Source: an uncultured Bacteroidales bacterium
GTDB lineage: Bacteria > Bacteroidota > Bacteroidia > Bacteroidales > JAFGXI01
Assembly: GCA_947311115.1 (NCBI GenBank)
Contig: CAMZKE010000015.1
Span: forward strand, 1 to 50,022
Direction of reading: 5' to 3'
DNA: 50,022 nt
The first letter of the stretch is position 1; every line of letters starts with the position of its first letter. The notes below the pieces were generated by a model. It made no database searches. It saw nothing but the letters and a program-made list of their open reading frames with translations, and was not told the origin of the DNA. Position numbers and translations under genes: made by a program. Of the stretch, positions 1-50,022 are shown piece by piece.

Positions 1-79
1 TTAAGCCATTAAAACCTTTACGCATATCTACCGGCGATAGATAAAAATAATAAATGTGTTCTGTGCCCAATCCTAACAT
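1..79 (-). CDS. tnpB: IS66 family accessory protein TnpB, N-terminal part
   Basis: Twenty-six codons can be read on the minus strand from ATG at 79-77 before the window ends, with no stop. They include the segment SPVDMRKGFNGL, which matches the highly conserved DMRKGFDGL motif near the N-terminus of IS66 TnpB (the 'Orf2' accessory protein). TnpB is needed for transposition of IS66-type elements together with the TnpC transposase, which should lie beyond the window start. The ORF was too short for the supplied track. The call rests on this motif and on the IS66-type terminal repeat just upstream. Whether the gene is intact cannot be judged. Confidence 0.75.
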   Translation of the reverse strand, partial: MLGLGTEHIYYFYLSPVDMRKGFNGL

Positions 80-157
80 AAATAATCTGTTTTTTATTAG
101 ATGCTAAAGTCAGACTAATTTTTGTTTGGTGCAATATGTACTTTACTGAACGCTTAC
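1..157 (-). mobile_element. IS66-family element, one end, truncated by window edge
   Basis: Read on the minus strand, the segment begins at position 157 with GTAAGCGTTCAGTAAAGTAC. This has the GTAA start typical of IS66-family terminal inverted repeats, and tnpB starts shortly inside it. The same GTAAGCGTTC end recurs at 49922 and 49964. The element has landed next to, and apparently inside, a transporter gene whose tail survives at 158-278. IS66 elements usually make an 8-bp target duplication, so 158-165 (GCTAATTG) would be one copy and its partner lies off-window. Only 78 bp separate the end from tnpB, too short for the usual tnpA. Confidence 0.75.
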
Positions 158-278
158 GCTAATTGTACTTTTTGTTGGTATGCTTGGCGATTATATTGGT
201 TTAGATTTAACCTTTAAAATAGCTGCAATTATCGCTTTTCTTGCCGTTCCTACAATTTACTTTTTACCTAAAGATTAG
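158..278 (+). pseudogene. C-terminal remnant of an MFS-type transporter
   Basis: An open frame of about 40 codons ends at TAG 276-278 and reads FVGMLGDYIGLDLTFKIAAI... ending in IYFLPKD. It has a hydrophobic helix followed by a short polar tail. This resembles the last membrane segment of major facilitator permeases, for example the fosmidomycin-resistance type. The frame is closed upstream by a TGA at 147-149 inside the IS66 end, and no start codon or 5' part is present. The simplest reading is a gene interrupted by the IS66 insertion, with the 5' part beyond the window. The subfamily is uncertain because so little remains. Confidence 0.55.
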
Positions 279-330
279 TTTATATATTTTTTGAAATGAA
301 CTTTTTTGAAATATAGTTGTATTTATTGTG

Positions 331-342
331 TAGTTCGAACTA
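331..342. promoter_or_regulatory. Perfect 12-bp palindrome upstream of the sigma-factor operon
   Basis: TAGTTCGAACTA is a perfect palindrome 33 bp before the first ATG of the four-gene operon. It is the only obvious symmetric site in this upstream region and could be an operator. No function can be shown from sequence, and short AT-rich palindromes arise by chance. Confidence 0.2.
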
Positions 343-374
343 TTTAACAATTTTACGTACTAAAAAATTACATA

Positions 375-1523
375 ATGAAAACAATATATTTATTTTTATT
401 AATCTCATTAACAAGTTTTAACTTTGCTCAAGTGCAGATTAAATCATTTGCCGATAAAAAAGAATCGCAAAATTTTTATACAGAACAAGCGAAATTATGG
501 AAATCTGAAATTGATAAAAATCCTAAAAATGCCAATGCTTGGCAAAACTACTATAAAGCAATTAGATACAACTTTAAGGTTTATGATGTTAACTCTCAAA
601 AAGTATTAGATAATATTTTGGTTGATATGCAAAAAGTATTACCAAATTCGTTTGAGTATAATTATTTGATGTATTATAATTCTACAGATTGGAGTGAAAA
701 CATTGAATATATTGAAAAAGCATATAAAATTAATCCTAATAATGTTGAGCTATATCCGAGCCTAATTACATGCTTTGAGGTAACAAACCAAAAAGAAAAG
801 CGAAATGATATTTTAAAACGATGGTATAAATCAAATACTTTAGAAACCTGGAAATATTATTTAAATTATAACGCTTTAGCTTTTTTAGATTCAAATGCAA
901 TTATTTTTTCATCTGGTGACAACACTATTTATCCTAAATTATTACTACAGCAGGGAGGTAATATTAGAAAAGATGTTAAAGTTATAACTCTACCATTTAT
1001 TATTTACAACAATGGTTATTACTATAATTATATACTTAAAGAGCTTGATATTGATAATTTTAATGAAAAAAATATTGAAATTGATGAAAAATCGGATACT
1101 CCTAAATATTTACAAATGGCAATTGCTAAAATTAAATATATAATTGAAAATACAAACCGCCCAATTTATTTCGACTACAATTATTATCCTAAAATAACAC
1201 CTGCATTTAGCAAAAATCAGTATTTAGAGGGTGTTGTATATAAATATAGTAAAGAGCCATATAATAATATAGCTATTATAAAACGAAATTTTGAAAATAA
1301 TTATTTGTTAGATTATATAAAAACAGATATTGAAGTTATAAAATCGAATGTGCCGGAAGCTTATGGATATGGGTATATTATGCCATTAGATGTATTATAT
1401 AATTATTATAAAGATGCCAATAACACTTTTAAACAAGAGCAAACTAAACGGCTTATTTACAAAATTGGCAAAAAATGTGGTTTACTCGATAAAATAAAAA
1501 AAGTTTACGAATCTGAAAAATAA
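375..1523 (+). CDS. Exported TPR-like protein with GDN motif (paralogue 1)
   Basis: A 382-residue protein with a clear Sec signal peptide (MKTIYLFLLISLTSFNFAQ). The N-terminal half has helical TPR-like segments such as the stretch around NPKNANAWQNYYKA. The middle contains NAIIFSSGDNTIYPKLLLQ followed by RKDVKVITL. This resembles the soluble part of DUF2723/TMEM260-type proteins (NGDND...RTDVRV), although the membrane part of that family is missing. The next gene is a clear paralogue with the same layout, only 5 bp downstream. Both precede an ECF sigma factor, so a role in an envelope signalling circuit is inferred. I do not recognise a specific function. Confidence 0.8.
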   Translation: MKTIYLFLLISLTSFNFAQVQIKSFADKKESQNFYTEQAKLWKSEIDKNPKNANAWQNYYKAIRYNFKVYDVNSQKVLDNILVDMQKVLPNSFEYNYLMYYNSTDWSENIEYIEKAYKINPNNVELYPSLITCFEVTNQKEKRNDILKRWYKSNTLETWKYYLNYNALAFLDSNAIIFSSGDNTIYPKLLLQQGGNIRKDVKVITLPFIIYNNGYYYNYILKELDIDNFNEKNIEIDEKSDTPKYLQMAIAKIKYIIENTNRPIYFDYNYYPKITPAFSKNQYLEGVVYKYSKEPYNNIAIIKRNFENNYLLDYIKTDIEVIKSNVPEAYGYGYIMPLDVLYNYYKDANNTFKQEQTKRLIYKIGKKCGLLDKIKKVYESEK

Positions 1524-1528
1524 CACCT

Positions 1529-2686
1529 ATGAAATATACAATTATAATATTAATAATGATTGCAATAGTTGCAAAATCACAAAAATTAGAGCAAATACAA
1601 TCTATTGTTAATCAAACTAAAGATTCTGTTTTTTATAAAGAACAAGCTAAACTATGGGAAATAGAAACAAAAAAATCTTCAAAAAATGCAAATGCGTGGT
1701 TCAATTATTATAGAGCCGTTAAGTATGGTAATTATACTCGACATATCTATTCAAATAAGAATTTAATTACTATTATGGATAAAATGAAAACTGATATTCC
1801 TAATAGTTTTGTATATAATTATTTAATGTATTATAATGGTGGTAACAACAAAAAATATGCAAATTATTTGCTAAAAGCATATAAAATTGAACCTGAAAAC
1901 CCAATAGCATACCCATCGCTTGTAACATATTGTGATATTGTTGGAAATACAAAACTAAAAAATGAAGTTCTAATTCGGTGGTATAATTCAAATACTTATC
2001 CGGTGTGGAAATTGTATAATGCATATAATTCATTAATTGGCTTAGATAAAAACTCAATAATTATTAGTAATGGTGATAACAATGTATATGCTAAGCAATT
2101 ACTACAAGCAACTAAAAAGACACGAACAGATGTTAAACTGATTTTAATGTCGCTTTTATACATCGATAATTATTATCAAAAAACCTTAAAAGAGCTTAAA
2201 ATATCTGCCAAATTTGAAAATTTTAACCAATTTGCACAACAAAACACTAAAATTAATGGTCAAGAATTAATGAATTTATTATTAGCGAAACGTGTTGAAT
2301 ATATTGCTTCATCAATAAAAAATAAATCGGTATATATTGATAATTCGGGAATAGAACAAGTTGAAGAATATTTAAAAGATAAGTTATATTTAGAAGGAAT
2401 AGTCTATAAATTTTCAGAAAAAGAATATGATAACACAGCTAGAATGCAACAAAATTTTGAACAAAAGTATTTATTCGATTTTATTAAATTTAATTATAAG
2501 CCCTTGAATAAATACTCTTCGCAAAAATATGTAACCGGAAGTTATTTAACATTTTTAACCGAGCTTTACAATTTTTATAAATTAAGCTATGATATAAATA
2601 ACAAAATAAAAGTTGAGAAATTGCTAAAAATAATTGCTAAGAATATTGGTATTGAAACCGAGATACACAAATTAATTAATGAATAA
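1529..2686 (+). CDS. Exported TPR-like protein with GDN motif (paralogue 2)
   Basis: A 385-residue paralogue of the preceding gene. It shares a signal peptide (MKYTIIILIMIAIVAKSQ), the EQAKLWE...KNANAWFNYYRA segment, PNSFVYNYLMYYN, and NSIIISNGDNNVYAKQLLQ followed by RTDVKLI. Divergence along the whole length points to an old tandem duplication rather than a recent one. Its 3' end overlaps the sigma-factor start by 8 bp (ATG at 2679), so translation of the two is probably coupled. The sequence around the GDN motif resembles part of DUF2723 proteins, but this is an eye-level match only. Function unknown; periplasmic or outer-membrane location inferred. Confidence 0.8.
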   Translation: MKYTIIILIMIAIVAKSQKLEQIQSIVNQTKDSVFYKEQAKLWEIETKKSSKNANAWFNYYRAVKYGNYTRHIYSNKNLITIMDKMKTDIPNSFVYNYLMYYNGGNNKKYANYLLKAYKIEPENPIAYPSLVTYCDIVGNTKLKNEVLIRWYNSNTYPVWKLYNAYNSLIGLDKNSIIISNGDNNVYAKQLLQATKKTRTDVKLILMSLLYIDNYYQKTLKELKISAKFENFNQFAQQNTKINGQELMNLLLAKRVEYIASSIKNKSVYIDNSGIEQVEEYLKDKLYLEGIVYKFSEKEYDNTARMQQNFEQKYLFDFIKFNYKPLNKYSSQKYVTGSYLTFLTELYNFYKLSYDINNKIKVEKLLKIIAKNIGIETEIHKLINE

Positions 2687-3233
2687 AAAAAGTATCATAA
2701 TCAGCGATGAAGAATTATTAAAGCAATTTTGCGAAGGTAACACATTGGCTTTCGAAAATTTGTATAGCCGTTATTATGCAAAATTGCTTTACTTCATCAC
2801 ACAAATGCTTGGCAATACCGAAAATGCAAAAGACATATTACAAGAAGTATTTATTAAAATTGTAGAAAATAAATGTAAATTCGATTTTAATCGAAAATTT
2901 TCGGTTTGGATATACTCTATCGCAAGCAATATGTGTAAAAATAAATTTAAACATAATGCTGTAGTTAAAAAAGCTGCTAACGAAATTTTATATACTACAA
3001 GCAAAATAGAAGAAGTAAACACAACAATCAACGAAAAAAAAATAGCAATACGCAATGCAATTAAAAAGCTTGATATTAAACACAAACAAGTATTTATTTT
3101 AAGACACAGCTATTCGTTTAGCTTTAAAGAAATTGCTAATATTTTAGAAATATCAGAAGGAACCGTTAAATCAAGAATGTTTAATTGTATAAAAAAAATA
3201 TCGGAACAAAAAGAAATACAGGAGGTAAAATAA
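2679..3233 (+). CDS. ECF-type RNA polymerase sigma factor (sigma-70 family)
   Basis: 184 residues, the normal ECF length. Region 2 is seen at about residues 22-90 (ENLYSRYYAKLLYFITQ, DILQEVFIKI, FSVWIYSIASN). Region 4 lies at about 127-180, with KHKQVFILRHSYSFSFKEIANILEISEGTVKSR providing the helix-turn-helix. It should direct RNA polymerase to a dedicated set of promoters. It overlaps the upstream exported-protein gene by 8 bp and the downstream membrane-protein gene by 1 bp (TAATG), so the four genes look like one transcription unit. ECF factors are commonly held by an anti-sigma protein encoded next door, and the following gene fits that position. Confidence 0.93.
   Translation: MNKKSIIISDEELLKQFCEGNTLAFENLYSRYYAKLLYFITQMLGNTENAKDILQEVFIKIVENKCKFDFNRKFSVWIYSIASNMCKNKFKHNAVVKKAANEILYTTSKIEEVNTTINEKKIAIRNAIKKLDIKHKQVFILRHSYSFSFKEIANILEISEGTVKSRMFNCIKKISEQKEIQEVK
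3220..3225 (+). promoter_or_regulatory. Shine-Dalgarno site deciding the start of the putative anti-sigma gene
   Basis: AGGAGG lies 7 bp before the ATG at 3233, in an overlapping TAATG stop/start. This favours 3233 over the ORF-track start at 3185, which would overlap the sigma gene by 49 bp. Such a strong site is uncommon here, where most genes lack one. Confidence 0.7.
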
Positions 3234-3871
3234 TGGACGAAAAATTATTACATTTATTAGAAACAAAAAACTTTTCGCAGCTAACTGCTAATGAAAAACA
3301 ATTTGTATTACAAATTATTACAGAGCAAGAATATAATGAGCAACATAATATTTTATTAATTTCTTCAGAAATTATTGATGAAGATATAATGACAATCCCT
3401 ATCGATAAACAGCTGCTTTATAAAGTGCTAAAACAAAATAAAATCACATCTATTATTAACTACAAAGTGTCTTTAATAAAAATAGCTGCTGTATTTTTGG
3501 TTGCGATGGTTTCTTACCATATAGTTATGGCTCATATATACAACTCAAACCAACAAGAACCATTGGTTGTACACAATACCGATACAATTTATAAGATTGA
3601 AAAAGTTTATAATACTGATACTGTTTATCTAACCAAATATAAAACAAAAATTGTAAAAAAAGACTGCGATAAGTTAATTCCAAAAATTGCACAATCAACA
3701 TTTGATACGCAAATAAGTAAAGAAAAATTTGAGTATTACAAAAAGAAAATAGCATACGATTTACAAAACAATAAAACTCATAGAAAAGGGAAAAGTTTAA
3801 GTAATCAAACAAATATTTTTAGAGATACTCTATTTCCTGTTGAAGACAATGTTTTTGTTGGGCTGGAGTGA
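3233..3871 (+). CDS. Single-pass membrane protein, candidate anti-sigma factor
   Basis: 212 residues from the ATG at 3233. The first ~80 residues are polar and helical (MDEKLLHLLETKNFSQLTA...), followed by one transmembrane segment (LIKIAAVFLVAMVSYHIVMA) and a polar, lysine-rich extracytoplasmic tail of about 110 residues. A cytoplasmic head, a single TM helix and a periplasmic tail directly after an ECF sigma gene is the usual anti-sigma arrangement. No zinc-binding anti-sigma (HxxxCxxC) motif or FecR domain is visible, so the assignment rests on context. The periplasmic tail has two similar NTDTIY/NTDTVY stretches. It could instead be an accessory protein of unknown role. Confidence 0.6.
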   Translation: MDEKLLHLLETKNFSQLTANEKQFVLQIITEQEYNEQHNILLISSEIIDEDIMTIPIDKQLLYKVLKQNKITSIINYKVSLIKIAAVFLVAMVSYHIVMAHIYNSNQQEPLVVHNTDTIYKIEKVYNTDTVYLTKYKTKIVKKDCDKLIPKIAQSTFDTQISKEKFEYYKKKIAYDLQNNKTHRKGKSLSNQTNIFRDTLFPVEDNVFVGLE

Positions 3872-3875
3872 TAAA

Positions 3876-4913
3876 TTATTTTTTAGGATTTAAAATTTTC
3901 ATTAACGTATCTGTTACATTTGTTGCAATAGTTTGTCTGCCTTTTTCCGCATAATGTTCCGTTGTCCAATCTTGGTCAATAAATTGTTCGTTTTCTACAC
4001 TGTTTAAGTTATCTACTACAGTTACGCCTTTTCTTTGGTAATAGTCAATTAATAATTTTCTATTATATTCTAGAAAATATAATATATCATTGCCTAATAA
4101 TTCTTTTGCACGTTGGGTATTCTCAGCCATTAAGTTAAATACTAATTTCCAATTTCTTTTTTTCGCAATTTCAACAATTTGGTCGAAATCTTTAATTCTT
4201 GGGCTTTTTAATGTATCTATTTGAAACGCATAGGCTTTTATGTAATGGCAAGTTAAATTTTTTAGTTCAAAATTTTTTGTTCCATCAGGATTTAGTACTC
4301 CTTTATGCCAAACATAACCTTCCCAATCTTTTAAATTATCAAAATCAAATTTAAAAGGTAAATTATATTTATCGTGTTTCCATTTATGTTTAAACTGTCG
4401 TTCTCTTTCTTTTTTTGTTTTAATATCATAAGCTTTAAACGATAACATAAACCTATTTATCAATGGTGGATAAGGTCGAAGTAATACTAAACTTTTTTGA
4501 ATAGCTGTTTCTAAGTCTGAATAAATCCATTGTGCATTAAACGACCTTAAATTTAAAGTAACTATGAGTGTTTTAAGTTTATTTGTTTTTGGAATATGAG
4601 AAATAAGTACTTTATATACATCAGCATGACTTGCAGGTTTTGTTATATCATAAATTTTTAATTTTGGGAAATTATCTGCAATAATTGTTGAAATCGCTCT
4701 TTTATCTTTATCATCGCCACGAACAGTGGTGTTTGATGATTCGCCTAAATATACTATATCTGCATTATCAGGTACTTTTCTTACTAAATTTATAATATCA
4801 GAATACTGTTGAATATCTTTTTCAAAAAAGTAAACTTTATATACGTAATTTGATACTACTAAAAATATTATTAAGTAGATAATTCTTATTATTATTTTTG
4901 TTATTATGCTCAT
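3876..4913 (-). CDS. SGNH/GDSL-like membrane-anchored protein, partner of MBOAT
   Basis: 345 residues with an N-terminal membrane anchor (residues ~5-28) and an extracytoplasmic domain. DIVYLGESSN (~residues 52-61) resembles the SGNH/GDSL nucleophile block, and DWTTEHYAEKG near the C-terminus (D~315, H~320) resembles the catalytic Asp-His block. It follows an MBOAT gene with a 2-bp gap. In AlgI/AlgJ-, DltB/DltD- and PatA/PatB-type systems, an MBOAT protein passes acyl groups across the membrane and an SGNH-like partner transfers them to a polymer. The likely role is therefore O-acylation of a surface or periplasmic glycan. The substrate is unknown, and the catalytic residues are assigned by eye. 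Confidence 0.65.
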   Translation of the reverse strand: MSIITKIIIRIIYLIIFLVVSNYVYKVYFFEKDIQQYSDIINLVRKVPDNADIVYLGESSNTTVRGDDKDKRAISTIIADNFPKLKIYDITKPASHADVYKVLISHIPKTNKLKTLIVTLNLRSFNAQWIYSDLETAIQKSLVLLRPYPPLINRFMLSFKAYDIKTKKERERQFKHKWKHDKYNLPFKFDFDNLKDWEGYVWHKGVLNPDGTKNFELKNLTCHYIKAYAFQIDTLKSPRIKDFDQIVEIAKKRNWKLVFNLMAENTQRAKELLGNDILYFLEYNRKLLIDYYQRKGVTVVDNLNSVENEQFIDQDWTTEHYAEKGRQTIATNVTDTLMKILNPKK

Positions 4914-4915
4914 AA

Positions 4916-6331
4916 CTAGAATTGAAAATATATAAATGCGAAATTATCTACTCCGGCAAAAGCAATTATTGCAAAAATTAAAATGCTGTATAATGCCCAT
5001 CTGTATATACTATTTAATTTACTTATTGATTTATCAAACCTACTGTTGTACATAGCAATATCGCTAATTATGAATAAAATTAGAAAAATTACAGTAATAA
5101 TATTAATATTTAATGAGGATTTAATGTCGCGCGAAGTATCAAAAATATATGAAAAAATATTTAGTGCTTCTGCAAAACTTTGACTTCTAAAAAATACCCA
5201 TATTAAACTAATTAAAATAAATGTTTTTAATGATAAAAGTATATGTTTAAATGAAAAGTGAGAATCAATCTGTTTTATTTTAAATATACTGTTAAATAGT
5301 TTTTCTAACAAATAAAATAATCCGAACAATGTTCCCCAAATAATAAATGTTGTGTTTGCACCATGCCATATTCCACTTATAACAAAAACAATAAAAATAT
5401 TTAAAGCCCAACGATAAATTTTTACTCTATTACCCCCTAATGGATAATATAAATAATCTCTAAACCAAGTAGATAACGATATATGCCATCTTTGCCAAAA
5501 TTCTGAAATATTTCTTGCAAGATATGGTGTTTTAAAATTATTCATTAATTTAATCCCCATAATTAAAGCACTTCCAATGGCAATAAGCGAATATCCATAA
5601 AAATCGCTATAAATTTGAAATGAGTATAAAAATATTCCTATTAATATGTCTATTGAGCTATAATCTTGTGGAGTAAGATATATTTTGTCAACAATTGCAG
5701 AAATATTATCAGCAATAACCATTTTTATAAAAAGCCCATAAAGTATTAGTCTAAGTCCATTTACTAAATTATTGTATGAAAAATAATGTTTTTCTTTTAA
5801 TTGTGGTGTTAATCGAGAAAAACGCTCTATTGGTCCGGCAACTAACTGAGGAAAAAATGAAACATAAAGAGCAAAATATCCTAAATGTTTTTCGGCTTGT
5901 TGCTTCCCCAAATACACATCTATTGAATAACTTAGTGTTTGAAAAGTATAAAAACTAATACCAACCGGTAACAGAGCTTTCATTAAAGGAGGCTCAAATG
6001 AAATGCCAAAATTTGAAAATATAGATGTAATACTTTCTGAAGCAAAATTAAAATATTTAAAGGCAAATAAAAGTCCCAAATTTGTAACTAAACTAATGAT
6101 TAAATACGGTTTTCTATCCTTCTTATTCGGCAACTTTGCCATTTTTAGTCCACTATAATAATCAATTAATGTTGAAAAAATTATTAGAAAAATATACTCT
6201 ATTTTCCAACTCATATAAAAATAATAACTTGCTGCTAACAATAATATCCACCTATATTTATTAGGTGTAAGAAAATAACAAAATATAACTATTGGGAAAA
6301 ATATTAAAAAGTCTATTGTATTAAATAACAT
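4916..6331 (-). CDS. MBOAT family O-acyltransferase (AlgI/DltB type)
   Basis: 471 residues and strongly hydrophobic throughout, with about ten predicted membrane segments. Family features are the N-terminal IFFPIVIFCYFLTPNKYRW...SYYFYMSW, the central FFPQLVAGPIERF, NISEFWQRWHISLSTWFRDYLYYPLGGN, and the catalytic-His segment SGIWHGANTTFIIWG. These are the typical AlgI/PatA-type blocks. It should move activated acyl groups, usually acetyl, across the inner membrane for attachment to a polysaccharide. It sits 9 bp after crcB and 2 bp before the SGNH-like partner. The membrane family call is firm; the glycan substrate is unknown. Confidence 0.93.
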   Translation of the reverse strand: MLFNTIDFLIFFPIVIFCYFLTPNKYRWILLLAASYYFYMSWKIEYIFLIIFSTLIDYYSGLKMAKLPNKKDRKPYLIISLVTNLGLLFAFKYFNFASESITSIFSNFGISFEPPLMKALLPVGISFYTFQTLSYSIDVYLGKQQAEKHLGYFALYVSFFPQLVAGPIERFSRLTPQLKEKHYFSYNNLVNGLRLILYGLFIKMVIADNISAIVDKIYLTPQDYSSIDILIGIFLYSFQIYSDFYGYSLIAIGSALIMGIKLMNNFKTPYLARNISEFWQRWHISLSTWFRDYLYYPLGGNRVKIYRWALNIFIVFVISGIWHGANTTFIIWGTLFGLFYLLEKLFNSIFKIKQIDSHFSFKHILLSLKTFILISLIWVFFRSQSFAEALNIFSYIFDTSRDIKSSLNINIITVIFLILFIISDIAMYNSRFDKSISKLNSIYRWALYSILIFAIIAFAGVDNFAFIYFQF

Positions 6332-6340
6332 TATCAGTAA

Positions 6341-6709
6341 TTAATTAACCCATTTACTCACAAAATATAACACTACTACAGCAAGTAAAACACTTATTAA
6401 AATATTAGCAATGCCGAAGAAATAGCTATGATGTTTTATTAACTCTATACTTTCGTAACTAAAAGTAGAGAAAGTGCTAAAACCTCCACAAAATCCGGTT
6501 ACTAAAAAAGCTTTAATACTACCAGATAAAGGTTCTTTTTCATGAAAATAATATAATAAAACTCCCAGAACTAAAGTCGCTAAAATATTTGATATTAATG
6601 TTCCTTCAGGATTAATTTTTGTAAAACGACTTGTTGTTAAATACGACACACCAAAACGAGCCATACTACCAAAACCTCCTCCTAAAAAAACTGCTAACCA
6701 AAGATTCAT
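6341..6709 (-). CDS. crcB: Fluoride efflux channel CrcB/FluC
   Basis: 122 residues, typical for this family, with four membrane helices. Diagnostic motifs are GGGFGSMARFGVSYL near the N-terminus, the GTLISN segment and GFCGGFSTFSTFSYE, which carries the conserved Phe residues lining the pore and the Thr/Ser-Phe break helix. It forms dual-topology dimers that export F-. The gene is 9 bp downstream of the biotin carrier gene and 9 bp upstream of the MBOAT gene, all on the minus strand. I saw no fluoride riboswitch upstream. Co-transcription with unrelated genes is probably a chromosomal accident. Confidence 0.93.
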   Translation of the reverse strand: MNLWLAVFLGGGFGSMARFGVSYLTTSRFTKINPEGTLISNILATLVLGVLLYYFHEKEPLSGSIKAFLVTGFCGGFSTFSTFSYESIELIKHHSYFFGIANILISVLLAVVVLYFVSKWVN

Positions 6710-6718
6710 GTGTTATTG

Positions 6719-7225
6719 TTATGCAAAAACTATTAAAATCTGATTTTTTTCTACTGCATCACCTTCGTCAACAGCTATTTCAATAATCTTACCGGTTGTT
6801 GGCGATTTTAAATTATTTTCCATTTTCATCGCTTCTAAAATCATTAAATTATCACCTTCTTTTACTTCTTGGCCTACATCTACTAATATTTTAAATACTA
6901 GACCCGGCATAGGTGCTTTAAGCTCGTTAACTTTCTTGGATGTTAAATTATCCATACCAAGTTTTTTCAAAAGAATATCTATTTCTGTATTTACTTTTGA
7001 AGTATAGTTTTGCCCGTTAATATTCAGTGTTACAGAATTATTTTCGTTATCTAACTCAACAACTTCAATGTTATACGATTTATTATTATGCAAAACGTGA
7101 TACGAACCTTCTTTAGATTCATGCACATCTAACTCAAAAGATTTACCATTTATTTCACCTTTATTTGCTTGTTTTTTATCAATAGAAATCTGAAATTCTT
7201 GTTCTGCAATATTAACTGTGTACAT
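6719..7225 (-). CDS. Biotin carboxyl carrier protein (biotin/lipoyl domain)
   Basis: 168 residues from MYTVNIAEQ. The ORF-track start at 7348 would run into apbE, so the ATG at 7225 is chosen. The C-terminal ~75 residues form a biotinyl domain with the biotin-attachment motif EAMKMEN and the flanking KAPMPGLVFKI and KSPTTGKIIEIAV turns. The N-terminal ~90 residues form a separate region seen in carrier subunits of decarboxylase sodium pumps and acyl-CoA carboxylases. It would carry CO2 between a biotin carboxylase and a carboxyltransferase, but neither partner is encoded in the window. It lies divergent from apbE with a 61-bp shared upstream region. Confidence 0.88.
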   Translation of the reverse strand: MYTVNIAEQEFQISIDKKQANKGEINGKSFELDVHESKEGSYHVLHNNKSYNIEVVELDNENNSVTLNINGQNYTSKVNTEIDILLKKLGMDNLTSKKVNELKAPMPGLVFKILVDVGQEVKEGDNLMILEAMKMENNLKSPTTGKIIEIAVDEGDAVEKNQILIVFA

Positions 7226-7286
7226 ATTTATTATTTTTTTGCCTAAATTACTAAATTTATACCGATTTTTGCAAAAAATATTTAAA

Positions 7287-8291
7287 ATGAAAAAAGTATC
7301 AAGTATATTATTTATTGCAGTTGTTTTATTGTTAATATCATGTAACAATAATAAGCAAAATTATTTTGCAAATAGTGGCGTAGCTCATGGAACATTTTAT
7401 AATATTCAATATCAATACACAAGCGATATACAAGACGACATTGAAGCACAAACACGAATTGTTGACACATCGCTTTCTACGTATATTCCAACATCAATAA
7501 TATCGCAAATAAATCAGGATAAAGAAAATGTTATTTTAGATTCACTTTTTACAAAAGTTTTTAATTGCGGCAAAGATGTTTATAAAAAAACCGATGGAGC
7601 TTTCGATATGACAGTTACACCAATTGTAAACGCTTGGGGTTTCGGTTTTACCGATTCAACTCACGTTGATAGTACCATAATTGATAGTTTATTACAATAT
7701 GTAGGTTTCGATATGATAAATATTGAAGACAACCATATTAAAAAAACAAAAAAAGGTATAATGCTTGACGGAAGTGCAATAGCAAAAGGCTTTTCAATTG
7801 ATTATGTTTCGGAGTATTTAGAAAGTTTAGGTGTAAAAAATTACCTTGTTGAAATAGGTGGAGAAGTACGAACAAAAGGAGTTAATAAAGAAGGTAAAAT
7901 TTGGACTGTTGGTATTGATAAACCAATTTTTGATGAATCGGCAAGTAATAGAGAATTACAAGAAATAATATCGCTAAAAAACACAAGTATTGCTACAAGC
8001 GGAAATTATCGCCAATTTTATTACAGAAACAATGTAATGTATTCGCATACAATTAATCCAAAAACAGGCTACCCTGTAGAGCATAGTATTTTAAGTGCCT
8101 CAGTAATTGCACCAAACTGTATGACTGCTGACGCTTACGCTACTGCATTTATGGTTTTAGGTGTAGATAAAGCATTAAACATTGCTAAAGAAGATTCAAC
8201 TTTAGAAACATATTTAATTTATCAGAATACTGATGGAGGTGTTTCGGTAATAATGACTGATGGGTTTAAAAAATATATTTTGAAAAACTAA
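7287..8291 (+). CDS. apbE: FAD:protein FMN transferase, lipoprotein
   Basis: 334 residues from MKKVSSILF; the ORF-track start at 7218 adds a non-signal extension and overlaps the divergent gene. A lipoprotein signal ends at LLLISCNN (Cys ~18), so it is an anchored periplasmic enzyme. ApbE hallmarks are GTFYNIQY near the N-terminus, DGSAIAKGFSIDYV, NYLVEIGGEVRTKG, SHTINPKTGYPV and the metal-binding MTADAYATAFMVLG. It transfers FMN from FAD to Thr/Ser residues of membrane redox proteins such as NqrB/C or RnfG. Those targets are not in this window. Length and motifs are complete. Confidence 0.95.
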   Translation: MKKVSSILFIAVVLLLISCNNNKQNYFANSGVAHGTFYNIQYQYTSDIQDDIEAQTRIVDTSLSTYIPTSIISQINQDKENVILDSLFTKVFNCGKDVYKKTDGAFDMTVTPIVNAWGFGFTDSTHVDSTIIDSLLQYVGFDMINIEDNHIKKTKKGIMLDGSAIAKGFSIDYVSEYLESLGVKNYLVEIGGEVRTKGVNKEGKIWTVGIDKPIFDESASNRELQEIISLKNTSIATSGNYRQFYYRNNVMYSHTINPKTGYPVEHSILSASVIAPNCMTADAYATAFMVLGVDKALNIAKEDSTLETYLIYQNTDGGVSVIMTDGFKKYILKN

Positions 8292-8309
8292 TATCAATTT
8301 GTATATTTG
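8279..8309 (+). promoter_or_regulatory. Bacteroidota-type promoter (TTTG-N19-TAnnTTTG)
   Basis: TTTG at 8279-8282, a 19-bp spacer and TATATTTG at 8302-8309 exactly fit the published Bacteroidetes primary sigma consensus. It overlaps the last codons of apbE and sits 27 bp before the next ATG, so the STAS-like gene probably has its own promoter. Confidence 0.75.
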
Positions 8310-8336
8310 TTATAAACAACATTAAAACAACAAGTC

Positions 8337-8711
8337 ATGATAACTAGAATTTTTAATTCAGAAAAGGGCATTCTTGAATCTAAATTTGAAGGTGAAATTT
8401 CGATAAATGAAGTTACCGAATATATTTTATCGCTAAGTGAAGATAAAACTTTACCTAAAGTTTTAAAGATATTTACTGATGCTTCAAACGCTACTTTTGA
8501 TGAAAACGTAGTGCCTAATGATTTAAAAAAACTTGTTGAAGCAAATTATAAATCGCTTTCAGTTAGAGATTCAATTTACGATGCCTTTATCGTAAGCAAA
8601 CCAATAGAAATGGCTTTAGGTCAATTATATATGGAGTTTAGCAAATCTGAGAATTATTATTTCAATTTGTTTTCAACAAAAGAAGCTGCTGTTAAATGGC
8701 TAAATAGTTAA
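8337..8711 (+). CDS. Small STAS/SpoIIAA-like protein
   Basis: 124 residues, soluble, no signal peptide. The pattern is a short strand (MITRIFNSEKGILESKFEGEIS), a helix (INEVTEYILSLSED), a strand ending FTDASNATF, then helices and a final DAFIVSKPIEMALGQLY...STKEAAVKWL. This resembles SpoIIAA-like/STAS proteins, in which DAS is a common turn. Proteins of this type occur widely in Bacteroidota without an assigned function. It has its own promoter and a hairpin terminator directly downstream, so it appears monocistronic. Family assignment is tentative. Confidence 0.7.
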   Translation: MITRIFNSEKGILESKFEGEISINEVTEYILSLSEDKTLPKVLKIFTDASNATFDENVVPNDLKKLVEANYKSLSVRDSIYDAFIVSKPIEMALGQLYMEFSKSENYYFNLFSTKEAAVKWLNS

Positions 8712-8734
8712 TACACATAAGTTTTTGTAAAAAA

Positions 8735-8767
8735 TAAAGCCACCAAATATAAAATTTGATGGCTTTA
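8735..8767. terminator. Bidirectional rho-independent terminator
   Basis: Stem TAAAGCCACCAAAT (8735-8748) pairs with ATTTGATGGCTTTA (8754-8767) around a 5-base loop, with one mismatch that becomes a G-U wobble on the minus strand. It is flanked by A- and T-rich tracts and lies between convergent genes. Confidence 0.8.
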
Positions 8768-8785
8768 TTATTATATAAAATTACT

Positions 8786-9607
8786 TTATTCCCAGTTTCC
8801 TGAGTTATTATTAGCTTCGGTTAACGAACCAACCTTAAGAGTATCGTAAATATCGAAAGGAGCAACATCAACAGCTTCAAAAACTTTTACCTTTACACCA
8901 CCGGTAGCAGTATCTCCTGTAATAATTGTACCGGCACCTAATTTAAATTCAATTTTATTGGTGTAAGGTATATATTTTAAAGAATCAATTGGGTAATTTT
9001 TAGGAAAAATAGAATCAAGTACAGCAACTTTAATAGTATCTCTAACCACAAATCCCATTTCAACAGCTCTTTCAGCCGTTAAAGTATCAGGCAGTTTACG
9101 TAAAATTATTCCAAGTTCAATAGCTTTTTGTTCTGTTAAAGTATCCTCGTTGTAGCTACCCATATTCCTCACAAGTAATAAAGAATCGTATTTTACAAAA
9201 TTTATTAATGAGTCAAAATTTCCTGTGAAATTTTTGTAGCGTTCTTTATATGCTACTTGAGCAGTTCTAATATCTTTTAATCTGGTTATTACTTTTGCAT
9301 ATCTTTTAGCTTTTTCTTTATTAAAAGCTATTGGTTTTGCAATTGAGTTGTAATCAACATAAGTAAATCCTACAATTAAAATTAATAAAACAGCTATAAT
9401 AGGAATTTTTAACTTTTTAATATTTGTTATCAATCCTACAGTAATTTTATCAGATAAATTTACAGCAGATTTTGACAATCCTACCATTCCGAACATATTA
9501 CCTACACCAACAAGCATTTTTAACAATCCAAAAAATACTGCAACAATCAAAGTAATAATTAATATTGCGTATGCAACATTTACCAATAAGCTTAATAAAA
9601 AGTCCAT
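8786..9607 (-). CDS. Two-TM membrane protein with pilin-like central helix
   Basis: 273 residues. Two hydrophobic segments are seen at about residues 5-35 and 68-88, followed by an extracytoplasmic domain. The stretch KRYAKVITRLKDIRTAQVAYKERYKNFTGNFDSL resembles type IV pseudopilins (GspG-like), in which a long helix leads into AQ.AY....G.Y...L. The remainder contains two near-repeats of LTEQKAIELGIILRKLPDT / LTAERAVEMGFVVRDT. No prepilin peptidase site is evident, because the hydrophobic segment is not directly N-terminal. I do not know its function. A -7-like element lies upstream at 9631-9638. Confidence 0.75.
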   Translation of the reverse strand: MDFLLSLLVNVAYAILIITLIVAVFFGLLKMLVGVGNMFGMVGLSKSAVNLSDKITVGLITNIKKLKIPIIAVLLILIVGFTYVDYNSIAKPIAFNKEKAKRYAKVITRLKDIRTAQVAYKERYKNFTGNFDSLINFVKYDSLLLVRNMGSYNEDTLTEQKAIELGIILRKLPDTLTAERAVEMGFVVRDTIKVAVLDSIFPKNYPIDSLKYIPYTNKIEFKLGAGTIITGDTATGGVKVKVFEAVDVAPFDIYDTLKVGSLTEANNNSGNWE

Positions 9608-9630
9608 TTTCTAAAATTTTTGTAAGTATG

Positions 9631-9638
9631 CAAATTTA
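9631..9638 (-). promoter_or_regulatory. Candidate -7 box (TAAATTTG) for the pilin-like gene
   Basis: On the minus strand TAAATTTG matches TAnnTTTG and lies 23 bp before the ATG at 9607. No clear TTTG -33 partner is present. Confidence 0.4.
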
Positions 9639-9722
9639 TAATAATTTCATAAATAATAATTCTTTATCTACAATTTTTTATCTTATTTTGAAAAATAATC
9701 GAAAATAAAACAAATTAAGGTA

Positions 9723-11135
9723 ATGTTGGAGGAGCATATTAAACAAAATATTTTACAAAATTTAGAATTTGAGCCAACATCAGACCAAAATAATTTTATA
9801 AATAAATTGTCAGAATTTATATTACCAACAAGTAAAACTTCTATTTTTTTACTTACCGGCTATGCAGGAACGGGAAAAACAACAGTAATAAGTGCATTTG
9901 TAAATACATTGAAAAAGTTTAAGCAAAAATCATTAATAATTACTCCAACAGGTAGAGCTGCAAAAGTTATTTCGGCATATTCTAAAAAACCTGCATACAC
10001 AATTCATAAAAAAATATATAGGCAAAAATCATCAAACGACGATTTTGGTAAGTTTTTATTAGGCGAAAATTTATATACAGATACAATGTTTATTGTTGAT
10101 GAAGCTTCAATGATATCAAATAATTCAGGAGGCTCAATTTTTGGCTCAGGCAGGTTGTTAGACGATTTAATAAAATTTGTTTTTTCTGGTGAAAGATGTA
10201 AATTAATAATTATTGGCGATGTTGCTCAACTTCCTCCGGTAAAATCTAATTTAAGCCCTGCATTAGATAAACAAGAGTTAGAAAGTTATGGTTTTGATGT
10301 TATACACGTAAATCTTACTCAAGTAGTAAGGCAAGCTCAACAATCGGGTATATTAAATAATGCCACAAATATACGTAGTAAAATTACGCTAAAAGAAACA
10401 GGCTTTCCTAAAATTGATGTTAATAATTATACCGATATTCATAAAGTTAGTGGAGAGAATTTAATTGAAGAAATAACTTCGTGTTATGATAATTTTGGGA
10501 GTGAAAATACTATTATCGTAACGCGTTCAAATAAGCGTGCCAACCTTTTTAATCAAGGTATAAGAAATTCTGTGTTATACCAAGAAGAAGAAATTTCTAC
10601 AGGCGATTATTTAATGATTGTAAAAAATAATTATTTTTGGTTAGAGCCTAATAAACGTACTGATTTTATTGCAAATGGCGATATTGTACGTATTACCAGA
10701 ATAGGAAAATATGAAGAACTTTATGGCTATAGATTTGCAAATATTGATGTACAATTTCTCGATTACCCCGAGCTTGAAATATCAACAAAAATAATTTTAG
10801 ATACCTTAAATATTGAAACAGCTTCGTTATCTAGCGAAGCAAATAAAGAGTTTTATTATAAAGTTGCAGAAGATTATGCTCATATAAAAAGCAAAAAGAA
10901 ACGCTTTGAAGAGATTAGAAAAAACCCTTATTTTAATGCCTTACAAGTTAAATTTGCTTACGCCGTAACTTGTCATAAAGCACAAGGTGGGCAATGGGAA
11001 AATGTTTTTATAGACCATGGGTATATTACTGATGATGATGCTAATACAGAGTTTCTACGATGGCTTTATACTGCATTTACTCGTGCTACTAAAAATTTAT
11101 ATTTGGTTAATTTTAAAAAAGAATTTTTCGAATAG
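9723..11135 (+). CDS. RecD-like/SF1 ATP-dependent DNA helicase
   Basis: 470 residues. Superfamily 1B helicase motifs appear in order: Walker A LLTGYAGTGKTTVIS (~44-58), a motif Ia-like TPTGRAAKV, Walker B FIVDEASMIS (~120), motif III GDVAQLPPVKS, the UvrD_C_2 segment VTCHKAQGGQWENVFIDHG and motif VI YTAFTRATKNLYL. This is the AAA_30/RecD domain set without the N-terminal extension of RecD2. It probably unwinds DNA in 5'-3' direction in repair or replication restart. It stands alone between convergent and divergent genes. No RecB/RecC homologues are nearby. Confidence 0.92.
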   Translation: MLEEHIKQNILQNLEFEPTSDQNNFINKLSEFILPTSKTSIFLLTGYAGTGKTTVISAFVNTLKKFKQKSLIITPTGRAAKVISAYSKKPAYTIHKKIYRQKSSNDDFGKFLLGENLYTDTMFIVDEASMISNNSGGSIFGSGRLLDDLIKFVFSGERCKLIIIGDVAQLPPVKSNLSPALDKQELESYGFDVIHVNLTQVVRQAQQSGILNNATNIRSKITLKETGFPKIDVNNYTDIHKVSGENLIEEITSCYDNFGSENTIIVTRSNKRANLFNQGIRNSVLYQEEEISTGDYLMIVKNNYFWLEPNKRTDFIANGDIVRITRIGKYEELYGYRFANIDVQFLDYPELEISTKIILDTLNIETASLSSEANKEFYYKVAEDYAHIKSKKKRFEEIRKNPYFNALQVKFAYAVTCHKAQGGQWENVFIDHGYITDDDANTEFLRWLYTAFTRATKNLYLVNFKKEFFE

Positions 11136-11155
11136 ATTCTATTATCATGAGTGTG

Positions 11156-12706
11156 TTATATTTTGATGCCAATAATTAAAATATCGTCAATTTGCTCAAA
11201 ATTTCCTTTCCATTCATTATGATAACTATCTAATAACTCTTTCTGTTGAGTCATAGTTTTATCTTTATTAGTAATTAAAAGCTCTTTTAAAGCTTTGGTT
11301 TTTAGCCTTTTTCCTTTTTTTCCACCAAATTGATCGGCATAGCCATCAGAAAACATATATAAAATATCCCCTTTGCTAAGTTTAAATTTATAAGAACTAA
11401 ATGTTTTCATTTTACTATAAATAGAAATAGGCATTTTGTCGGGTTTTATTTCGTAAAAACCTTCTAAACCTAACAGGTTGTCAAAATCTGTTAGGTTTCG
11501 TTTATCATTTGTAATTACATAAAGAGGGTTATTTGCTCCCGAAAATTGTAGTGTATTAGTCTCGTGGTCAACAGATATTATTGCCATATCCATACCGTCA
11601 TTTTGTTCACCTAGTTCTCCTTTTTGTTTTAATGAATGTATAATTTCTTTTCTTAAAACAGATAAAATTTCAGATGTATCAGTAATTAATTCTTTTTCAA
11701 CAATATCTCTTAACATTGAAGAGCCAAGCATACTCATAAATGCACCCGGAACGCCATGTCCTGTACAATCTACAGCAGCAACAATAGTTTTATTATTTAC
11801 ATTTGCCCACCAATAAAAATCTCCTGACACTTTATCTTTAGGTTTATATAAAATAAAATAGTCTGAAAAATATTTATTCAATAAATCATCTGTTGGTAAA
11901 ATTGCTTCTTGAAGTTTTGTTGCATAATTTATACTTTGGTTCACTTCTTCATGTTTTATTTCAAGCTGTTTTTTTGTTTTGTTTAATTCATCTCTTTGTG
12001 TAGTAATTTCCTCTATCAACTGTTTTAATTCCTCATTGTTTTCTGATAATACATTTTTTTGCCTATTAATTAATAGTTGCTGTATAAATGTTTTACGCGT
12101 ATATATTTCAATTAAATAATTACCAATAATAAGCGATAATGCAATTGTTATTAGAAAGAACATATTACTGTATAAATCTAATTGTGTAAGATTTTGTATA
12201 AATTTAGCAACAATAAAATAAGATACTATTGTAATAGTATAATTGAAAATCATATATACTACTCGTATTCTCATAGCTATGGCAGCAGTCATAATTAATG
12301 TAATTCCGACGTAATAATGGTTAAATGAGTATTCTTGAATTGTACTTGTATATAAAAGTAATATTACAGCAATATTTATTAATAAGTTGATGAATGTTGA
12401 AATATATTGGAAATTAGTGATAAAGAATTTATTCTTCTTTACAAAAATAAACCCAATAACACTAGGTAAAACAACCATAAAAAAACGTAATATCCATTTT
12501 GTTTTATATGTTTGTGGAGAGCTATAATAATCGAAAGCAAAATATGGAAAAGCGATAATAACTATTATAAATAATGTAAACTTAAAAATAGATATTGCTT
12601 CTTTATTATAATGATAAGAAAAATCTTTATTTTGATTTTTATCTAAATACGGAAGTTTAACGTATTTAATAAAAGATAATATACCCGTATATAATTTAGA
12701 TGTCAT
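11156..12706 (-). CDS. Membrane SpoIIE-type PP2C phosphatase
   Basis: 516 residues. The N-terminal ~190 residues hold about six membrane helices. A coiled coil follows at about 200-255 (NEELKQLIEEITTQRDELNKTKKQLE), then a SpoIIE phosphatase domain. The latter shows FILYKPKDKVSGDFYWWA, VAAVDCTGHGVPGAFMSMLG with metal-binding Asp/Gly, NDGMDMAIISVD, and YMFSDGYADQFGG. Such proteins dephosphorylate anti-anti-sigma/STAS-type partners in response to signals sensed by the membrane part. No partner kinase is adjacent, though a small STAS-like protein lies about 2.4 kb away at 8337. That link is speculative. Confidence 0.92.
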   Translation of the reverse strand: MTSKLYTGILSFIKYVKLPYLDKNQNKDFSYHYNKEAISIFKFTLFIIVIIAFPYFAFDYYSSPQTYKTKWILRFFMVVLPSVIGFIFVKKNKFFITNFQYISTFINLLINIAVILLLYTSTIQEYSFNHYYVGITLIMTAAIAMRIRVVYMIFNYTITIVSYFIVAKFIQNLTQLDLYSNMFFLITIALSLIIGNYLIEIYTRKTFIQQLLINRQKNVLSENNEELKQLIEEITTQRDELNKTKKQLEIKHEEVNQSINYATKLQEAILPTDDLLNKYFSDYFILYKPKDKVSGDFYWWANVNNKTIVAAVDCTGHGVPGAFMSMLGSSMLRDIVEKELITDTSEILSVLRKEIIHSLKQKGELGEQNDGMDMAIISVDHETNTLQFSGANNPLYVITNDKRNLTDFDNLLGLEGFYEIKPDKMPISIYSKMKTFSSYKFKLSKGDILYMFSDGYADQFGGKKGKRLKTKALKELLITNKDKTMTQQKELLDSYHNEWKGNFEQIDDILIIGIKI

Positions 12707-12710
12707 TATT

Positions 12711-12724
12711 ATAAGCTAGCTTAT
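12711..12724. promoter_or_regulatory. 14-bp perfect palindrome before the SpoIIE gene
   Basis: ATAAGCTAGCTTAT begins 5 bp upstream of the phosphatase start codon. It could be an operator or a short structured leader. No other support exists. Confidence 0.15.
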
Positions 12725-12890
12725 TATTTATTGTTATATTTATTTAGGTATTAAATATAGAGATAATTGTCTTGTTTTCAAACTTTATTTATTACCGTAC
12801 ATTTTTATTATGTAATTTTCAAAATTTTATGACGTTTGTTTGATTAGTATAATATCACTAAATTGCAAGCAATTATAAAAACAAAATACA

Positions 12891-15083
12891 ATGAAAAAAA
12901 TTACATTTAGTATTATTATCTATTTATTAGTATTTGCGGGTGTTAATAAAATATTTTCACAAGTTAGTATTGGAGGAACTCCTGCTAGTTTTTCAAGAAA
13001 TATTGATTTATCAAGCATAGACAAGGTATATTTACAAGCACCAAGTTTATCTGAAATGGAAAAACAAGACGATTTTTCTGAAAAAAATGGAATAGAAAAA
13101 AGAATAGGTGTATCTGTTACAGCAGAGCTTTCGCCAAAAAATTCAGGTACATGGACAGAATTGAATAATGGTAGTAAAATTTGGCAATTAGAAATAATAT
13201 CGAAAGGAGCAAAAGCAATAGGTTTATACTATGATAAGTTTGAAATACCACGCGGAGGAAAGTTATTTATTTATTCTGAGGATAAAAAGCAATTACTTGG
13301 AGCATATACAAATATAAATAACCCTAAAAAACAAGAGTTTGCAACTGAATTTATTTATGGTGATAAGTTAATTCTAGAATATAATCAACCTGCTTTTGTT
13401 AAGCAAGAATTAAATATTTATATTGGTGAAATATCATATATTTATCGTGGAGTGGCAGGTTTTGATAAAAATACTAATTGGACAGAGCCTTCTGACGATT
13501 GCGAAGTAAATATAAATTGTACACCTGTTGGCGATAATTGGCAAGATGAGAAACGTGGTATTGCACGAATAGTTTTAAAAAATGGTTCTGATTATTTCTA
13601 TTGTACAGGAACACTTATAAATAATACAAATCAAGATTGTACGCCATATTTTTTAACAGCCTATCATTGTGGTGGCGATGCTTCTGCCGAAGACCATAAC
13701 CAATGGATGTTTTATTTTAATTATGAATCAAACAACTGTACAACTCCTTCAAACGAGCCAAGTTCTAATTCAATAACAGGCTGTACCGTTAAAACTACAA
13801 GCGATATTAGCGGAGGTACCGATTTACAACTTTTAGAATTAAACACAACACCTCCTCAAGGATATAACCCGTACTATAATGGATGGGATAGAAGTACATC
13901 AGCATCACCCTCAGGTGTAGGAATACATCATCCGGCAGGAAGTATAAAAAAGATTTCTACATACACCTCAAGTTTGCAAACAGGTACATATTCAGGTGCA
14001 GCAACAAATGTACATTGGAAAGTTAATTGGAGTTCAAACTCAAATGGTTGGGGCGTAACCGAAGGTGGTTCGTCCGGTTCACCAATATTTAATAATAGCG
14101 GATTAGTGGTAGGTACATTAACAGGTGGTTTAGCTTCGTGTAGTGCTCAAAATGACCCAGATTATTATGGAAAAATGGACAAACATTGGGCTTATGGAAA
14201 TCTTGAGACATATCTTGATCCTGCAAATACAGGTGTAACAAGTTTACAAGGAACAAATGTACCTTGTGGTAGTTCAACCGAAACTTGTGATACACTCGAT
14301 GTATTTGGTTTAACCACTTCTAACACTGCTATATATACTGTATCCGATAATAATGGAGGAGGTTATGTTACAGGTACAAATGGTTATGGAGATACTCAAA
14401 AAGCTAATTTTTATAGTGCATCATTAAGCTCAAATAATTTTTTAACAAGAGCAATATTTTTCTTCTACAAAGCTACATCAGGCACTAATCCTAATATTAC
14501 ATTTACTGCATATAATAGCAATTCAGGTACTCCAGGGAGTGTAATTACAAGTAAAACAGTTTCTTTATCAGATATTGTTAATGCAGTTGATAATTTTGCA
14601 GGAAGGTATGTTGTTGATTTTGTTAATACTCAAGTAAGTGGTGATTTCTTTATTGGTTTTTCTTGTGGATTAAATATGGCTAATGGCGATACTATTGCTG
14701 TAATTTCAACGCAAGATGGTGAAGTAGGAGCTGATATTTCTTGGGAAGAATACAATGGCAGTTGGGGTAAATTATCAGATTCTTGGAATATGAATTTAGC
14801 ACTTGCTATTTTCCCTGTAATGTGTCCTGATGCAAACTATGTTGATATAGTTGAAAACGAAAATAATGTATTTATATACCCAAACCCAACAAATAGTATT
14901 ATTAATATTAGTGGAATTAATAACTTTGAACAGTTGCAAATTTATGATATGCAAGGTAAACTTGTGAAAAATATTAATAATTATACAAATACAATAAATG
15001 TTAAAGGTTTATTAACTGGAAATTATATAATTAAAATTATTTCTGACAAAACTGTTATAACTAAAAAGCTTATAATTAAATAA
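12891..15083 (+). CDS. Secreted trypsin-fold (lysyl-endopeptidase-like) serine protease with type A T9SS signal
   Basis: 730 residues. A signal peptide ends near NKIFSQ (~24). The protease domain spans about 215-450 and has catalytic His in LTAYHCGG (~259), Asp in SGGTDLQLLEL (~310) and Ser in EGGSSGSPIF (~395). Many cysteines suggest disulphides, as in Achromobacter protease I. A β-rich domain follows at about 470-645. The C-terminus (FIYPNPTNSIINISG...GNYIIKIISDKTVITKKLIIK) is a standard type A T9SS sorting domain, cleaved after outer-membrane export. The N-terminal ~170 residues may be a propeptide. A candidate promoter TTTG-N20-TAAATTGC lies at 12835-12866. Confidence 0.93.
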   Translation: MKKITFSIIIYLLVFAGVNKIFSQVSIGGTPASFSRNIDLSSIDKVYLQAPSLSEMEKQDDFSEKNGIEKRIGVSVTAELSPKNSGTWTELNNGSKIWQLEIISKGAKAIGLYYDKFEIPRGGKLFIYSEDKKQLLGAYTNINNPKKQEFATEFIYGDKLILEYNQPAFVKQELNIYIGEISYIYRGVAGFDKNTNWTEPSDDCEVNINCTPVGDNWQDEKRGIARIVLKNGSDYFYCTGTLINNTNQDCTPYFLTAYHCGGDASAEDHNQWMFYFNYESNNCTTPSNEPSSNSITGCTVKTTSDISGGTDLQLLELNTTPPQGYNPYYNGWDRSTSASPSGVGIHHPAGSIKKISTYTSSLQTGTYSGAATNVHWKVNWSSNSNGWGVTEGGSSGSPIFNNSGLVVGTLTGGLASCSAQNDPDYYGKMDKHWAYGNLETYLDPANTGVTSLQGTNVPCGSSTETCDTLDVFGLTTSNTAIYTVSDNNGGGYVTGTNGYGDTQKANFYSASLSSNNFLTRAIFFFYKATSGTNPNITFTAYNSNSGTPGSVITSKTVSLSDIVNAVDNFAGRYVVDFVNTQVSGDFFIGFSCGLNMANGDTIAVISTQDGEVGADISWEEYNGSWGKLSDSWNMNLALAIFPVMCPDANYVDIVENENNVFIYPNPTNSIINISGINNFEQLQIYDMQGKLVKNINNYTNTINVKGLLTGNYIIKIISDKTVITKKLIIK

Positions 15084-15095
15084 TTATAAGCTTTT
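15064..15095 (+). terminator. Hairpin terminator overlapping the protease stop codon
   Basis: AAAAGCTTATAATT and AATTATAAGCTTTT form a perfect 14-bp stem with a 4-base loop. The gene's TAA sits at the loop. The stem is AT-rich and the trailing T-run is short. Confidence 0.65.
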
Positions 15096-15114
15096 GTGAA
15101 GTGTCTATATAAGT

Positions 15115-15195
15115 CTTACCCGAATTATTCGTATAGTGAACCCGCATTATTCATATACACACCCTGTCTAAAAAAACGTATGAATAATGCGAGTT
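15115..15195. repeat. MITE-like element with AACCCGCATTATTCAT ends (copy A, small)
   Basis: AACCCGCATTATTCATAYAC at 15139 and CGTATGAATAATGCGAGTT ending at 15195 are inverted repeats around a ~20-bp centre. A degenerate third copy of the end (TTACCCGAATTATTCGTATA) precedes it at 15116. The same ends occur at 28034-28174, 31589-31805 and 34441, so this is a dispersed family. It lies between convergent genes. Confidence 0.75.
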
Positions 15196-15222
15196 AAATT
15201 ATCGGAACTGTTTTTTTGAATT

Positions 15223-17736
15223 TTATTTTGAATTTTCTAGTTTTTCGATTCGTTTTAGAAGTTCTTTATTTTGTTTAATTAGCATCTTAATTTCTTCGTC
15301 TTGTTTTATATTATCCTTTTTTAGTATATCAATATTAGCAATATTAGCTTTTAATTTCAAATTTTCTTTTTTTATAGCGTTAATATTTTTATTTAAACTA
15401 ATAATTTGCATTTGTTGATTTTCAACAGCTTCAAGTGTTTCAAAACCCATACGAGTCATATTAATACCGCCTTTTTCTTTTTTTGCAGATGTTAACCAAG
15501 GTAAGTGCTTATGTTTCTTTATAAATTTTTCAATACTAGGAATATCAAAATCTTTATTATAATTTTTATTGAAAACAAAATCAGGTTTATCGTAAATTGT
15601 TGGAGCTCCAATACCACCATAATAAATATCACCGGTAATTCGAGCATCGCCATCAACTGTTAACAATTTATCCGGTGTATTTGTATTTATTCCTACATAT
15701 CCACTTTTTAAAACAGTAAAAGCATTATGGGGTGTTAATATATTTCCGTCTGCAATAACAAATAAATCACTATTAATGTCAGTTGAATTTACAGGGGAAA
15801 ATACTTCGTTATAAGAACCTATAACAAACGAGCCGGCTGATGTAGCATTTGTGCCTATCCCAAATGAAGCTGTTCCATTACCTTGAGCATGAGTGCTAAT
15901 GCCTAAAGCAACAGATGCTTGGCCATCAGCAACAGTTGTTTCTCCAATAGCTAATGATGAGTTGCCGTTAGCAATTGTATTTGAACCCATTGCTATAGAT
16001 GAACTTCCAAATGCATTAGTTTGATGCCCCATACTAAAAGAAGCATCTCCTTGAGATAAAGTTATATAACCCATTGATACAGCAAATATTCCGGAAGCTT
16101 TTGTATGATAACCCATTGCAATAGCATCGTGATTTGTAGCATAACAAGAATCACCCATTGCTATTGAATGATACGAAGTAGCATGAGATAAATGTCCCAT
16201 TGCAATTGAAGCCTCGCCTGTTGCTTGTGTTTCTGTACCCATTGCGGTAGCATGGTCGCCCGATGCTAAAGTTGAAGAACCTAAAGCCAACGACGCAATT
16301 CCTGTTGCTTGTGTAGAATCGCCCATTGCAACAGATGTAAGTCCTGATGAAATTGTTTTGTAACCCATTGCAACACTCAAAGTGTCTTGTGCTTGAGTAT
16401 ATGCTCCTAATGCTAAAGATGCCACACCACTTGCTTTATTGTAAAAACCTAAAGCCATTGCTGATTCTGCACTTGCTGTATCGCCTTGCCCTAATACAAA
16501 AGAACCTTTTGCCAGAGCAGCAGATTCATGTCCAAAAGCATAAGTATTTGTGTCGGTGGCAATAACATGAGAACCAAAAGCGTAAGAATTTAAACCACTT
16601 GCAACAGAGCTATCACCTATTGATGTTGAGTTAAAGCCACGTGCAGTAGCTTTATAACCCATTGCTTGAGAAAAATCTCCTATACTCTTACTTTCAAAAC
16701 CTGTTGCCCAAGAATTTAGACCTACACTATCAGCACTTTCTATTATTACTCTACCTGTTAAAAATGCTTCTTTTAAAGGATACCATACCATACGTGCCTC
16801 TGATGGATTAATAACATAAGCTGTATCAGCAGCATAAATATTCATATAATTATCTGGTAAAGTTTTATCTAAGCGGTAACCACCTATTGCAAAGCCACCT
16901 TTATCGTTATTTGCTTTGTTGGTATTTTCTTCTTTAATATAAATGCGCACACTATCAGGTGTAACACGCATATACTCGTTTGTTACAGATTTATCCAACC
17001 TATAACCACCTATTGCAAAACCACCTTTATCGTTATTTGCATACATTCCATTATCATCTCTAACATAAACTCTAACACCACCATCATAAACTGCAAAAAT
17101 TGTTTGTCCGTCTTTGTTTTTTACTTCAAATAAAGGCAAAGTGTCGCTTACTGCACTGTCGCCCTGAACAACTAATTTACCCATTGGGTCTTCAATACCT
17201 ACTCCAACATTTTTTACATTTGTGTTATAAATATCGTCGCCATGAGCTGCCCACTTACTTGTATAGTTGCCTAGATAAACCTGTCCGCCATCGGTTAAAT
17301 AAAGCGTATCGTTACTAAAATTAAGTATCTGTTTATTTTGAATATCTTTTGCTAATAATGCAAAAGGTACAGATTTTAGTTGCGAGGTTCCTAAATCGGC
17401 ATAATTTGTACTGCCTGTTACATCAACTTCAAGTTTTATAAAGTATGGTCCGTTTATCCAATTTATATCTGAAAAAACATCAGATGTAGTTCCTTCACCA
17501 ATATTTAAATTTATTAAACCATATTGGTTTGTTGTTGGTGTAAAAGTTTCGGAATAAATATTTGTACCTGTTTGGCTTCCTTGCAAAATACTAATTTGCA
17601 CGCCAACAGGTTGGTTTGCCAATACATTACCTGAGCCATCTCTAACTACGGCTTGGTATTTAAAACTCTCGGGGGTCTGTGCAAATATGCTTATATTAAG
17701 TATAAGTGCAATAATAATTAATAGTGTTTTTTTCAT
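15223..17736 (-). CDS. Secreted YadA-head-like repeat protein with Bacteroidota tail-fibre C-terminus
   Basis: 837 residues from MKKTLLIII; the track start at 17775 precedes the signal peptide. Residues 21-120 form a domain common in Bacteroidota surface proteins (PESFKYQAVVRDGSGNVL). Next come two near-identical ~45-residue units containing NNDKGGFAIGGYRLDK. About twenty-one contiguous 14-residue repeats follow (~345-640; e.g. ASGVASLALGAY, ATGEASIAMGHL), the Hep/Hag pattern of YadA-type left-handed β-rolls. The C-terminus has the KFIKKHKHLPWLTSA block and a coiled coil (~770-837). No YadA membrane anchor is present. A trimeric surface fibre is inferred; function unknown. Confidence 0.85.
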   Translation of the reverse strand: MKKTLLIIIALILNISIFAQTPESFKYQAVVRDGSGNVLANQPVGVQISILQGSQTGTNIYSETFTPTTNQYGLINLNIGEGTTSDVFSDINWINGPYFIKLEVDVTGSTNYADLGTSQLKSVPFALLAKDIQNKQILNFSNDTLYLTDGGQVYLGNYTSKWAAHGDDIYNTNVKNVGVGIEDPMGKLVVQGDSAVSDTLPLFEVKNKDGQTIFAVYDGGVRVYVRDDNGMYANNDKGGFAIGGYRLDKSVTNEYMRVTPDSVRIYIKEENTNKANNDKGGFAIGGYRLDKTLPDNYMNIYAADTAYVINPSEARMVWYPLKEAFLTGRVIIESADSVGLNSWATGFESKSIGDFSQAMGYKATARGFNSTSIGDSSVASGLNSYAFGSHVIATDTNTYAFGHESAALAKGSFVLGQGDTASAESAMALGFYNKASGVASLALGAYTQAQDTLSVAMGYKTISSGLTSVAMGDSTQATGIASLALGSSTLASGDHATAMGTETQATGEASIAMGHLSHATSYHSIAMGDSCYATNHDAIAMGYHTKASGIFAVSMGYITLSQGDASFSMGHQTNAFGSSSIAMGSNTIANGNSSLAIGETTVADGQASVALGISTHAQGNGTASFGIGTNATSAGSFVIGSYNEVFSPVNSTDINSDLFVIADGNILTPHNAFTVLKSGYVGINTNTPDKLLTVDGDARITGDIYYGGIGAPTIYDKPDFVFNKNYNKDFDIPSIEKFIKKHKHLPWLTSAKKEKGGINMTRMGFETLEAVENQQMQIISLNKNINAIKKENLKLKANIANIDILKKDNIKQDEEIKMLIKQNKELLKRIEKLENSK

Positions 17737-17800
17737 GATATATTTTGTTTTAAACAAAGTTAATTTATTAATCACTAATTACAAAGTAAAGTGCTTAAAA

Positions 17801-18535
17801 TTACAATATTATACCGTTAGTTACGGAATTAATTTCTGTGTTTAACAGCAGTTTTTCATTTCTATATTTTAAAAGTAGCTGAGCAATTGCTAACACATCT
17901 TTCTCACAATATTTAACAATTCTAGCTAAGTCATTTTCTTGATAATAAACTTTATAAACCTGACTGCCGTCAATATCATCTTTTGGTGTTGGAATATTAA
18001 AAATTGTAGTAAGTAAATCTAACGATGTGTACGACTTATAATCGCCAAACTTCCACATTTCCATTGTATCTAAATGCTTAACTTCCCATGGTTTTAAACC
18101 AGAAATATTAAGTATTTTAGGTAACTTTATGCCATTAAGCAACATTCTGCGAGCAATATATGGATAATCGAATTCCTTGCCATTATGAGCACATAAATAA
18201 TATTTATCTTTATTATAATGAGTATTTAACATTTCGGCAAAGGCTAAAAGTAATTCTTTTTCATCATCACCAAAAAACGATTTTAATCTAAATTCTTTTG
18301 TTCCATCTTTTTCACTAATAAAACCTGTTGAAATACAAACAATTTTTCCAAATTCAGCATAAATTCCGGCTTTACTATATATATCTTCTGATGTTTCATT
18401 ATCAGAAATTAATCGAGATGCTTTTTTTGTCCACAATTGTTTTTCTTTTTCAGATAACATTTCAAATTTAGGATATAATGGTACGGTTTCAATATCTAAA
18501 AATAGTATTTCGTTTAAATTTAGTTTATAGAACAT
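17801..18535 (-). CDS. 3'-5' exonuclease, DNA polymerase B-type (DEDDy) family
   Basis: 244 residues. Exonuclease motifs are EILFLDIETVP (Exo I, residues ~8-18), AHNGKEFDYPYIARRM (Exo II, ~122), and IVKYCEKDVLAIAQLLLKY (Exo III region, with YxxxD spacing). This is the stand-alone PolB-exonuclease-like family (DNA_pol_B_exo2 type). No polymerase domain is present. It should remove 3' nucleotides from DNA or RNA, but its cellular role is not established. It is 15 bp downstream of uridine kinase on the same strand, so the two are probably co-transcribed. Confidence 0.85.
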   Translation of the reverse strand: MFYKLNLNEILFLDIETVPLYPKFEMLSEKEKQLWTKKASRLISDNETSEDIYSKAGIYAEFGKIVCISTGFISEKDGTKEFRLKSFFGDDEKELLLAFAEMLNTHYNKDKYYLCAHNGKEFDYPYIARRMLLNGIKLPKILNISGLKPWEVKHLDTMEMWKFGDYKSYTSLDLLTTIFNIPTPKDDIDGSQVYKVYYQENDLARIVKYCEKDVLAIAQLLLKYRNEKLLLNTEINSVTNGIIL

Positions 18536-18550
18536 TTGGGTTTGTTTTAG

Positions 18551-19156
18551 TTATAAATTTTGCTTTATATGACTTTTTACTATATCAATTGCAACTTTGT
18601 TTTTTCCTCCTTGAGGAATAATTATATCGGCATATCGTTTACTAGGTTCAATAAATTGCAGATGCATTGGTTTAATTGTTTCGTGATATCTGTCCATAAT
18701 TACATCGACACCCCAGCCACGTTCAGTTATATCTCTGTTTATCACTCTTATAAGTCTATCGTCGGCATCAGCACTTACAAATATTTTTATATCAAATAAA
18801 TTTCTTAATTGTAAATTTGTTAGTACAAGAATTCCTTCTACAATTACCACTTTTTTAGGTGTAACAGTATTGGTTTCTTTAAGCCTTGTACAAGTTTTAT
18901 AGGAGTATGTTGGTTCTTCAATATTTTTTCCTTTTATTAAATCGAACAAATGTTTCGTAAGTAAATCAAACTCAATAGAATCAGGGTGGTCGAAATTAAT
19001 TTTTTTTCTATCTTCCATAGATAGATGTGAATTATCTCTATAGTAAGAATCTTGTGTTAAAACAGCTACTTCACCTTTTGGTAAACTTTCTATAATTTTT
19101 CTTACAACTGTTGTTTTTCCAGAGCCTGTTCCTCCTGCAATACCTATTACTAACAT
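18551..19156 (-). CDS. udk: Uridine kinase
   Basis: 201 residues, full length. P-loop IGIAGGTGSGKTTVVRKI lies at residues 4-21. Further family motifs are LTQDSYYRD, NFDHPDSIEFDLL, PTYSYKTCTR and VIVEGILVL (Walker B-like), then DRLIRVINRDITERG. It phosphorylates uridine and cytidine with ATP or GTP in the pyrimidine salvage pathway. It is the first gene of a likely two-gene unit with the exonuclease. The 187 bp upstream, to 19343, contains no recognisable gene. Confidence 0.95.
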   Translation of the reverse strand: MLVIGIAGGTGSGKTTVVRKIIESLPKGEVAVLTQDSYYRDNSHLSMEDRKKINFDHPDSIEFDLLTKHLFDLIKGKNIEEPTYSYKTCTRLKETNTVTPKKVVIVEGILVLTNLQLRNLFDIKIFVSADADDRLIRVINRDITERGWGVDVIMDRYHETIKPMHLQFIEPSKRYADIIIPQGGKNKVAIDIVKSHIKQNL

Positions 19157-19343
19157 TTTTATCTATTTTTTTAATTTACACTCTACTTAGAATGTTTAAA
19201 ATATAAAAACACCATTTTAGTTAAAAGCGAAAAAGGAATTTTTATTTTCTATAAAATTATGAATAATGTTTTAATGTTGCAATTTTTATCTTTTAAAGTA
19301 AATAAAAAATTAATGTAAAGAAGTGATAATCAACAACAATACA

Positions 19344-20108
19344 TTAAAATTTATCGAAAACGCCCATACCAAAAAGTGCAAAATCATATTTTACAGGGTC
19401 GTTTTTATCGAAATTTTTTAAATTATTAGTAAGCTCTTCTACTGCTTGCCAGTCGTTTTGTTTTCTGGTTAGTAATCCTAATTTTCGTGAAACATTACCT
19501 GAATGCACATCTAAGGGCATCATTAAAGCAGAAGATGGAATATCCCAAATGCCAAAGTCAACACCATTATTATCGTTTCTTACCATCCACCTTAGGTACA
19601 TATTTATTCGTTTTGCTGCCGATTTGTTTTCTACATTGGCAATATGTTTTGTTGTCCGTTTTGGATATTCTATTTCAAAAAATATATTTCTAAAATCAAT
19701 AAGAGTATTTCTAATATTTTTATGAGTATTAAACGATTTTTCAAATATTTTTTTTAGCCCTCCATGTTTTGTATAAATATTTTTAAGCGATTTTATAAAA
19801 AATATACAATCTTCGCCATTAAATGTACGATGCTTAAAATCTACAAGTCTATTTAAATCATTATCTGTATGATTTAGCACAAAATCAACGGGTGAATTAT
19901 CCATTAAATTAATAAGTTTAAGCGAATTATTAATTATCATTTTTCTATTCCCCCATGCTATTGTAGCTGCTAAGAAACCTGCAATTTCAATATTTTCTCT
20001 ATCAGAAAACATTCGTGGAATTTGAATAGGGTCAGTTTTAATAAACTCTTCTTTATTAAATTCTATATATTTTTGGTCTAATAATTCTTTTATATCTTGT
20101 TTATCCAT
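19344..20108 (-). CDS. TIGR02757/DUF2400 family protein
   Basis: 254 residues from MDKQDIKELL; the track start at 20147 lies inside a terminator hairpin. Family features are DPIQIPRMFSDRENIEIAGF near the N-terminus, TIAWGNRKMIINNS, and the strongly conserved ALMMPLDVHSGNVSRKLGLL and DPVKYDFALFGMGV near the C-terminus. The family is widespread in Bacteroidota and has a helical fold reminiscent of HhH DNA glycosylases, but its biochemical role is unknown to me. It stands alone, flanked by intergenic regions on both sides. Confidence 0.88.
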   Translation of the reverse strand: MDKQDIKELLDQKYIEFNKEEFIKTDPIQIPRMFSDRENIEIAGFLAATIAWGNRKMIINNSLKLINLMDNSPVDFVLNHTDNDLNRLVDFKHRTFNGEDCIFFIKSLKNIYTKHGGLKKIFEKSFNTHKNIRNTLIDFRNIFFEIEYPKRTTKHIANVENKSAAKRINMYLRWMVRNDNNGVDFGIWDIPSSALMMPLDVHSGNVSRKLGLLTRKQNDWQAVEELTNNLKNFDKNDPVKYDFALFGMGVFDKF

Positions 20109-20121
20109 TTTGTGAAATAAT

Positions 20122-20147
20122 AAAGCTCGTATTAACGAGCTTTTCAA
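20122..20147 (-). terminator. Hairpin terminator downstream of the β-barrel gene
   Basis: AAAGCTCGT (20122-20130) pairs perfectly with ACGAGCTTT (20135-20143). On the minus strand it is followed by a short T-rich tract. It lies just upstream of the TIGR02757 start and would end transcription from the gene at 20312-21007. Confidence 0.55.
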
Positions 20148-20150
20148 TTA

Positions 20151-20292
20151 GAGTTTATCTAGAAAGTCCGATTTCTACGTTGTTGCTCAAAATCCAAATC
20201 CTCAAATACATTAGTATTCTGCGGTTTGAATTTCTCTCACGTCTTGAACTCGAACTTTCTAGCTCAAACTCTCTACTTTATGGACGGACTTT
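20151..20292. repeat. Structured intergenic element with nested inverted repeats
   Basis: GAGTTTATCTAGAAAGT (20151) is an imperfect inverted copy of ACTTTCTAGCTCAAACTC (20254-20271). AAAGTCCG (20163) is an inverted copy of CGGACTTT (20285-20292). The interior is less AT-rich than the surrounding spacer and has no ORF. It looks like a small mobile or structured repeat, but no second copy exists in the window. Confidence 0.4.
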
Positions 20293-20311
20293 AATTAGTA
20301 ATATTTTATAA

Positions 20312-21007
20312 TTATAAGAAAAATCTTAACCCAACAGATATTGCTGTTACATCTAAACCTAAGCCAAAATCATTAGTTTTTGTTTTGTTTTCCCAATTTA
20401 CACCTGCTGTTGTACCTTCTGATTTTCTTGATAAACTTTGAAAGCTTAGTCCAGCCCATTTAGCTTCTAATGCACAACGGTCGTTTAAAAAATAATTAAA
20501 TCCAATACTTAATTGTGCTGCAAAACTAAAAATTTTGGTAGGGTCATCGTCCTCAGTACCTGTTCCTGCATTATTCAAACGTAAATCTTTACTTGAGCCC
20601 ATACCTATTGGTAAAGCAAATTCGGCAAAAGCAAAAGCGTGGTCACCGGTATTTTTATAATATCTAACAAAGGGTGAAATATAGAAAATTCCATCTTTTT
20701 GTATATTATCGAAAGTAGTATTGCCGGCACCTAATGCATCATACATTGTTGTTTTAGTAAAATCGTAACCAATACCTAAACCTGCACCAAGATTATCGTT
20801 AACCATATAACCAACTTCAGGTAAAAAGTTAAAACTAAAAGTTGAGTTATTTTTTGTGGTAGTAGTGGTATTTCCTGTAGTATTAGAGGTTTCTCCTGAA
20901 TTTGTTCCAAAACCTAATGAACCACCTGCAATAATTTTACCACCTTCAATTTGAGCATTAACACCTAGTGAAACTGCTACAATTACAATAAATAATAATT
21001 TTTTCAT
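20312..21007 (-). CDS. Outer-membrane β-barrel protein
   Basis: 231 residues. The signal peptide ends at GVNAQ (~19). Alternating hydrophobic strands with turns follow (FNFLPEVGYMVNDNLGAGLGIGYDF, ISPFVRYYKNTGDHAFAFAEFALPIG), ending with a terminal aromatic strand AISVGLRFFL, the pattern recognised by the BAM machinery. An eight-stranded OmpW/OmpX-like barrel is likely. A Thr/Asn-rich stretch (TSNTTGNTTTTTKNNST) near residues 40-55 would be an exposed loop. The role is unknown; such genes are very common in Bacteroidota. Confidence 0.82.
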   Translation of the reverse strand: MKKLLFIVIVAVSLGVNAQIEGGKIIAGGSLGFGTNSGETSNTTGNTTTTTKNNSTFSFNFLPEVGYMVNDNLGAGLGIGYDFTKTTMYDALGAGNTTFDNIQKDGIFYISPFVRYYKNTGDHAFAFAEFALPIGMGSSKDLRLNNAGTGTEDDDPTKIFSFAAQLSIGFNYFLNDRCALEAKWAGLSFQSLSRKSEGTTAGVNWENKTKTNDFGLGLDVTAISVGLRFFL

Positions 21008-21033
21008 TTGTATATTTTTAAAATTTAGTGTTA

Positions 21034-21041
21034 CAAAGGTA
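21034..21041 (-). promoter_or_regulatory. Candidate -7 box (TACCTTTG) for the β-barrel gene
   Basis: TACCTTTG on the minus strand matches TAnnTTTG, 26 bp before the ATG at 21007. The -33 box is weak. Confidence 0.45.
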
Positions 21042-21116
21042 ATAAATTTATTTAGGACAAGTAAAAATAGTGAAGAAATAATTATTAAATAATAGTTTAT
21101 ACAAATTTAATTTACA

Positions 21117-21124
21117 TATATTTG
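21117..21124 (+). promoter_or_regulatory. Candidate -7 box (TATATTTG) for the DUF4190-like gene
   Basis: TATATTTG lies 26 bp before the ATG at 21151. A degenerate TTTA lies about 17 bp upstream of it. Confidence 0.5.
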
Positions 21125-21150
21125 TTGCTTAACTATAAAAAAATGTAAAA

Positions 21151-21792
21151 ATGAGTGAAGAAAAAACAAATGCAGGTCAAGGCTTAGGAATAGCTGGTTT
21201 TGTGTTAGGACTTATAGCCCTTATTATTTCGTTTATTCCGTGTTTAGGAATGTATGCATTAGTACCGGGTATTATTGCAATTATTTTAAGTGCAATTGGC
21301 TTTTCACAAGCAAACAAAAACAACGGTGCAAAAGGTTTAATTATTGCAGCTTTAGTAGTTTCTATATTAGGAACAATTATTGCCGGATGGCAATATTATG
21401 CAATTTCGCATGTAGCAAATACTTACGTTGATGCTTTAGAAAATTTTGACGATGAGTTTAAAGATGCTATGGAAGATATTGAAGAAGACGGTGCATTAGA
21501 TGCTTCTACTTTAGTATCAGGAACTGATGATATTCAAAAATATATTGATGAAGAAGACTATGACAACGTTATTGATATATACGAAAAAACTGTTGATAAG
21601 TACATTGATAACTTAAAAAACATGAGCGAAGGTAATTTAAATAATCTTGGCGAAAATATGGCTGCTGTAACAGTGGTAACAGCTGTAACTGTAAAAGTTG
21701 CTACTGCTGAACCTTTCTTTAGTGACGAGCAAAGAGAAAGATTTGAAAAAATACAGAAGAAGTATGACGATATGGAAAAAGAGAATGAGTAA
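21151..21792 (+). CDS. DUF4190-like membrane protein
   Basis: 213 residues. A short polar N-terminus is followed by two hydrophobic segments with the DUF4190 pattern (GLGIAGFVLGLIALIISFIPCLGMYALVPGIIAIILSAIGFSQA, then GLIIAALVVSILGTIIAGW). The rest is an acidic helical tail (ENFDDEFKDAMEDIEED...) with no recognised domain. The following gene starts 2 bp after its stop, so the two are probably co-transcribed and translationally coupled. Function unknown. Confidence 0.8.
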   Translation: MSEEKTNAGQGLGIAGFVLGLIALIISFIPCLGMYALVPGIIAIILSAIGFSQANKNNGAKGLIIAALVVSILGTIIAGWQYYAISHVANTYVDALENFDDEFKDAMEDIEEDGALDASTLVSGTDDIQKYIDEEDYDNVIDIYEKTVDKYIDNLKNMSEGNLNNLGENMAAVTVVTAVTVKVATAEPFFSDEQRERFEKIQKKYDDMEKENE

Positions 21793-21794
21793 TC

Positions 21795-22187
21795 ATGATT
21801 TTACAAAATAATATTTTTGTAAAAAATTATAAAATAATAAATTTATTATTTGCCGGAATATTTGGAATGGTTTTCCTTTATTCCGGCATTTTTTCTGCTC
21901 AAAAAAACAACCACCCTATTCCATCAGCATGTATTGTAAAACCTTGTGCTAGTACTGGCTTGTCTAGAGGTTTTTCCGAAATAATGAGACTTAATTTTAA
22001 CTCGGCTCAAAAATATAATAAAAACTCAATACCTATATTTATTTTCTTTTTATTTCAATTAATATTAAGATTAATTTTAGCCAAAATTTTAAACAAAAGA
22101 AATATTAAAACAATATTATTTAGCGATATAGCTTTCTCAGTTTTATTATATATTTATAGCTTTAGTGGTTTAGTTTTCGTAAATTAA
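21795..22187 (+). CDS. DUF2752-like membrane protein
   Basis: 130 residues with three hydrophobic segments. The motif PSACIVKPCASTGLSRGFSEIMRLNF followed by A..YN.NSIPIF matches the DUF2752 pattern (CP.CG.TRAF...L..GDF..A...NP). The Cys-Pro-x-Cys is rearranged here to KPCAS. DUF2752 proteins are small integral membrane proteins without a known function. It follows the DUF4190-like gene by 2 bp. Confidence 0.7.
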   Translation: MILQNNIFVKNYKIINLLFAGIFGMVFLYSGIFSAQKNNHPIPSACIVKPCASTGLSRGFSEIMRLNFNSAQKYNKNSIPIFIFFLFQLILRLILAKILNKRNIKTILFSDIAFSVLLYIYSFSGLVFVN

Positions 22188-22218
22188 TTTGTGGCACAAA
22201 ATATGTTACACAATTTTG

Positions 22219-22226
22219 TATTTTTG
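22219..22226 (+). promoter_or_regulatory. Candidate -7 box (TATTTTTG) for the DUF3078 gene
   Basis: TATTTTTG matches TAnnTTTG and lies 14 bp before the ATG at 22241, giving a very short leader. No good -33 box at the right spacing. Confidence 0.4.
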
Positions 22227-22240
22227 CAAAAAATTACAGA

Positions 22241-23182
22241 ATGAGACACTACCTTTTTTTATTTTTTATTCTTTCATTACTTAATAATGCCGAAATAAAA
22301 TCGCAAAGTATTGATAGTTTAAGATATTGGAAAATAAAATCGGCAACAAATATTAATTTAACTCAAGGAGCTGTTTCTAACTGGACTGAGGGAGGCGAAA
22401 CATATATTTCTATTTTAGGTATATTAAAAACAGAAGCAAATTACAAAAAACAGAACTCGTCGTGGGACAATAACCTTGAGTTAAGATACGGAACCATGAT
22501 TGTTAGAGATGTATTAAAAAATAACAGAGTTGGAGTTATTCGTACTGACGATAGGATAGATTTATTTAGTACATATGGGTTAAAATTCTATAAAAATATA
22601 AATATGACTGTAATGGGAAACTTCCGTTCTCAATTTGTTGAAGGCTACGATTACCCAAACGATTCGGTTCCTGTTTCAGATTTTATGTCGCCAGCTAAAA
22701 TATATTTTGCATTTGGTTTTGAATATAAACGTAAAGATAATATAACTTTTATGCTATCGCCATTTACTATTAAAAACACATTAGTTGCATCATCAAAGGT
22801 TGACGAAACAAAATATGGATTAGAAAAAGGACATAGAGCTAAACGAGAAATAGGTTCATATTTAAAATTATTCTACAAAACTACATTATGGGATAACGTA
22901 ATTATGATTAATAAATTAATTATGTTTTCAAACTATTTAGAAAAACCTGAAAATATTGATTTCGATTATCAAGTAGATTTTAACATGAAAGTAAATACTT
23001 TTATACAAGCGTCATTACATTTTCATTTTATTTATGACGATAATATTGATATTCCGGTATATGATTACTCAACCGGAAAAAAGGTAAAAACAGGAGTAAC
23101 AAAAGGACTTCAGTTTAAAGAACTTTTATCAATTGGTTTTATTTATACTTTGCAGAATAAAACAAAACCGTTAGCAAAATAG
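22241..23182 (+). CDS. DUF3078 family outer-membrane-associated protein
   Basis: 313 residues. A signal peptide ends near EIKSQ (~22). The mature start matches the DUF3078 pattern: WKIKSATNINLTQGAVSNWTEGG, then NNLELRYGTMIVRD, RTDDRIDLFSTYGLKFYKN and the C-terminal KGLQFKELLSIGFIYTL. The alternating pattern suggests a β-barrel. The family is found in Bacteroidota and its function is unknown. It is followed by a 281-bp spacer before the convergent yaaA gene. Confidence 0.85.
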   Translation: MRHYLFLFFILSLLNNAEIKSQSIDSLRYWKIKSATNINLTQGAVSNWTEGGETYISILGILKTEANYKKQNSSWDNNLELRYGTMIVRDVLKNNRVGVIRTDDRIDLFSTYGLKFYKNINMTVMGNFRSQFVEGYDYPNDSVPVSDFMSPAKIYFAFGFEYKRKDNITFMLSPFTIKNTLVASSKVDETKYGLEKGHRAKREIGSYLKLFYKTTLWDNVIMINKLIMFSNYLEKPENIDFDYQVDFNMKVNTFIQASLHFHFIYDDNIDIPVYDYSTGKKVKTGVTKGLQFKELLSIGFIYTLQNKTKPLAK

Positions 23183-23263
23183 TAATACTATTTATAAATT
23201 ACTGAACTTCCGCACCCAATATAATCAATATATACAATAGTTTTAAAAATTATTGTCAGCGGT

Positions 23264-23303
23264 GGCTTTTTTTTACTTTTCAGCTACAGGGAAAGTAAAA
23301 GCC
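23264..23303. repeat. Inverted repeat in the DUF3078-yaaA spacer
   Basis: GGCTTTTTTTTACTTTT pairs with GAAAGTAAAAGCC with a bulge of four Ts, between convergent genes. It could act as a terminator, but there is no proper T-tract. The rest of 23183-23425 shows nothing recognisable. Confidence 0.3.
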
Positions 23304-23424
23304 TTTCTGGCTTGAATACATATAATGCAAATTAGGAATTTCGGAATCTTACACAAAACCGTAGTAAAGACTTAATAAGTTGTAAATAAATGACTTATCA
23401 TAGCATTAAATATTGTTTTTCATA

Positions 23425-23460
23425 ATTATACCTCGTTAGCTTACGGCGAGGATATTCATT
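23425..23460 (+). repeat. Hairpin repeat family 1, partial copy
   Basis: ACCTCGTTAGCTTACGGCGAGGATATTCATT corresponds to the right-hand hairpin and end of the full copy at 36209-36300 (CCTCGTCCGCTTGCGGCGAGGAGATTCATT). It ends 3 bp from the yaaA stop codon. Confidence 0.65.
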
Positions 23461-23463
23461 ATA

Positions 23464-24231
23464 TTACCGAATAAAAACCATTTCATTATCTTTAGACATT
23501 TCATCAGAAAATGTATAATTATCGTAATCAAAAGCTTTTAAATATTCAGGGTTAGAGATATTGTTTTCTACAATAAACCTTGTCATTAAACCACGAGCAC
23601 GTTTGGCATAAATGGCTATTGTTTTATATTTACCAGCTTTTTCTTCTTTAAAAATTGGTGTAATAATTTCAGTTAAAATTTGTTTTTTATCAATAACTTT
23701 AAAGTATTCGTTCGATGCTAAATTAACTATAAATTCTGTTTTTGTTTTTTTAATATACTTATTTAGCTCGTTGGTTACATCTGTTTTCCAAAAATCGTAT
23801 AAATTATTACCTAATTCGTTTTTTAGTTTTGTTCCCATTTCTAAACGATGAGCTTGTATTAGGTCAAATGGTTTTAATAAACCATACATTCCTGATAGAA
23901 TGATAAGTTTCTTATTAAGTACTTGTAAAAGTTCTTTATTTAAACTTTTTGCATCTAAACCTTTATATGCATCACCAAAAAATAAATTTATTGCTACTTG
24001 CGAATTTTTAGAGTTATGATTTTTTTCCCAATCGTGATAACGAGTATAATTTAACCCAGCTAAATCATCGCTTAAGTTCATTAATTGCTTAATTTCTTCA
24101 ACAGATTTGCTTCTTAATTCGGTAATTAGTAGCTCTGTTTTATTTAGTAATAATGGCTTTGAAATAAGACTTGCATCTATTTTAATGCCTTGTTGTTGTA
24201 TTCTTTTTGCCGGAGATAATAGTATAATCAT
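23464..24231 (-). CDS. yaaA: Peroxide stress protein YaaA (DUF328)
   Basis: 255 residues from MIILLSPAKRIQ, which aligns with the usual family start (MLILISPAKTL). The track start at 24246 adds five codons. Conserved blocks are LNYTRYHDWE, AINLFFGDAYKGLDA, LSGMYGLLKPFDLIQAHRLEMGTKL, NLASNEYFKVID and the C-terminal RARGLMTRFIVEN...FDYDNYTF. In E. coli YaaA lowers free intracellular iron during hydrogen peroxide stress. Its occurrence with a superoxide reductase elsewhere in the window fits an oxygen-sensitive lifestyle. Length is typical. Confidence 0.93.
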   Translation of the reverse strand: MIILLSPAKRIQQQGIKIDASLISKPLLLNKTELLITELRSKSVEEIKQLMNLSDDLAGLNYTRYHDWEKNHNSKNSQVAINLFFGDAYKGLDAKSLNKELLQVLNKKLIILSGMYGLLKPFDLIQAHRLEMGTKLKNELGNNLYDFWKTDVTNELNKYIKKTKTEFIVNLASNEYFKVIDKKQILTEIITPIFKEEKAGKYKTIAIYAKRARGLMTRFIVENNISNPEYLKAFDYDNYTFSDEMSKDNEMVFIR

Positions 24232-24315
24232 TGTTTTTTTATTCAAAGATACTTATTATTTTAATTTAGGCAAATTTGAGTTAAGCCGTATTATGAATGA
24301 AAAATTTTGTATTTT

Positions 24316-25563
24316 TTACTCATAACGTAAGGCTTCAATAGGGTCAAGTTTTGAAGCTTTTATTGCAGGATATATTCCTGAAAACAAACCAACTACAAAG
24401 CAAACTAATACTCCTCCAATTATCCAAACCCAAGGAATAATAAATGGGCCGTTTGTAAGTATTGATACAACATTACCCATTAAAATACCCAGTACAATAC
24501 CAACAGCACCTCCTATTTGCCCAATTAAAATTGCTTCAAACAAAAATTGTTGTTTTATTATACTTGCTTTTGCCCCAATAGCTTTTCTTATACCTATTTC
24601 TTTAGTTCGTTCGGTTACAGAAACAAGCATAATATTCATAAGTCCAATTGCTGCACCCATAAGGGTTATAAACCCTATAAAAGTTGCAGCCATTGTAACC
24701 GTACTCATATTTTCGATAAGCATATTTGCTAGATTATCGCTTTTTGAAATCTCAAAATTATTTTCATCAATTGTTTTTAATTTTCGCACTTTCCTAAAAG
24801 TTGCTTCTGCTTGTCCTATAGCAATATCTAGCATTTCGGCAGATAATGGCATAACTTGTATTTGGTATGAGAAATTTACACCGGCAAAACTACTTCGTAG
24901 GTTTGTAATCGGTATCAAACACATTTTATCAAAATTATTTCCCATACCTGAGCCTTTAGATTCTAATACACCTATTACTTTATACTTTAAATTTCCAACA
25001 GAAATTATTTTATTTAACGGTTTTTCATTTTTGAATATACTTTTTGCTAAGTCGCTGCCAATAACTACTATATTTTTAGAGTTTATAACTTCTTGTTCTG
25101 AGAAAGCACGTCCATTTTTTATTTCTAAACCTGAAGTGTAAATATAGTTTTCGTCGCTACCAACAACCGAAATATTTGGGTTTGATTTATACGATTTATA
25201 TTTTACTGTTGATGAGCCTGATGCTTTTACATTTATAGATACTTTAGATGGAAATTTGTATTTTTTTTTAAAATTAAGAGCATCTTTATATTTTATTGTT
25301 TCAAATGTTTTTGTATTCCTTTTATGTTTTGGACCTCCTTTTATACTTTTTAGTTTCCAATTATCTATTGTAAAAGTGTTTGAACCCATACTTGCAAACT
25401 GTGCACTTAGTGAGCCTTTAAGAGCATCAATGGCTGTTAATATACCTACAAGCGACATTATTCCAACAGCAATAATCATTACGGTTAAAATTGTTCTAAG
25501 TAAATTAGATTTTATTGAGTTTACAGCAATTTTGTAATTCTCTCTTATTAGGTATAGTTTCAT
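24316..25563 (-). CDS. ABC transporter permease, MacB/FtsX family
   Basis: 415 residues with the MacB topology. One N-terminal membrane segment ([25 protein letters not shown], ~22-45) is followed by a ~230-residue extracytoplasmic PCD domain. The C-terminal FtsX domain has three helices and the signature [34 protein letters not shown]. MacB-type permeases work with a cytoplasmic ATPase in lipoprotein, peptide or antibiotic transport by mechanotransmission. The ATPase is not encoded nearby. It follows the PBP1A gene by 31 bp on the same strand. Confidence 0.92.
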
Positions 25564-25594
25564 ATTTTTATTTTAAGGAAAAAACCTTAATTAT

Positions 25595-27955
25595 TTATAT
25601 ATCACCATAATCTGGCGTATCAGTACCATCAGAATTTTTATCACAATTCGTATCAACGGGCATATTTGCAGGTTTTTCAAATACGTCTTCTTTTGAATAG
25701 CCCAAAGTAGAATCGGCATATACTTTTGTCATATATTTTGCCCAAATTGGAAGAGCCATACTATGTCCACCACCAAGAGCTGTACTTCTAAAATGAATAC
25801 TTCGTTCTTCGCCTCCTACCCAGGCACCGGAAACCAAATGTGGTGTAATTCCCATAAACCAACCGTCAGAGTTATTATTTGTTGTTCCTGTTTTACCTGC
25901 TATATCGTTTGTTAAACCATATTTATATCTTATTCGTACTGAGGTTCCATATTGTACAACTCCACGCATAAGTTCAATCATTAAATATGCAGTTTGTTCA
26001 CTAATTGCTTCTTTGCGTTTAGGCTTAAATGTTGATATTAAATTGCCATTTTTATCTTCAATACGAGTTACAAAAATTGGTTGGGTATATACACCTCTGT
26101 CAGCAAAACTTGTATATGCACCAACAAGTTCATAAAGTGTTAATTCGGGTATTCCTACGCATATTGATGGATATGGGTCAATTGGACTTACAATACCCAT
26201 ATTTCTTGCAATTTTTATGGCAGCTTCAGGGCTGTAGTGTTTAAGTACCCATGCTGATATTTGATTCATTGAATGTGCTAAACCATATTTTAAGGTAATC
26301 ATTTTACCATTGGTTTTTTCTGTCCACTTTGCTGTAGAAAACTTTGGTGTGTATGGAGGTTGTCCATCAGGCATATCGAAAGTTACAGGCACGTTTGGTA
26401 CTTTTGTGCATGGCGAAAAACCATTTTGCATGGCAAGTGTGTAAATAAATGGTTTAAATGTAGAACCAACTTGACGTTTACCTTTTTTAACCATATCGTA
26501 TTGAAAATGTCTGTAGTTCATACCACCAACATAAGCTTTTACATAGCCGGTTATTGGGTCAACCGACATAAAACTTGCTCGTAAAAAATATTTATAATAA
26601 CGTATTGAGTCAAATGGAGTCATTACGGTATCAATATCTCCATTCCACGAAAAAACTTTCATTTTTACAGGTGTGTGAAAAATAATATCAATAGAATCTT
26701 TTGATTTTCCTGAACGTCTTAAATCAGCATATCTTGCACTTCGTTTTACCGATGCTTTCATAATTGCATCAATCTCTTTTTGTGATACATTCCATGCAAA
26801 TGGTGCTTTTTTACGTCCTTTTTGTTCTTTATCGAATTGCTTTTGCAAATAACCGCCCATATGTTCGGTTACTGCCTCCTCAGCATAGGTTTGCATTTTA
26901 TAATTTACGGTAGTGTAAATTCTTAATCCATCGGTATAAATATTATAATTTTCGCCATTGTCTTTGGTGTTTTTATTACACCATCCATAAAGAGGATTAT
27001 TTTCCCATTCTAAAGAATCTTCTCTATATTGTTCAGGATTCCAATAATTTTTACGATTCGGTTTATGGGCAGTTAATGTTGAACGTAAATATTCTCTAAA
27101 ATACTGAGCTATACCTTCTTTATGGTCTGCTCTGTGAAAATTTATTTCTAAAGGAACAACTTTTAACGAATCGTAAACTTGTTTTTCTAAATAACCATAT
27201 TTTACCATTTGTGATAAAACAACATTTCTTCGTTTTTGTGTTAACTCCTCTCTACGTAACGGATTAAATAATGCAGGATTTTTTGCCATTCCAACTAGCA
27301 TTGCTGCTTGCTCTATATTAAGTTCGGAAGGTTTTTCGTTAAAATATATTTGAGCTGCTGATTTTATTCCTACTGCTAAATTTAAAAAGTCGAATTTATT
27401 TAAATACATTGCAAGTATTTCGTCTTTTGTATAGTATTTTTCGAGTTTTACAGCAATTACCCATTCTTTAAATTTACGCATTGCAAGCTGAAATTTTGAT
27501 TGGTTTCTATCACGAGGGAAGAGCATTTTTGCTAATTGCTGGGTTATTGTACTTCCTCCACCGGAACTTTGGTCTTGACCTAAAACAGTTTTAAATATTA
27601 CACGACCTAAGCTTCTAAAATCAATACCTGAGTGTTCTAAAAAGCGTACATCTTCAGTAGCTATAAGGGCATTAATTACATTAGGCGATATTTCAGAATA
27701 ATTTACTTTGCTCCTGTTTTCTTTAAAATATGTACCTAATACTTTTCCATCTGAAGAGTAAACCTCGGTTGCTAAAACACTTTTTGGATTTGCTAATTCA
27801 TCAATACTAGGCATAAAACCTAATTGTCCTTGAGCTATTAAAAAAAATAAAGTAACAATTGTAATTATTGGTGTTAAAAATAATACCCATAAAATTATAG
27901 TTATTCTTCTAAATTTTTTCTTATAGTTTACCAATTTTTCTTCCTTATCCGCCAT
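25595..27955 (-). CDS. mrcA: Penicillin-binding protein 1A (bifunctional transglycosylase/transpeptidase)
   Basis: 786 residues. One N-terminal membrane helix (~15-38). A GT51 transglycosylase domain at ~60-240 shows IATEDVRFLEHSGID, GGGSTITQQLAKMLF and EILAMYLN. The transpeptidase domain at ~430-720 has SxxK in GSTFKPFIY (~500), SMN in AHSMNQISAW, and GKTGTTNNNSDGWF (~687). It polymerises and cross-links peptidoglycan at the inner membrane. The C-terminus is short and acidic (KNSDGTDTPDYGDI). Gene symbol follows common usage; some annotations use ponA. Confidence 0.95.
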   Translation of the reverse strand: MADKEEKLVNYKKKFRRITIILWVLFLTPIITIVTLFFLIAQGQLGFMPSIDELANPKSVLATEVYSSDGKVLGTYFKENRSKVNYSEISPNVINALIATEDVRFLEHSGIDFRSLGRVIFKTVLGQDQSSGGGSTITQQLAKMLFPRDRNQSKFQLAMRKFKEWVIAVKLEKYYTKDEILAMYLNKFDFLNLAVGIKSAAQIYFNEKPSELNIEQAAMLVGMAKNPALFNPLRREELTQKRRNVVLSQMVKYGYLEKQVYDSLKVVPLEINFHRADHKEGIAQYFREYLRSTLTAHKPNRKNYWNPEQYREDSLEWENNPLYGWCNKNTKDNGENYNIYTDGLRIYTTVNYKMQTYAEEAVTEHMGGYLQKQFDKEQKGRKKAPFAWNVSQKEIDAIMKASVKRSARYADLRRSGKSKDSIDIIFHTPVKMKVFSWNGDIDTVMTPFDSIRYYKYFLRASFMSVDPITGYVKAYVGGMNYRHFQYDMVKKGKRQVGSTFKPFIYTLAMQNGFSPCTKVPNVPVTFDMPDGQPPYTPKFSTAKWTEKTNGKMITLKYGLAHSMNQISAWVLKHYSPEAAIKIARNMGIVSPIDPYPSICVGIPELTLYELVGAYTSFADRGVYTQPIFVTRIEDKNGNLISTFKPKRKEAISEQTAYLMIELMRGVVQYGTSVRIRYKYGLTNDIAGKTGTTNNNSDGWFMGITPHLVSGAWVGGEERSIHFRSTALGGGHSMALPIWAKYMTKVYADSTLGYSKEDVFEKPANMPVDTNCDKNSDGTDTPDYGDI

Positions 27956-27975
27956 TTTAAATTATTATTGCTATA

Positions 27976-27983
27976 CAAAAATA
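27976..27983 (-). promoter_or_regulatory. Candidate -7 box (TATTTTTG) for the PBP1A gene
   Basis: TATTTTTG on the minus strand lies 20 bp before the start codon at 27955. No good -33 box seen. Confidence 0.4.
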
Positions 27984-28033
27984 GTAAAAATTATTTAGTA
28001 CTGCTTATTTGATTATTGTTTAACAAATTTTAT

Positions 28034-28174
28034 TAACTCGCATTATTCATGTAATTTAATAAAAACTAGGTTAATTTATTTAAAACTAGGCAAATAATGC
28101 ATTTTGGGTTAACCATGATTAGTTATTACGGGTTTAATTGCTATATTGTTAATTTCTATGAATAATGCGGGTTA
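28034..28174. repeat. MITE-like element with AACCCGCATTATTCAT ends (copy B)
   Basis: TAACTCGCATTATTCATG at 28034 and TATGAATAATGCGGGTTA ending at 28174 are near-perfect 18-bp terminal inverted repeats of a 141-bp element without an ORF. The interior (TTAATTTATTTAAAACTAGGCAAATAATGC) matches the left half of copy C at 31589 (TTAATTTATTTAAAACCAGACAAATAACGC). It lies between the PBP1A promoter and the PorT-like gene. Confidence 0.85.
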
Positions 28175-28190
28175 GCAATTTTTACAAAGC

Positions 28191-28940
28191 CTATTTGCGA
28201 TGAAACCATTTAGACAAAAAGCCTAAACCGTCTGTATCAGAACCTTCAAATAATAATGTAACAAAAAACATTTGATTTTTCATACTTTCAATTGAAGTTG
28301 TATATTGCGAATTGTCAGGAACAATCATATTATTTAAACCGGTAATAAACCTTGCCTCTATTGCAAATTTAAAATATTGTAAAAAAAAGTCAGTACCTAC
28401 ACCAATTTCAAAATTAACAACATGTCTATTAAGTCTAATCTTGGGTTTATCCTCTTCTTTAATCTTTTTTTGTGCGGCTAAATCAAATTTATAACTAAAG
28501 CCTGATACTATATATGCTCTAAAATTATTTACTCTTTTAGATTTTAGTTGAAGTAATACTGGGAAATCAAGATAAGTACTTTCAATTTGCATAATTTTTT
28601 CGTAAAATTGAGAACCATCATAAACAATATAACGCATATTTCGCTGCCCAAAATTTAAGCCCGGTAAAAACCTAACTCCCCAATATTTATTAAAATTATA
28701 GTTAACAACAATGTTAATATTAAAGCCCGGCATTGCTTGTCCTTCAACTGAATAAATTGAATCTAACTGAAAGAATTTGTCAGAGTTATGAATTAAAGCA
28801 TCGGTTTTATTAAAGCCAAGAGCCATACCAAAATGTAATTTTACAACATCATACTTTTTTAAATTTAAAGGTTTACTTCTTTGCGAAAATCCATTTAAAT
28901 TTGAAATTACAATTAATAATATGACAATATTTTTTTTCAA
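28191..28940 (-). CDS. porT: PorT family outer-membrane protein (type IX secretion)
   Basis: 249 residues. A signal peptide ends at NGFSQ (~19). The mature sequence fits PorT-type β-barrels: DVVKLHFGMALGFNKTD, MPGFNINIVVNYNFNKYWGVRFLPGLNFGQRNMRY, IESTYLDFPVLLQLKSKRVNNFRAYIVSGFSYKFDL and GVGTDFFLQYFKFAIEARF. PorT is needed for type IX secretion in Porphyromonas, and the window also carries type A and type B T9SS cargo. Related PorT-like barrels without a proven T9SS role are common, so the symbol is provisional. Confidence 0.78.
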   Translation of the reverse strand: MKKNIVILLIVISNLNGFSQRSKPLNLKKYDVVKLHFGMALGFNKTDALIHNSDKFFQLDSIYSVEGQAMPGFNINIVVNYNFNKYWGVRFLPGLNFGQRNMRYIVYDGSQFYEKIMQIESTYLDFPVLLQLKSKRVNNFRAYIVSGFSYKFDLAAQKKIKEEDKPKIRLNRHVVNFEIGVGTDFFLQYFKFAIEARFITGLNNMIVPDNSQYTTSIESMKNQMFFVTLLFEGSDTDGLGFLSKWFHRK

Positions 28941-28995
28941 TATGCTATGTAAACTAATAATTTACGAAATTATTATTTTTTATAAGAAATATTAT

Positions 28996-29034
28996 AAAAA
29001 AGCCTCAAACTTTATAAAAAGATTGAGACTTTTA
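28996..29034 (-). terminator. Hairpin terminator
   Basis: AAAAGCCTCAAACTT pairs with AGATTGAGACTTTT with two mismatches, one a G-U wobble on the minus strand, and T/A tracts on both sides. It would terminate minus-strand transcription from the cyclophilin gene before porT. Confidence 0.55.
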
Positions 29035-29040
29035 TTTTTA

Positions 29041-29115
29041 TTCTGTTTGGGTTTAATTCACGTATAAAAGAATAGTGTTCCTAAACGATAGCTTATCCGC
29101 CTATTGCGAATAAAT
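29041..29115 (+). repeat. Hairpin repeat family 1, copy lacking the first hairpin
   Basis: TTCTGTTTGGGTTTAATTC is followed directly by ACGTATAAAAGAATAGTGTTCC and CGATAGCTTATCCGCCTATTGCGAATAA. This aligns with the 36209-36300 copy except that the CGTCCCTTGGGACG hairpin is deleted. It ends about 4 bp from the cyclophilin stop codon. Confidence 0.75.
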
Positions 29116-29118
29116 TTT

Positions 29119-29556
29119 TTACTCTTCAATAATGGTAATTTTTTCAATTTTATCACCTTGACGAATATCGTCGATTACTTCTAATCCATCGTAAACTTTA
29201 CCAAAACAAGTATGTACACCATCTAAATGTGATGTATTATTACGACTATGACATATAAAAAATTGAGAACCGCCGGTATTTTTACCTGCATGAGCCATTG
29301 AAAGCACACCTCTGTCATGATATTGGTTTCCACCACTGGTTTCACAATCAATTGAGTAACCTGGTCCGCCGGCACCTGTACCATCAGGGCAACCACCTTG
29401 TATTACAAAATCAGGCAAAACTCTATGAAAATTTAATCCATCGTAAAAACCTTCTTTTGATAATTTTACAAAATTCTTAACTGTATTTGGAGCATCATTA
29501 TCGTAAAACTCCACTTTCATCAAACCTTTTTCTGTTAGTATTTCAGCTTTTGTCAT
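29119..29556 (-). CDS. Cyclophilin-type peptidyl-prolyl cis-trans isomerase, cytoplasmic
   Basis: 145 residues with no signal peptide. Cyclophilin motifs are [28 protein letters not shown] (catalytic Arg in FHRV), [21 protein letters not shown] and [15 protein letters not shown]. It catalyses proline isomerisation during folding. The length is that of compact bacterial PpiB-type enzymes. It is flanked on both sides by copies of hairpin repeat family 1. Confidence 0.94.
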
Positions 29557-29582
29557 CTGTATATATATTTAAATTATTTAAT

Positions 29583-29672
29583 TTGTTTGGTTTTAATTCC
29601 CAGTCTCTTGGTACGTAAAAAAATAGTATTCTAAAACGATATCTCTTTCGCTTGCGGTGAGGAGATTCATTT
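29583..29672 (+). repeat. Hairpin repeat family 1, full-length diverged copy
   Basis: TTGTTTGGTTTTAATTCCCAGTCTCTTGGTACGTAAAAAAATAGTATTC...CGATATCTCTTTCGCTTGCGGTGAGGAGATTCATT aligns end to end with the copy at 36209. It ends 7 bp from the fabI stop codon (minus-strand gene). Confidence 0.8.
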
Positions 29673-29678
29673 GTAATT

Positions 29679-30521
29679 TTATTCGTCATCACCAAGTTCA
29701 GCATCTAAACCTTTATTATATTGGTCCATTGCCTTATAGCTCATACCCATACTAGAAAACCCACCGTCGTGGAAAAGATTTTGCATAGTAACTTTTTTGG
29801 TTAAATCTGAGAAAAGTGTTACACAATAATCAGCACATTCTAAAGCTGTTGCATTTCCAAGTGGTGACATACGCTCTGTAAAATCCATTAAACCATCAAT
29901 ACCTTTTACTCCACTACCTGCGGTTGTCATTGTTGGCGATTGCGATATAGTATTTATTCTTACTTTTTTATCTCTACCATAAATATAACCAAAACTACGT
30001 GCAATTGACTCTAACATAGCTTTTGCATCAGCCATATCGTTATAGCGGTATAACGAACGCTGGGCAGCTACATAAGATAATGCTACAACCGAACCCCATT
30101 CGTTTATTGCATCTTTTGTTCTACAAACTTGAAGTAATTTGTGAAACGAAAGAGCTGAAATATCTAGTGTTTTTTGGAAATAATCGTAGTTTACTTTATC
30201 GTAAGGTAAACCTTTTCTTACATTCAAAGACATACCAATTGAATGAAGAATAAAATCTATTTTACCGCCCAATATTTTTTGAGTTTCGTCAATTAAATTT
30301 TCTAAATCTGCAATACTTGTAGCATCAGCAGGAATTACAATAGAACCTGTTTTTTTTGCTAATTCATCTGTTTCGCCATAACGAATAGCTATTGGAGTGT
30401 TTGTTAATGTAAATATTGCTCCCTCTTCGTGAGCCTGTTCAGCTACTTTCCAAGCAATAGATTTATCGTTTAATGCTCCAAAAATAATACCTCTTTTACC
30501 TTTTAATAAGTTGTATGCCAT
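29679..30521 (-). CDS. fabI: Enoyl-[acyl-carrier-protein] reductase (NADH)
   Basis: 280 residues, an SDR-family FabI. The N-terminal cofactor block is LLKGKRGIIFGALNDKSIAW. Further blocks are DFILHSIGMSLNVRKG, VVALSYVAAQRSLYRYNDMADAKAMLES with the FabI catalytic YxxxxxxK spacing (Y-NDMADA-K), and RINTISQSPTMTTAGSGVKG. It performs the last reduction in each cycle of type II fatty acid synthesis and is the target of triclosan-type inhibitors. It has a good upstream promoter, and repeat family 1 lies directly after its stop. Confidence 0.96.
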   Translation of the reverse strand: MAYNLLKGKRGIIFGALNDKSIAWKVAEQAHEEGAIFTLTNTPIAIRYGETDELAKKTGSIVIPADATSIADLENLIDETQKILGGKIDFILHSIGMSLNVRKGLPYDKVNYDYFQKTLDISALSFHKLLQVCRTKDAINEWGSVVALSYVAAQRSLYRYNDMADAKAMLESIARSFGYIYGRDKKVRINTISQSPTMTTAGSGVKGIDGLMDFTERMSPLGNATALECADYCVTLFSDLTKKVTMQNLFHDGGFSSMGMSYKAMDQYNKGLDAELGDDE

Positions 30522-30555
30522 AATATTAAATTAATGCTGTAAAGCATGTTTTGTG

Positions 30556-30587
30556 CAAAGATAAATAATATTAATTAGCTCGCAATA
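30556..30587 (-). promoter_or_regulatory. Promoter of fabI (TATTG-N19-TATCTTTG)
   Basis: On the minus strand TATCTTTG (30563-30556) matches the Bacteroidota -7 box, with ATTG 19 bp upstream as a near-consensus -33. It lies 34 bp before the fabI ATG. Confidence 0.65.
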
Positions 30588-30614
30588 ATAATGTAAATAT
30601 AAGATTATATAAAA

Positions 30615-31115
30615 TTACACAAATTCTACTTCTGATTGCCAAATACCATGAATATTACAGCCTATTATTACTTTAACTTTATCAGTGTTTTTTAATGGTG
30701 CGTAACAACTATTATAGCCTCTAATAACACCATTTGTGAATTCAATATTTTGAATTTCTTTATTATTTACAAATACTTTCATAAAATCAATCCAATGTTC
30801 ATTTTTAGTAGGGTGTATTATTCCATCAGAACCAACTGTAATAAATATTTGAGTAAATCCATTTTTATCAGCTTCACCAAAAGTTATTTCAGGAGTGTGT
30901 TTAAGTTCAAATTTTGTTGGGTTTTCAGGGTCGGCAAAAGTATTCTCTTGACGATTTACTATTAGTTTTTCTCTTTCTGATTTTTCAGGTTGTTTTTCCG
31001 GTACGGCGGCAACTGTTTTTGCTGTTTTATTTTCGCATGATGACAAAAGTCCAATACCAGAGGTAACTACAATTGTTGCAATTCCCATTGTTTTTAACAT
31101 TTCTAATCGTTTCAT
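30615..31115 (-). CDS. Superoxide reductase (desulfoferrodoxin family), lipoprotein
   Basis: 166 residues. The N-terminus is a lipoprotein signal (GIGLLSSCENK, Cys ~27) followed by a Lys/Glu-rich linker. The single-iron SOR domain spans about 65-166: ELKHTPEI, then IHPTKNEHWIDFMKVF and the terminal GCNIHGIW, supplying the His4-Cys iron site. No N-terminal rubredoxin-like desulforedoxin domain is present, so it is neelaredoxin-like. It reduces superoxide to hydrogen peroxide without making oxygen and is typical of anaerobes. Export as a lipoprotein is unusual for a mostly cytoplasmic enzyme family. Confidence 0.9.
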   Translation of the reverse strand: MKRLEMLKTMGIATIVVTSGIGLLSSCENKTAKTVAAVPEKQPEKSEREKLIVNRQENTFADPENPTKFELKHTPEITFGEADKNGFTQIFITVGSDGIIHPTKNEHWIDFMKVFVNNKEIQNIEFTNGVIRGYNSCYAPLKNTDKVKVIIGCNIHGIWQSEVEFV

Positions 31116-31130
31116 ATTTATATTTTTTTA

Positions 31131-31138
31131 CAAATATA
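31131..31138 (-). promoter_or_regulatory. Candidate -7 box (TATATTTG) for the superoxide reductase gene
   Basis: TATATTTG on the minus strand lies 15 bp before the ATG at 31115. The -33 region is not consensus. Confidence 0.45.
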
Positions 31139-31181
31139 TAAATTTATTTAGAATAAGTTTAAATAACAAGTGTAAAAAATA

Positions 31182-31577
31182 CTAAATATGTTTTCCTGCT
31201 AATTTATAATCAGGAGTTAAATAATAAATCTCTTTTACTTTTACCACAATAACACCTTTCACAATTTTTTGTGGTTTTAGAGTTAAAATCCAATTCTTTC
31301 CATCTTCAAATATTTTGCCTGAAGTATAGTGTGTTGCTTTTCCTTTTATTTGATATCCAACGCTATCCATCCACATAGCTATTGCAACATTTCCGTTTTG
31401 TTTTATATTTTGCAATGTTTTATTATGAAAAGTGTCGATTGTTAAAATGGTTTCGTCTCCAATTATTTTTTTCGATGCTATTGCTGAAACATTTGGTGTT
31501 CCATTTTCATCAACAGTAGAAATAGCCATTACAGGTACTTGTTCGAAAAACTCTTTTATTTCTTGTGGTATTATCAT
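31182..31577 (-). CDS. Pyridoxamine 5'-phosphate oxidase-fold (FMN-binding) protein
   Basis: 131 residues from MIIPQEIKEFF. The ORF-track start at 31598 uses an ATG inside the terminal repeat of a MITE-like element, so it is probably not the native start. The fold is suggested by VPVMAISTVDENGTPNVSAIASK, DTFHNKTLQNIKQNGNVAIAMW and GYQIKGKATHYTSG, the pattern of small split-barrel flavin-binding proteins. Substrate and role are unknown; many relatives bind FMN, F420 or haem. It is 66 bp upstream of the superoxide reductase gene on the same strand. Confidence 0.8.
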   Translation of the reverse strand: MIIPQEIKEFFEQVPVMAISTVDENGTPNVSAIASKKIIGDETILTIDTFHNKTLQNIKQNGNVAIAMWMDSVGYQIKGKATHYTSGKIFEDGKNWILTLKPQKIVKGVIVVKVKEIYYLTPDYKLAGKHI

Positions 31578-31588
31578 TTTAATCTGTT

Positions 31589-31805
31589 TAACCCGCATTA
31601 TTCATGTGATTTAGCAAAAAATGAAGTTAATTTATTTAAAACCAGACAAATAACGCAAAATGTAAATCACCAAAATTTGGATAATTAATTTTTTCATATA
31701 CATTTTCCTGATACTTCGTTGCAAACCATTTGCAGTATTCATATACAGCAGCATGGTTCGTCGCCTCATCTCAGAAAAAGAAAAATGCATGAATAATCCG
31801 GGTTA
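31589..31805. repeat. MITE-like element with AACCCGCATTATTCAT ends (copy C)
   Basis: TAACCCGCATTATTCATG (31589) and CATGAATAATCCGGGTTA (ending 31805) bound 217 bp without an ORF. The left half matches copy B. The right half, inverted, matches copy D at 34441 (GAGGCGACGAACCAT...GTATGAATACTG.AAATGGTTTGCAA). It lies directly upstream of the PNPOx-fold gene and provides a spurious ATG at 31598. Confidence 0.88.
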
Positions 31806-31860
31806 TACCAACTTGATATCAAAGTACGTTATATAGCGTATTTTGGTGTTGAGTTGGTAT
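31805..31860. repeat. 56-bp palindromic element ATACCAACTT...GAGTTGGTAT
   Basis: ATACCAACTT (31805-31814) and GAGTTGGTAT (31851-31860) are inverted repeats around a centre containing TACGTTATATAGCGTA. It adjoins the right end of copy C and lies ~100 bp before the acyltransferase gene. No ORF. Possibly a second small MITE or a structured RNA. Confidence 0.5.
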
Positions 31861-31957
31861 TATATTGATTTTTGATAGTGTTATTAAAAATATCAACATC
31901 GTATTAAATTCATTGAAAATTATTACTAATTTAGCAGCTGAATAGAACAATACACAA

Positions 31958-33121
31958 ATGAACAGAGCAAAATTAACACACAGATTATTATGGTATTTTA
32001 TTAAACATAGTTATGCTATATATTTACGAATTCTTTTTAAAGTTAAAGTAAAGTGGTATAACAAACCACCTAACAAAGACGGTTTTTTATTAGTTGCTAA
32101 TCACTCTAATAGGCACGACCCTTTTATTATTGGAGGATATTTATACACACCAGTAAATTATATGGCTAATGTTGATGGTGTTGATGGTTTTCAAAAGGCC
32201 TTTTCAACAAAAATTGGTTGCTTTAATATTAAAAAAGGAAGAGCTGATAAAAGTGCTTTTATAGAAGCAATAAACTTATTGAAAAATGGATATACAGTTG
32301 GTATTTTTCCAGAAGGAGATAGAAGTTGGCTTGGCGAAACGGCTGATTTTTCATCAGTTACAATATCATTGGCAAAAAAAACTAAAAAGCCTATTTTAAT
32401 GGCAAGATCAGAAGGTAATTATTTATCTTGCCCACGTTGGAGTGAAAAAGCCAGACGAGGTAATATTTTTATTGAGTTTGATGTAATTAGTAAAGATGAA
32501 ATAATAAAAATGAGTAAAGACGAAATTTACAAAAAAGTATATGATTTTATATCTACTGATGATTTTGAAAACGAAAAACTCTCAAAAATTAAATACAAAG
32601 GAAAAAACCTTGCTCTGGGTATAAATAATTTATTATGGCGATGCCCAAATTGCAATACCGAAGACCAAATAATTGGCGAAAGTGATAATATTATTTGTAA
32701 ATCGTGTAATACAAAATTTAAAATAGATGGAAATCTACGAGTTTATCACTCAGAAAATATTCTTACAGATAAAAAAATTAAGAATATTAAAGATTGGTAT
32801 AATTGGCAAATTAGCTTCATGAATAAAACTAATTTTGAACTATTAGAAGATAATGAAGTTGAATTTATAAAAGAAAAAGAAGAAAATAAGTGGGAATCTA
32901 TGGGGAAAGGAGTACTGCAACTATTAGAAAACGGAATAAAATGGAATGAGAATAATAATAATTACTCCTTATTTTTTGGATTAGATGAAATAATGAATAT
33001 TGTTGATAATTTTAATGAGTATTCAATACTTAACTTAAATACAGGTCGTTATCGCTTTTATACAAACAAAACTTGCAGTTATAAATGGACTAGCCAATTA
33101 AATGAATTAAAGAAAAAATAA
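31958..33121 (+). CDS. PlsC-like acyltransferase with C-terminal zinc-ribbon domain
   Basis: 387 residues. The N-terminal ~215 residues are a glycerophosphate acyltransferase domain with LLVANHSNRHDPFIIGG (HxxxxD catalytic pair, ~residue 49) and GIFPEGDRSW. Residues ~224-255 form a zinc ribbon: CPNCNTED then CKSCNTKFKID. The final ~130 residues are polar and unrecognised. The acyltransferase part should make phosphatidic acid or act on a related acceptor. Fusion to a zinc ribbon and an extra domain is unlike standard PlsC and suggests a protein- or nucleic-acid-binding addition. Confidence 0.85.
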   Translation: MNRAKLTHRLLWYFIKHSYAIYLRILFKVKVKWYNKPPNKDGFLLVANHSNRHDPFIIGGYLYTPVNYMANVDGVDGFQKAFSTKIGCFNIKKGRADKSAFIEAINLLKNGYTVGIFPEGDRSWLGETADFSSVTISLAKKTKKPILMARSEGNYLSCPRWSEKARRGNIFIEFDVISKDEIIKMSKDEIYKKVYDFISTDDFENEKLSKIKYKGKNLALGINNLLWRCPNCNTEDQIIGESDNIICKSCNTKFKIDGNLRVYHSENILTDKKIKNIKDWYNWQISFMNKTNFELLEDNEVEFIKEKEENKWESMGKGVLQLLENGIKWNENNNNYSLFFGLDEIMNIVDNFNEYSILNLNTGRYRFYTNKTCSYKWTSQLNELKKK

Positions 33122-33241
33122 CCAAACAAATGTTGTTAATAAAATATTGATAAAACATATTAACATTACGCAAATTACAAAATAAGTATTTTTACTTTTA
33201 TAAGTTGAAAATAAACTGTAAAAATTAAAATATAACATATA

Positions 33242-34363
33242 ATGAAATTTGTAATATCAAGTAGCGAATTATCTAAGCATTTGAACGCTGTTGCCAAAGT
33301 AATAAACAGTAAAAATACTTTGCCAATTTTAGATAATTTTTTATTTAAAATAGAAGGCAATACTCTAACAATAACAGGTTCTGATTTAGAAACTACGCTG
33401 ATAACAAAAATTGAATTAGATAACGTTGAAGGCGAGGGTGTAATTGCTGTAGAGGTTAATAAATTACTTAATTTATTAAGGTTATGGCCGGAATTACCAC
33501 TTTCGTTTAGCATTGATGAGGAAAAGAAAAATGTAAATATTACATCTGAAACAGGAAAATACTCACTTCCTTATATGGATGGTGATGAATTTCCTAAAAT
33601 ACCTGAATTTGAAGGTGAATATACAACTGTAAAATACACAGGTGATGTATTAGTATCTGGTATTGAAAAAACATTATTTGCTACTGCTGACGATGAGTTA
33701 AGGCCTGTGATGAATGGTATTTTCTTTGAAATAGAAGAAGGTAAAACTACTTTTGTTGCTTCTGATTCGCACAAACTTGTTCGTTATATTAGAACTGATG
33801 TTGATGCAAAATCTACTTCATCATTTATTTTACCAAAAAAACCTGCAGGAATATTAAAAAATTCATTATCGAAAGACGACATTATTATTGAAGTTAATTT
33901 TGATCAAAAAAATGCAGTATTTAAATATGATGAATTTACTTTAATTGCTCGCTTAGTTGAAGGCACTTACCCTAGTTATAACTCTGTAATACCAACTGAT
34001 TTACCAAACAAACTTTTGGTCGATAGATTAGCATTTTTAAATAAGCTTAAGCTCGTAACAGTATTAGCTAACCAGGCAAGTTTCTTAGTAAAATTAAAAG
34101 TAACTCCAAATAAATTATTTGTTTCTGCTCAAGATGTCGATTTTGCTAGTGCAGCTAATGAAGAAATAGATTGCCATTACGAAGGTGAAGATATGGAAAT
34201 CGGTTTTAAAGGTCCTTTCTTGCAAGATATTTTATCTAACTTATCATCAGCAGATGTGGTATTGCAATTACACGACTCTTCACGTGCAGGTATTTTAGTT
34301 CCTAACGAAACTGAAACAGAAGCGGAAGATGTATTAATGTTAATTATGCCGATGATGCTTTAA
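33242..34363 (+). CDS. dnaN: DNA polymerase III sliding clamp, β subunit
   Basis: 373 residues, the usual length, with three clamp domains. Recognisable parts are MKFVISSSELSKHLNAVAKVINSKNTLPILDNF at the N-terminus, ETGKYSLPYMDGDEFPKIP, ELRPVMNGIFFEIEE..VASDSHKLVRY, EGTYPSYNSVIP and the C-terminal MLIMPMML. It forms the ring that holds the replicative polymerase on DNA. It is not next to dnaA or recF, as is common in Bacteroidota. A strong terminator follows. Confidence 0.97.
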   Translation: MKFVISSSELSKHLNAVAKVINSKNTLPILDNFLFKIEGNTLTITGSDLETTLITKIELDNVEGEGVIAVEVNKLLNLLRLWPELPLSFSIDEEKKNVNITSETGKYSLPYMDGDEFPKIPEFEGEYTTVKYTGDVLVSGIEKTLFATADDELRPVMNGIFFEIEEGKTTFVASDSHKLVRYIRTDVDAKSTSSFILPKKPAGILKNSLSKDDIIIEVNFDQKNAVFKYDEFTLIARLVEGTYPSYNSVIPTDLPNKLLVDRLAFLNKLKLVTVLANQASFLVKLKVTPNKLFVSAQDVDFASAANEEIDCHYEGEDMEIGFKGPFLQDILSNLSSADVVLQLHDSSRAGILVPNETETEAEDVLMLIMPMML

Positions 34364-34408
34364 ACTTCTTAGCTTTTAGAGCTTATAATTAAACTCAATA
34401 TATATTCA

Positions 34409-34434
34409 AGAAGGGCTATTATTATAGCCCTTCT
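34409..34434 (+). terminator. Rho-independent terminator of dnaN
   Basis: AGAAGGGCTAT (34409-34419), a 4-base loop, and ATAGCCCTTCT (34424-34434) form a perfect 11-bp stem followed by T-rich sequence, 45 bp after the dnaN stop. Confidence 0.88.
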
Positions 34435-34440
34435 TTCATT

Positions 34441-34537
34441 TAACCCATGTTATTCATACGTTCTTCTTTTTCTTATATGAGGCGACGAACCATTTAGCTG
34501 TATGAATACTGGAAATGGTTTGCAATAAAGTAGATGC
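34441..34537. repeat. MITE-like element (copy D, half element)
   Basis: TAACCCATGTTATTCATACG followed by GAGGCGACGAACCATTTAGCTGTATGAATACTGGAAATGGTTTGCAATAAAG. This aligns with the inverted right half of copy C. No matching second end is present, so it is a truncated copy. Confidence 0.75.
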
Positions 34538-34723
34538 GGTTATATTTTATAATCATATGATGGTTTAGTATAAATGTTCGTATTCAGATTTTAGTGTATA
34601 ACTGATTCTCATTAAAGATTTTTTTTGTTGAATAAATAATATCTAACTAATTAATTTTATCTCTAAAAAATAGTGAAATTATCAAAGCTATTTGTAGCTT
34701 TATTTTTATACTATAAAAAATAA

Positions 34724-34754
34724 AAGCTTCTGATTTGTTTAAAATCAGAAGCTT
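34724..34754 (-). terminator. Rho-independent terminator of tRNA-Cys
   Basis: AAGCTTCTGATTT and AAATCAGAAGCTT form a perfect 13-bp stem with a 5-base loop. On the minus strand it is followed by TTATTTTTT, 15 bp past the tRNA 3' end. The stretch 34538-34723 holds no gene that I can see; a small hairpin AAAGCTA-TTTG-TAGCTTT lies at 34684-34701. Confidence 0.85.
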
Positions 34755-34768
34755 AAAAATACATTTTG

Positions 34769-34839
34769 AGGTCTCGAGCGGATTCGAACCGCTGTACGAG
34801 CTTTTGCAGAGCCCTACCTAACCGCTCGGCCACGAGACC
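34769..34839 (-). tRNA. tRNA-Cys (anticodon GCA)
   Basis: On the minus strand GGTCTCG...CGAGACC gives a perfect 7-bp acceptor stem. The anticodon arm GGGCT-CTGCAAA-AGCTC has GCA in the loop, and the T arm contains GGTTCGAATCC. The discriminator base is U, as expected for bacterial tRNA-Cys. The 71-nt length is normal, and CCA is not encoded. Confidence 0.95.
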
Positions 34840-34946
34840 AAAAGCGTTTGCAAAAGTAATACAATATTTTTAATAGTGCAAACAATTTTTTTTTAAATTT
34901 TAATAAAAATGCTAGTTAAAACTCTTTTTTATTCTCAAAAATAAAT

Positions 34947-34954
34947 TACATTTG
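34947..34954 (+). promoter_or_regulatory. Candidate -7 box (TACATTTG) for the ornithine aminotransferase gene
   Basis: TACATTTG lies 44 bp before the ATG at 34999. A T-rich stretch about 19 bp upstream may serve as -33. It is divergent from tRNA-Cys. Confidence 0.5.
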
Positions 34955-34998
34955 CGAAGTTTAAATTTATTGTAAATTAATGTTCTAAATTCTTAATT

Positions 34999-36207
34999 AT
35001 GAATACACAAGACTATATCGAAAGAGAGGGCAAATATGGTGCACATAACTATCATCCGCTTCCTGTTGTTTTAGAAAAAGGCGAAGGGATTTTTGTTTGG
35101 GATGTTGAAGGAAAAAAATATTACGATTTCCTTTCAGCTTATTCAGCTGTTAATCAAGGGCACTGCCACCCTAAAATTGTAAAAGCTTTAACAGATCAAG
35201 CTAAAGTATTAAATTTAACTTCACGTGCATTTTATTCTGCTGCATTAGGCGAGTACGAAGAGTATGTAACAAAATATTTTGGATACGATAAAGTATTACC
35301 AATGAATTCGGGTGCTGAAGCAGACGAAACAGCTTTAAAACTTTGTAGAAAATGGGGGTACGATGTAAAAGGAATAGAAGAAAATAAAGCAAAAATAATT
35401 GTATGTGATGGAAACTTCCATGGTCGTACAATAACTATTATATCAATGTCAACCGACCCTGAATCGTACAAAGGTTTTGGTCCATATACACCAGGCTTTG
35501 AGGTTGTACCTTATAACGATATTCCTGCATTAGAAAAAGCATTAGAAGACCCTAATGTAGCAGGCTTTTTGGTAGAGCCTATTCAAGGTGAAGCAGGAGT
35601 TTATGTTCCTGAAGATGGTTATTTAAAAGCAGCATACGATTTATGTAAAGCTAAAAATGTACTATTTATTGCTGATGAGGTTCAAACAGGAATTGCACGT
35701 ACAGGTAAACTATTAGCTGTTGACCATGAAGATGTTCATCCTGATATATTAATTTTAGGAAAAGCTATTTCTGGTGGTGTTTATCCTATTTCTGCCGTAT
35801 TAGCTGACGACGATATTATGCTAGCAATTAAACCCGGCGAGCATGGCTCTACATACGGAGGGAATCCGATGGCTGCAAAAGTTGCTATTGCTGCACTTGA
35901 GGTTGTTAAAGAAGAAAAACTTGCTGAAAACGCAGAGCGTTTAGGCAAAATTTTCAGAGATGAGCTAAGAAAAATTGATTCAGATATGATTGAATTAGTT
36001 AGAGGTAAAGGTTTATTAAATGCAGTAATTATTAAGCCTAAAAATGGTAAATTTGCGTGGGATGTATGTGTTGCAATGAAAGAAAATGGTCTTATTGCTA
36101 AACCAACTCACGACCATATTATTCGTTTTGCTCCACCTCTTGTAATTACTGAAGAACAAATTATGGAGGCTGTTGAAATAATTAAGAAAACTTTAGCTCA
36201 GTTTTAA
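34999..36207 (+). CDS. rocD: Ornithine aminotransferase
   Basis: 402 residues, a class III PLP aminotransferase. Motifs are [66 protein letters not shown] and [10 protein letters not shown] with the PLP-binding Lys. The opening ([25 protein letters not shown]) is characteristic of ornithine rather than acetylornithine aminotransferases. It converts ornithine and 2-oxoglutarate to glutamate semialdehyde and glutamate, linking arginine/ornithine and proline metabolism. It is monocistronic and followed immediately by a repeat family 1 copy. Confidence 0.95.
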
Positions 36208-36208
36208 T

Positions 36209-36300
36209 CTGTTTGGGTTTAATTCCCCGTCCCTTGGGACGTATAAAAGAATAGTATTCCATAACGATACCTCGTCCGCTTGCGGCGAGGAGATTCATTT
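36209..36300 (+). repeat. Hairpin repeat family 1, best-preserved copy
   Basis: A ~92-bp unit with two hairpins: CGTCCCTTGGGACG and CCTCGTCCGC-TT-GCGGCGAGG, separated by GTATAAAAGAATAGTATTCCATAACGATA and ending AGATTCATT. It begins 1 bp after the rocD stop. Related copies occur at 23425, 29041 and 29583, all in the same orientation. Confidence 0.85.
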
Positions 36301-36318
36301 AATAGAGTTGAAAAAATA

Positions 36319-36355
36319 AAAAATAGCCATTAATTTAATTTTGATGGCTATTTTT
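36319..36355. terminator. Bidirectional terminator between rocD and the YwqK-like gene
   Basis: AAAAATAGCCAT (36319-36330) pairs with ATGGCTATTTTT (36344-36355). A- and T-tracts flank both sides. The stop codon of the minus-strand gene lies in the stem. Confidence 0.8.
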
Positions 36356-36851
36356 TTATCCTTTTTACAGTGTCATTTCTATAAACGTACAAAGTCCACG
36401 GTGTTTTTCCCTCGTATATTCTCCATCTACCATGTTTTATACCATTCCTATATACTTCGTGTCGTTTAGCTTTAATATATAGCCAAGTACCATCTTTTTT
36501 ATCATTTTTATACTGTCCGGAAACGCATAGTTCACTTTTATTATTCCATTCTTGATAAATTCCATTTTTACGACCTAAGTTATTGTATATTTGTTTTTTA
36601 TATGTGTTTGAGTTGATGAAAAACTCGCGATAAACACCAACTGTTTTTCCATTATTTATATGTTTTATCCATGCAATTTTCGATGTGTCATCTTTATAAT
36701 ACGCATATTCATCATATCTAATTGAGTCGCCTTTAGTTTTAATAGTTACATCAAATAATTTAATTGTATCGTTATATGCTAAGCGTATAGTCTGCGATAA
36801 AACTAAGTTACTTATAAAGAAAATGACAATATTTAATATTAATTTCTTCAA
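36348..36851 (-). CDS. MORN/YwqK-like repeat protein, exported
   Basis: 167 residues. A signal peptide ends at VLSQ (~20). The body has repeated short units such as GVYREFF, NGIYQEWNNKSEL, DGTWLYIKAKR and HGRWRIYEG, the MORN-variant pattern (G.w..y...G) of the YwqK family. That family is sometimes labelled as an antitoxin, but no toxin gene is present here and Bacteroidota have many exported relatives of unknown role. It starts 8 bp after the PepSY-type gene and is probably co-transcribed. Confidence 0.75.
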   Translation of the reverse strand: MKKLILNIVIFFISNLVLSQTIRLAYNDTIKLFDVTIKTKGDSIRYDEYAYYKDDTSKIAWIKHINNGKTVGVYREFFINSNTYKKQIYNNLGRKNGIYQEWNNKSELCVSGQYKNDKKDGTWLYIKAKRHEVYRNGIKHGRWRIYEGKTPWTLYVYRNDTVKRIKK

Positions 36852-36859
36852 AAAATATG

Positions 36860-37402
36860 TTACATGAAAATTAAAAAAGCGAGAGGAATTAACGCTCCAA
36901 TAATTGCAAGAATTCCGCCTCTGCCTTTAATGCCGTGTTTACCTTTGTTTACAAATAAACCTGTAACAGCTAATAAAAATAAGGCAACAGCAAAAATGTC
37001 GGAGAAAATTGTCCACCAAATATTCGGATTGTAATGTAACTTATTAAAATGAAATAAAATTGGGCGTCTTGTCATTTCATCATAGTAACCCGAACCGGTA
37101 TTAACATCAACAATAAGACTTCCGCCTTTATAAAATATTTTTAAAATGTCTTTTTGAGGATAATAAAAGCTTTTATATAAATCTGCATCAACAAATTCTG
37201 CTAAAATTTGTTTAGCCTTTGCTTTATCAACTTTATCGGTAATAGGTGTAATTTTAATGTTTTCATGAGAAATACTGTAGTTAGGGTTCCAGTCGTTAAT
37301 ATGATTTATAGCAATACCGGATACTGCATAAATTATTGTCATACCAACAAAAAAGAATCCAAATTCGCGATGTATCCAACGATTTATTTTATGAAATTTC
37401 AT
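36860..37402 (-). CDS. PepSY-associated membrane protein
   Basis: 180 residues. The opening KFHKINRWIHREFGFFFVGMTIIYAVSGIAINH matches PepSY-associated TM helices (W.HR..G...G......SG). A PepSY-like extracytoplasmic stretch follows (DKAKAKQILAEFVD...GGSLIVDVNTGSGYYDEMTRRPILFHFNKLHYNP), then two more helices (WWTIFSDIFAVALFLLAVTGLFVNKG and ILAIIGALIPLAFLIFM). Such proteins often accompany ferric reductases or iron uptake, but no siderophore receptor is nearby. Shorter than typical PepSY_TM proteins. Confidence 0.85.
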   Translation of the reverse strand: MKFHKINRWIHREFGFFFVGMTIIYAVSGIAINHINDWNPNYSISHENIKITPITDKVDKAKAKQILAEFVDADLYKSFYYPQKDILKIFYKGGSLIVDVNTGSGYYDEMTRRPILFHFNKLHYNPNIWWTIFSDIFAVALFLLAVTGLFVNKGKHGIKGRGGILAIIGALIPLAFLIFM

Positions 37403-37545
37403 TTATTATATCTTTTGTTCGCAATTAGATGTTATTAATTGCAAATAGTTTAATTGAGTTGCAAAAATATTATTATTTATATGAAAACAAATAGTTATTG
37501 TTCGTTAATAATTTATAATATTAAAAATAAAATAAAATGCTTTGT

Positions 37546-37553
37546 TATATTTG
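37546..37553 (+). promoter_or_regulatory. Candidate -7 box (TATATTTG) for tgt
   Basis: TATATTTG lies 18 bp before the ATG at 37572. It falls inside the ORF-track extension from 37542, which supports the downstream start. Confidence 0.5.
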
Positions 37554-37571
37554 CAAACAGTAAAATATATT

Positions 37572-38702
37572 ATGGAATTTTCGATAAAAGCAAAAGATAA
37601 AGCGTCAAAGGCTAGGGCAGGAGTTGTAAAAACTTCTCATGGTGAAATTCAAACACCAATATTTATGCCTGTAGGTACTGCGGGAACAGTAAAAGGAGTA
37701 CATCAGCATGAGCTTAGTGATGATATTAAAGCTCAAATAATTTTGGGCAATACATATCACTTGTATTTGCGACCCGGTATGGATATAATAAAGCAAGCAG
37801 GAGGTTTGCATAAATTTATGAACTGGGATAAACCTATTCTTACCGATAGTGGAGGGTATCAGGTTTTTTCGTTGTCGTCAAACCGTAAGTTAACCGATGA
37901 GGGTGCTTTGTTTAGTTCGCATATAGATGGTTCAAAACATTTGTTTACACCTGAGAATGTTGTTGATACACAGCGAATAATTGGCTCTGATATAATGATG
38001 GCTCTTGACGAGTGTACGCCTTATCCTTGCGATTATGAATACGCAAAAAAATCTATGCATTTAACCCATGCTTGGTTAAAACGGGGGGTGAAACATTTTA
38101 AAAATACAGAGTCTTTGTACGAACATTCGCAAACATATTTTCCAATAGTACAGGGTAGTGTTTACAAAGATTTACGAGTACAATCGGCTGAGTTTATCGC
38201 ATCGCAAGAAATGGAAGGTAATGCAATTGGTGGATTATCAGTTGGAGAACCGGTTGAGGATATGTATGAAATGTTAGAAATTGTAAATAATATACTTCCG
38301 CAAGATAAACCTCGCTATTTAATGGGAGTTGGTACTCCAATTAATATTTTAGAAGGTATTGCTCTGGGTACCGATATGTTTGATTGTGTTATGCCTACCA
38401 GAAATGGACGAAACGGTATGTTGTTTACTTCGGAAGGAATTATCAATATAAAAAATAAAAAATGGGAAGACGATTTTTCTAAATTAGATGAAAATGGAAC
38501 TTCGTATGTTGATAGTTTTTATACAAAAGCTTATGTAAAACATTTATTTAAAGCAAATGAATTATTAGGTTTACAAATTGCAAGTATTCATAATTTGGCT
38601 TTTTATTTGTGGCTTGTTGGCGAGGCTCGTAAGCATATTATTGATGGCGATTTTACTTCGTGGAAAAATATGATGCTTGTAAAACTAGGAACAAGATTAT
38701 AG
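37572..38702 (+). CDS. tgt: Queuine/preQ1 tRNA-ribosyltransferase (Tgt)
   Basis: 376 residues from MEFSIKAKD; the track start at 37542 overlaps the promoter. Motifs are TPIFMPVGTAGTVKG, LTDSGGYQVFSLS (active-site Asp), PIVQGSVYKDLR, YLMGVGTPINIL and GTDMFDCVMPTRNGRNG. It exchanges guanine-34 for a queuine precursor in tRNAs for Asp, Asn, His and Tyr. The usual C-terminal zinc motif (CxCxxC...H) is replaced by TSYVDSFYTKAYVKH; from memory this is shared by other Bacteroidota enzymes. It directly abuts the LptF/G gene. Confidence 0.95.
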   Translation: MEFSIKAKDKASKARAGVVKTSHGEIQTPIFMPVGTAGTVKGVHQHELSDDIKAQIILGNTYHLYLRPGMDIIKQAGGLHKFMNWDKPILTDSGGYQVFSLSSNRKLTDEGALFSSHIDGSKHLFTPENVVDTQRIIGSDIMMALDECTPYPCDYEYAKKSMHLTHAWLKRGVKHFKNTESLYEHSQTYFPIVQGSVYKDLRVQSAEFIASQEMEGNAIGGLSVGEPVEDMYEMLEIVNNILPQDKPRYLMGVGTPINILEGIALGTDMFDCVMPTRNGRNGMLFTSEGIINIKNKKWEDDFSKLDENGTSYVDSFYTKAYVKHLFKANELLGLQIASIHNLAFYLWLVGEARKHIIDGDFTSWKNMMLVKLGTRL

Positions 38703-39782
38703 ATGCTAAAAAAAATTGACATATATATAATTAAGAAGTTTTTAGGGACTTTCTTTTTTTCAATATTTGTTTTTAGTTTTGTGATAATAATCTTTGATTT
38801 ATCACAAAAAATTGAAGATTTTATTGAGAAACAAGCTCCTGTAAATGCTATTATTTTTGATTATTATGTGAATTTTGTTCCATATTTTATAAATTTATTA
38901 TCACCTATATTTATTTTTATAGCAGTTATTTTATTCACATCTAAATTAGCATCAAATACCGAAATTATTGCTATATTAAGCTCAGGTACAAGTTATTTGC
39001 GATTATTACGTCCATATTTTATTTCTGCATTATTATTGGCAGGCTTGTCCTTTGCACTTACAAATTATATTATTCCTAAAGCTAATGTAAAGCGTTTGGC
39101 CTTTGAAGAACAATATTATAGGTCAATAAATAGAAATTGGGATAGAAATATTCATAAGCAAATTGAACCAGGTTTGTATATTTACATGGAAAGCTATTCG
39201 GTTGAAAGTGATATTGGCTATAAATTTTCGATGGAGCGTTTTGTTGGTGATTCGTTGCAATCTAAATTACTTTCCGATTTTATTCAGTGGGATACAACTC
39301 TTGGCAAATGGAAAATACATAATTACGTTATTCGCGATTTTAAAAATGGTAAAGAGTTTTTAACTAAAGGTAATGTTATTGATACTACCTTAAGTATTGT
39401 ACCTTTCGATTTTAAAGAAAGAGATAATTATATTGAAACAATGAACCTTAATGAGTTAAATTCATACATAGAAAAGAAAAAACTGCAAGGTGCAGAGAAT
39501 ATTGCTCAATTACTTATTTATAAATATCAGCGTTTAGCCTCACCTTTTGCTGCATTTATTCTTACATTAATAGGTGTAGCATTGTCATCACGTAAAGTAA
39601 GAGGTGGAATAGGTGCTCATATGGGCTTTGGTATGTTGTTAAGTGCAACATATATTTTGTTTACACAAATTTCAAATAATTTAGCAATAGGTAGTGGCTT
39701 AAATCCAATTTTTGCTGTTTGGATTCCAAATATCTCTTTTTTGCTTATTGGAATTTATTTGTTTTACAAAGCACCGAAATAA
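38703..39782 (+). CDS. LPS export permease, LptF/LptG (YjgP/YjgQ) family
   Basis: 359 residues. It has the family layout of three N-terminal helices (KKFLGTFFFSIFVFSFVIIIFDL...), a periplasmic β-jellyroll middle (~135-260) and three C-terminal helices (YQRLASPFAAFILTLIGVALSSRKVRGGIGAHMGFGMLLSATYILFTQIS). LptF and LptG form the inner-membrane part of the ABC exporter that moves LPS to the outer membrane. Which of the two this is cannot be decided from motifs alone. It starts immediately after the tgt stop (TAGATG), so the two are probably co-transcribed. Confidence 0.93.
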   Translation: MLKKIDIYIIKKFLGTFFFSIFVFSFVIIIFDLSQKIEDFIEKQAPVNAIIFDYYVNFVPYFINLLSPIFIFIAVILFTSKLASNTEIIAILSSGTSYLRLLRPYFISALLLAGLSFALTNYIIPKANVKRLAFEEQYYRSINRNWDRNIHKQIEPGLYIYMESYSVESDIGYKFSMERFVGDSLQSKLLSDFIQWDTTLGKWKIHNYVIRDFKNGKEFLTKGNVIDTTLSIVPFDFKERDNYIETMNLNELNSYIEKKKLQGAENIAQLLIYKYQRLASPFAAFILTLIGVALSSRKVRGGIGAHMGFGMLLSATYILFTQISNNLAIGSGLNPIFAVWIPNISFLLIGIYLFYKAPK

Positions 39783-39827
39783 TTTATATAGCTAATTTGG
39801 TGTTGTTAAAAAGTTCAATTCTAAAGC

Positions 39828-40916
39828 TTAATAAATAACCATAATTTTTCCTGATTTAGTATATTCTACATTCATATAACTTTTATATTTTACTAAATAA
39901 ACGTACAAGCCGGGTTTTGCAATTTTGTGTCCATATACTTCACCATTCCAACTCGCATTTTTATCGGTTGTAGAAAATATTATATGACCATATCTATCAT
40001 AAACTTCGAATTTGTAGCCATCATCAATAATACCTGAATGTGAAAAACTAAATTCATCATTTATTCCGTCACCGTCAGGAGTAAAAGCGTCAGGCGAGTA
40101 GAAACTGAAATTTTCGATAACACTCACTATTTTCTCAGAAGTATCTGTACAACCAAATTCAGATATTGAAATTAATTTAACATTATAATCACCAATAGAG
40201 TCAAAAGTGTGAAAAGCTTCGTATAAATTAGATGTGTCGCCATCATCAAACAACCAATAAGCCTCAGTTGCATAACTAGATAGGTTCTCAAAAAACACCT
40301 CAGCCTTTATGTCTTTAACAATATCGGGGCTTGGATTGAATCTTGATGTAGGTTTTTTATATACTTCAATAGTATTTTTAAGAGTATCAGTATTTACGCA
40401 TGTTTTATTCCCATGAGTCTCTTTTACTGTTAAAGTAACTTTAAAAATCCCATCAGTTTTATATATGTATAATGGGTTTTTTTCTTGCGATATTCCATCA
40501 TCTCCAAAATTCCAAAGGTAAGTTTTGTTTGTGTTTTCATATATTTCGTCATTAAAATTTACTTTTAATGGCTTGCATCCTGCTGTAATATCAGACTTTG
40601 GAGAGAATTCAGGTAGCTTGTAAACATTTATTTTTGTTACATTAGATGCTCTTGCTCCGCCTGCATCGGTTAACGTAAGGTTTAAAATATAAGTGCTATC
40701 CGGAATAACAAAGAATGGAGGCGAAACAACTGTGCCATCATCTAGGTTAAACTGATATGGAGGAACTCCATTTGATATATCAGTTGTAACTAAAACTTGT
40801 TCACCCGGACATACGGTATCAGTATTAACATGTATTTGAAACGATATGTCAGCTCTGTTTTGAGCAAATAAACTTAAGCTATATGCTAAAATTGCAGATA
40901 ATAAAAAAAATCTCAT
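39828..40916 (-). CDS. PKD-domain protein with gliding-motility-type (type B) T9SS C-terminal domain
   Basis: 362 residues. A signal peptide ends at LSLFAQ (~19). Two PKD-like domains are visible, at about 107-170 (KTYLWNFGDDGISQEKNPLYIYKTDG) and 190-262 (AYWLFDDGDTSNLYEAFHTFDSIGDY). The C-terminal ~90 residues carry the type B signature FYSPDAFTPDGDGINDEF followed by YKFEVYDRYGHIIFST...PGLYVYLVKY. Such proteins are exported by T9SS and attached to or released from the cell surface. No adhesion-specific domain is seen, so the target is unknown. Confidence 0.9.
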   Translation of the reverse strand: MRFFLLSAILAYSLSLFAQNRADISFQIHVNTDTVCPGEQVLVTTDISNGVPPYQFNLDDGTVVSPPFFVIPDSTYILNLTLTDAGGARASNVTKINVYKLPEFSPKSDITAGCKPLKVNFNDEIYENTNKTYLWNFGDDGISQEKNPLYIYKTDGIFKVTLTVKETHGNKTCVNTDTLKNTIEVYKKPTSRFNPSPDIVKDIKAEVFFENLSSYATEAYWLFDDGDTSNLYEAFHTFDSIGDYNVKLISISEFGCTDTSEKIVSVIENFSFYSPDAFTPDGDGINDEFSFSHSGIIDDGYKFEVYDRYGHIIFSTTDKNASWNGEVYGHKIAKPGLYVYLVKYKSYMNVEYTKSGKIMVIY

Positions 40917-41272
40917 AATGGTGGTAGTAAAAAATAAAATGCAAAAATATTATAAAAATCGAATAAATTACTATAAAAAAATATAAAGTAATAAAATTAC
41001 GTATTTATACGTACAGACTGCAAAGTAGCGATAAGCTTGCTAATGAATATTAATGTTTTTTGTATGTTTGATAAAGTTTTAATTAGTGATAAACATCTGT
41101 AAGAAGTGATAAGATTTATATTTTTATTAATATTGAGTTTTTTTGTCTACAGGTTAATAATTGTTAAATTTTATTTAGCTTAGTAAATATGAACTACTTT
41201 TATGCTTAAAAAGTAGCTGTTGTTATTGTATTATTTAGTACTTTAGCGAAATTTTTTAAACCAAATAGATAA
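40917..41272. other. Intergenic region upstream of guaB
   Basis: A 356-bp AT-rich spacer between divergent genes. I see no ORF, repeat-family copy or riboswitch. A short hairpin, CTACTTTT...AAAAGTAG, lies at about 41194-41214. A weak -7-like TACTTTAG at 41239-41246 may be part of the guaB promoter, without a clear -33 box. Confidence 0.3.
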
Positions 41273-42736
41273 ATGTCGTTTATTGAAGATAGAATTGTGA
41301 GTGAGGGTTTAACTTTTGATGATGTGCTTTTAGTACCTGCTTATTCAGAGGTTATACCGCGAGATACTGATACATCAACTCAGTTTACTAAAAATATTAG
41401 AATTAATGTTCCAATAGTGTCTGCAGCTATGGATACAGTAACCGAGTCGGCTTTGGCTATGGCTATTGCACGAGAAGGAGGTATTGGCGTAATTCATAAA
41501 AATATGAGTATTGCAGCCCAAGCTAAGGAGGTTAAAAAAGTAAAAAGGGCTGAAAATGGAATGATTTACGACCCTATAACAATAAATCCGACACAGACAG
41601 TTGGCGATGCCCTTGCTTTAATGAAAGAGTTTAGAATTGGAGGTATTCCTGTTGTTGAAAATCATAAATTAGTTGGTATTGTTACAAATCGTGATTTACG
41701 TTTTCAAGAAGATTTTGAAAGACAAATTACAGAGGTAATGACTTCCGAATTGATTACTACATCGCTAGGTACAACATTAGAGCAAGCTGCAAAAATTCTG
41801 GAAGAGCATAGGATAGAGAAATTACCGGTTGTTGACGAAGATTTTAAAATAAAAGGCTTGTTAACATACAAAGATATTTTTAAAGCTAAAGATCGTCCAA
41901 ATGCGTGTAAAGACGAAAAAGGTCGTTTGCGTGTTGCTGCAGGAGTTGGTGTTACACACGATACAATAGAAAGGGTAGATGCTCTTGTAAGTGCTGATGT
42001 AGATGCAATTGTTATTGATACAGCACATGGGCATAGCAAAGGAGTTATTGATATGCTTAAAGTAGTTAAAAATAAATATCCTAATTTAGATGTAATTGTA
42101 GGTAATATTGCTACCGGAGCTGCAGCGAAAGCCTTAGTTGAAGCTGGTGCAGATGCTGTTAAAGTTGGTATTGGTCCAGGGTCAATATGTACAACACGTA
42201 TTATTGCCGGAGTTGGAGTTCCTCAGTTGTCGGCTATATATAATGTAGCAAAAGCGGTTGAAGGTACAGGTATTCCTGTAATTGCTGATGGTGGTTTACG
42301 TTATTCAGGCGATATTGTAAAAGCACTTGCAGCCGGTGGCGACTCAGTTATGGTTGGCTCTTTGCTTGCCGGTGTAGAAGAATCTCCGGGCGAAACAATT
42401 ATTTTTCAAGGACGAAAATTCAAATCATATAGAGGTATGGGCTCGGTTGAGGCTATGCAGCAAGGATCAAAAGATAGATATTTTCAAGATGTTGAAGATG
42501 ATATTAGTAAATTAGTACCGGAAGGAATTGCAGCTCGTGTTCCATTTAAAGGAACATTGTCGGAGGTTGTTTATCAGCTTGTAGGCGGCTTACGTGCAGG
42601 TATGGGGTATTGTGGCTCTAAAACTATTACTAAATTACACAATGCTCAATTTACTAAAATTACAAATTCTGGTATGAACGAGAGCCACCCGCACGATGTG
42701 GCAATAACTCGCGAAGCACCAAATTATAGTAGATAA
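41273..42736 (+). CDS. guaB: Inosine-5'-monophosphate dehydrogenase
   Basis: 487 residues. The sequence shows [19 protein letters not shown], the catalytic-barrel start [13 protein letters not shown], and an inserted pair of CBS domains at about 95-205 ([50 protein letters not shown]). The active-site loop is [15 protein letters not shown] with the catalytic Cys, and RGMGSVEAM follows. It oxidises IMP to XMP, the committed step of GMP synthesis. It is followed at 35 bp by the PpiC chaperone gene and may head this operon. Confidence 0.97.
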
Positions 42737-42771
42737 TTTTTTAATATACGATAAATATAATATTTAATAAG

Positions 42772-44736
42772 ATGAAAAGATTAAGTTTAATTGCGTTGTT
42801 TTTAATTTTTTATACAGTTGTTTCTTTTGCACAAAAAGCAAATAATGATGACGATAAAGTGTTAATGACTATTGGTAATACAAAAGTAACCAAAGGTGAG
42901 TTTTCAAGAATTTATCATAAAAATAATTCAAATTCCGATGTTAAATCGGTAAACGAATACTTAACATTATTCGAAAATTTTAAGCTGAAAGTTATTGAAG
43001 CCGAAAATCAAGGTCTTGATACTTTGAAAAAGTTTAAACGTGAGTTAGATGGTTATATAAGACAATTGGAGAAGCCTTATTTTACTGATAGTACAGTTGA
43101 TGAGAGGTTAATAAAAGAAGCATACGAAAGAAGTAAATACGATGTAAGAGTATCACATATTTTATTAAAAGTTAAACCTGATGCAATACCCGCTGATACG
43201 CTAAAAGCTTATAAAAAAATGAAGTCAATTTTAGCATCAATAAATAGTGGTAAAATAACATTTGAAGAGGCAGCAAAAAAGAATTCGGTTGATACATATA
43301 CCGCTGTTAAAGGTGGTGATTTAGGCTATTTTACAGTTTTTCAGATGGTATATAATTTCGAGTCGGCAGCATATAATACTGAGGTAGGTAAGATGTCAAA
43401 AATTTTTAGAACAAAATTTGGCTATCATATACTTAAGGTAACAGATAAACGTCCTGCATTTGGTGAAGTAAAAGTTGCTCATATAATGATTGCAGTGCCT
43501 TCAAATGCTGATGATAAAACCAAAAAAGAAGCAGTAGACAAAGTTAATGACATTTATGCTCAGTTACAAAAAGGTTCGGATTTCGCAGAGCTTGCAAAAA
43601 AATATTCAGATGATAAAGGTTCAGCAACAAAAGGTGGTGAGCTAAGTTGGTTTGGTACAGGAAGAATGGTTCCTGAGTTTGAGATAGCTGCCTTTGGTTT
43701 AAAAAATAAAGGTGATTATACAAAACCTGTAAAAACATCGTTTGGTTGGCATATTATTAAACTTATAGATAAAAAAGAGCCAAAATCTTTAGAAGACCAA
43801 AAAGAATATGTTAAAAGTAAATTGTCGAAAGATGCTCGTGCAAAACAAAGTAGAACTGCTGTTATTAAACGATTGGCAAAAGAGTATAACCGAAAAGTAT
43901 TTAATAAAGAGTTAAAAGTGTTGTTTAAATACTACGATAACAAAGCATTAGATAATGTGAAATTAAATGATTCAATAGCTAAAACATACACAAATGTGTT
44001 AATGACCCTTGGCGATACAACTATTTACGTAAAAGATTTTGCTCATTATTTAAGACGATTTGCTGGAAAGGATGTTCGTGTAGATAATCCTGACATATTT
44101 GTTTATAATAAATTTAAGCACTATTCTGACGATGTTGTAATTGCTTACGAAAGAACAAAATTAGCTGAAAAATATCCCGATTTTAAATATCTTGTAAAAG
44201 AGTATCACGATGGTATTTTGCTTTTTGATTTAACCGATAAAATGGTTTGGAGTAAGGCTGTTAAAGATTCTGCAGGTTTAGCCGAGTTTTATAATAAAAC
44301 GAAAAATAAATATATGTGGGGCGATAGACTTGATGTAAGCTTATACACAGTTCCTGTAAAGTATTATAAAAAATCATTAAAAATCGCTAAAAAATCATTA
44401 CCTGCAACCGATGCTTATAATGAGTTAAATAAATTGGCAAAAAAGGATACATCAGCAATATTTGTTGTAGAAGATGTGAAATTATCAAGAGGAGATAATG
44501 AAAAAATAGACAATGCAGGTGTTGAAAAAGGAATAGTTGAATTAGAAAATGCCGATGGTGTCGTAAAATACGCATACATAAAAGGTAAATTAGCTCCTAT
44601 GCCAAAGGAACTTAACGAAATTAAAGGCTTAATGACAGCTGATTATCAAAATTTCTTGGAAAAAGAATGGATTAAAGAATTGAGAAATAAATATAAAATT
44701 GAAGTTAATAAGGATGTTTTAAATTCAATTAAATAA
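42772..44736 (+). CDS. Periplasmic PpiC/parvulin-type foldase with two rotamase domains
   Basis: 654 residues. A signal peptide ends at VVSFAQ (~21). A SurA-N-like region follows. Parvulin domain 1 spans about 125-225 (DVRVSHILLKV...KGGDLGYFTVFQMVYNFESAAYNTEVGKMS). Domain 2 is at about 232-338 (EVKVAHIMIAV...FAELAKKYSDDKGSATKGG, then FGTGRMVPEFEIAAF). The last ~300 residues are a lysine-rich helical region peculiar to Bacteroidota relatives. It should assist folding of outer-membrane proteins. Two further SurA-like genes follow, so this is a dedicated envelope-chaperone cluster. Confidence 0.92.
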   Translation: MKRLSLIALFLIFYTVVSFAQKANNDDDKVLMTIGNTKVTKGEFSRIYHKNNSNSDVKSVNEYLTLFENFKLKVIEAENQGLDTLKKFKRELDGYIRQLEKPYFTDSTVDERLIKEAYERSKYDVRVSHILLKVKPDAIPADTLKAYKKMKSILASINSGKITFEEAAKKNSVDTYTAVKGGDLGYFTVFQMVYNFESAAYNTEVGKMSKIFRTKFGYHILKVTDKRPAFGEVKVAHIMIAVPSNADDKTKKEAVDKVNDIYAQLQKGSDFAELAKKYSDDKGSATKGGELSWFGTGRMVPEFEIAAFGLKNKGDYTKPVKTSFGWHIIKLIDKKEPKSLEDQKEYVKSKLSKDARAKQSRTAVIKRLAKEYNRKVFNKELKVLFKYYDNKALDNVKLNDSIAKTYTNVLMTLGDTTIYVKDFAHYLRRFAGKDVRVDNPDIFVYNKFKHYSDDVVIAYERTKLAEKYPDFKYLVKEYHDGILLFDLTDKMVWSKAVKDSAGLAEFYNKTKNKYMWGDRLDVSLYTVPVKYYKKSLKIAKKSLPATDAYNELNKLAKKDTSAIFVVEDVKLSRGDNEKIDNAGVEKGIVELENADGVVKYAYIKGKLAPMPKELNEIKGLMTADYQNFLEKEWIKELRNKYKIEVNKDVLNSIK

Positions 44737-44798
44737 TTTCAATAAATTAATAGTGTTATTAAATAGTTTCAGTTAATAACACTTTGCAAACTTTTGTA

Positions 44799-45647
44799 AT
44801 GATATATAAATCTATTTTATCAATAATATTTGCTTTATTTGTAATAGTATCGTGTAAAACTAACGAATCTGATAGGCATAAAAGCAAACCTTTAGCCATG
44901 GTTAACGACTATTATTTATATAAAGAAAATATATATATACCTGAAAATATAATTGATACCAATGGATTTGTTAAATCATTTGTTGATAATTGGGTTCAAG
45001 ATAAATTAATATATAAAGAAGCTAAAAAAAACTTGCCAAATACAACTAAAAATGAATTTAGTAATTTAATAGAAGAATATAAAAATCAGTTGTATGTAAA
45101 TGCCTATAAAGAGTTGTATATTAAACAGAAACTCGATACTGTTGTATCAAACTCAGAAATAGAAAAATATTATAATATCAATATTGGTAGGTATAAATTA
45201 TCTGATATTATTATAAAAGCAATTTATATAAAAATACCTAGAAATGCACCTAAAGTTTATAAGGTTAGAAATTGGTTAAAATCGAATAAAACTATTGATA
45301 CGGAAAAACTAAATACTTATTGTGCGCAATACTCTGATAAGTTTGATGATTTTCAAGGAGCTTGGATTTTATTTGATGATGTCTTTAAGTTTTTTCCAAG
45401 AAAAGTATCAAAGCCTAGTTCTGTTTTAAAATACAAATCATTGTTTGAAACAAGGGATAGCACATATATTTATTATATTGATGTTGATGAATATAAATTA
45501 AAAAATGATACAACTCCTGTTGTTTTTGTGAAAAATGAAATAATTGATGATATAATAAAACAACGTAAAAAAGACTTGATTAAAACAATGAAGCTGAATC
45601 TTTATGAAGATGCAAAAAATAAAAACGAAATAGTATATTATAACTAA
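44799..45647 (+). CDS. SurA-like lipoprotein with degenerate rotamase region
   Basis: 282 residues from MIYKSILSII; the track start at 44784 is a TTG, and the ATG at 44799 gives a clean lipoprotein signal (LFVIVSCKTN, Cys ~20). Residues ~35-125 look like a SurA N-domain (VNDYYLYKENIYIPENI...SFVDNWVQDKLIYKEAKKNL). A later stretch, CAQYSDKFDDFQGAWILFDDVFKFFP, resembles the parvulin core (KYSDD...GGDLGWF) but lacks the usual glycines. It is probably a chaperone without isomerase activity. It lies between two true PpiC/SurA genes with 62- and 9-bp gaps. Confidence 0.8.
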   Translation: MIYKSILSIIFALFVIVSCKTNESDRHKSKPLAMVNDYYLYKENIYIPENIIDTNGFVKSFVDNWVQDKLIYKEAKKNLPNTTKNEFSNLIEEYKNQLYVNAYKELYIKQKLDTVVSNSEIEKYYNINIGRYKLSDIIIKAIYIKIPRNAPKVYKVRNWLKSNKTIDTEKLNTYCAQYSDKFDDFQGAWILFDDVFKFFPRKVSKPSSVLKYKSLFETRDSTYIYYIDVDEYKLKNDTTPVVFVKNEIIDDIIKQRKKDLIKTMKLNLYEDAKNKNEIVYYN

Positions 45648-45656
45648 AAAAATATA

Positions 45657-47000
45657 ATGAAGAAATTAATATTAGTATTAACAATTATTGCATCAATAAG
45701 TGTATTTGCACAACCAAAAGGAGAGCCAATAGATAAAATTATTGCTGTAGTTGGCAAAAATATTATAATGCAATCTGATGTTGAAAATCAATACCTTCAA
45801 TACAAATCGCAAGGCGTAGTTTACAATGGAGATTTAAAATGTAAAATATTTGAAGATTTATTGTTTAGTAAATTATTATTAAATCAGGCTCAATTAGATA
45901 GCATTGAAATTACTGAAGCAGAAATTGCTGACAATTTAAATAGAAGAATACGGTATTTTGTTTCTCAAATTGGTTCGGAAGAAAAACTTGAGGAGTTTTA
46001 CGGTAAATCTATAGCTGATATTAAACTCGAATTTAAAGATATGTTAAAAGAGCAAATGCTTGTAGAACGTATGCAAAGTAAATTAACTACCGATGTTAAA
46101 GTTACACCTTCTGAAATTAGAAAATTTTACGATAATATACCCAAAGATAGTTTGCCAAAAATAGAAACAACATATAAGTTTCAACAAATTGTTGTAATTC
46201 CAAAAATAAGTGAAAAAGAAAAACTTGCGGTCAAAGAACGACTAAGAGATTTTAAAGAAAGAATAAAAAATGGAACAAAGTTTTCTGCATTAGCAGTAAT
46301 GTATTCAGAAGATCCCGGCTCGGCAAAAAAAGGAGGCGAACTTGGCTTTGTTGGTCGTACAGATTTAGTCCCTTCTTTTGCTGCAGTAGCATTTAAACTT
46401 AAAAAACCAGGCCAAGTTTCTCGTATCGTTGAATCAGAGTATGGCTTTCATATTATTCAATTAATTGAACAAAAAGGAGAGAAAATAAATGTTCGTCATA
46501 TACTTTTAAAACCAAAAGTATCCTACGAAGAGTTTGAAAAAGCTCAATTACGAATAGATTCGTTACGAAATATTGTTTTGGCAGATACCATTACTTTTGC
46601 AGAAGCGGCTAAAAGATACTCCGATGATAAAGAAACAAGGTATAATGGTGGTTATATTATTAACCCGCGTACAGCAACAAATACCTTTACCGAAGAACAA
46701 ATTGATGCCGCTTTAGCATATAATTTAAAAGGCTTATCTGTTGGAGATATTACTCGTTCGTTTCGTACAAAAAATATGAAAGACCAAGATGTAATGAAAT
46801 TTGTTAAAATATCGGAGAAAACAAAACCACATATCGCAACTATAAAATCTGATTATAAAATTATTCAAGATATGTGTATTGCCGATAAAAAACAGAAACA
46901 GATTAAAAAATGGGTGAAAGACAAACAACGTAATACTTATATTAAAATTGATAAATCATTTATTGGTTGCGATTTTGAGTCTAAAGGTTGGGTAAAATAG
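45657..47000 (+). CDS. surA: Peptidyl-prolyl isomerase SurA
   Basis: 447 residues. A signal peptide ends at ISVFAQ (~19). The SurA N-domain begins EPIDKIIAVVGKNIIMQSDVENQ. Parvulin domain 1 lies at about 170-280 (YKFQQIVVIPKIS...FSALAVMYSEDPGSAKKGGELGFVG...SEYGFHIIQLIEQ) and domain 2 at about 280-385 (INVRHILLKPKVSYEEFEKAQ...AKRYSDDKETRYNGGYII). It escorts unfolded outer-membrane proteins across the periplasm to the BAM complex. Gene order and 9-bp spacing support co-expression with the preceding SurA-like genes and the following MoxR ATPase. Confidence 0.93.
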   Translation: MKKLILVLTIIASISVFAQPKGEPIDKIIAVVGKNIIMQSDVENQYLQYKSQGVVYNGDLKCKIFEDLLFSKLLLNQAQLDSIEITEAEIADNLNRRIRYFVSQIGSEEKLEEFYGKSIADIKLEFKDMLKEQMLVERMQSKLTTDVKVTPSEIRKFYDNIPKDSLPKIETTYKFQQIVVIPKISEKEKLAVKERLRDFKERIKNGTKFSALAVMYSEDPGSAKKGGELGFVGRTDLVPSFAAVAFKLKKPGQVSRIVESEYGFHIIQLIEQKGEKINVRHILLKPKVSYEEFEKAQLRIDSLRNIVLADTITFAEAAKRYSDDKETRYNGGYIINPRTATNTFTEEQIDAALAYNLKGLSVGDITRSFRTKNMKDQDVMKFVKISEKTKPHIATIKSDYKIIQDMCIADKKQKQIKKWVKDKQRNTYIKIDKSFIGCDFESKGWVK

Positions 47001-47015
47001 TTAAAATATAATATA

Positions 47016-47981
47016 ATGGTAAGTTTTAATTCAGATAAAGAAGCAATAGATTCGTTAAAAGATAAATATAATCTGTTAACAAAAGAAATAAGTAAAGTTA
47101 TTGTTGGTCAAGACGATATTATAAAAGAAGTACTTATTTCAATTTTTGGAAAAGGACATTGTTTACTTATTGGTGTGCCGGGACTTGCCAAAACATTACT
47201 TGTAACAACAATTTCGGAAGTGTTGGGCTTAGATTTTAAACGAATACAGTTTACTCCGGATTTAATGCCTTCTGATATTATTGGAACAGAAATTTTAGGC
47301 TCCGATAGAAGTTTTAAATTTATTAAAGGTCCAATTTTTTCTAATTTTATTCTTGCCGATGAAATAAATCGTACACCGCCTAAAACTCAGGCTGCTTTAC
47401 TAGAGGCAATGCAAGAAAAATCGGTTACAACAGCAGGTAAAACATTTGAATTGTCAAAGCCTTTTTTTGTACTTGCCACACAAAATCCTATTGAGCAAGA
47501 AGGTACATATCCACTACCCGAAGCTCAGCTAGACCGTTTTATGTTTAATATTATTTTAGATTATCCTAGCGTTAAAGAAGAACTTGATATTGTAAAAAAT
47601 ACTACATCAGATTTAAATACAGAGGTAAACAAAATACTTACAGCCGAAGAAATTTTATTTTATCAAAATTTGGTGAGAAAAGTACCTGTAAACAATAATA
47701 TTATTGAATATGCAGTAAATCTTGTAAATAAAACCAGACCAAATAGAGAATTAGCTACCGATGAGGTAAACAAATATTTAAGCTGGGGAGCAGGTCCACG
47801 AGCATCACAATTTTTAATTATCGGAGCTAAGGTACATGCCGTAATTAATGCTAAGTATTCGCCTGATATTGAGGATGTAAAAGCTATTGCAATTCCTGTT
47901 TTACGCCATCGTATAGTTAAAAATTATAAAGCTGACGCTGATGGTGTTACAATTGAAAATATTATTAAACGATTACTCTAA
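47016..47981 (+). CDS. MoxR-type AAA+ ATPase
   Basis: 321 residues. Walker A is LLIGVPGLAKTLLV (~55), Walker B ILADEINRTPPKTQAALLEAMQE (~107), and the sensor region contains VLATQNPIEQEGTYPLPEAQLDRFMF, all diagnostic of MoxR proteins. The C-terminal lid domain is helical. MoxR ATPases act as chaperones for metal or cofactor insertion and complex assembly, often with VWA-domain proteins encoded alongside. No VWA gene follows here; instead the gene is last in the surA group, 15 bp after surA. Confidence 0.94.
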   Translation: MVSFNSDKEAIDSLKDKYNLLTKEISKVIVGQDDIIKEVLISIFGKGHCLLIGVPGLAKTLLVTTISEVLGLDFKRIQFTPDLMPSDIIGTEILGSDRSFKFIKGPIFSNFILADEINRTPPKTQAALLEAMQEKSVTTAGKTFELSKPFFVLATQNPIEQEGTYPLPEAQLDRFMFNIILDYPSVKEELDIVKNTTSDLNTEVNKILTAEEILFYQNLVRKVPVNNNIIEYAVNLVNKTRPNRELATDEVNKYLSWGAGPRASQFLIIGAKVHAVINAKYSPDIEDVKAIAIPVLRHRIVKNYKADADGVTIENIIKRLL

Positions 47982-48088
47982 ATAATAGTTTTATCATATA
48001 TTAACATAGCAAAGTAATAATAATAGTATTTTGCATATTTTGTTCCATTTTTATTTTGTACTTTTAGCTAAAATAAATTTATTTAACT

Positions 48089-48370
48089 ATGACAAAAGAA
48101 AAACTAAAAGATAAAAATTCAGAATCTTTAAACGAATCAATTAGTAAAAACAAAATTTTGATTTTACATAACGACGAAGTTAATACATTCGATTTTGTTA
48201 TTGATTCTTTGGTTGATATTTGTGAACACGATGAAATACAAGCAGAGCAGTGTGCTGTTATTACACATCATAAAGGTAAATGTGATGTTAAAAAAGCTGC
48301 TTTTGAAGTTTTAAAACCTATGAAAGATAAATTATCAAGCAAAGGTTTAAACGTAACTATTGAAGATTAA
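48089..48370 (+). CDS. clpS: ATP-dependent Clp protease adaptor ClpS
   Basis: 93 residues. ClpS features are ILILHNDEVNTFDFVIDSLVDIC (the N-degron pocket DE/N residues), EQCAVITHHKGKCDVKKA and the C-terminal strand LNVTIED. It delivers substrates with N-terminal bulky hydrophobic residues to ClpA/ClpC-ClpP. It heads a likely three-gene unit with nfeD and floA (gaps of 12 and 13 bp). A weak TTTG-N16-TACTTTTA promoter-like pair lies at 48039-48066. Confidence 0.9.
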   Translation: MTKEKLKDKNSESLNESISKNKILILHNDEVNTFDFVIDSLVDICEHDEIQAEQCAVITHHKGKCDVKKAAFEVLKPMKDKLSSKGLNVTIED

Positions 48371-48382
48371 GTATTTAACAGA

Positions 48383-48844
48383 ATGACAGTTTTTGTAATT
48401 ATATTATTAATTTTACTTGGAATAGCTTTAATTTTATTAGAGTTTTTGGTAATTCCGGGTACAACATTATCAGCTATAGGTGGTTTTTTGTTTGTAGCTA
48501 GCGGAGTTTATTTAAGTTATAAGTATTACGGAAACAATATTGGTCATATAACAATTGCATTAGTTGCGGTAACTATAGTTGTTGCCTTTGTATATGCTCT
48601 AAGGTCAGGTACTTGGAAAAAAGCAATGCTAAAATCAGAGATTACAGGAGTTGTAAATACATTTGAAAGCGATAAAATTAATGTTGGGGATAAGGGCGTA
48701 ACACTGTCGCGATTAGCACCAATGGGAAAAGTTGTTGTTAACGATATTGTTGTTGAAGCAAAATCGATAAACGATTTTATTGACCCTAAAACAGAAATTG
48801 AAATAGTAAAAGTAGAACAAAATAGAGTAATAGTAAGAACATAA
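48383..48844 (+). CDS. NfeD-like membrane protein
   Basis: 153 residues. Three to four hydrophobic segments occupy the first ~75 residues (VFVIILLILLGIALILLEFLVIPGTTLSAIGGF, then HITIALVAVTIVVAFVYAL). A C-terminal OB-fold domain follows (NVGDKGVTLSRLAPMGKVVVNDIVVEAKS...IVKVEQNRVIVRT). This is the short NfeD1b type that partners with flotillin-like proteins. The downstream floA gene, 13 bp away, is the expected partner. Confidence 0.92.
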   Translation: MTVFVIILLILLGIALILLEFLVIPGTTLSAIGGFLFVASGVYLSYKYYGNNIGHITIALVAVTIVVAFVYALRSGTWKKAMLKSEITGVVNTFESDKINVGDKGVTLSRLAPMGKVVVNDIVVEAKSINDFIDPKTEIEIVKVEQNRVIVRT

Positions 48845-48857
48845 AAACAAATAAAGT

Positions 48858-49835
48858 ATGGATTATTCAGTATTATTATTTTCAGTAATAGGTAGTGTAG
48901 TTGCATTAGTAGTGCTTCTATATTTTATACCAATAGGATTATGGTTTCAGGCATTAGTTTCTAATGTTAATATTTCGTTATTGCAGTTGGTTTTTATGCG
49001 TTGGCGTAAAGTTCCACCATCAGTTATAGTTCGTGCAATGATTGAAGCACATAAAGCTGGTTTGCAGACAGTTTTACGTAACGATTTAGAAGCTCATTAT
49101 CTTGCAGGTGGAAATATTCAACGAGTTGTTCATGCTCTTGTATCAGCTTCAAAAGCAAATATTGAACTAGACTTTAGAATGGCTACAGCTATAGATTTGG
49201 CAGGTAGAGATGTTTTTGAAGCAGTTCAAATGTCGGTAAATCCGAAGGTAATTAACACTCCTCCTGTAACTGCGGTTGCTATGGATGGTATACAGTTAGT
49301 ATGTAAAGCAAGAGTTACTGTACGTGCAAATATTAAGCAGTTAGTAGGTGGTGCAGGCGAAGAAACTATTCTTGCTAGGGTAGGAGAGGGTGTTGTGTCC
49401 TCAATTGGTTCGGCCGATTCGCATAAAAAAGTATTAGAAAATCCTGATTCAATTTCAAAAGTAGTACTGTCTAAAGGTTTAGATTCTGGTACTGCATTCG
49501 AAATTTTATCTATTGATATTGCCGATATTGATATTGGAAAAAATATTGGTGCTGTATTACAAACAGACCAAGCTGATGCTGACCTTAAAGTAGCGCAAGC
49601 AAAGGCCGAAGAGCGTAGAGCAATGGCTGTTGCAAAAGAACAGGAAATGAAAGCACTTGCACAAGAAATGAAAGCACATGTAATTGAGGCAGAGGCACAG
49701 GTGCCAAAGGCTATGGCTCAAGCTTTTATTGATGGTAATTTAGGAATAATGGATTATTACAAGATGAAAAATATTCAGGCAGATACCGAAATGAGAGGTT
49801 CTATTTCTAAACCTTCAGGTAAATCTAAAAAGTAA
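48858..49835 (+). CDS. floA: Flotillin-like protein FloA
   Basis: 325 residues. An N-terminal hydrophobic hairpin segment ([29 protein letters not shown]) is followed by the SPFH-like region ([77 protein letters not shown]). A helical tail ([22 protein letters not shown]...[13 protein letters not shown]) completes the protein. These blocks match bacterial FloA/YqfA closely. It scaffolds ordered membrane domains, with NfeD as partner. A terminator follows 22 bp after the stop. Confidence 0.95.
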
Positions 49836-49857
49836 TTTTTTAAATGAAAATATTTTT

Positions 49858-49886
49858 AAACCTCATTATTTTTAATAGTGAGGTTT
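49858..49886 (+). terminator. Rho-independent terminator of the clpS-nfeD-floA unit
   Basis: AAACCTCATTATT (49858-49870), loop TTT, and AATAGTGAGGTTT (49874-49886) form a 13-bp stem with one G-U pair, followed by GTTTTTTATA. Confidence 0.85.
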
Positions 49887-49906
49887 GTTTTTTATAATAA
49901 TAGCTA

Positions 49907-49921
49907 TAACCCGGATTATAC
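49907..49921 (+). repeat. Possible end of a MITE-family element next to the IS66 end
   Basis: TAACCCGGATTATAC shares its first 13 bases with the outer end of copy C read inward (TAACCCGGATTATTCAT). It is cut at 49922 by the IS66-type repeat, consistent with insertion into such an element. Confidence 0.4.
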
Positions 49922-50022
49922 GTAAGCGTTCGGCAAAGCACGTACATATATTATTTCAAAGGTGTAAGCGTTCGGCAAAGCACGTACATATATTATTTCA
50001 AAGGCGACCAATTTTGAGGTAA
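49922..50022 (+). mobile_element. IS66-type end, tandemly duplicated, running off the window
   Basis: GTAAGCGTTCGGCAAAGCAC... occurs twice in tandem with a 42-bp period (49922-49963 and 49964-50005), differing only at the last base. The second copy continues into GACCAATTTTGAGGTAA. It shares GTAAGCGTTC and the downstream AAAG..TACATAT pattern with the IS66 end at 133-157. The orientation is inverted relative to that copy. No transposase is reached before the window ends. Confidence 0.65.

Follow-up and report, generated by a model that had tools for sequence, protein, structure and literature searches.

The stretch of DNA analyzed in this study (the window; 50,022 nucleotides of contig CAMZKE010000015.1 from an uncultured Bacteroidales bacterium) contains four open reading frames, verified on the forward strand, which together form one tight operon (Table 1). 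P0001 and P0002 are separated by a gap of 5 nt, P0002 and P0003 overlap by 8 nt, and P0003 and P0004 by 1 nt, in keeping with the first-pass annotation of four overlapping or nearly touching genes. The extent given there, 375–3871, is right for the genes but begins 78 bases too late, as the predicted promoter belongs to the unit. Also borne out is the description of the first two products as divergent exported paralogues with a common GDN-containing core (hereafter GDN proteins): they are 38% identical, both carry the core, and their N-termini are signal-peptide-like as judged by eye, export and membrane topology of the window proteins being read from hydropathy and eye inspection. The converging neighbors on the reverse strand (3876–6331) resemble, in translation, an MBOAT acyltransferase and a DHHW-like partner; they are not kept beside the operon's counterparts in other genomes.

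Table 1. Features of the GDN operon in the window.
Feature	Position	Strand	Details
Predicted ECF promoter of the operon	297..321	+	TGAACTTTTTTGAAATATAGTTGTA; -35-like TGAAC, -10-like TTGTA
Exported GDN-family protein, copy 1 (P0001)	375..1523	+	382 aa; GDN core ~861-1049; core matches TMEM260-like soluble domain
Exported GDN-family protein, copy 2 (P0002)	1529..2686	+	385 aa; GDN codons 2072-2080; tree sister of copy 1
ECF sigma factor (P0003)	2679..3233	+	184 aa; Sigma70_r2 1e-11, Sigma70_r4_2 1e-10; clade of GDN-linked sigmas
Single-pass membrane protein, probable anti-sigma (P0004)	3233..3871	+	212 aa; hydrophobic segment 3473-3529; three D[ST][AILMTV] motifs in the periplasmic part after it

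P0003 matches Sigma70_r2 (44.8 bits) and Sigma70_r4_2 (41 bits) above the cut-offs and, having regions 2 and 4 and no other domain, belongs to the ECF sigma factors. Its score against the FecI-like Bacteroidetes sigma family TIGR02985 is 100.9 bits, under the curated cut-off of 126.4 bits. P0004 begins with a short N-terminal part, which is followed by one hydrophobic segment (residues 81–99) and then an outer part. It has no Pfam or NCBIfam match, no known anti-sigma domain and no HxxxCxxC motif. Its single transmembrane segment, conserved N-terminal stretch, predicted membrane orientation and overlap with the sigma gene correspond to the layout of an anti-sigma factor, and P0004 is probably one. 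This identity of the third gene is supported by the zinc anti-sigma motif HxxxCxxC, which was found only in the equivalents of loci L082, L084 and both L085 operons, and by one NCBIfam anti-sigma match. Members of this anti-sigma-like family generally show an N-terminal ExLLxxKxFxxLxxEExxFVL stretch, followed by the transmembrane segment and a stalk of low complexity. The C-terminal end is conserved in most of them, with D at -12, hydrophobic residues at -9, -6, -5 and -4 and, in many cases, L, Y or W at -1. The tail of P0004 (3785–3868) deviates from that of its relatives, which coincides with the unique GDN duplication in the window.

GDN proteins are built of a helical TPR-like part, a core with the consensus NAIIxTxGDNDTYPxWxLQxxxGIRxDVxVxNxxLL and a segment RPVYxxxT...LYxxGL. 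The first-pass annotation had likened the core to the soluble part of DUF2723 proteins, and profile comparison agrees: both the core and the RPVYxxxT...LYxxGL segment match the soluble C-terminal domain of these proteins (hhalign probability 99.7, E 1e-26). The DUF2723 proteins compared carry PF11028 (TMEM260-like) at the N-terminus, and the GDN profile also matches the human TMEM260 structure in the PDB (9rql, E 6e-6). None of 78 GDN proteins matches the membrane-embedded PF11028 domain itself. No Pfam or NCBIfam family covers the GDN proteins, and P0001 and P0002 reach none in these libraries. AlphaFold2 with a two-sequence alignment gave a pLDDT of 55, a fold search with that model returned no match below E 0.001, and the model was left unused. 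Four GDN proteins (L128, L136, L141, L142) carry a C-terminal FGE-like domain, whose best NCBIfam name is GldK (E 1e-38), and two (L074:5455-7053 and L076:5281-6720) end in a type IX secretion system (T9SS) C-terminal sorting domain. GldK is part of the T9SS ring. The two proteins with sorting domains are probably secreted to the surface and, because of these sorting domains and the GldK-like domains, part of the family is probably located at the cell surface.

A profile built from P0001 and P0002 was first run against 295 genomes of the order and identified nine further full-length stand-alone relatives, all nine in the order GDN gene, ECF sigma gene, single-transmembrane gene. Wider profile searches of 396 phylum and 395 class genomes brought the family to 78 stand-alone GDN proteins across Bacteroidota; a DUF2723 fragment (L086) and a relative at a contig edge (L147) were left out. 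An ECF sigma gene lies downstream of 68 of these 78 genes, followed in most cases by a single-pass membrane gene; the relatives were chosen by GDN sequence alone, and the profile seeds were all sigma-linked, so that distant unlinked members are perhaps under-sampled. The 68 genes make up 67 operons, the two copies in the window being counted as two genes. Median distances are 0 nt between the GDN and sigma genes and -1 nt between the sigma and third genes, as in coupled genes. The neighborhood survey thus answers the question of random placement raised in the first-pass annotation, with relatives of the exported proteins clearly tied to sigma genes, and the two proteins of unknown function become members of a family associated with one ECF clade and an anti-sigma-like membrane protein.

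The same comparison speaks against the "sensor pair" of that annotation. The window is the only tandem locus found, every other operon found has one copy, and the two copies are sisters in the tree; to judge from this, the pair is a lineage-specific duplication. Five same-genus and same-family genomes (G001–G005) contain no GDN relative detectable by a single-protein search and no sigma of this clade, and single-protein scans of genome contigs returned no relative. GDN genes are also present in eight genomes that lack this sigma and its promoter. Because GDN occurs without the sigma, while the sigma almost never occurs without GDN, the GDN protein is, on the genomic evidence, one with a function of its own.

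The association also holds in reverse. Within 29 GDN genomes, the sigmas linked to GDN rank highest in the sigma search (E 1e-43 to 1e-83), and other ECF sigmas score about 1e-34 or weaker. A GDN gene lies upstream of 32 of 33 sigmas of the clade vs. 0 of 38 other ECF sigmas (Fisher P = 2e-19). Two extra strong sigma matches were identified, one with a GDN gene upstream (G948:C1, L213) and one without (G944:C138, L214). In the latter (L214:3149-4227), the sigma/anti-sigma pair is preceded by a gene for an 82-aa membrane protein and a promoter-like site. By comparison across genomes, GDN, the ECF sigma and the anti-sigma-like protein constitute a conserved module in Bacteroidota.

Alignment of the upstream regions revealed a dyad, TGAACCTTT-N11-KTGTA, representing a common ECF-type promoter ahead of most operons. 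It is nearly always 25–26 bases long and mostly situated 35–95 nt ahead of the first start codon. The form TGAAC-N14..19-GTA is present at 47 of 67 sigma-linked loci vs. 2.2 in shuffles. Scores of a promoter matrix exceed the 99% shuffle level at 53 of 69 GDN genes in genomes with the clade sigma and at none of eight in genomes without it (P 3e-5), the former count being partly circular because 39 of the sites it includes were used to train the matrix. The window site, the sites at unlinked sigma genes and those at DUF2723 genes were outside the training set. At 19.4 bits, the window site has the top score of all window positions, and it is the sole match to its pattern in the 3.5-Mb genome. 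The second-best position (22858, reverse strand, 16.2 bits) lies antisense within a coding gene and was dismissed.

Two genomes (G760 and G864) have the GDN gene (L150, L154) and the clade sigma gene (L349, L348) at separate loci, and the promoter site is kept at both. Of all the observations, this one argues most strongly for control of GDN by the sigma. The comparison indicates that the module, as well as unlinked GDN and sigma genes, carries one ECF-type promoter. Since this promoter is retained at unlinked GDN and sigma genes and is absent at GDN genes in genomes without this sigma, we infer that GDN is a target of the sigma and more than a possible sensor. On this sequence evidence, the operon is predicted to be autoregulated.

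A large regulon was not seen with the strict promoter pattern in 33 genomes: most of the 26 matches are at GDN operons and the rest are near the level of the reversed pattern. Strict off-operon matches within coding genes (L253, L257, L268) were taken as chance. The off-operon sites that stand out are those at DUF2723 genes (4 of 33 upstream regions vs. 1.2% expected), a subset noticed afterwards and with two of the four genomes from one genus. Each of these genes (G149, G886, G906 and G960; L308, L309, L310 and L312) is the second DUF2723 copy of its genome, with the site at -99 to -197, and first copies lack it. In two genomes of one genus (L274, G874:C20; L273, G996:C10), a promoter-like site is located about 55 nt ahead of a gene for an exported VWA-domain-like protein.

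Tree distances of the three proteins were compared across 63 loci. The partial correlation is 0.58 between GDN and the anti-sigma given the sigma, 0.53 between the sigma and the anti-sigma given GDN, and 0.003 between GDN and the sigma given the anti-sigma. With DUF2723 as a species proxy in 24 genomes, the pattern is kept (0.58, 0.30 and 0.08, respectively). This chain, running from sigma through anti-sigma to GDN, suggests that GDN contacts the anti-sigma; common evolutionary rates of exported proteins may be another source of the co-divergence.

We propose that the module is an autoregulated three-component ECF switch operating as a feedback homeostat, with GDN serving as its product and also as a partner, and assign this reading a probability of roughly 0.5. 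The sigma of the clade would read the module promoter, with GDN as its main product; the single-pass protein would hold the sigma at the membrane, and exported GDN would touch the outer part of the anti-sigma. As long as GDN is free, the sigma would stay off and the anti-sigma intact. Once GDN is occupied by its own clients, which may be envelope or secreted proteins, the anti-sigma would give up the sigma, and the freed sigma would raise GDN production until a surplus is restored. In the window genome, one switch would work with two diverged copies of GDN. Such a homeostat fits GDN having its own function, the sigma almost never occurring without GDN, and the co-divergence. The joint inheritance of the three parts behind one promoter suggests that the switch sets the amount of exported GDN protein made. 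That GDN restrains the anti-sigma, rather than releasing it, is our guess.

The module could instead comprise an ordinary sigma/anti-sigma pair with GDN as its dedicated target, working in the envelope and never touching the anti-sigma. The promoter ahead of GDN even where it is unlinked would be expected in that case, as would GDN genes in genomes lacking the sigma and the near absence of the sigma where there is no GDN; after partialling, however, GDN co-diverges with the anti-sigma and not with the sigma, and we regard this arrangement as rather unlikely, if worth keeping in mind.

Doubt is greater for a version of the first-pass proposal, extended by autoregulation, in which GDN is a periplasmic receptor that solely relays a signal to the anti-sigma. 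Export of GDN, the conserved operon and the co-divergence with the anti-sigma are all compatible with it, and the T9SS tails at two loci and FGE-like domains at four could bind something outside the cell. Against it, GDN genes are present in the eight genomes that have neither this sigma nor its promoter, and there is no large downstream regulon for such a receptor to serve. Of the earlier idea of a sensor feeding the switch, the link of the family to sigma and anti-sigma stands, but the one-way direction is incomplete, as the GDN gene itself is under the shared promoter of the sigma, even when unlinked, and is present without the sigma.

A specific form of feedback through protein O-glycosylation was also considered. 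The general O-glycosylation motif of Bacteroidota is D(S/T)(A/I/L/V/M/T) (PMC8729774, PMC12871550), and the outer parts of the anti-sigmas contain D[ST][AILMTV] more often than expected (87 vs. 33.3, z 9.3), mainly within 45 residues of the transmembrane segment (60 vs. 9.9) and in the last 20 residues (16 vs. 5.5). No comparable enrichment was found in the inner part or for the reversed motif and the E or N variants. Shuffles, the reversed motif and these variants served as controls because other ECF neighbors are too mixed for an anti-sigma control. The enrichment is suggestive only, since relatedness among the sequences was left in and the motif is present in roughly one in two noncytoplasmic proteins of Bacteroidota (PMC12871550). 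GDN, as an enzyme-free exported TMEM260-like soluble domain, might recognize D(S/T)x sequons both in the anti-sigma and in proteins of the envelope. The sigma, freed when glycosylation fails, might then produce more GDN and, in part of the genomes, also a second enzyme of the TMEM260-like type. The domain common to GDN and TMEM260-like proteins and the promoter ahead of second DUF2723 copies would agree with this. We nevertheless consider it improbable: exported proteins of Bacteroidota often contain such sequons, many anti-sigmas of other lineages in the set have none, and no TMEM260-like enzyme is known to be the Bacteroidota O-glycosyltransferase. Chance neighborhood or ordinary packing of genes into operons, free of any functional connection, is contradicted by the survey, by the strength of the association and by the promoter kept after unlinking, and hardly deserves credence.

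ECF switches with an exported third protein include RpoE-RseA-RseB and CnrYXH. The GDN module resembles them in that an ECF sigma, a probable anti-sigma with a single membrane pass and a candidate exported partner are encoded in one operon with predicted autoregulation. It differs in that GDN is unrelated in sequence, as far as compared, comes first in the operon and is the likely main target, and in that the visible regulon is approximately the operon itself. GDN shares its core and the next segment with the soluble C-terminal domain of the DUF2723/PF11028 TMEM260-like protein O-mannosyltransferases; different from these enzymes, it is an exported soluble protein with TPR-like helices ahead of the core. 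In the PorXY-SigP system of type IX secretion in Porphyromonas gingivalis, SigP acts with a two-component system (PMC4800418). Like SigP, the module ties a Bacteroidota ECF sigma to envelope secretion, some GDN proteins having a T9SS sorting tail or GldK-like domain, but it contains no two-component genes. The outer parts of the anti-sigmas share with Bacteroidota O-glycosylation substrates an enrichment in the motif, here beside the membrane and at the tail, and would be candidate substrates; many anti-sigmas of other lineages lack the motif. A literature search of partial coverage, which did not extend to the ECF re-classification, found no description of a GDN/sigma/anti-sigma module. The module is apparently undescribed, and its general type, an ECF switch whose third component is exported, is already known.

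Bacteroidota thus appear to possess a phylum-wide ECF module, unnamed in the family libraries searched, for which a promoter and a main target are defined and an exported protein is the candidate partner. This makes it possible to study input, switch and output in one system. GDN could serve as a soluble substitute for the lumenal domain of the TMEM260-like O-mannosyltransferases, and the module may offer a regulatory handle on protein O-glycosylation in Bacteroidota.
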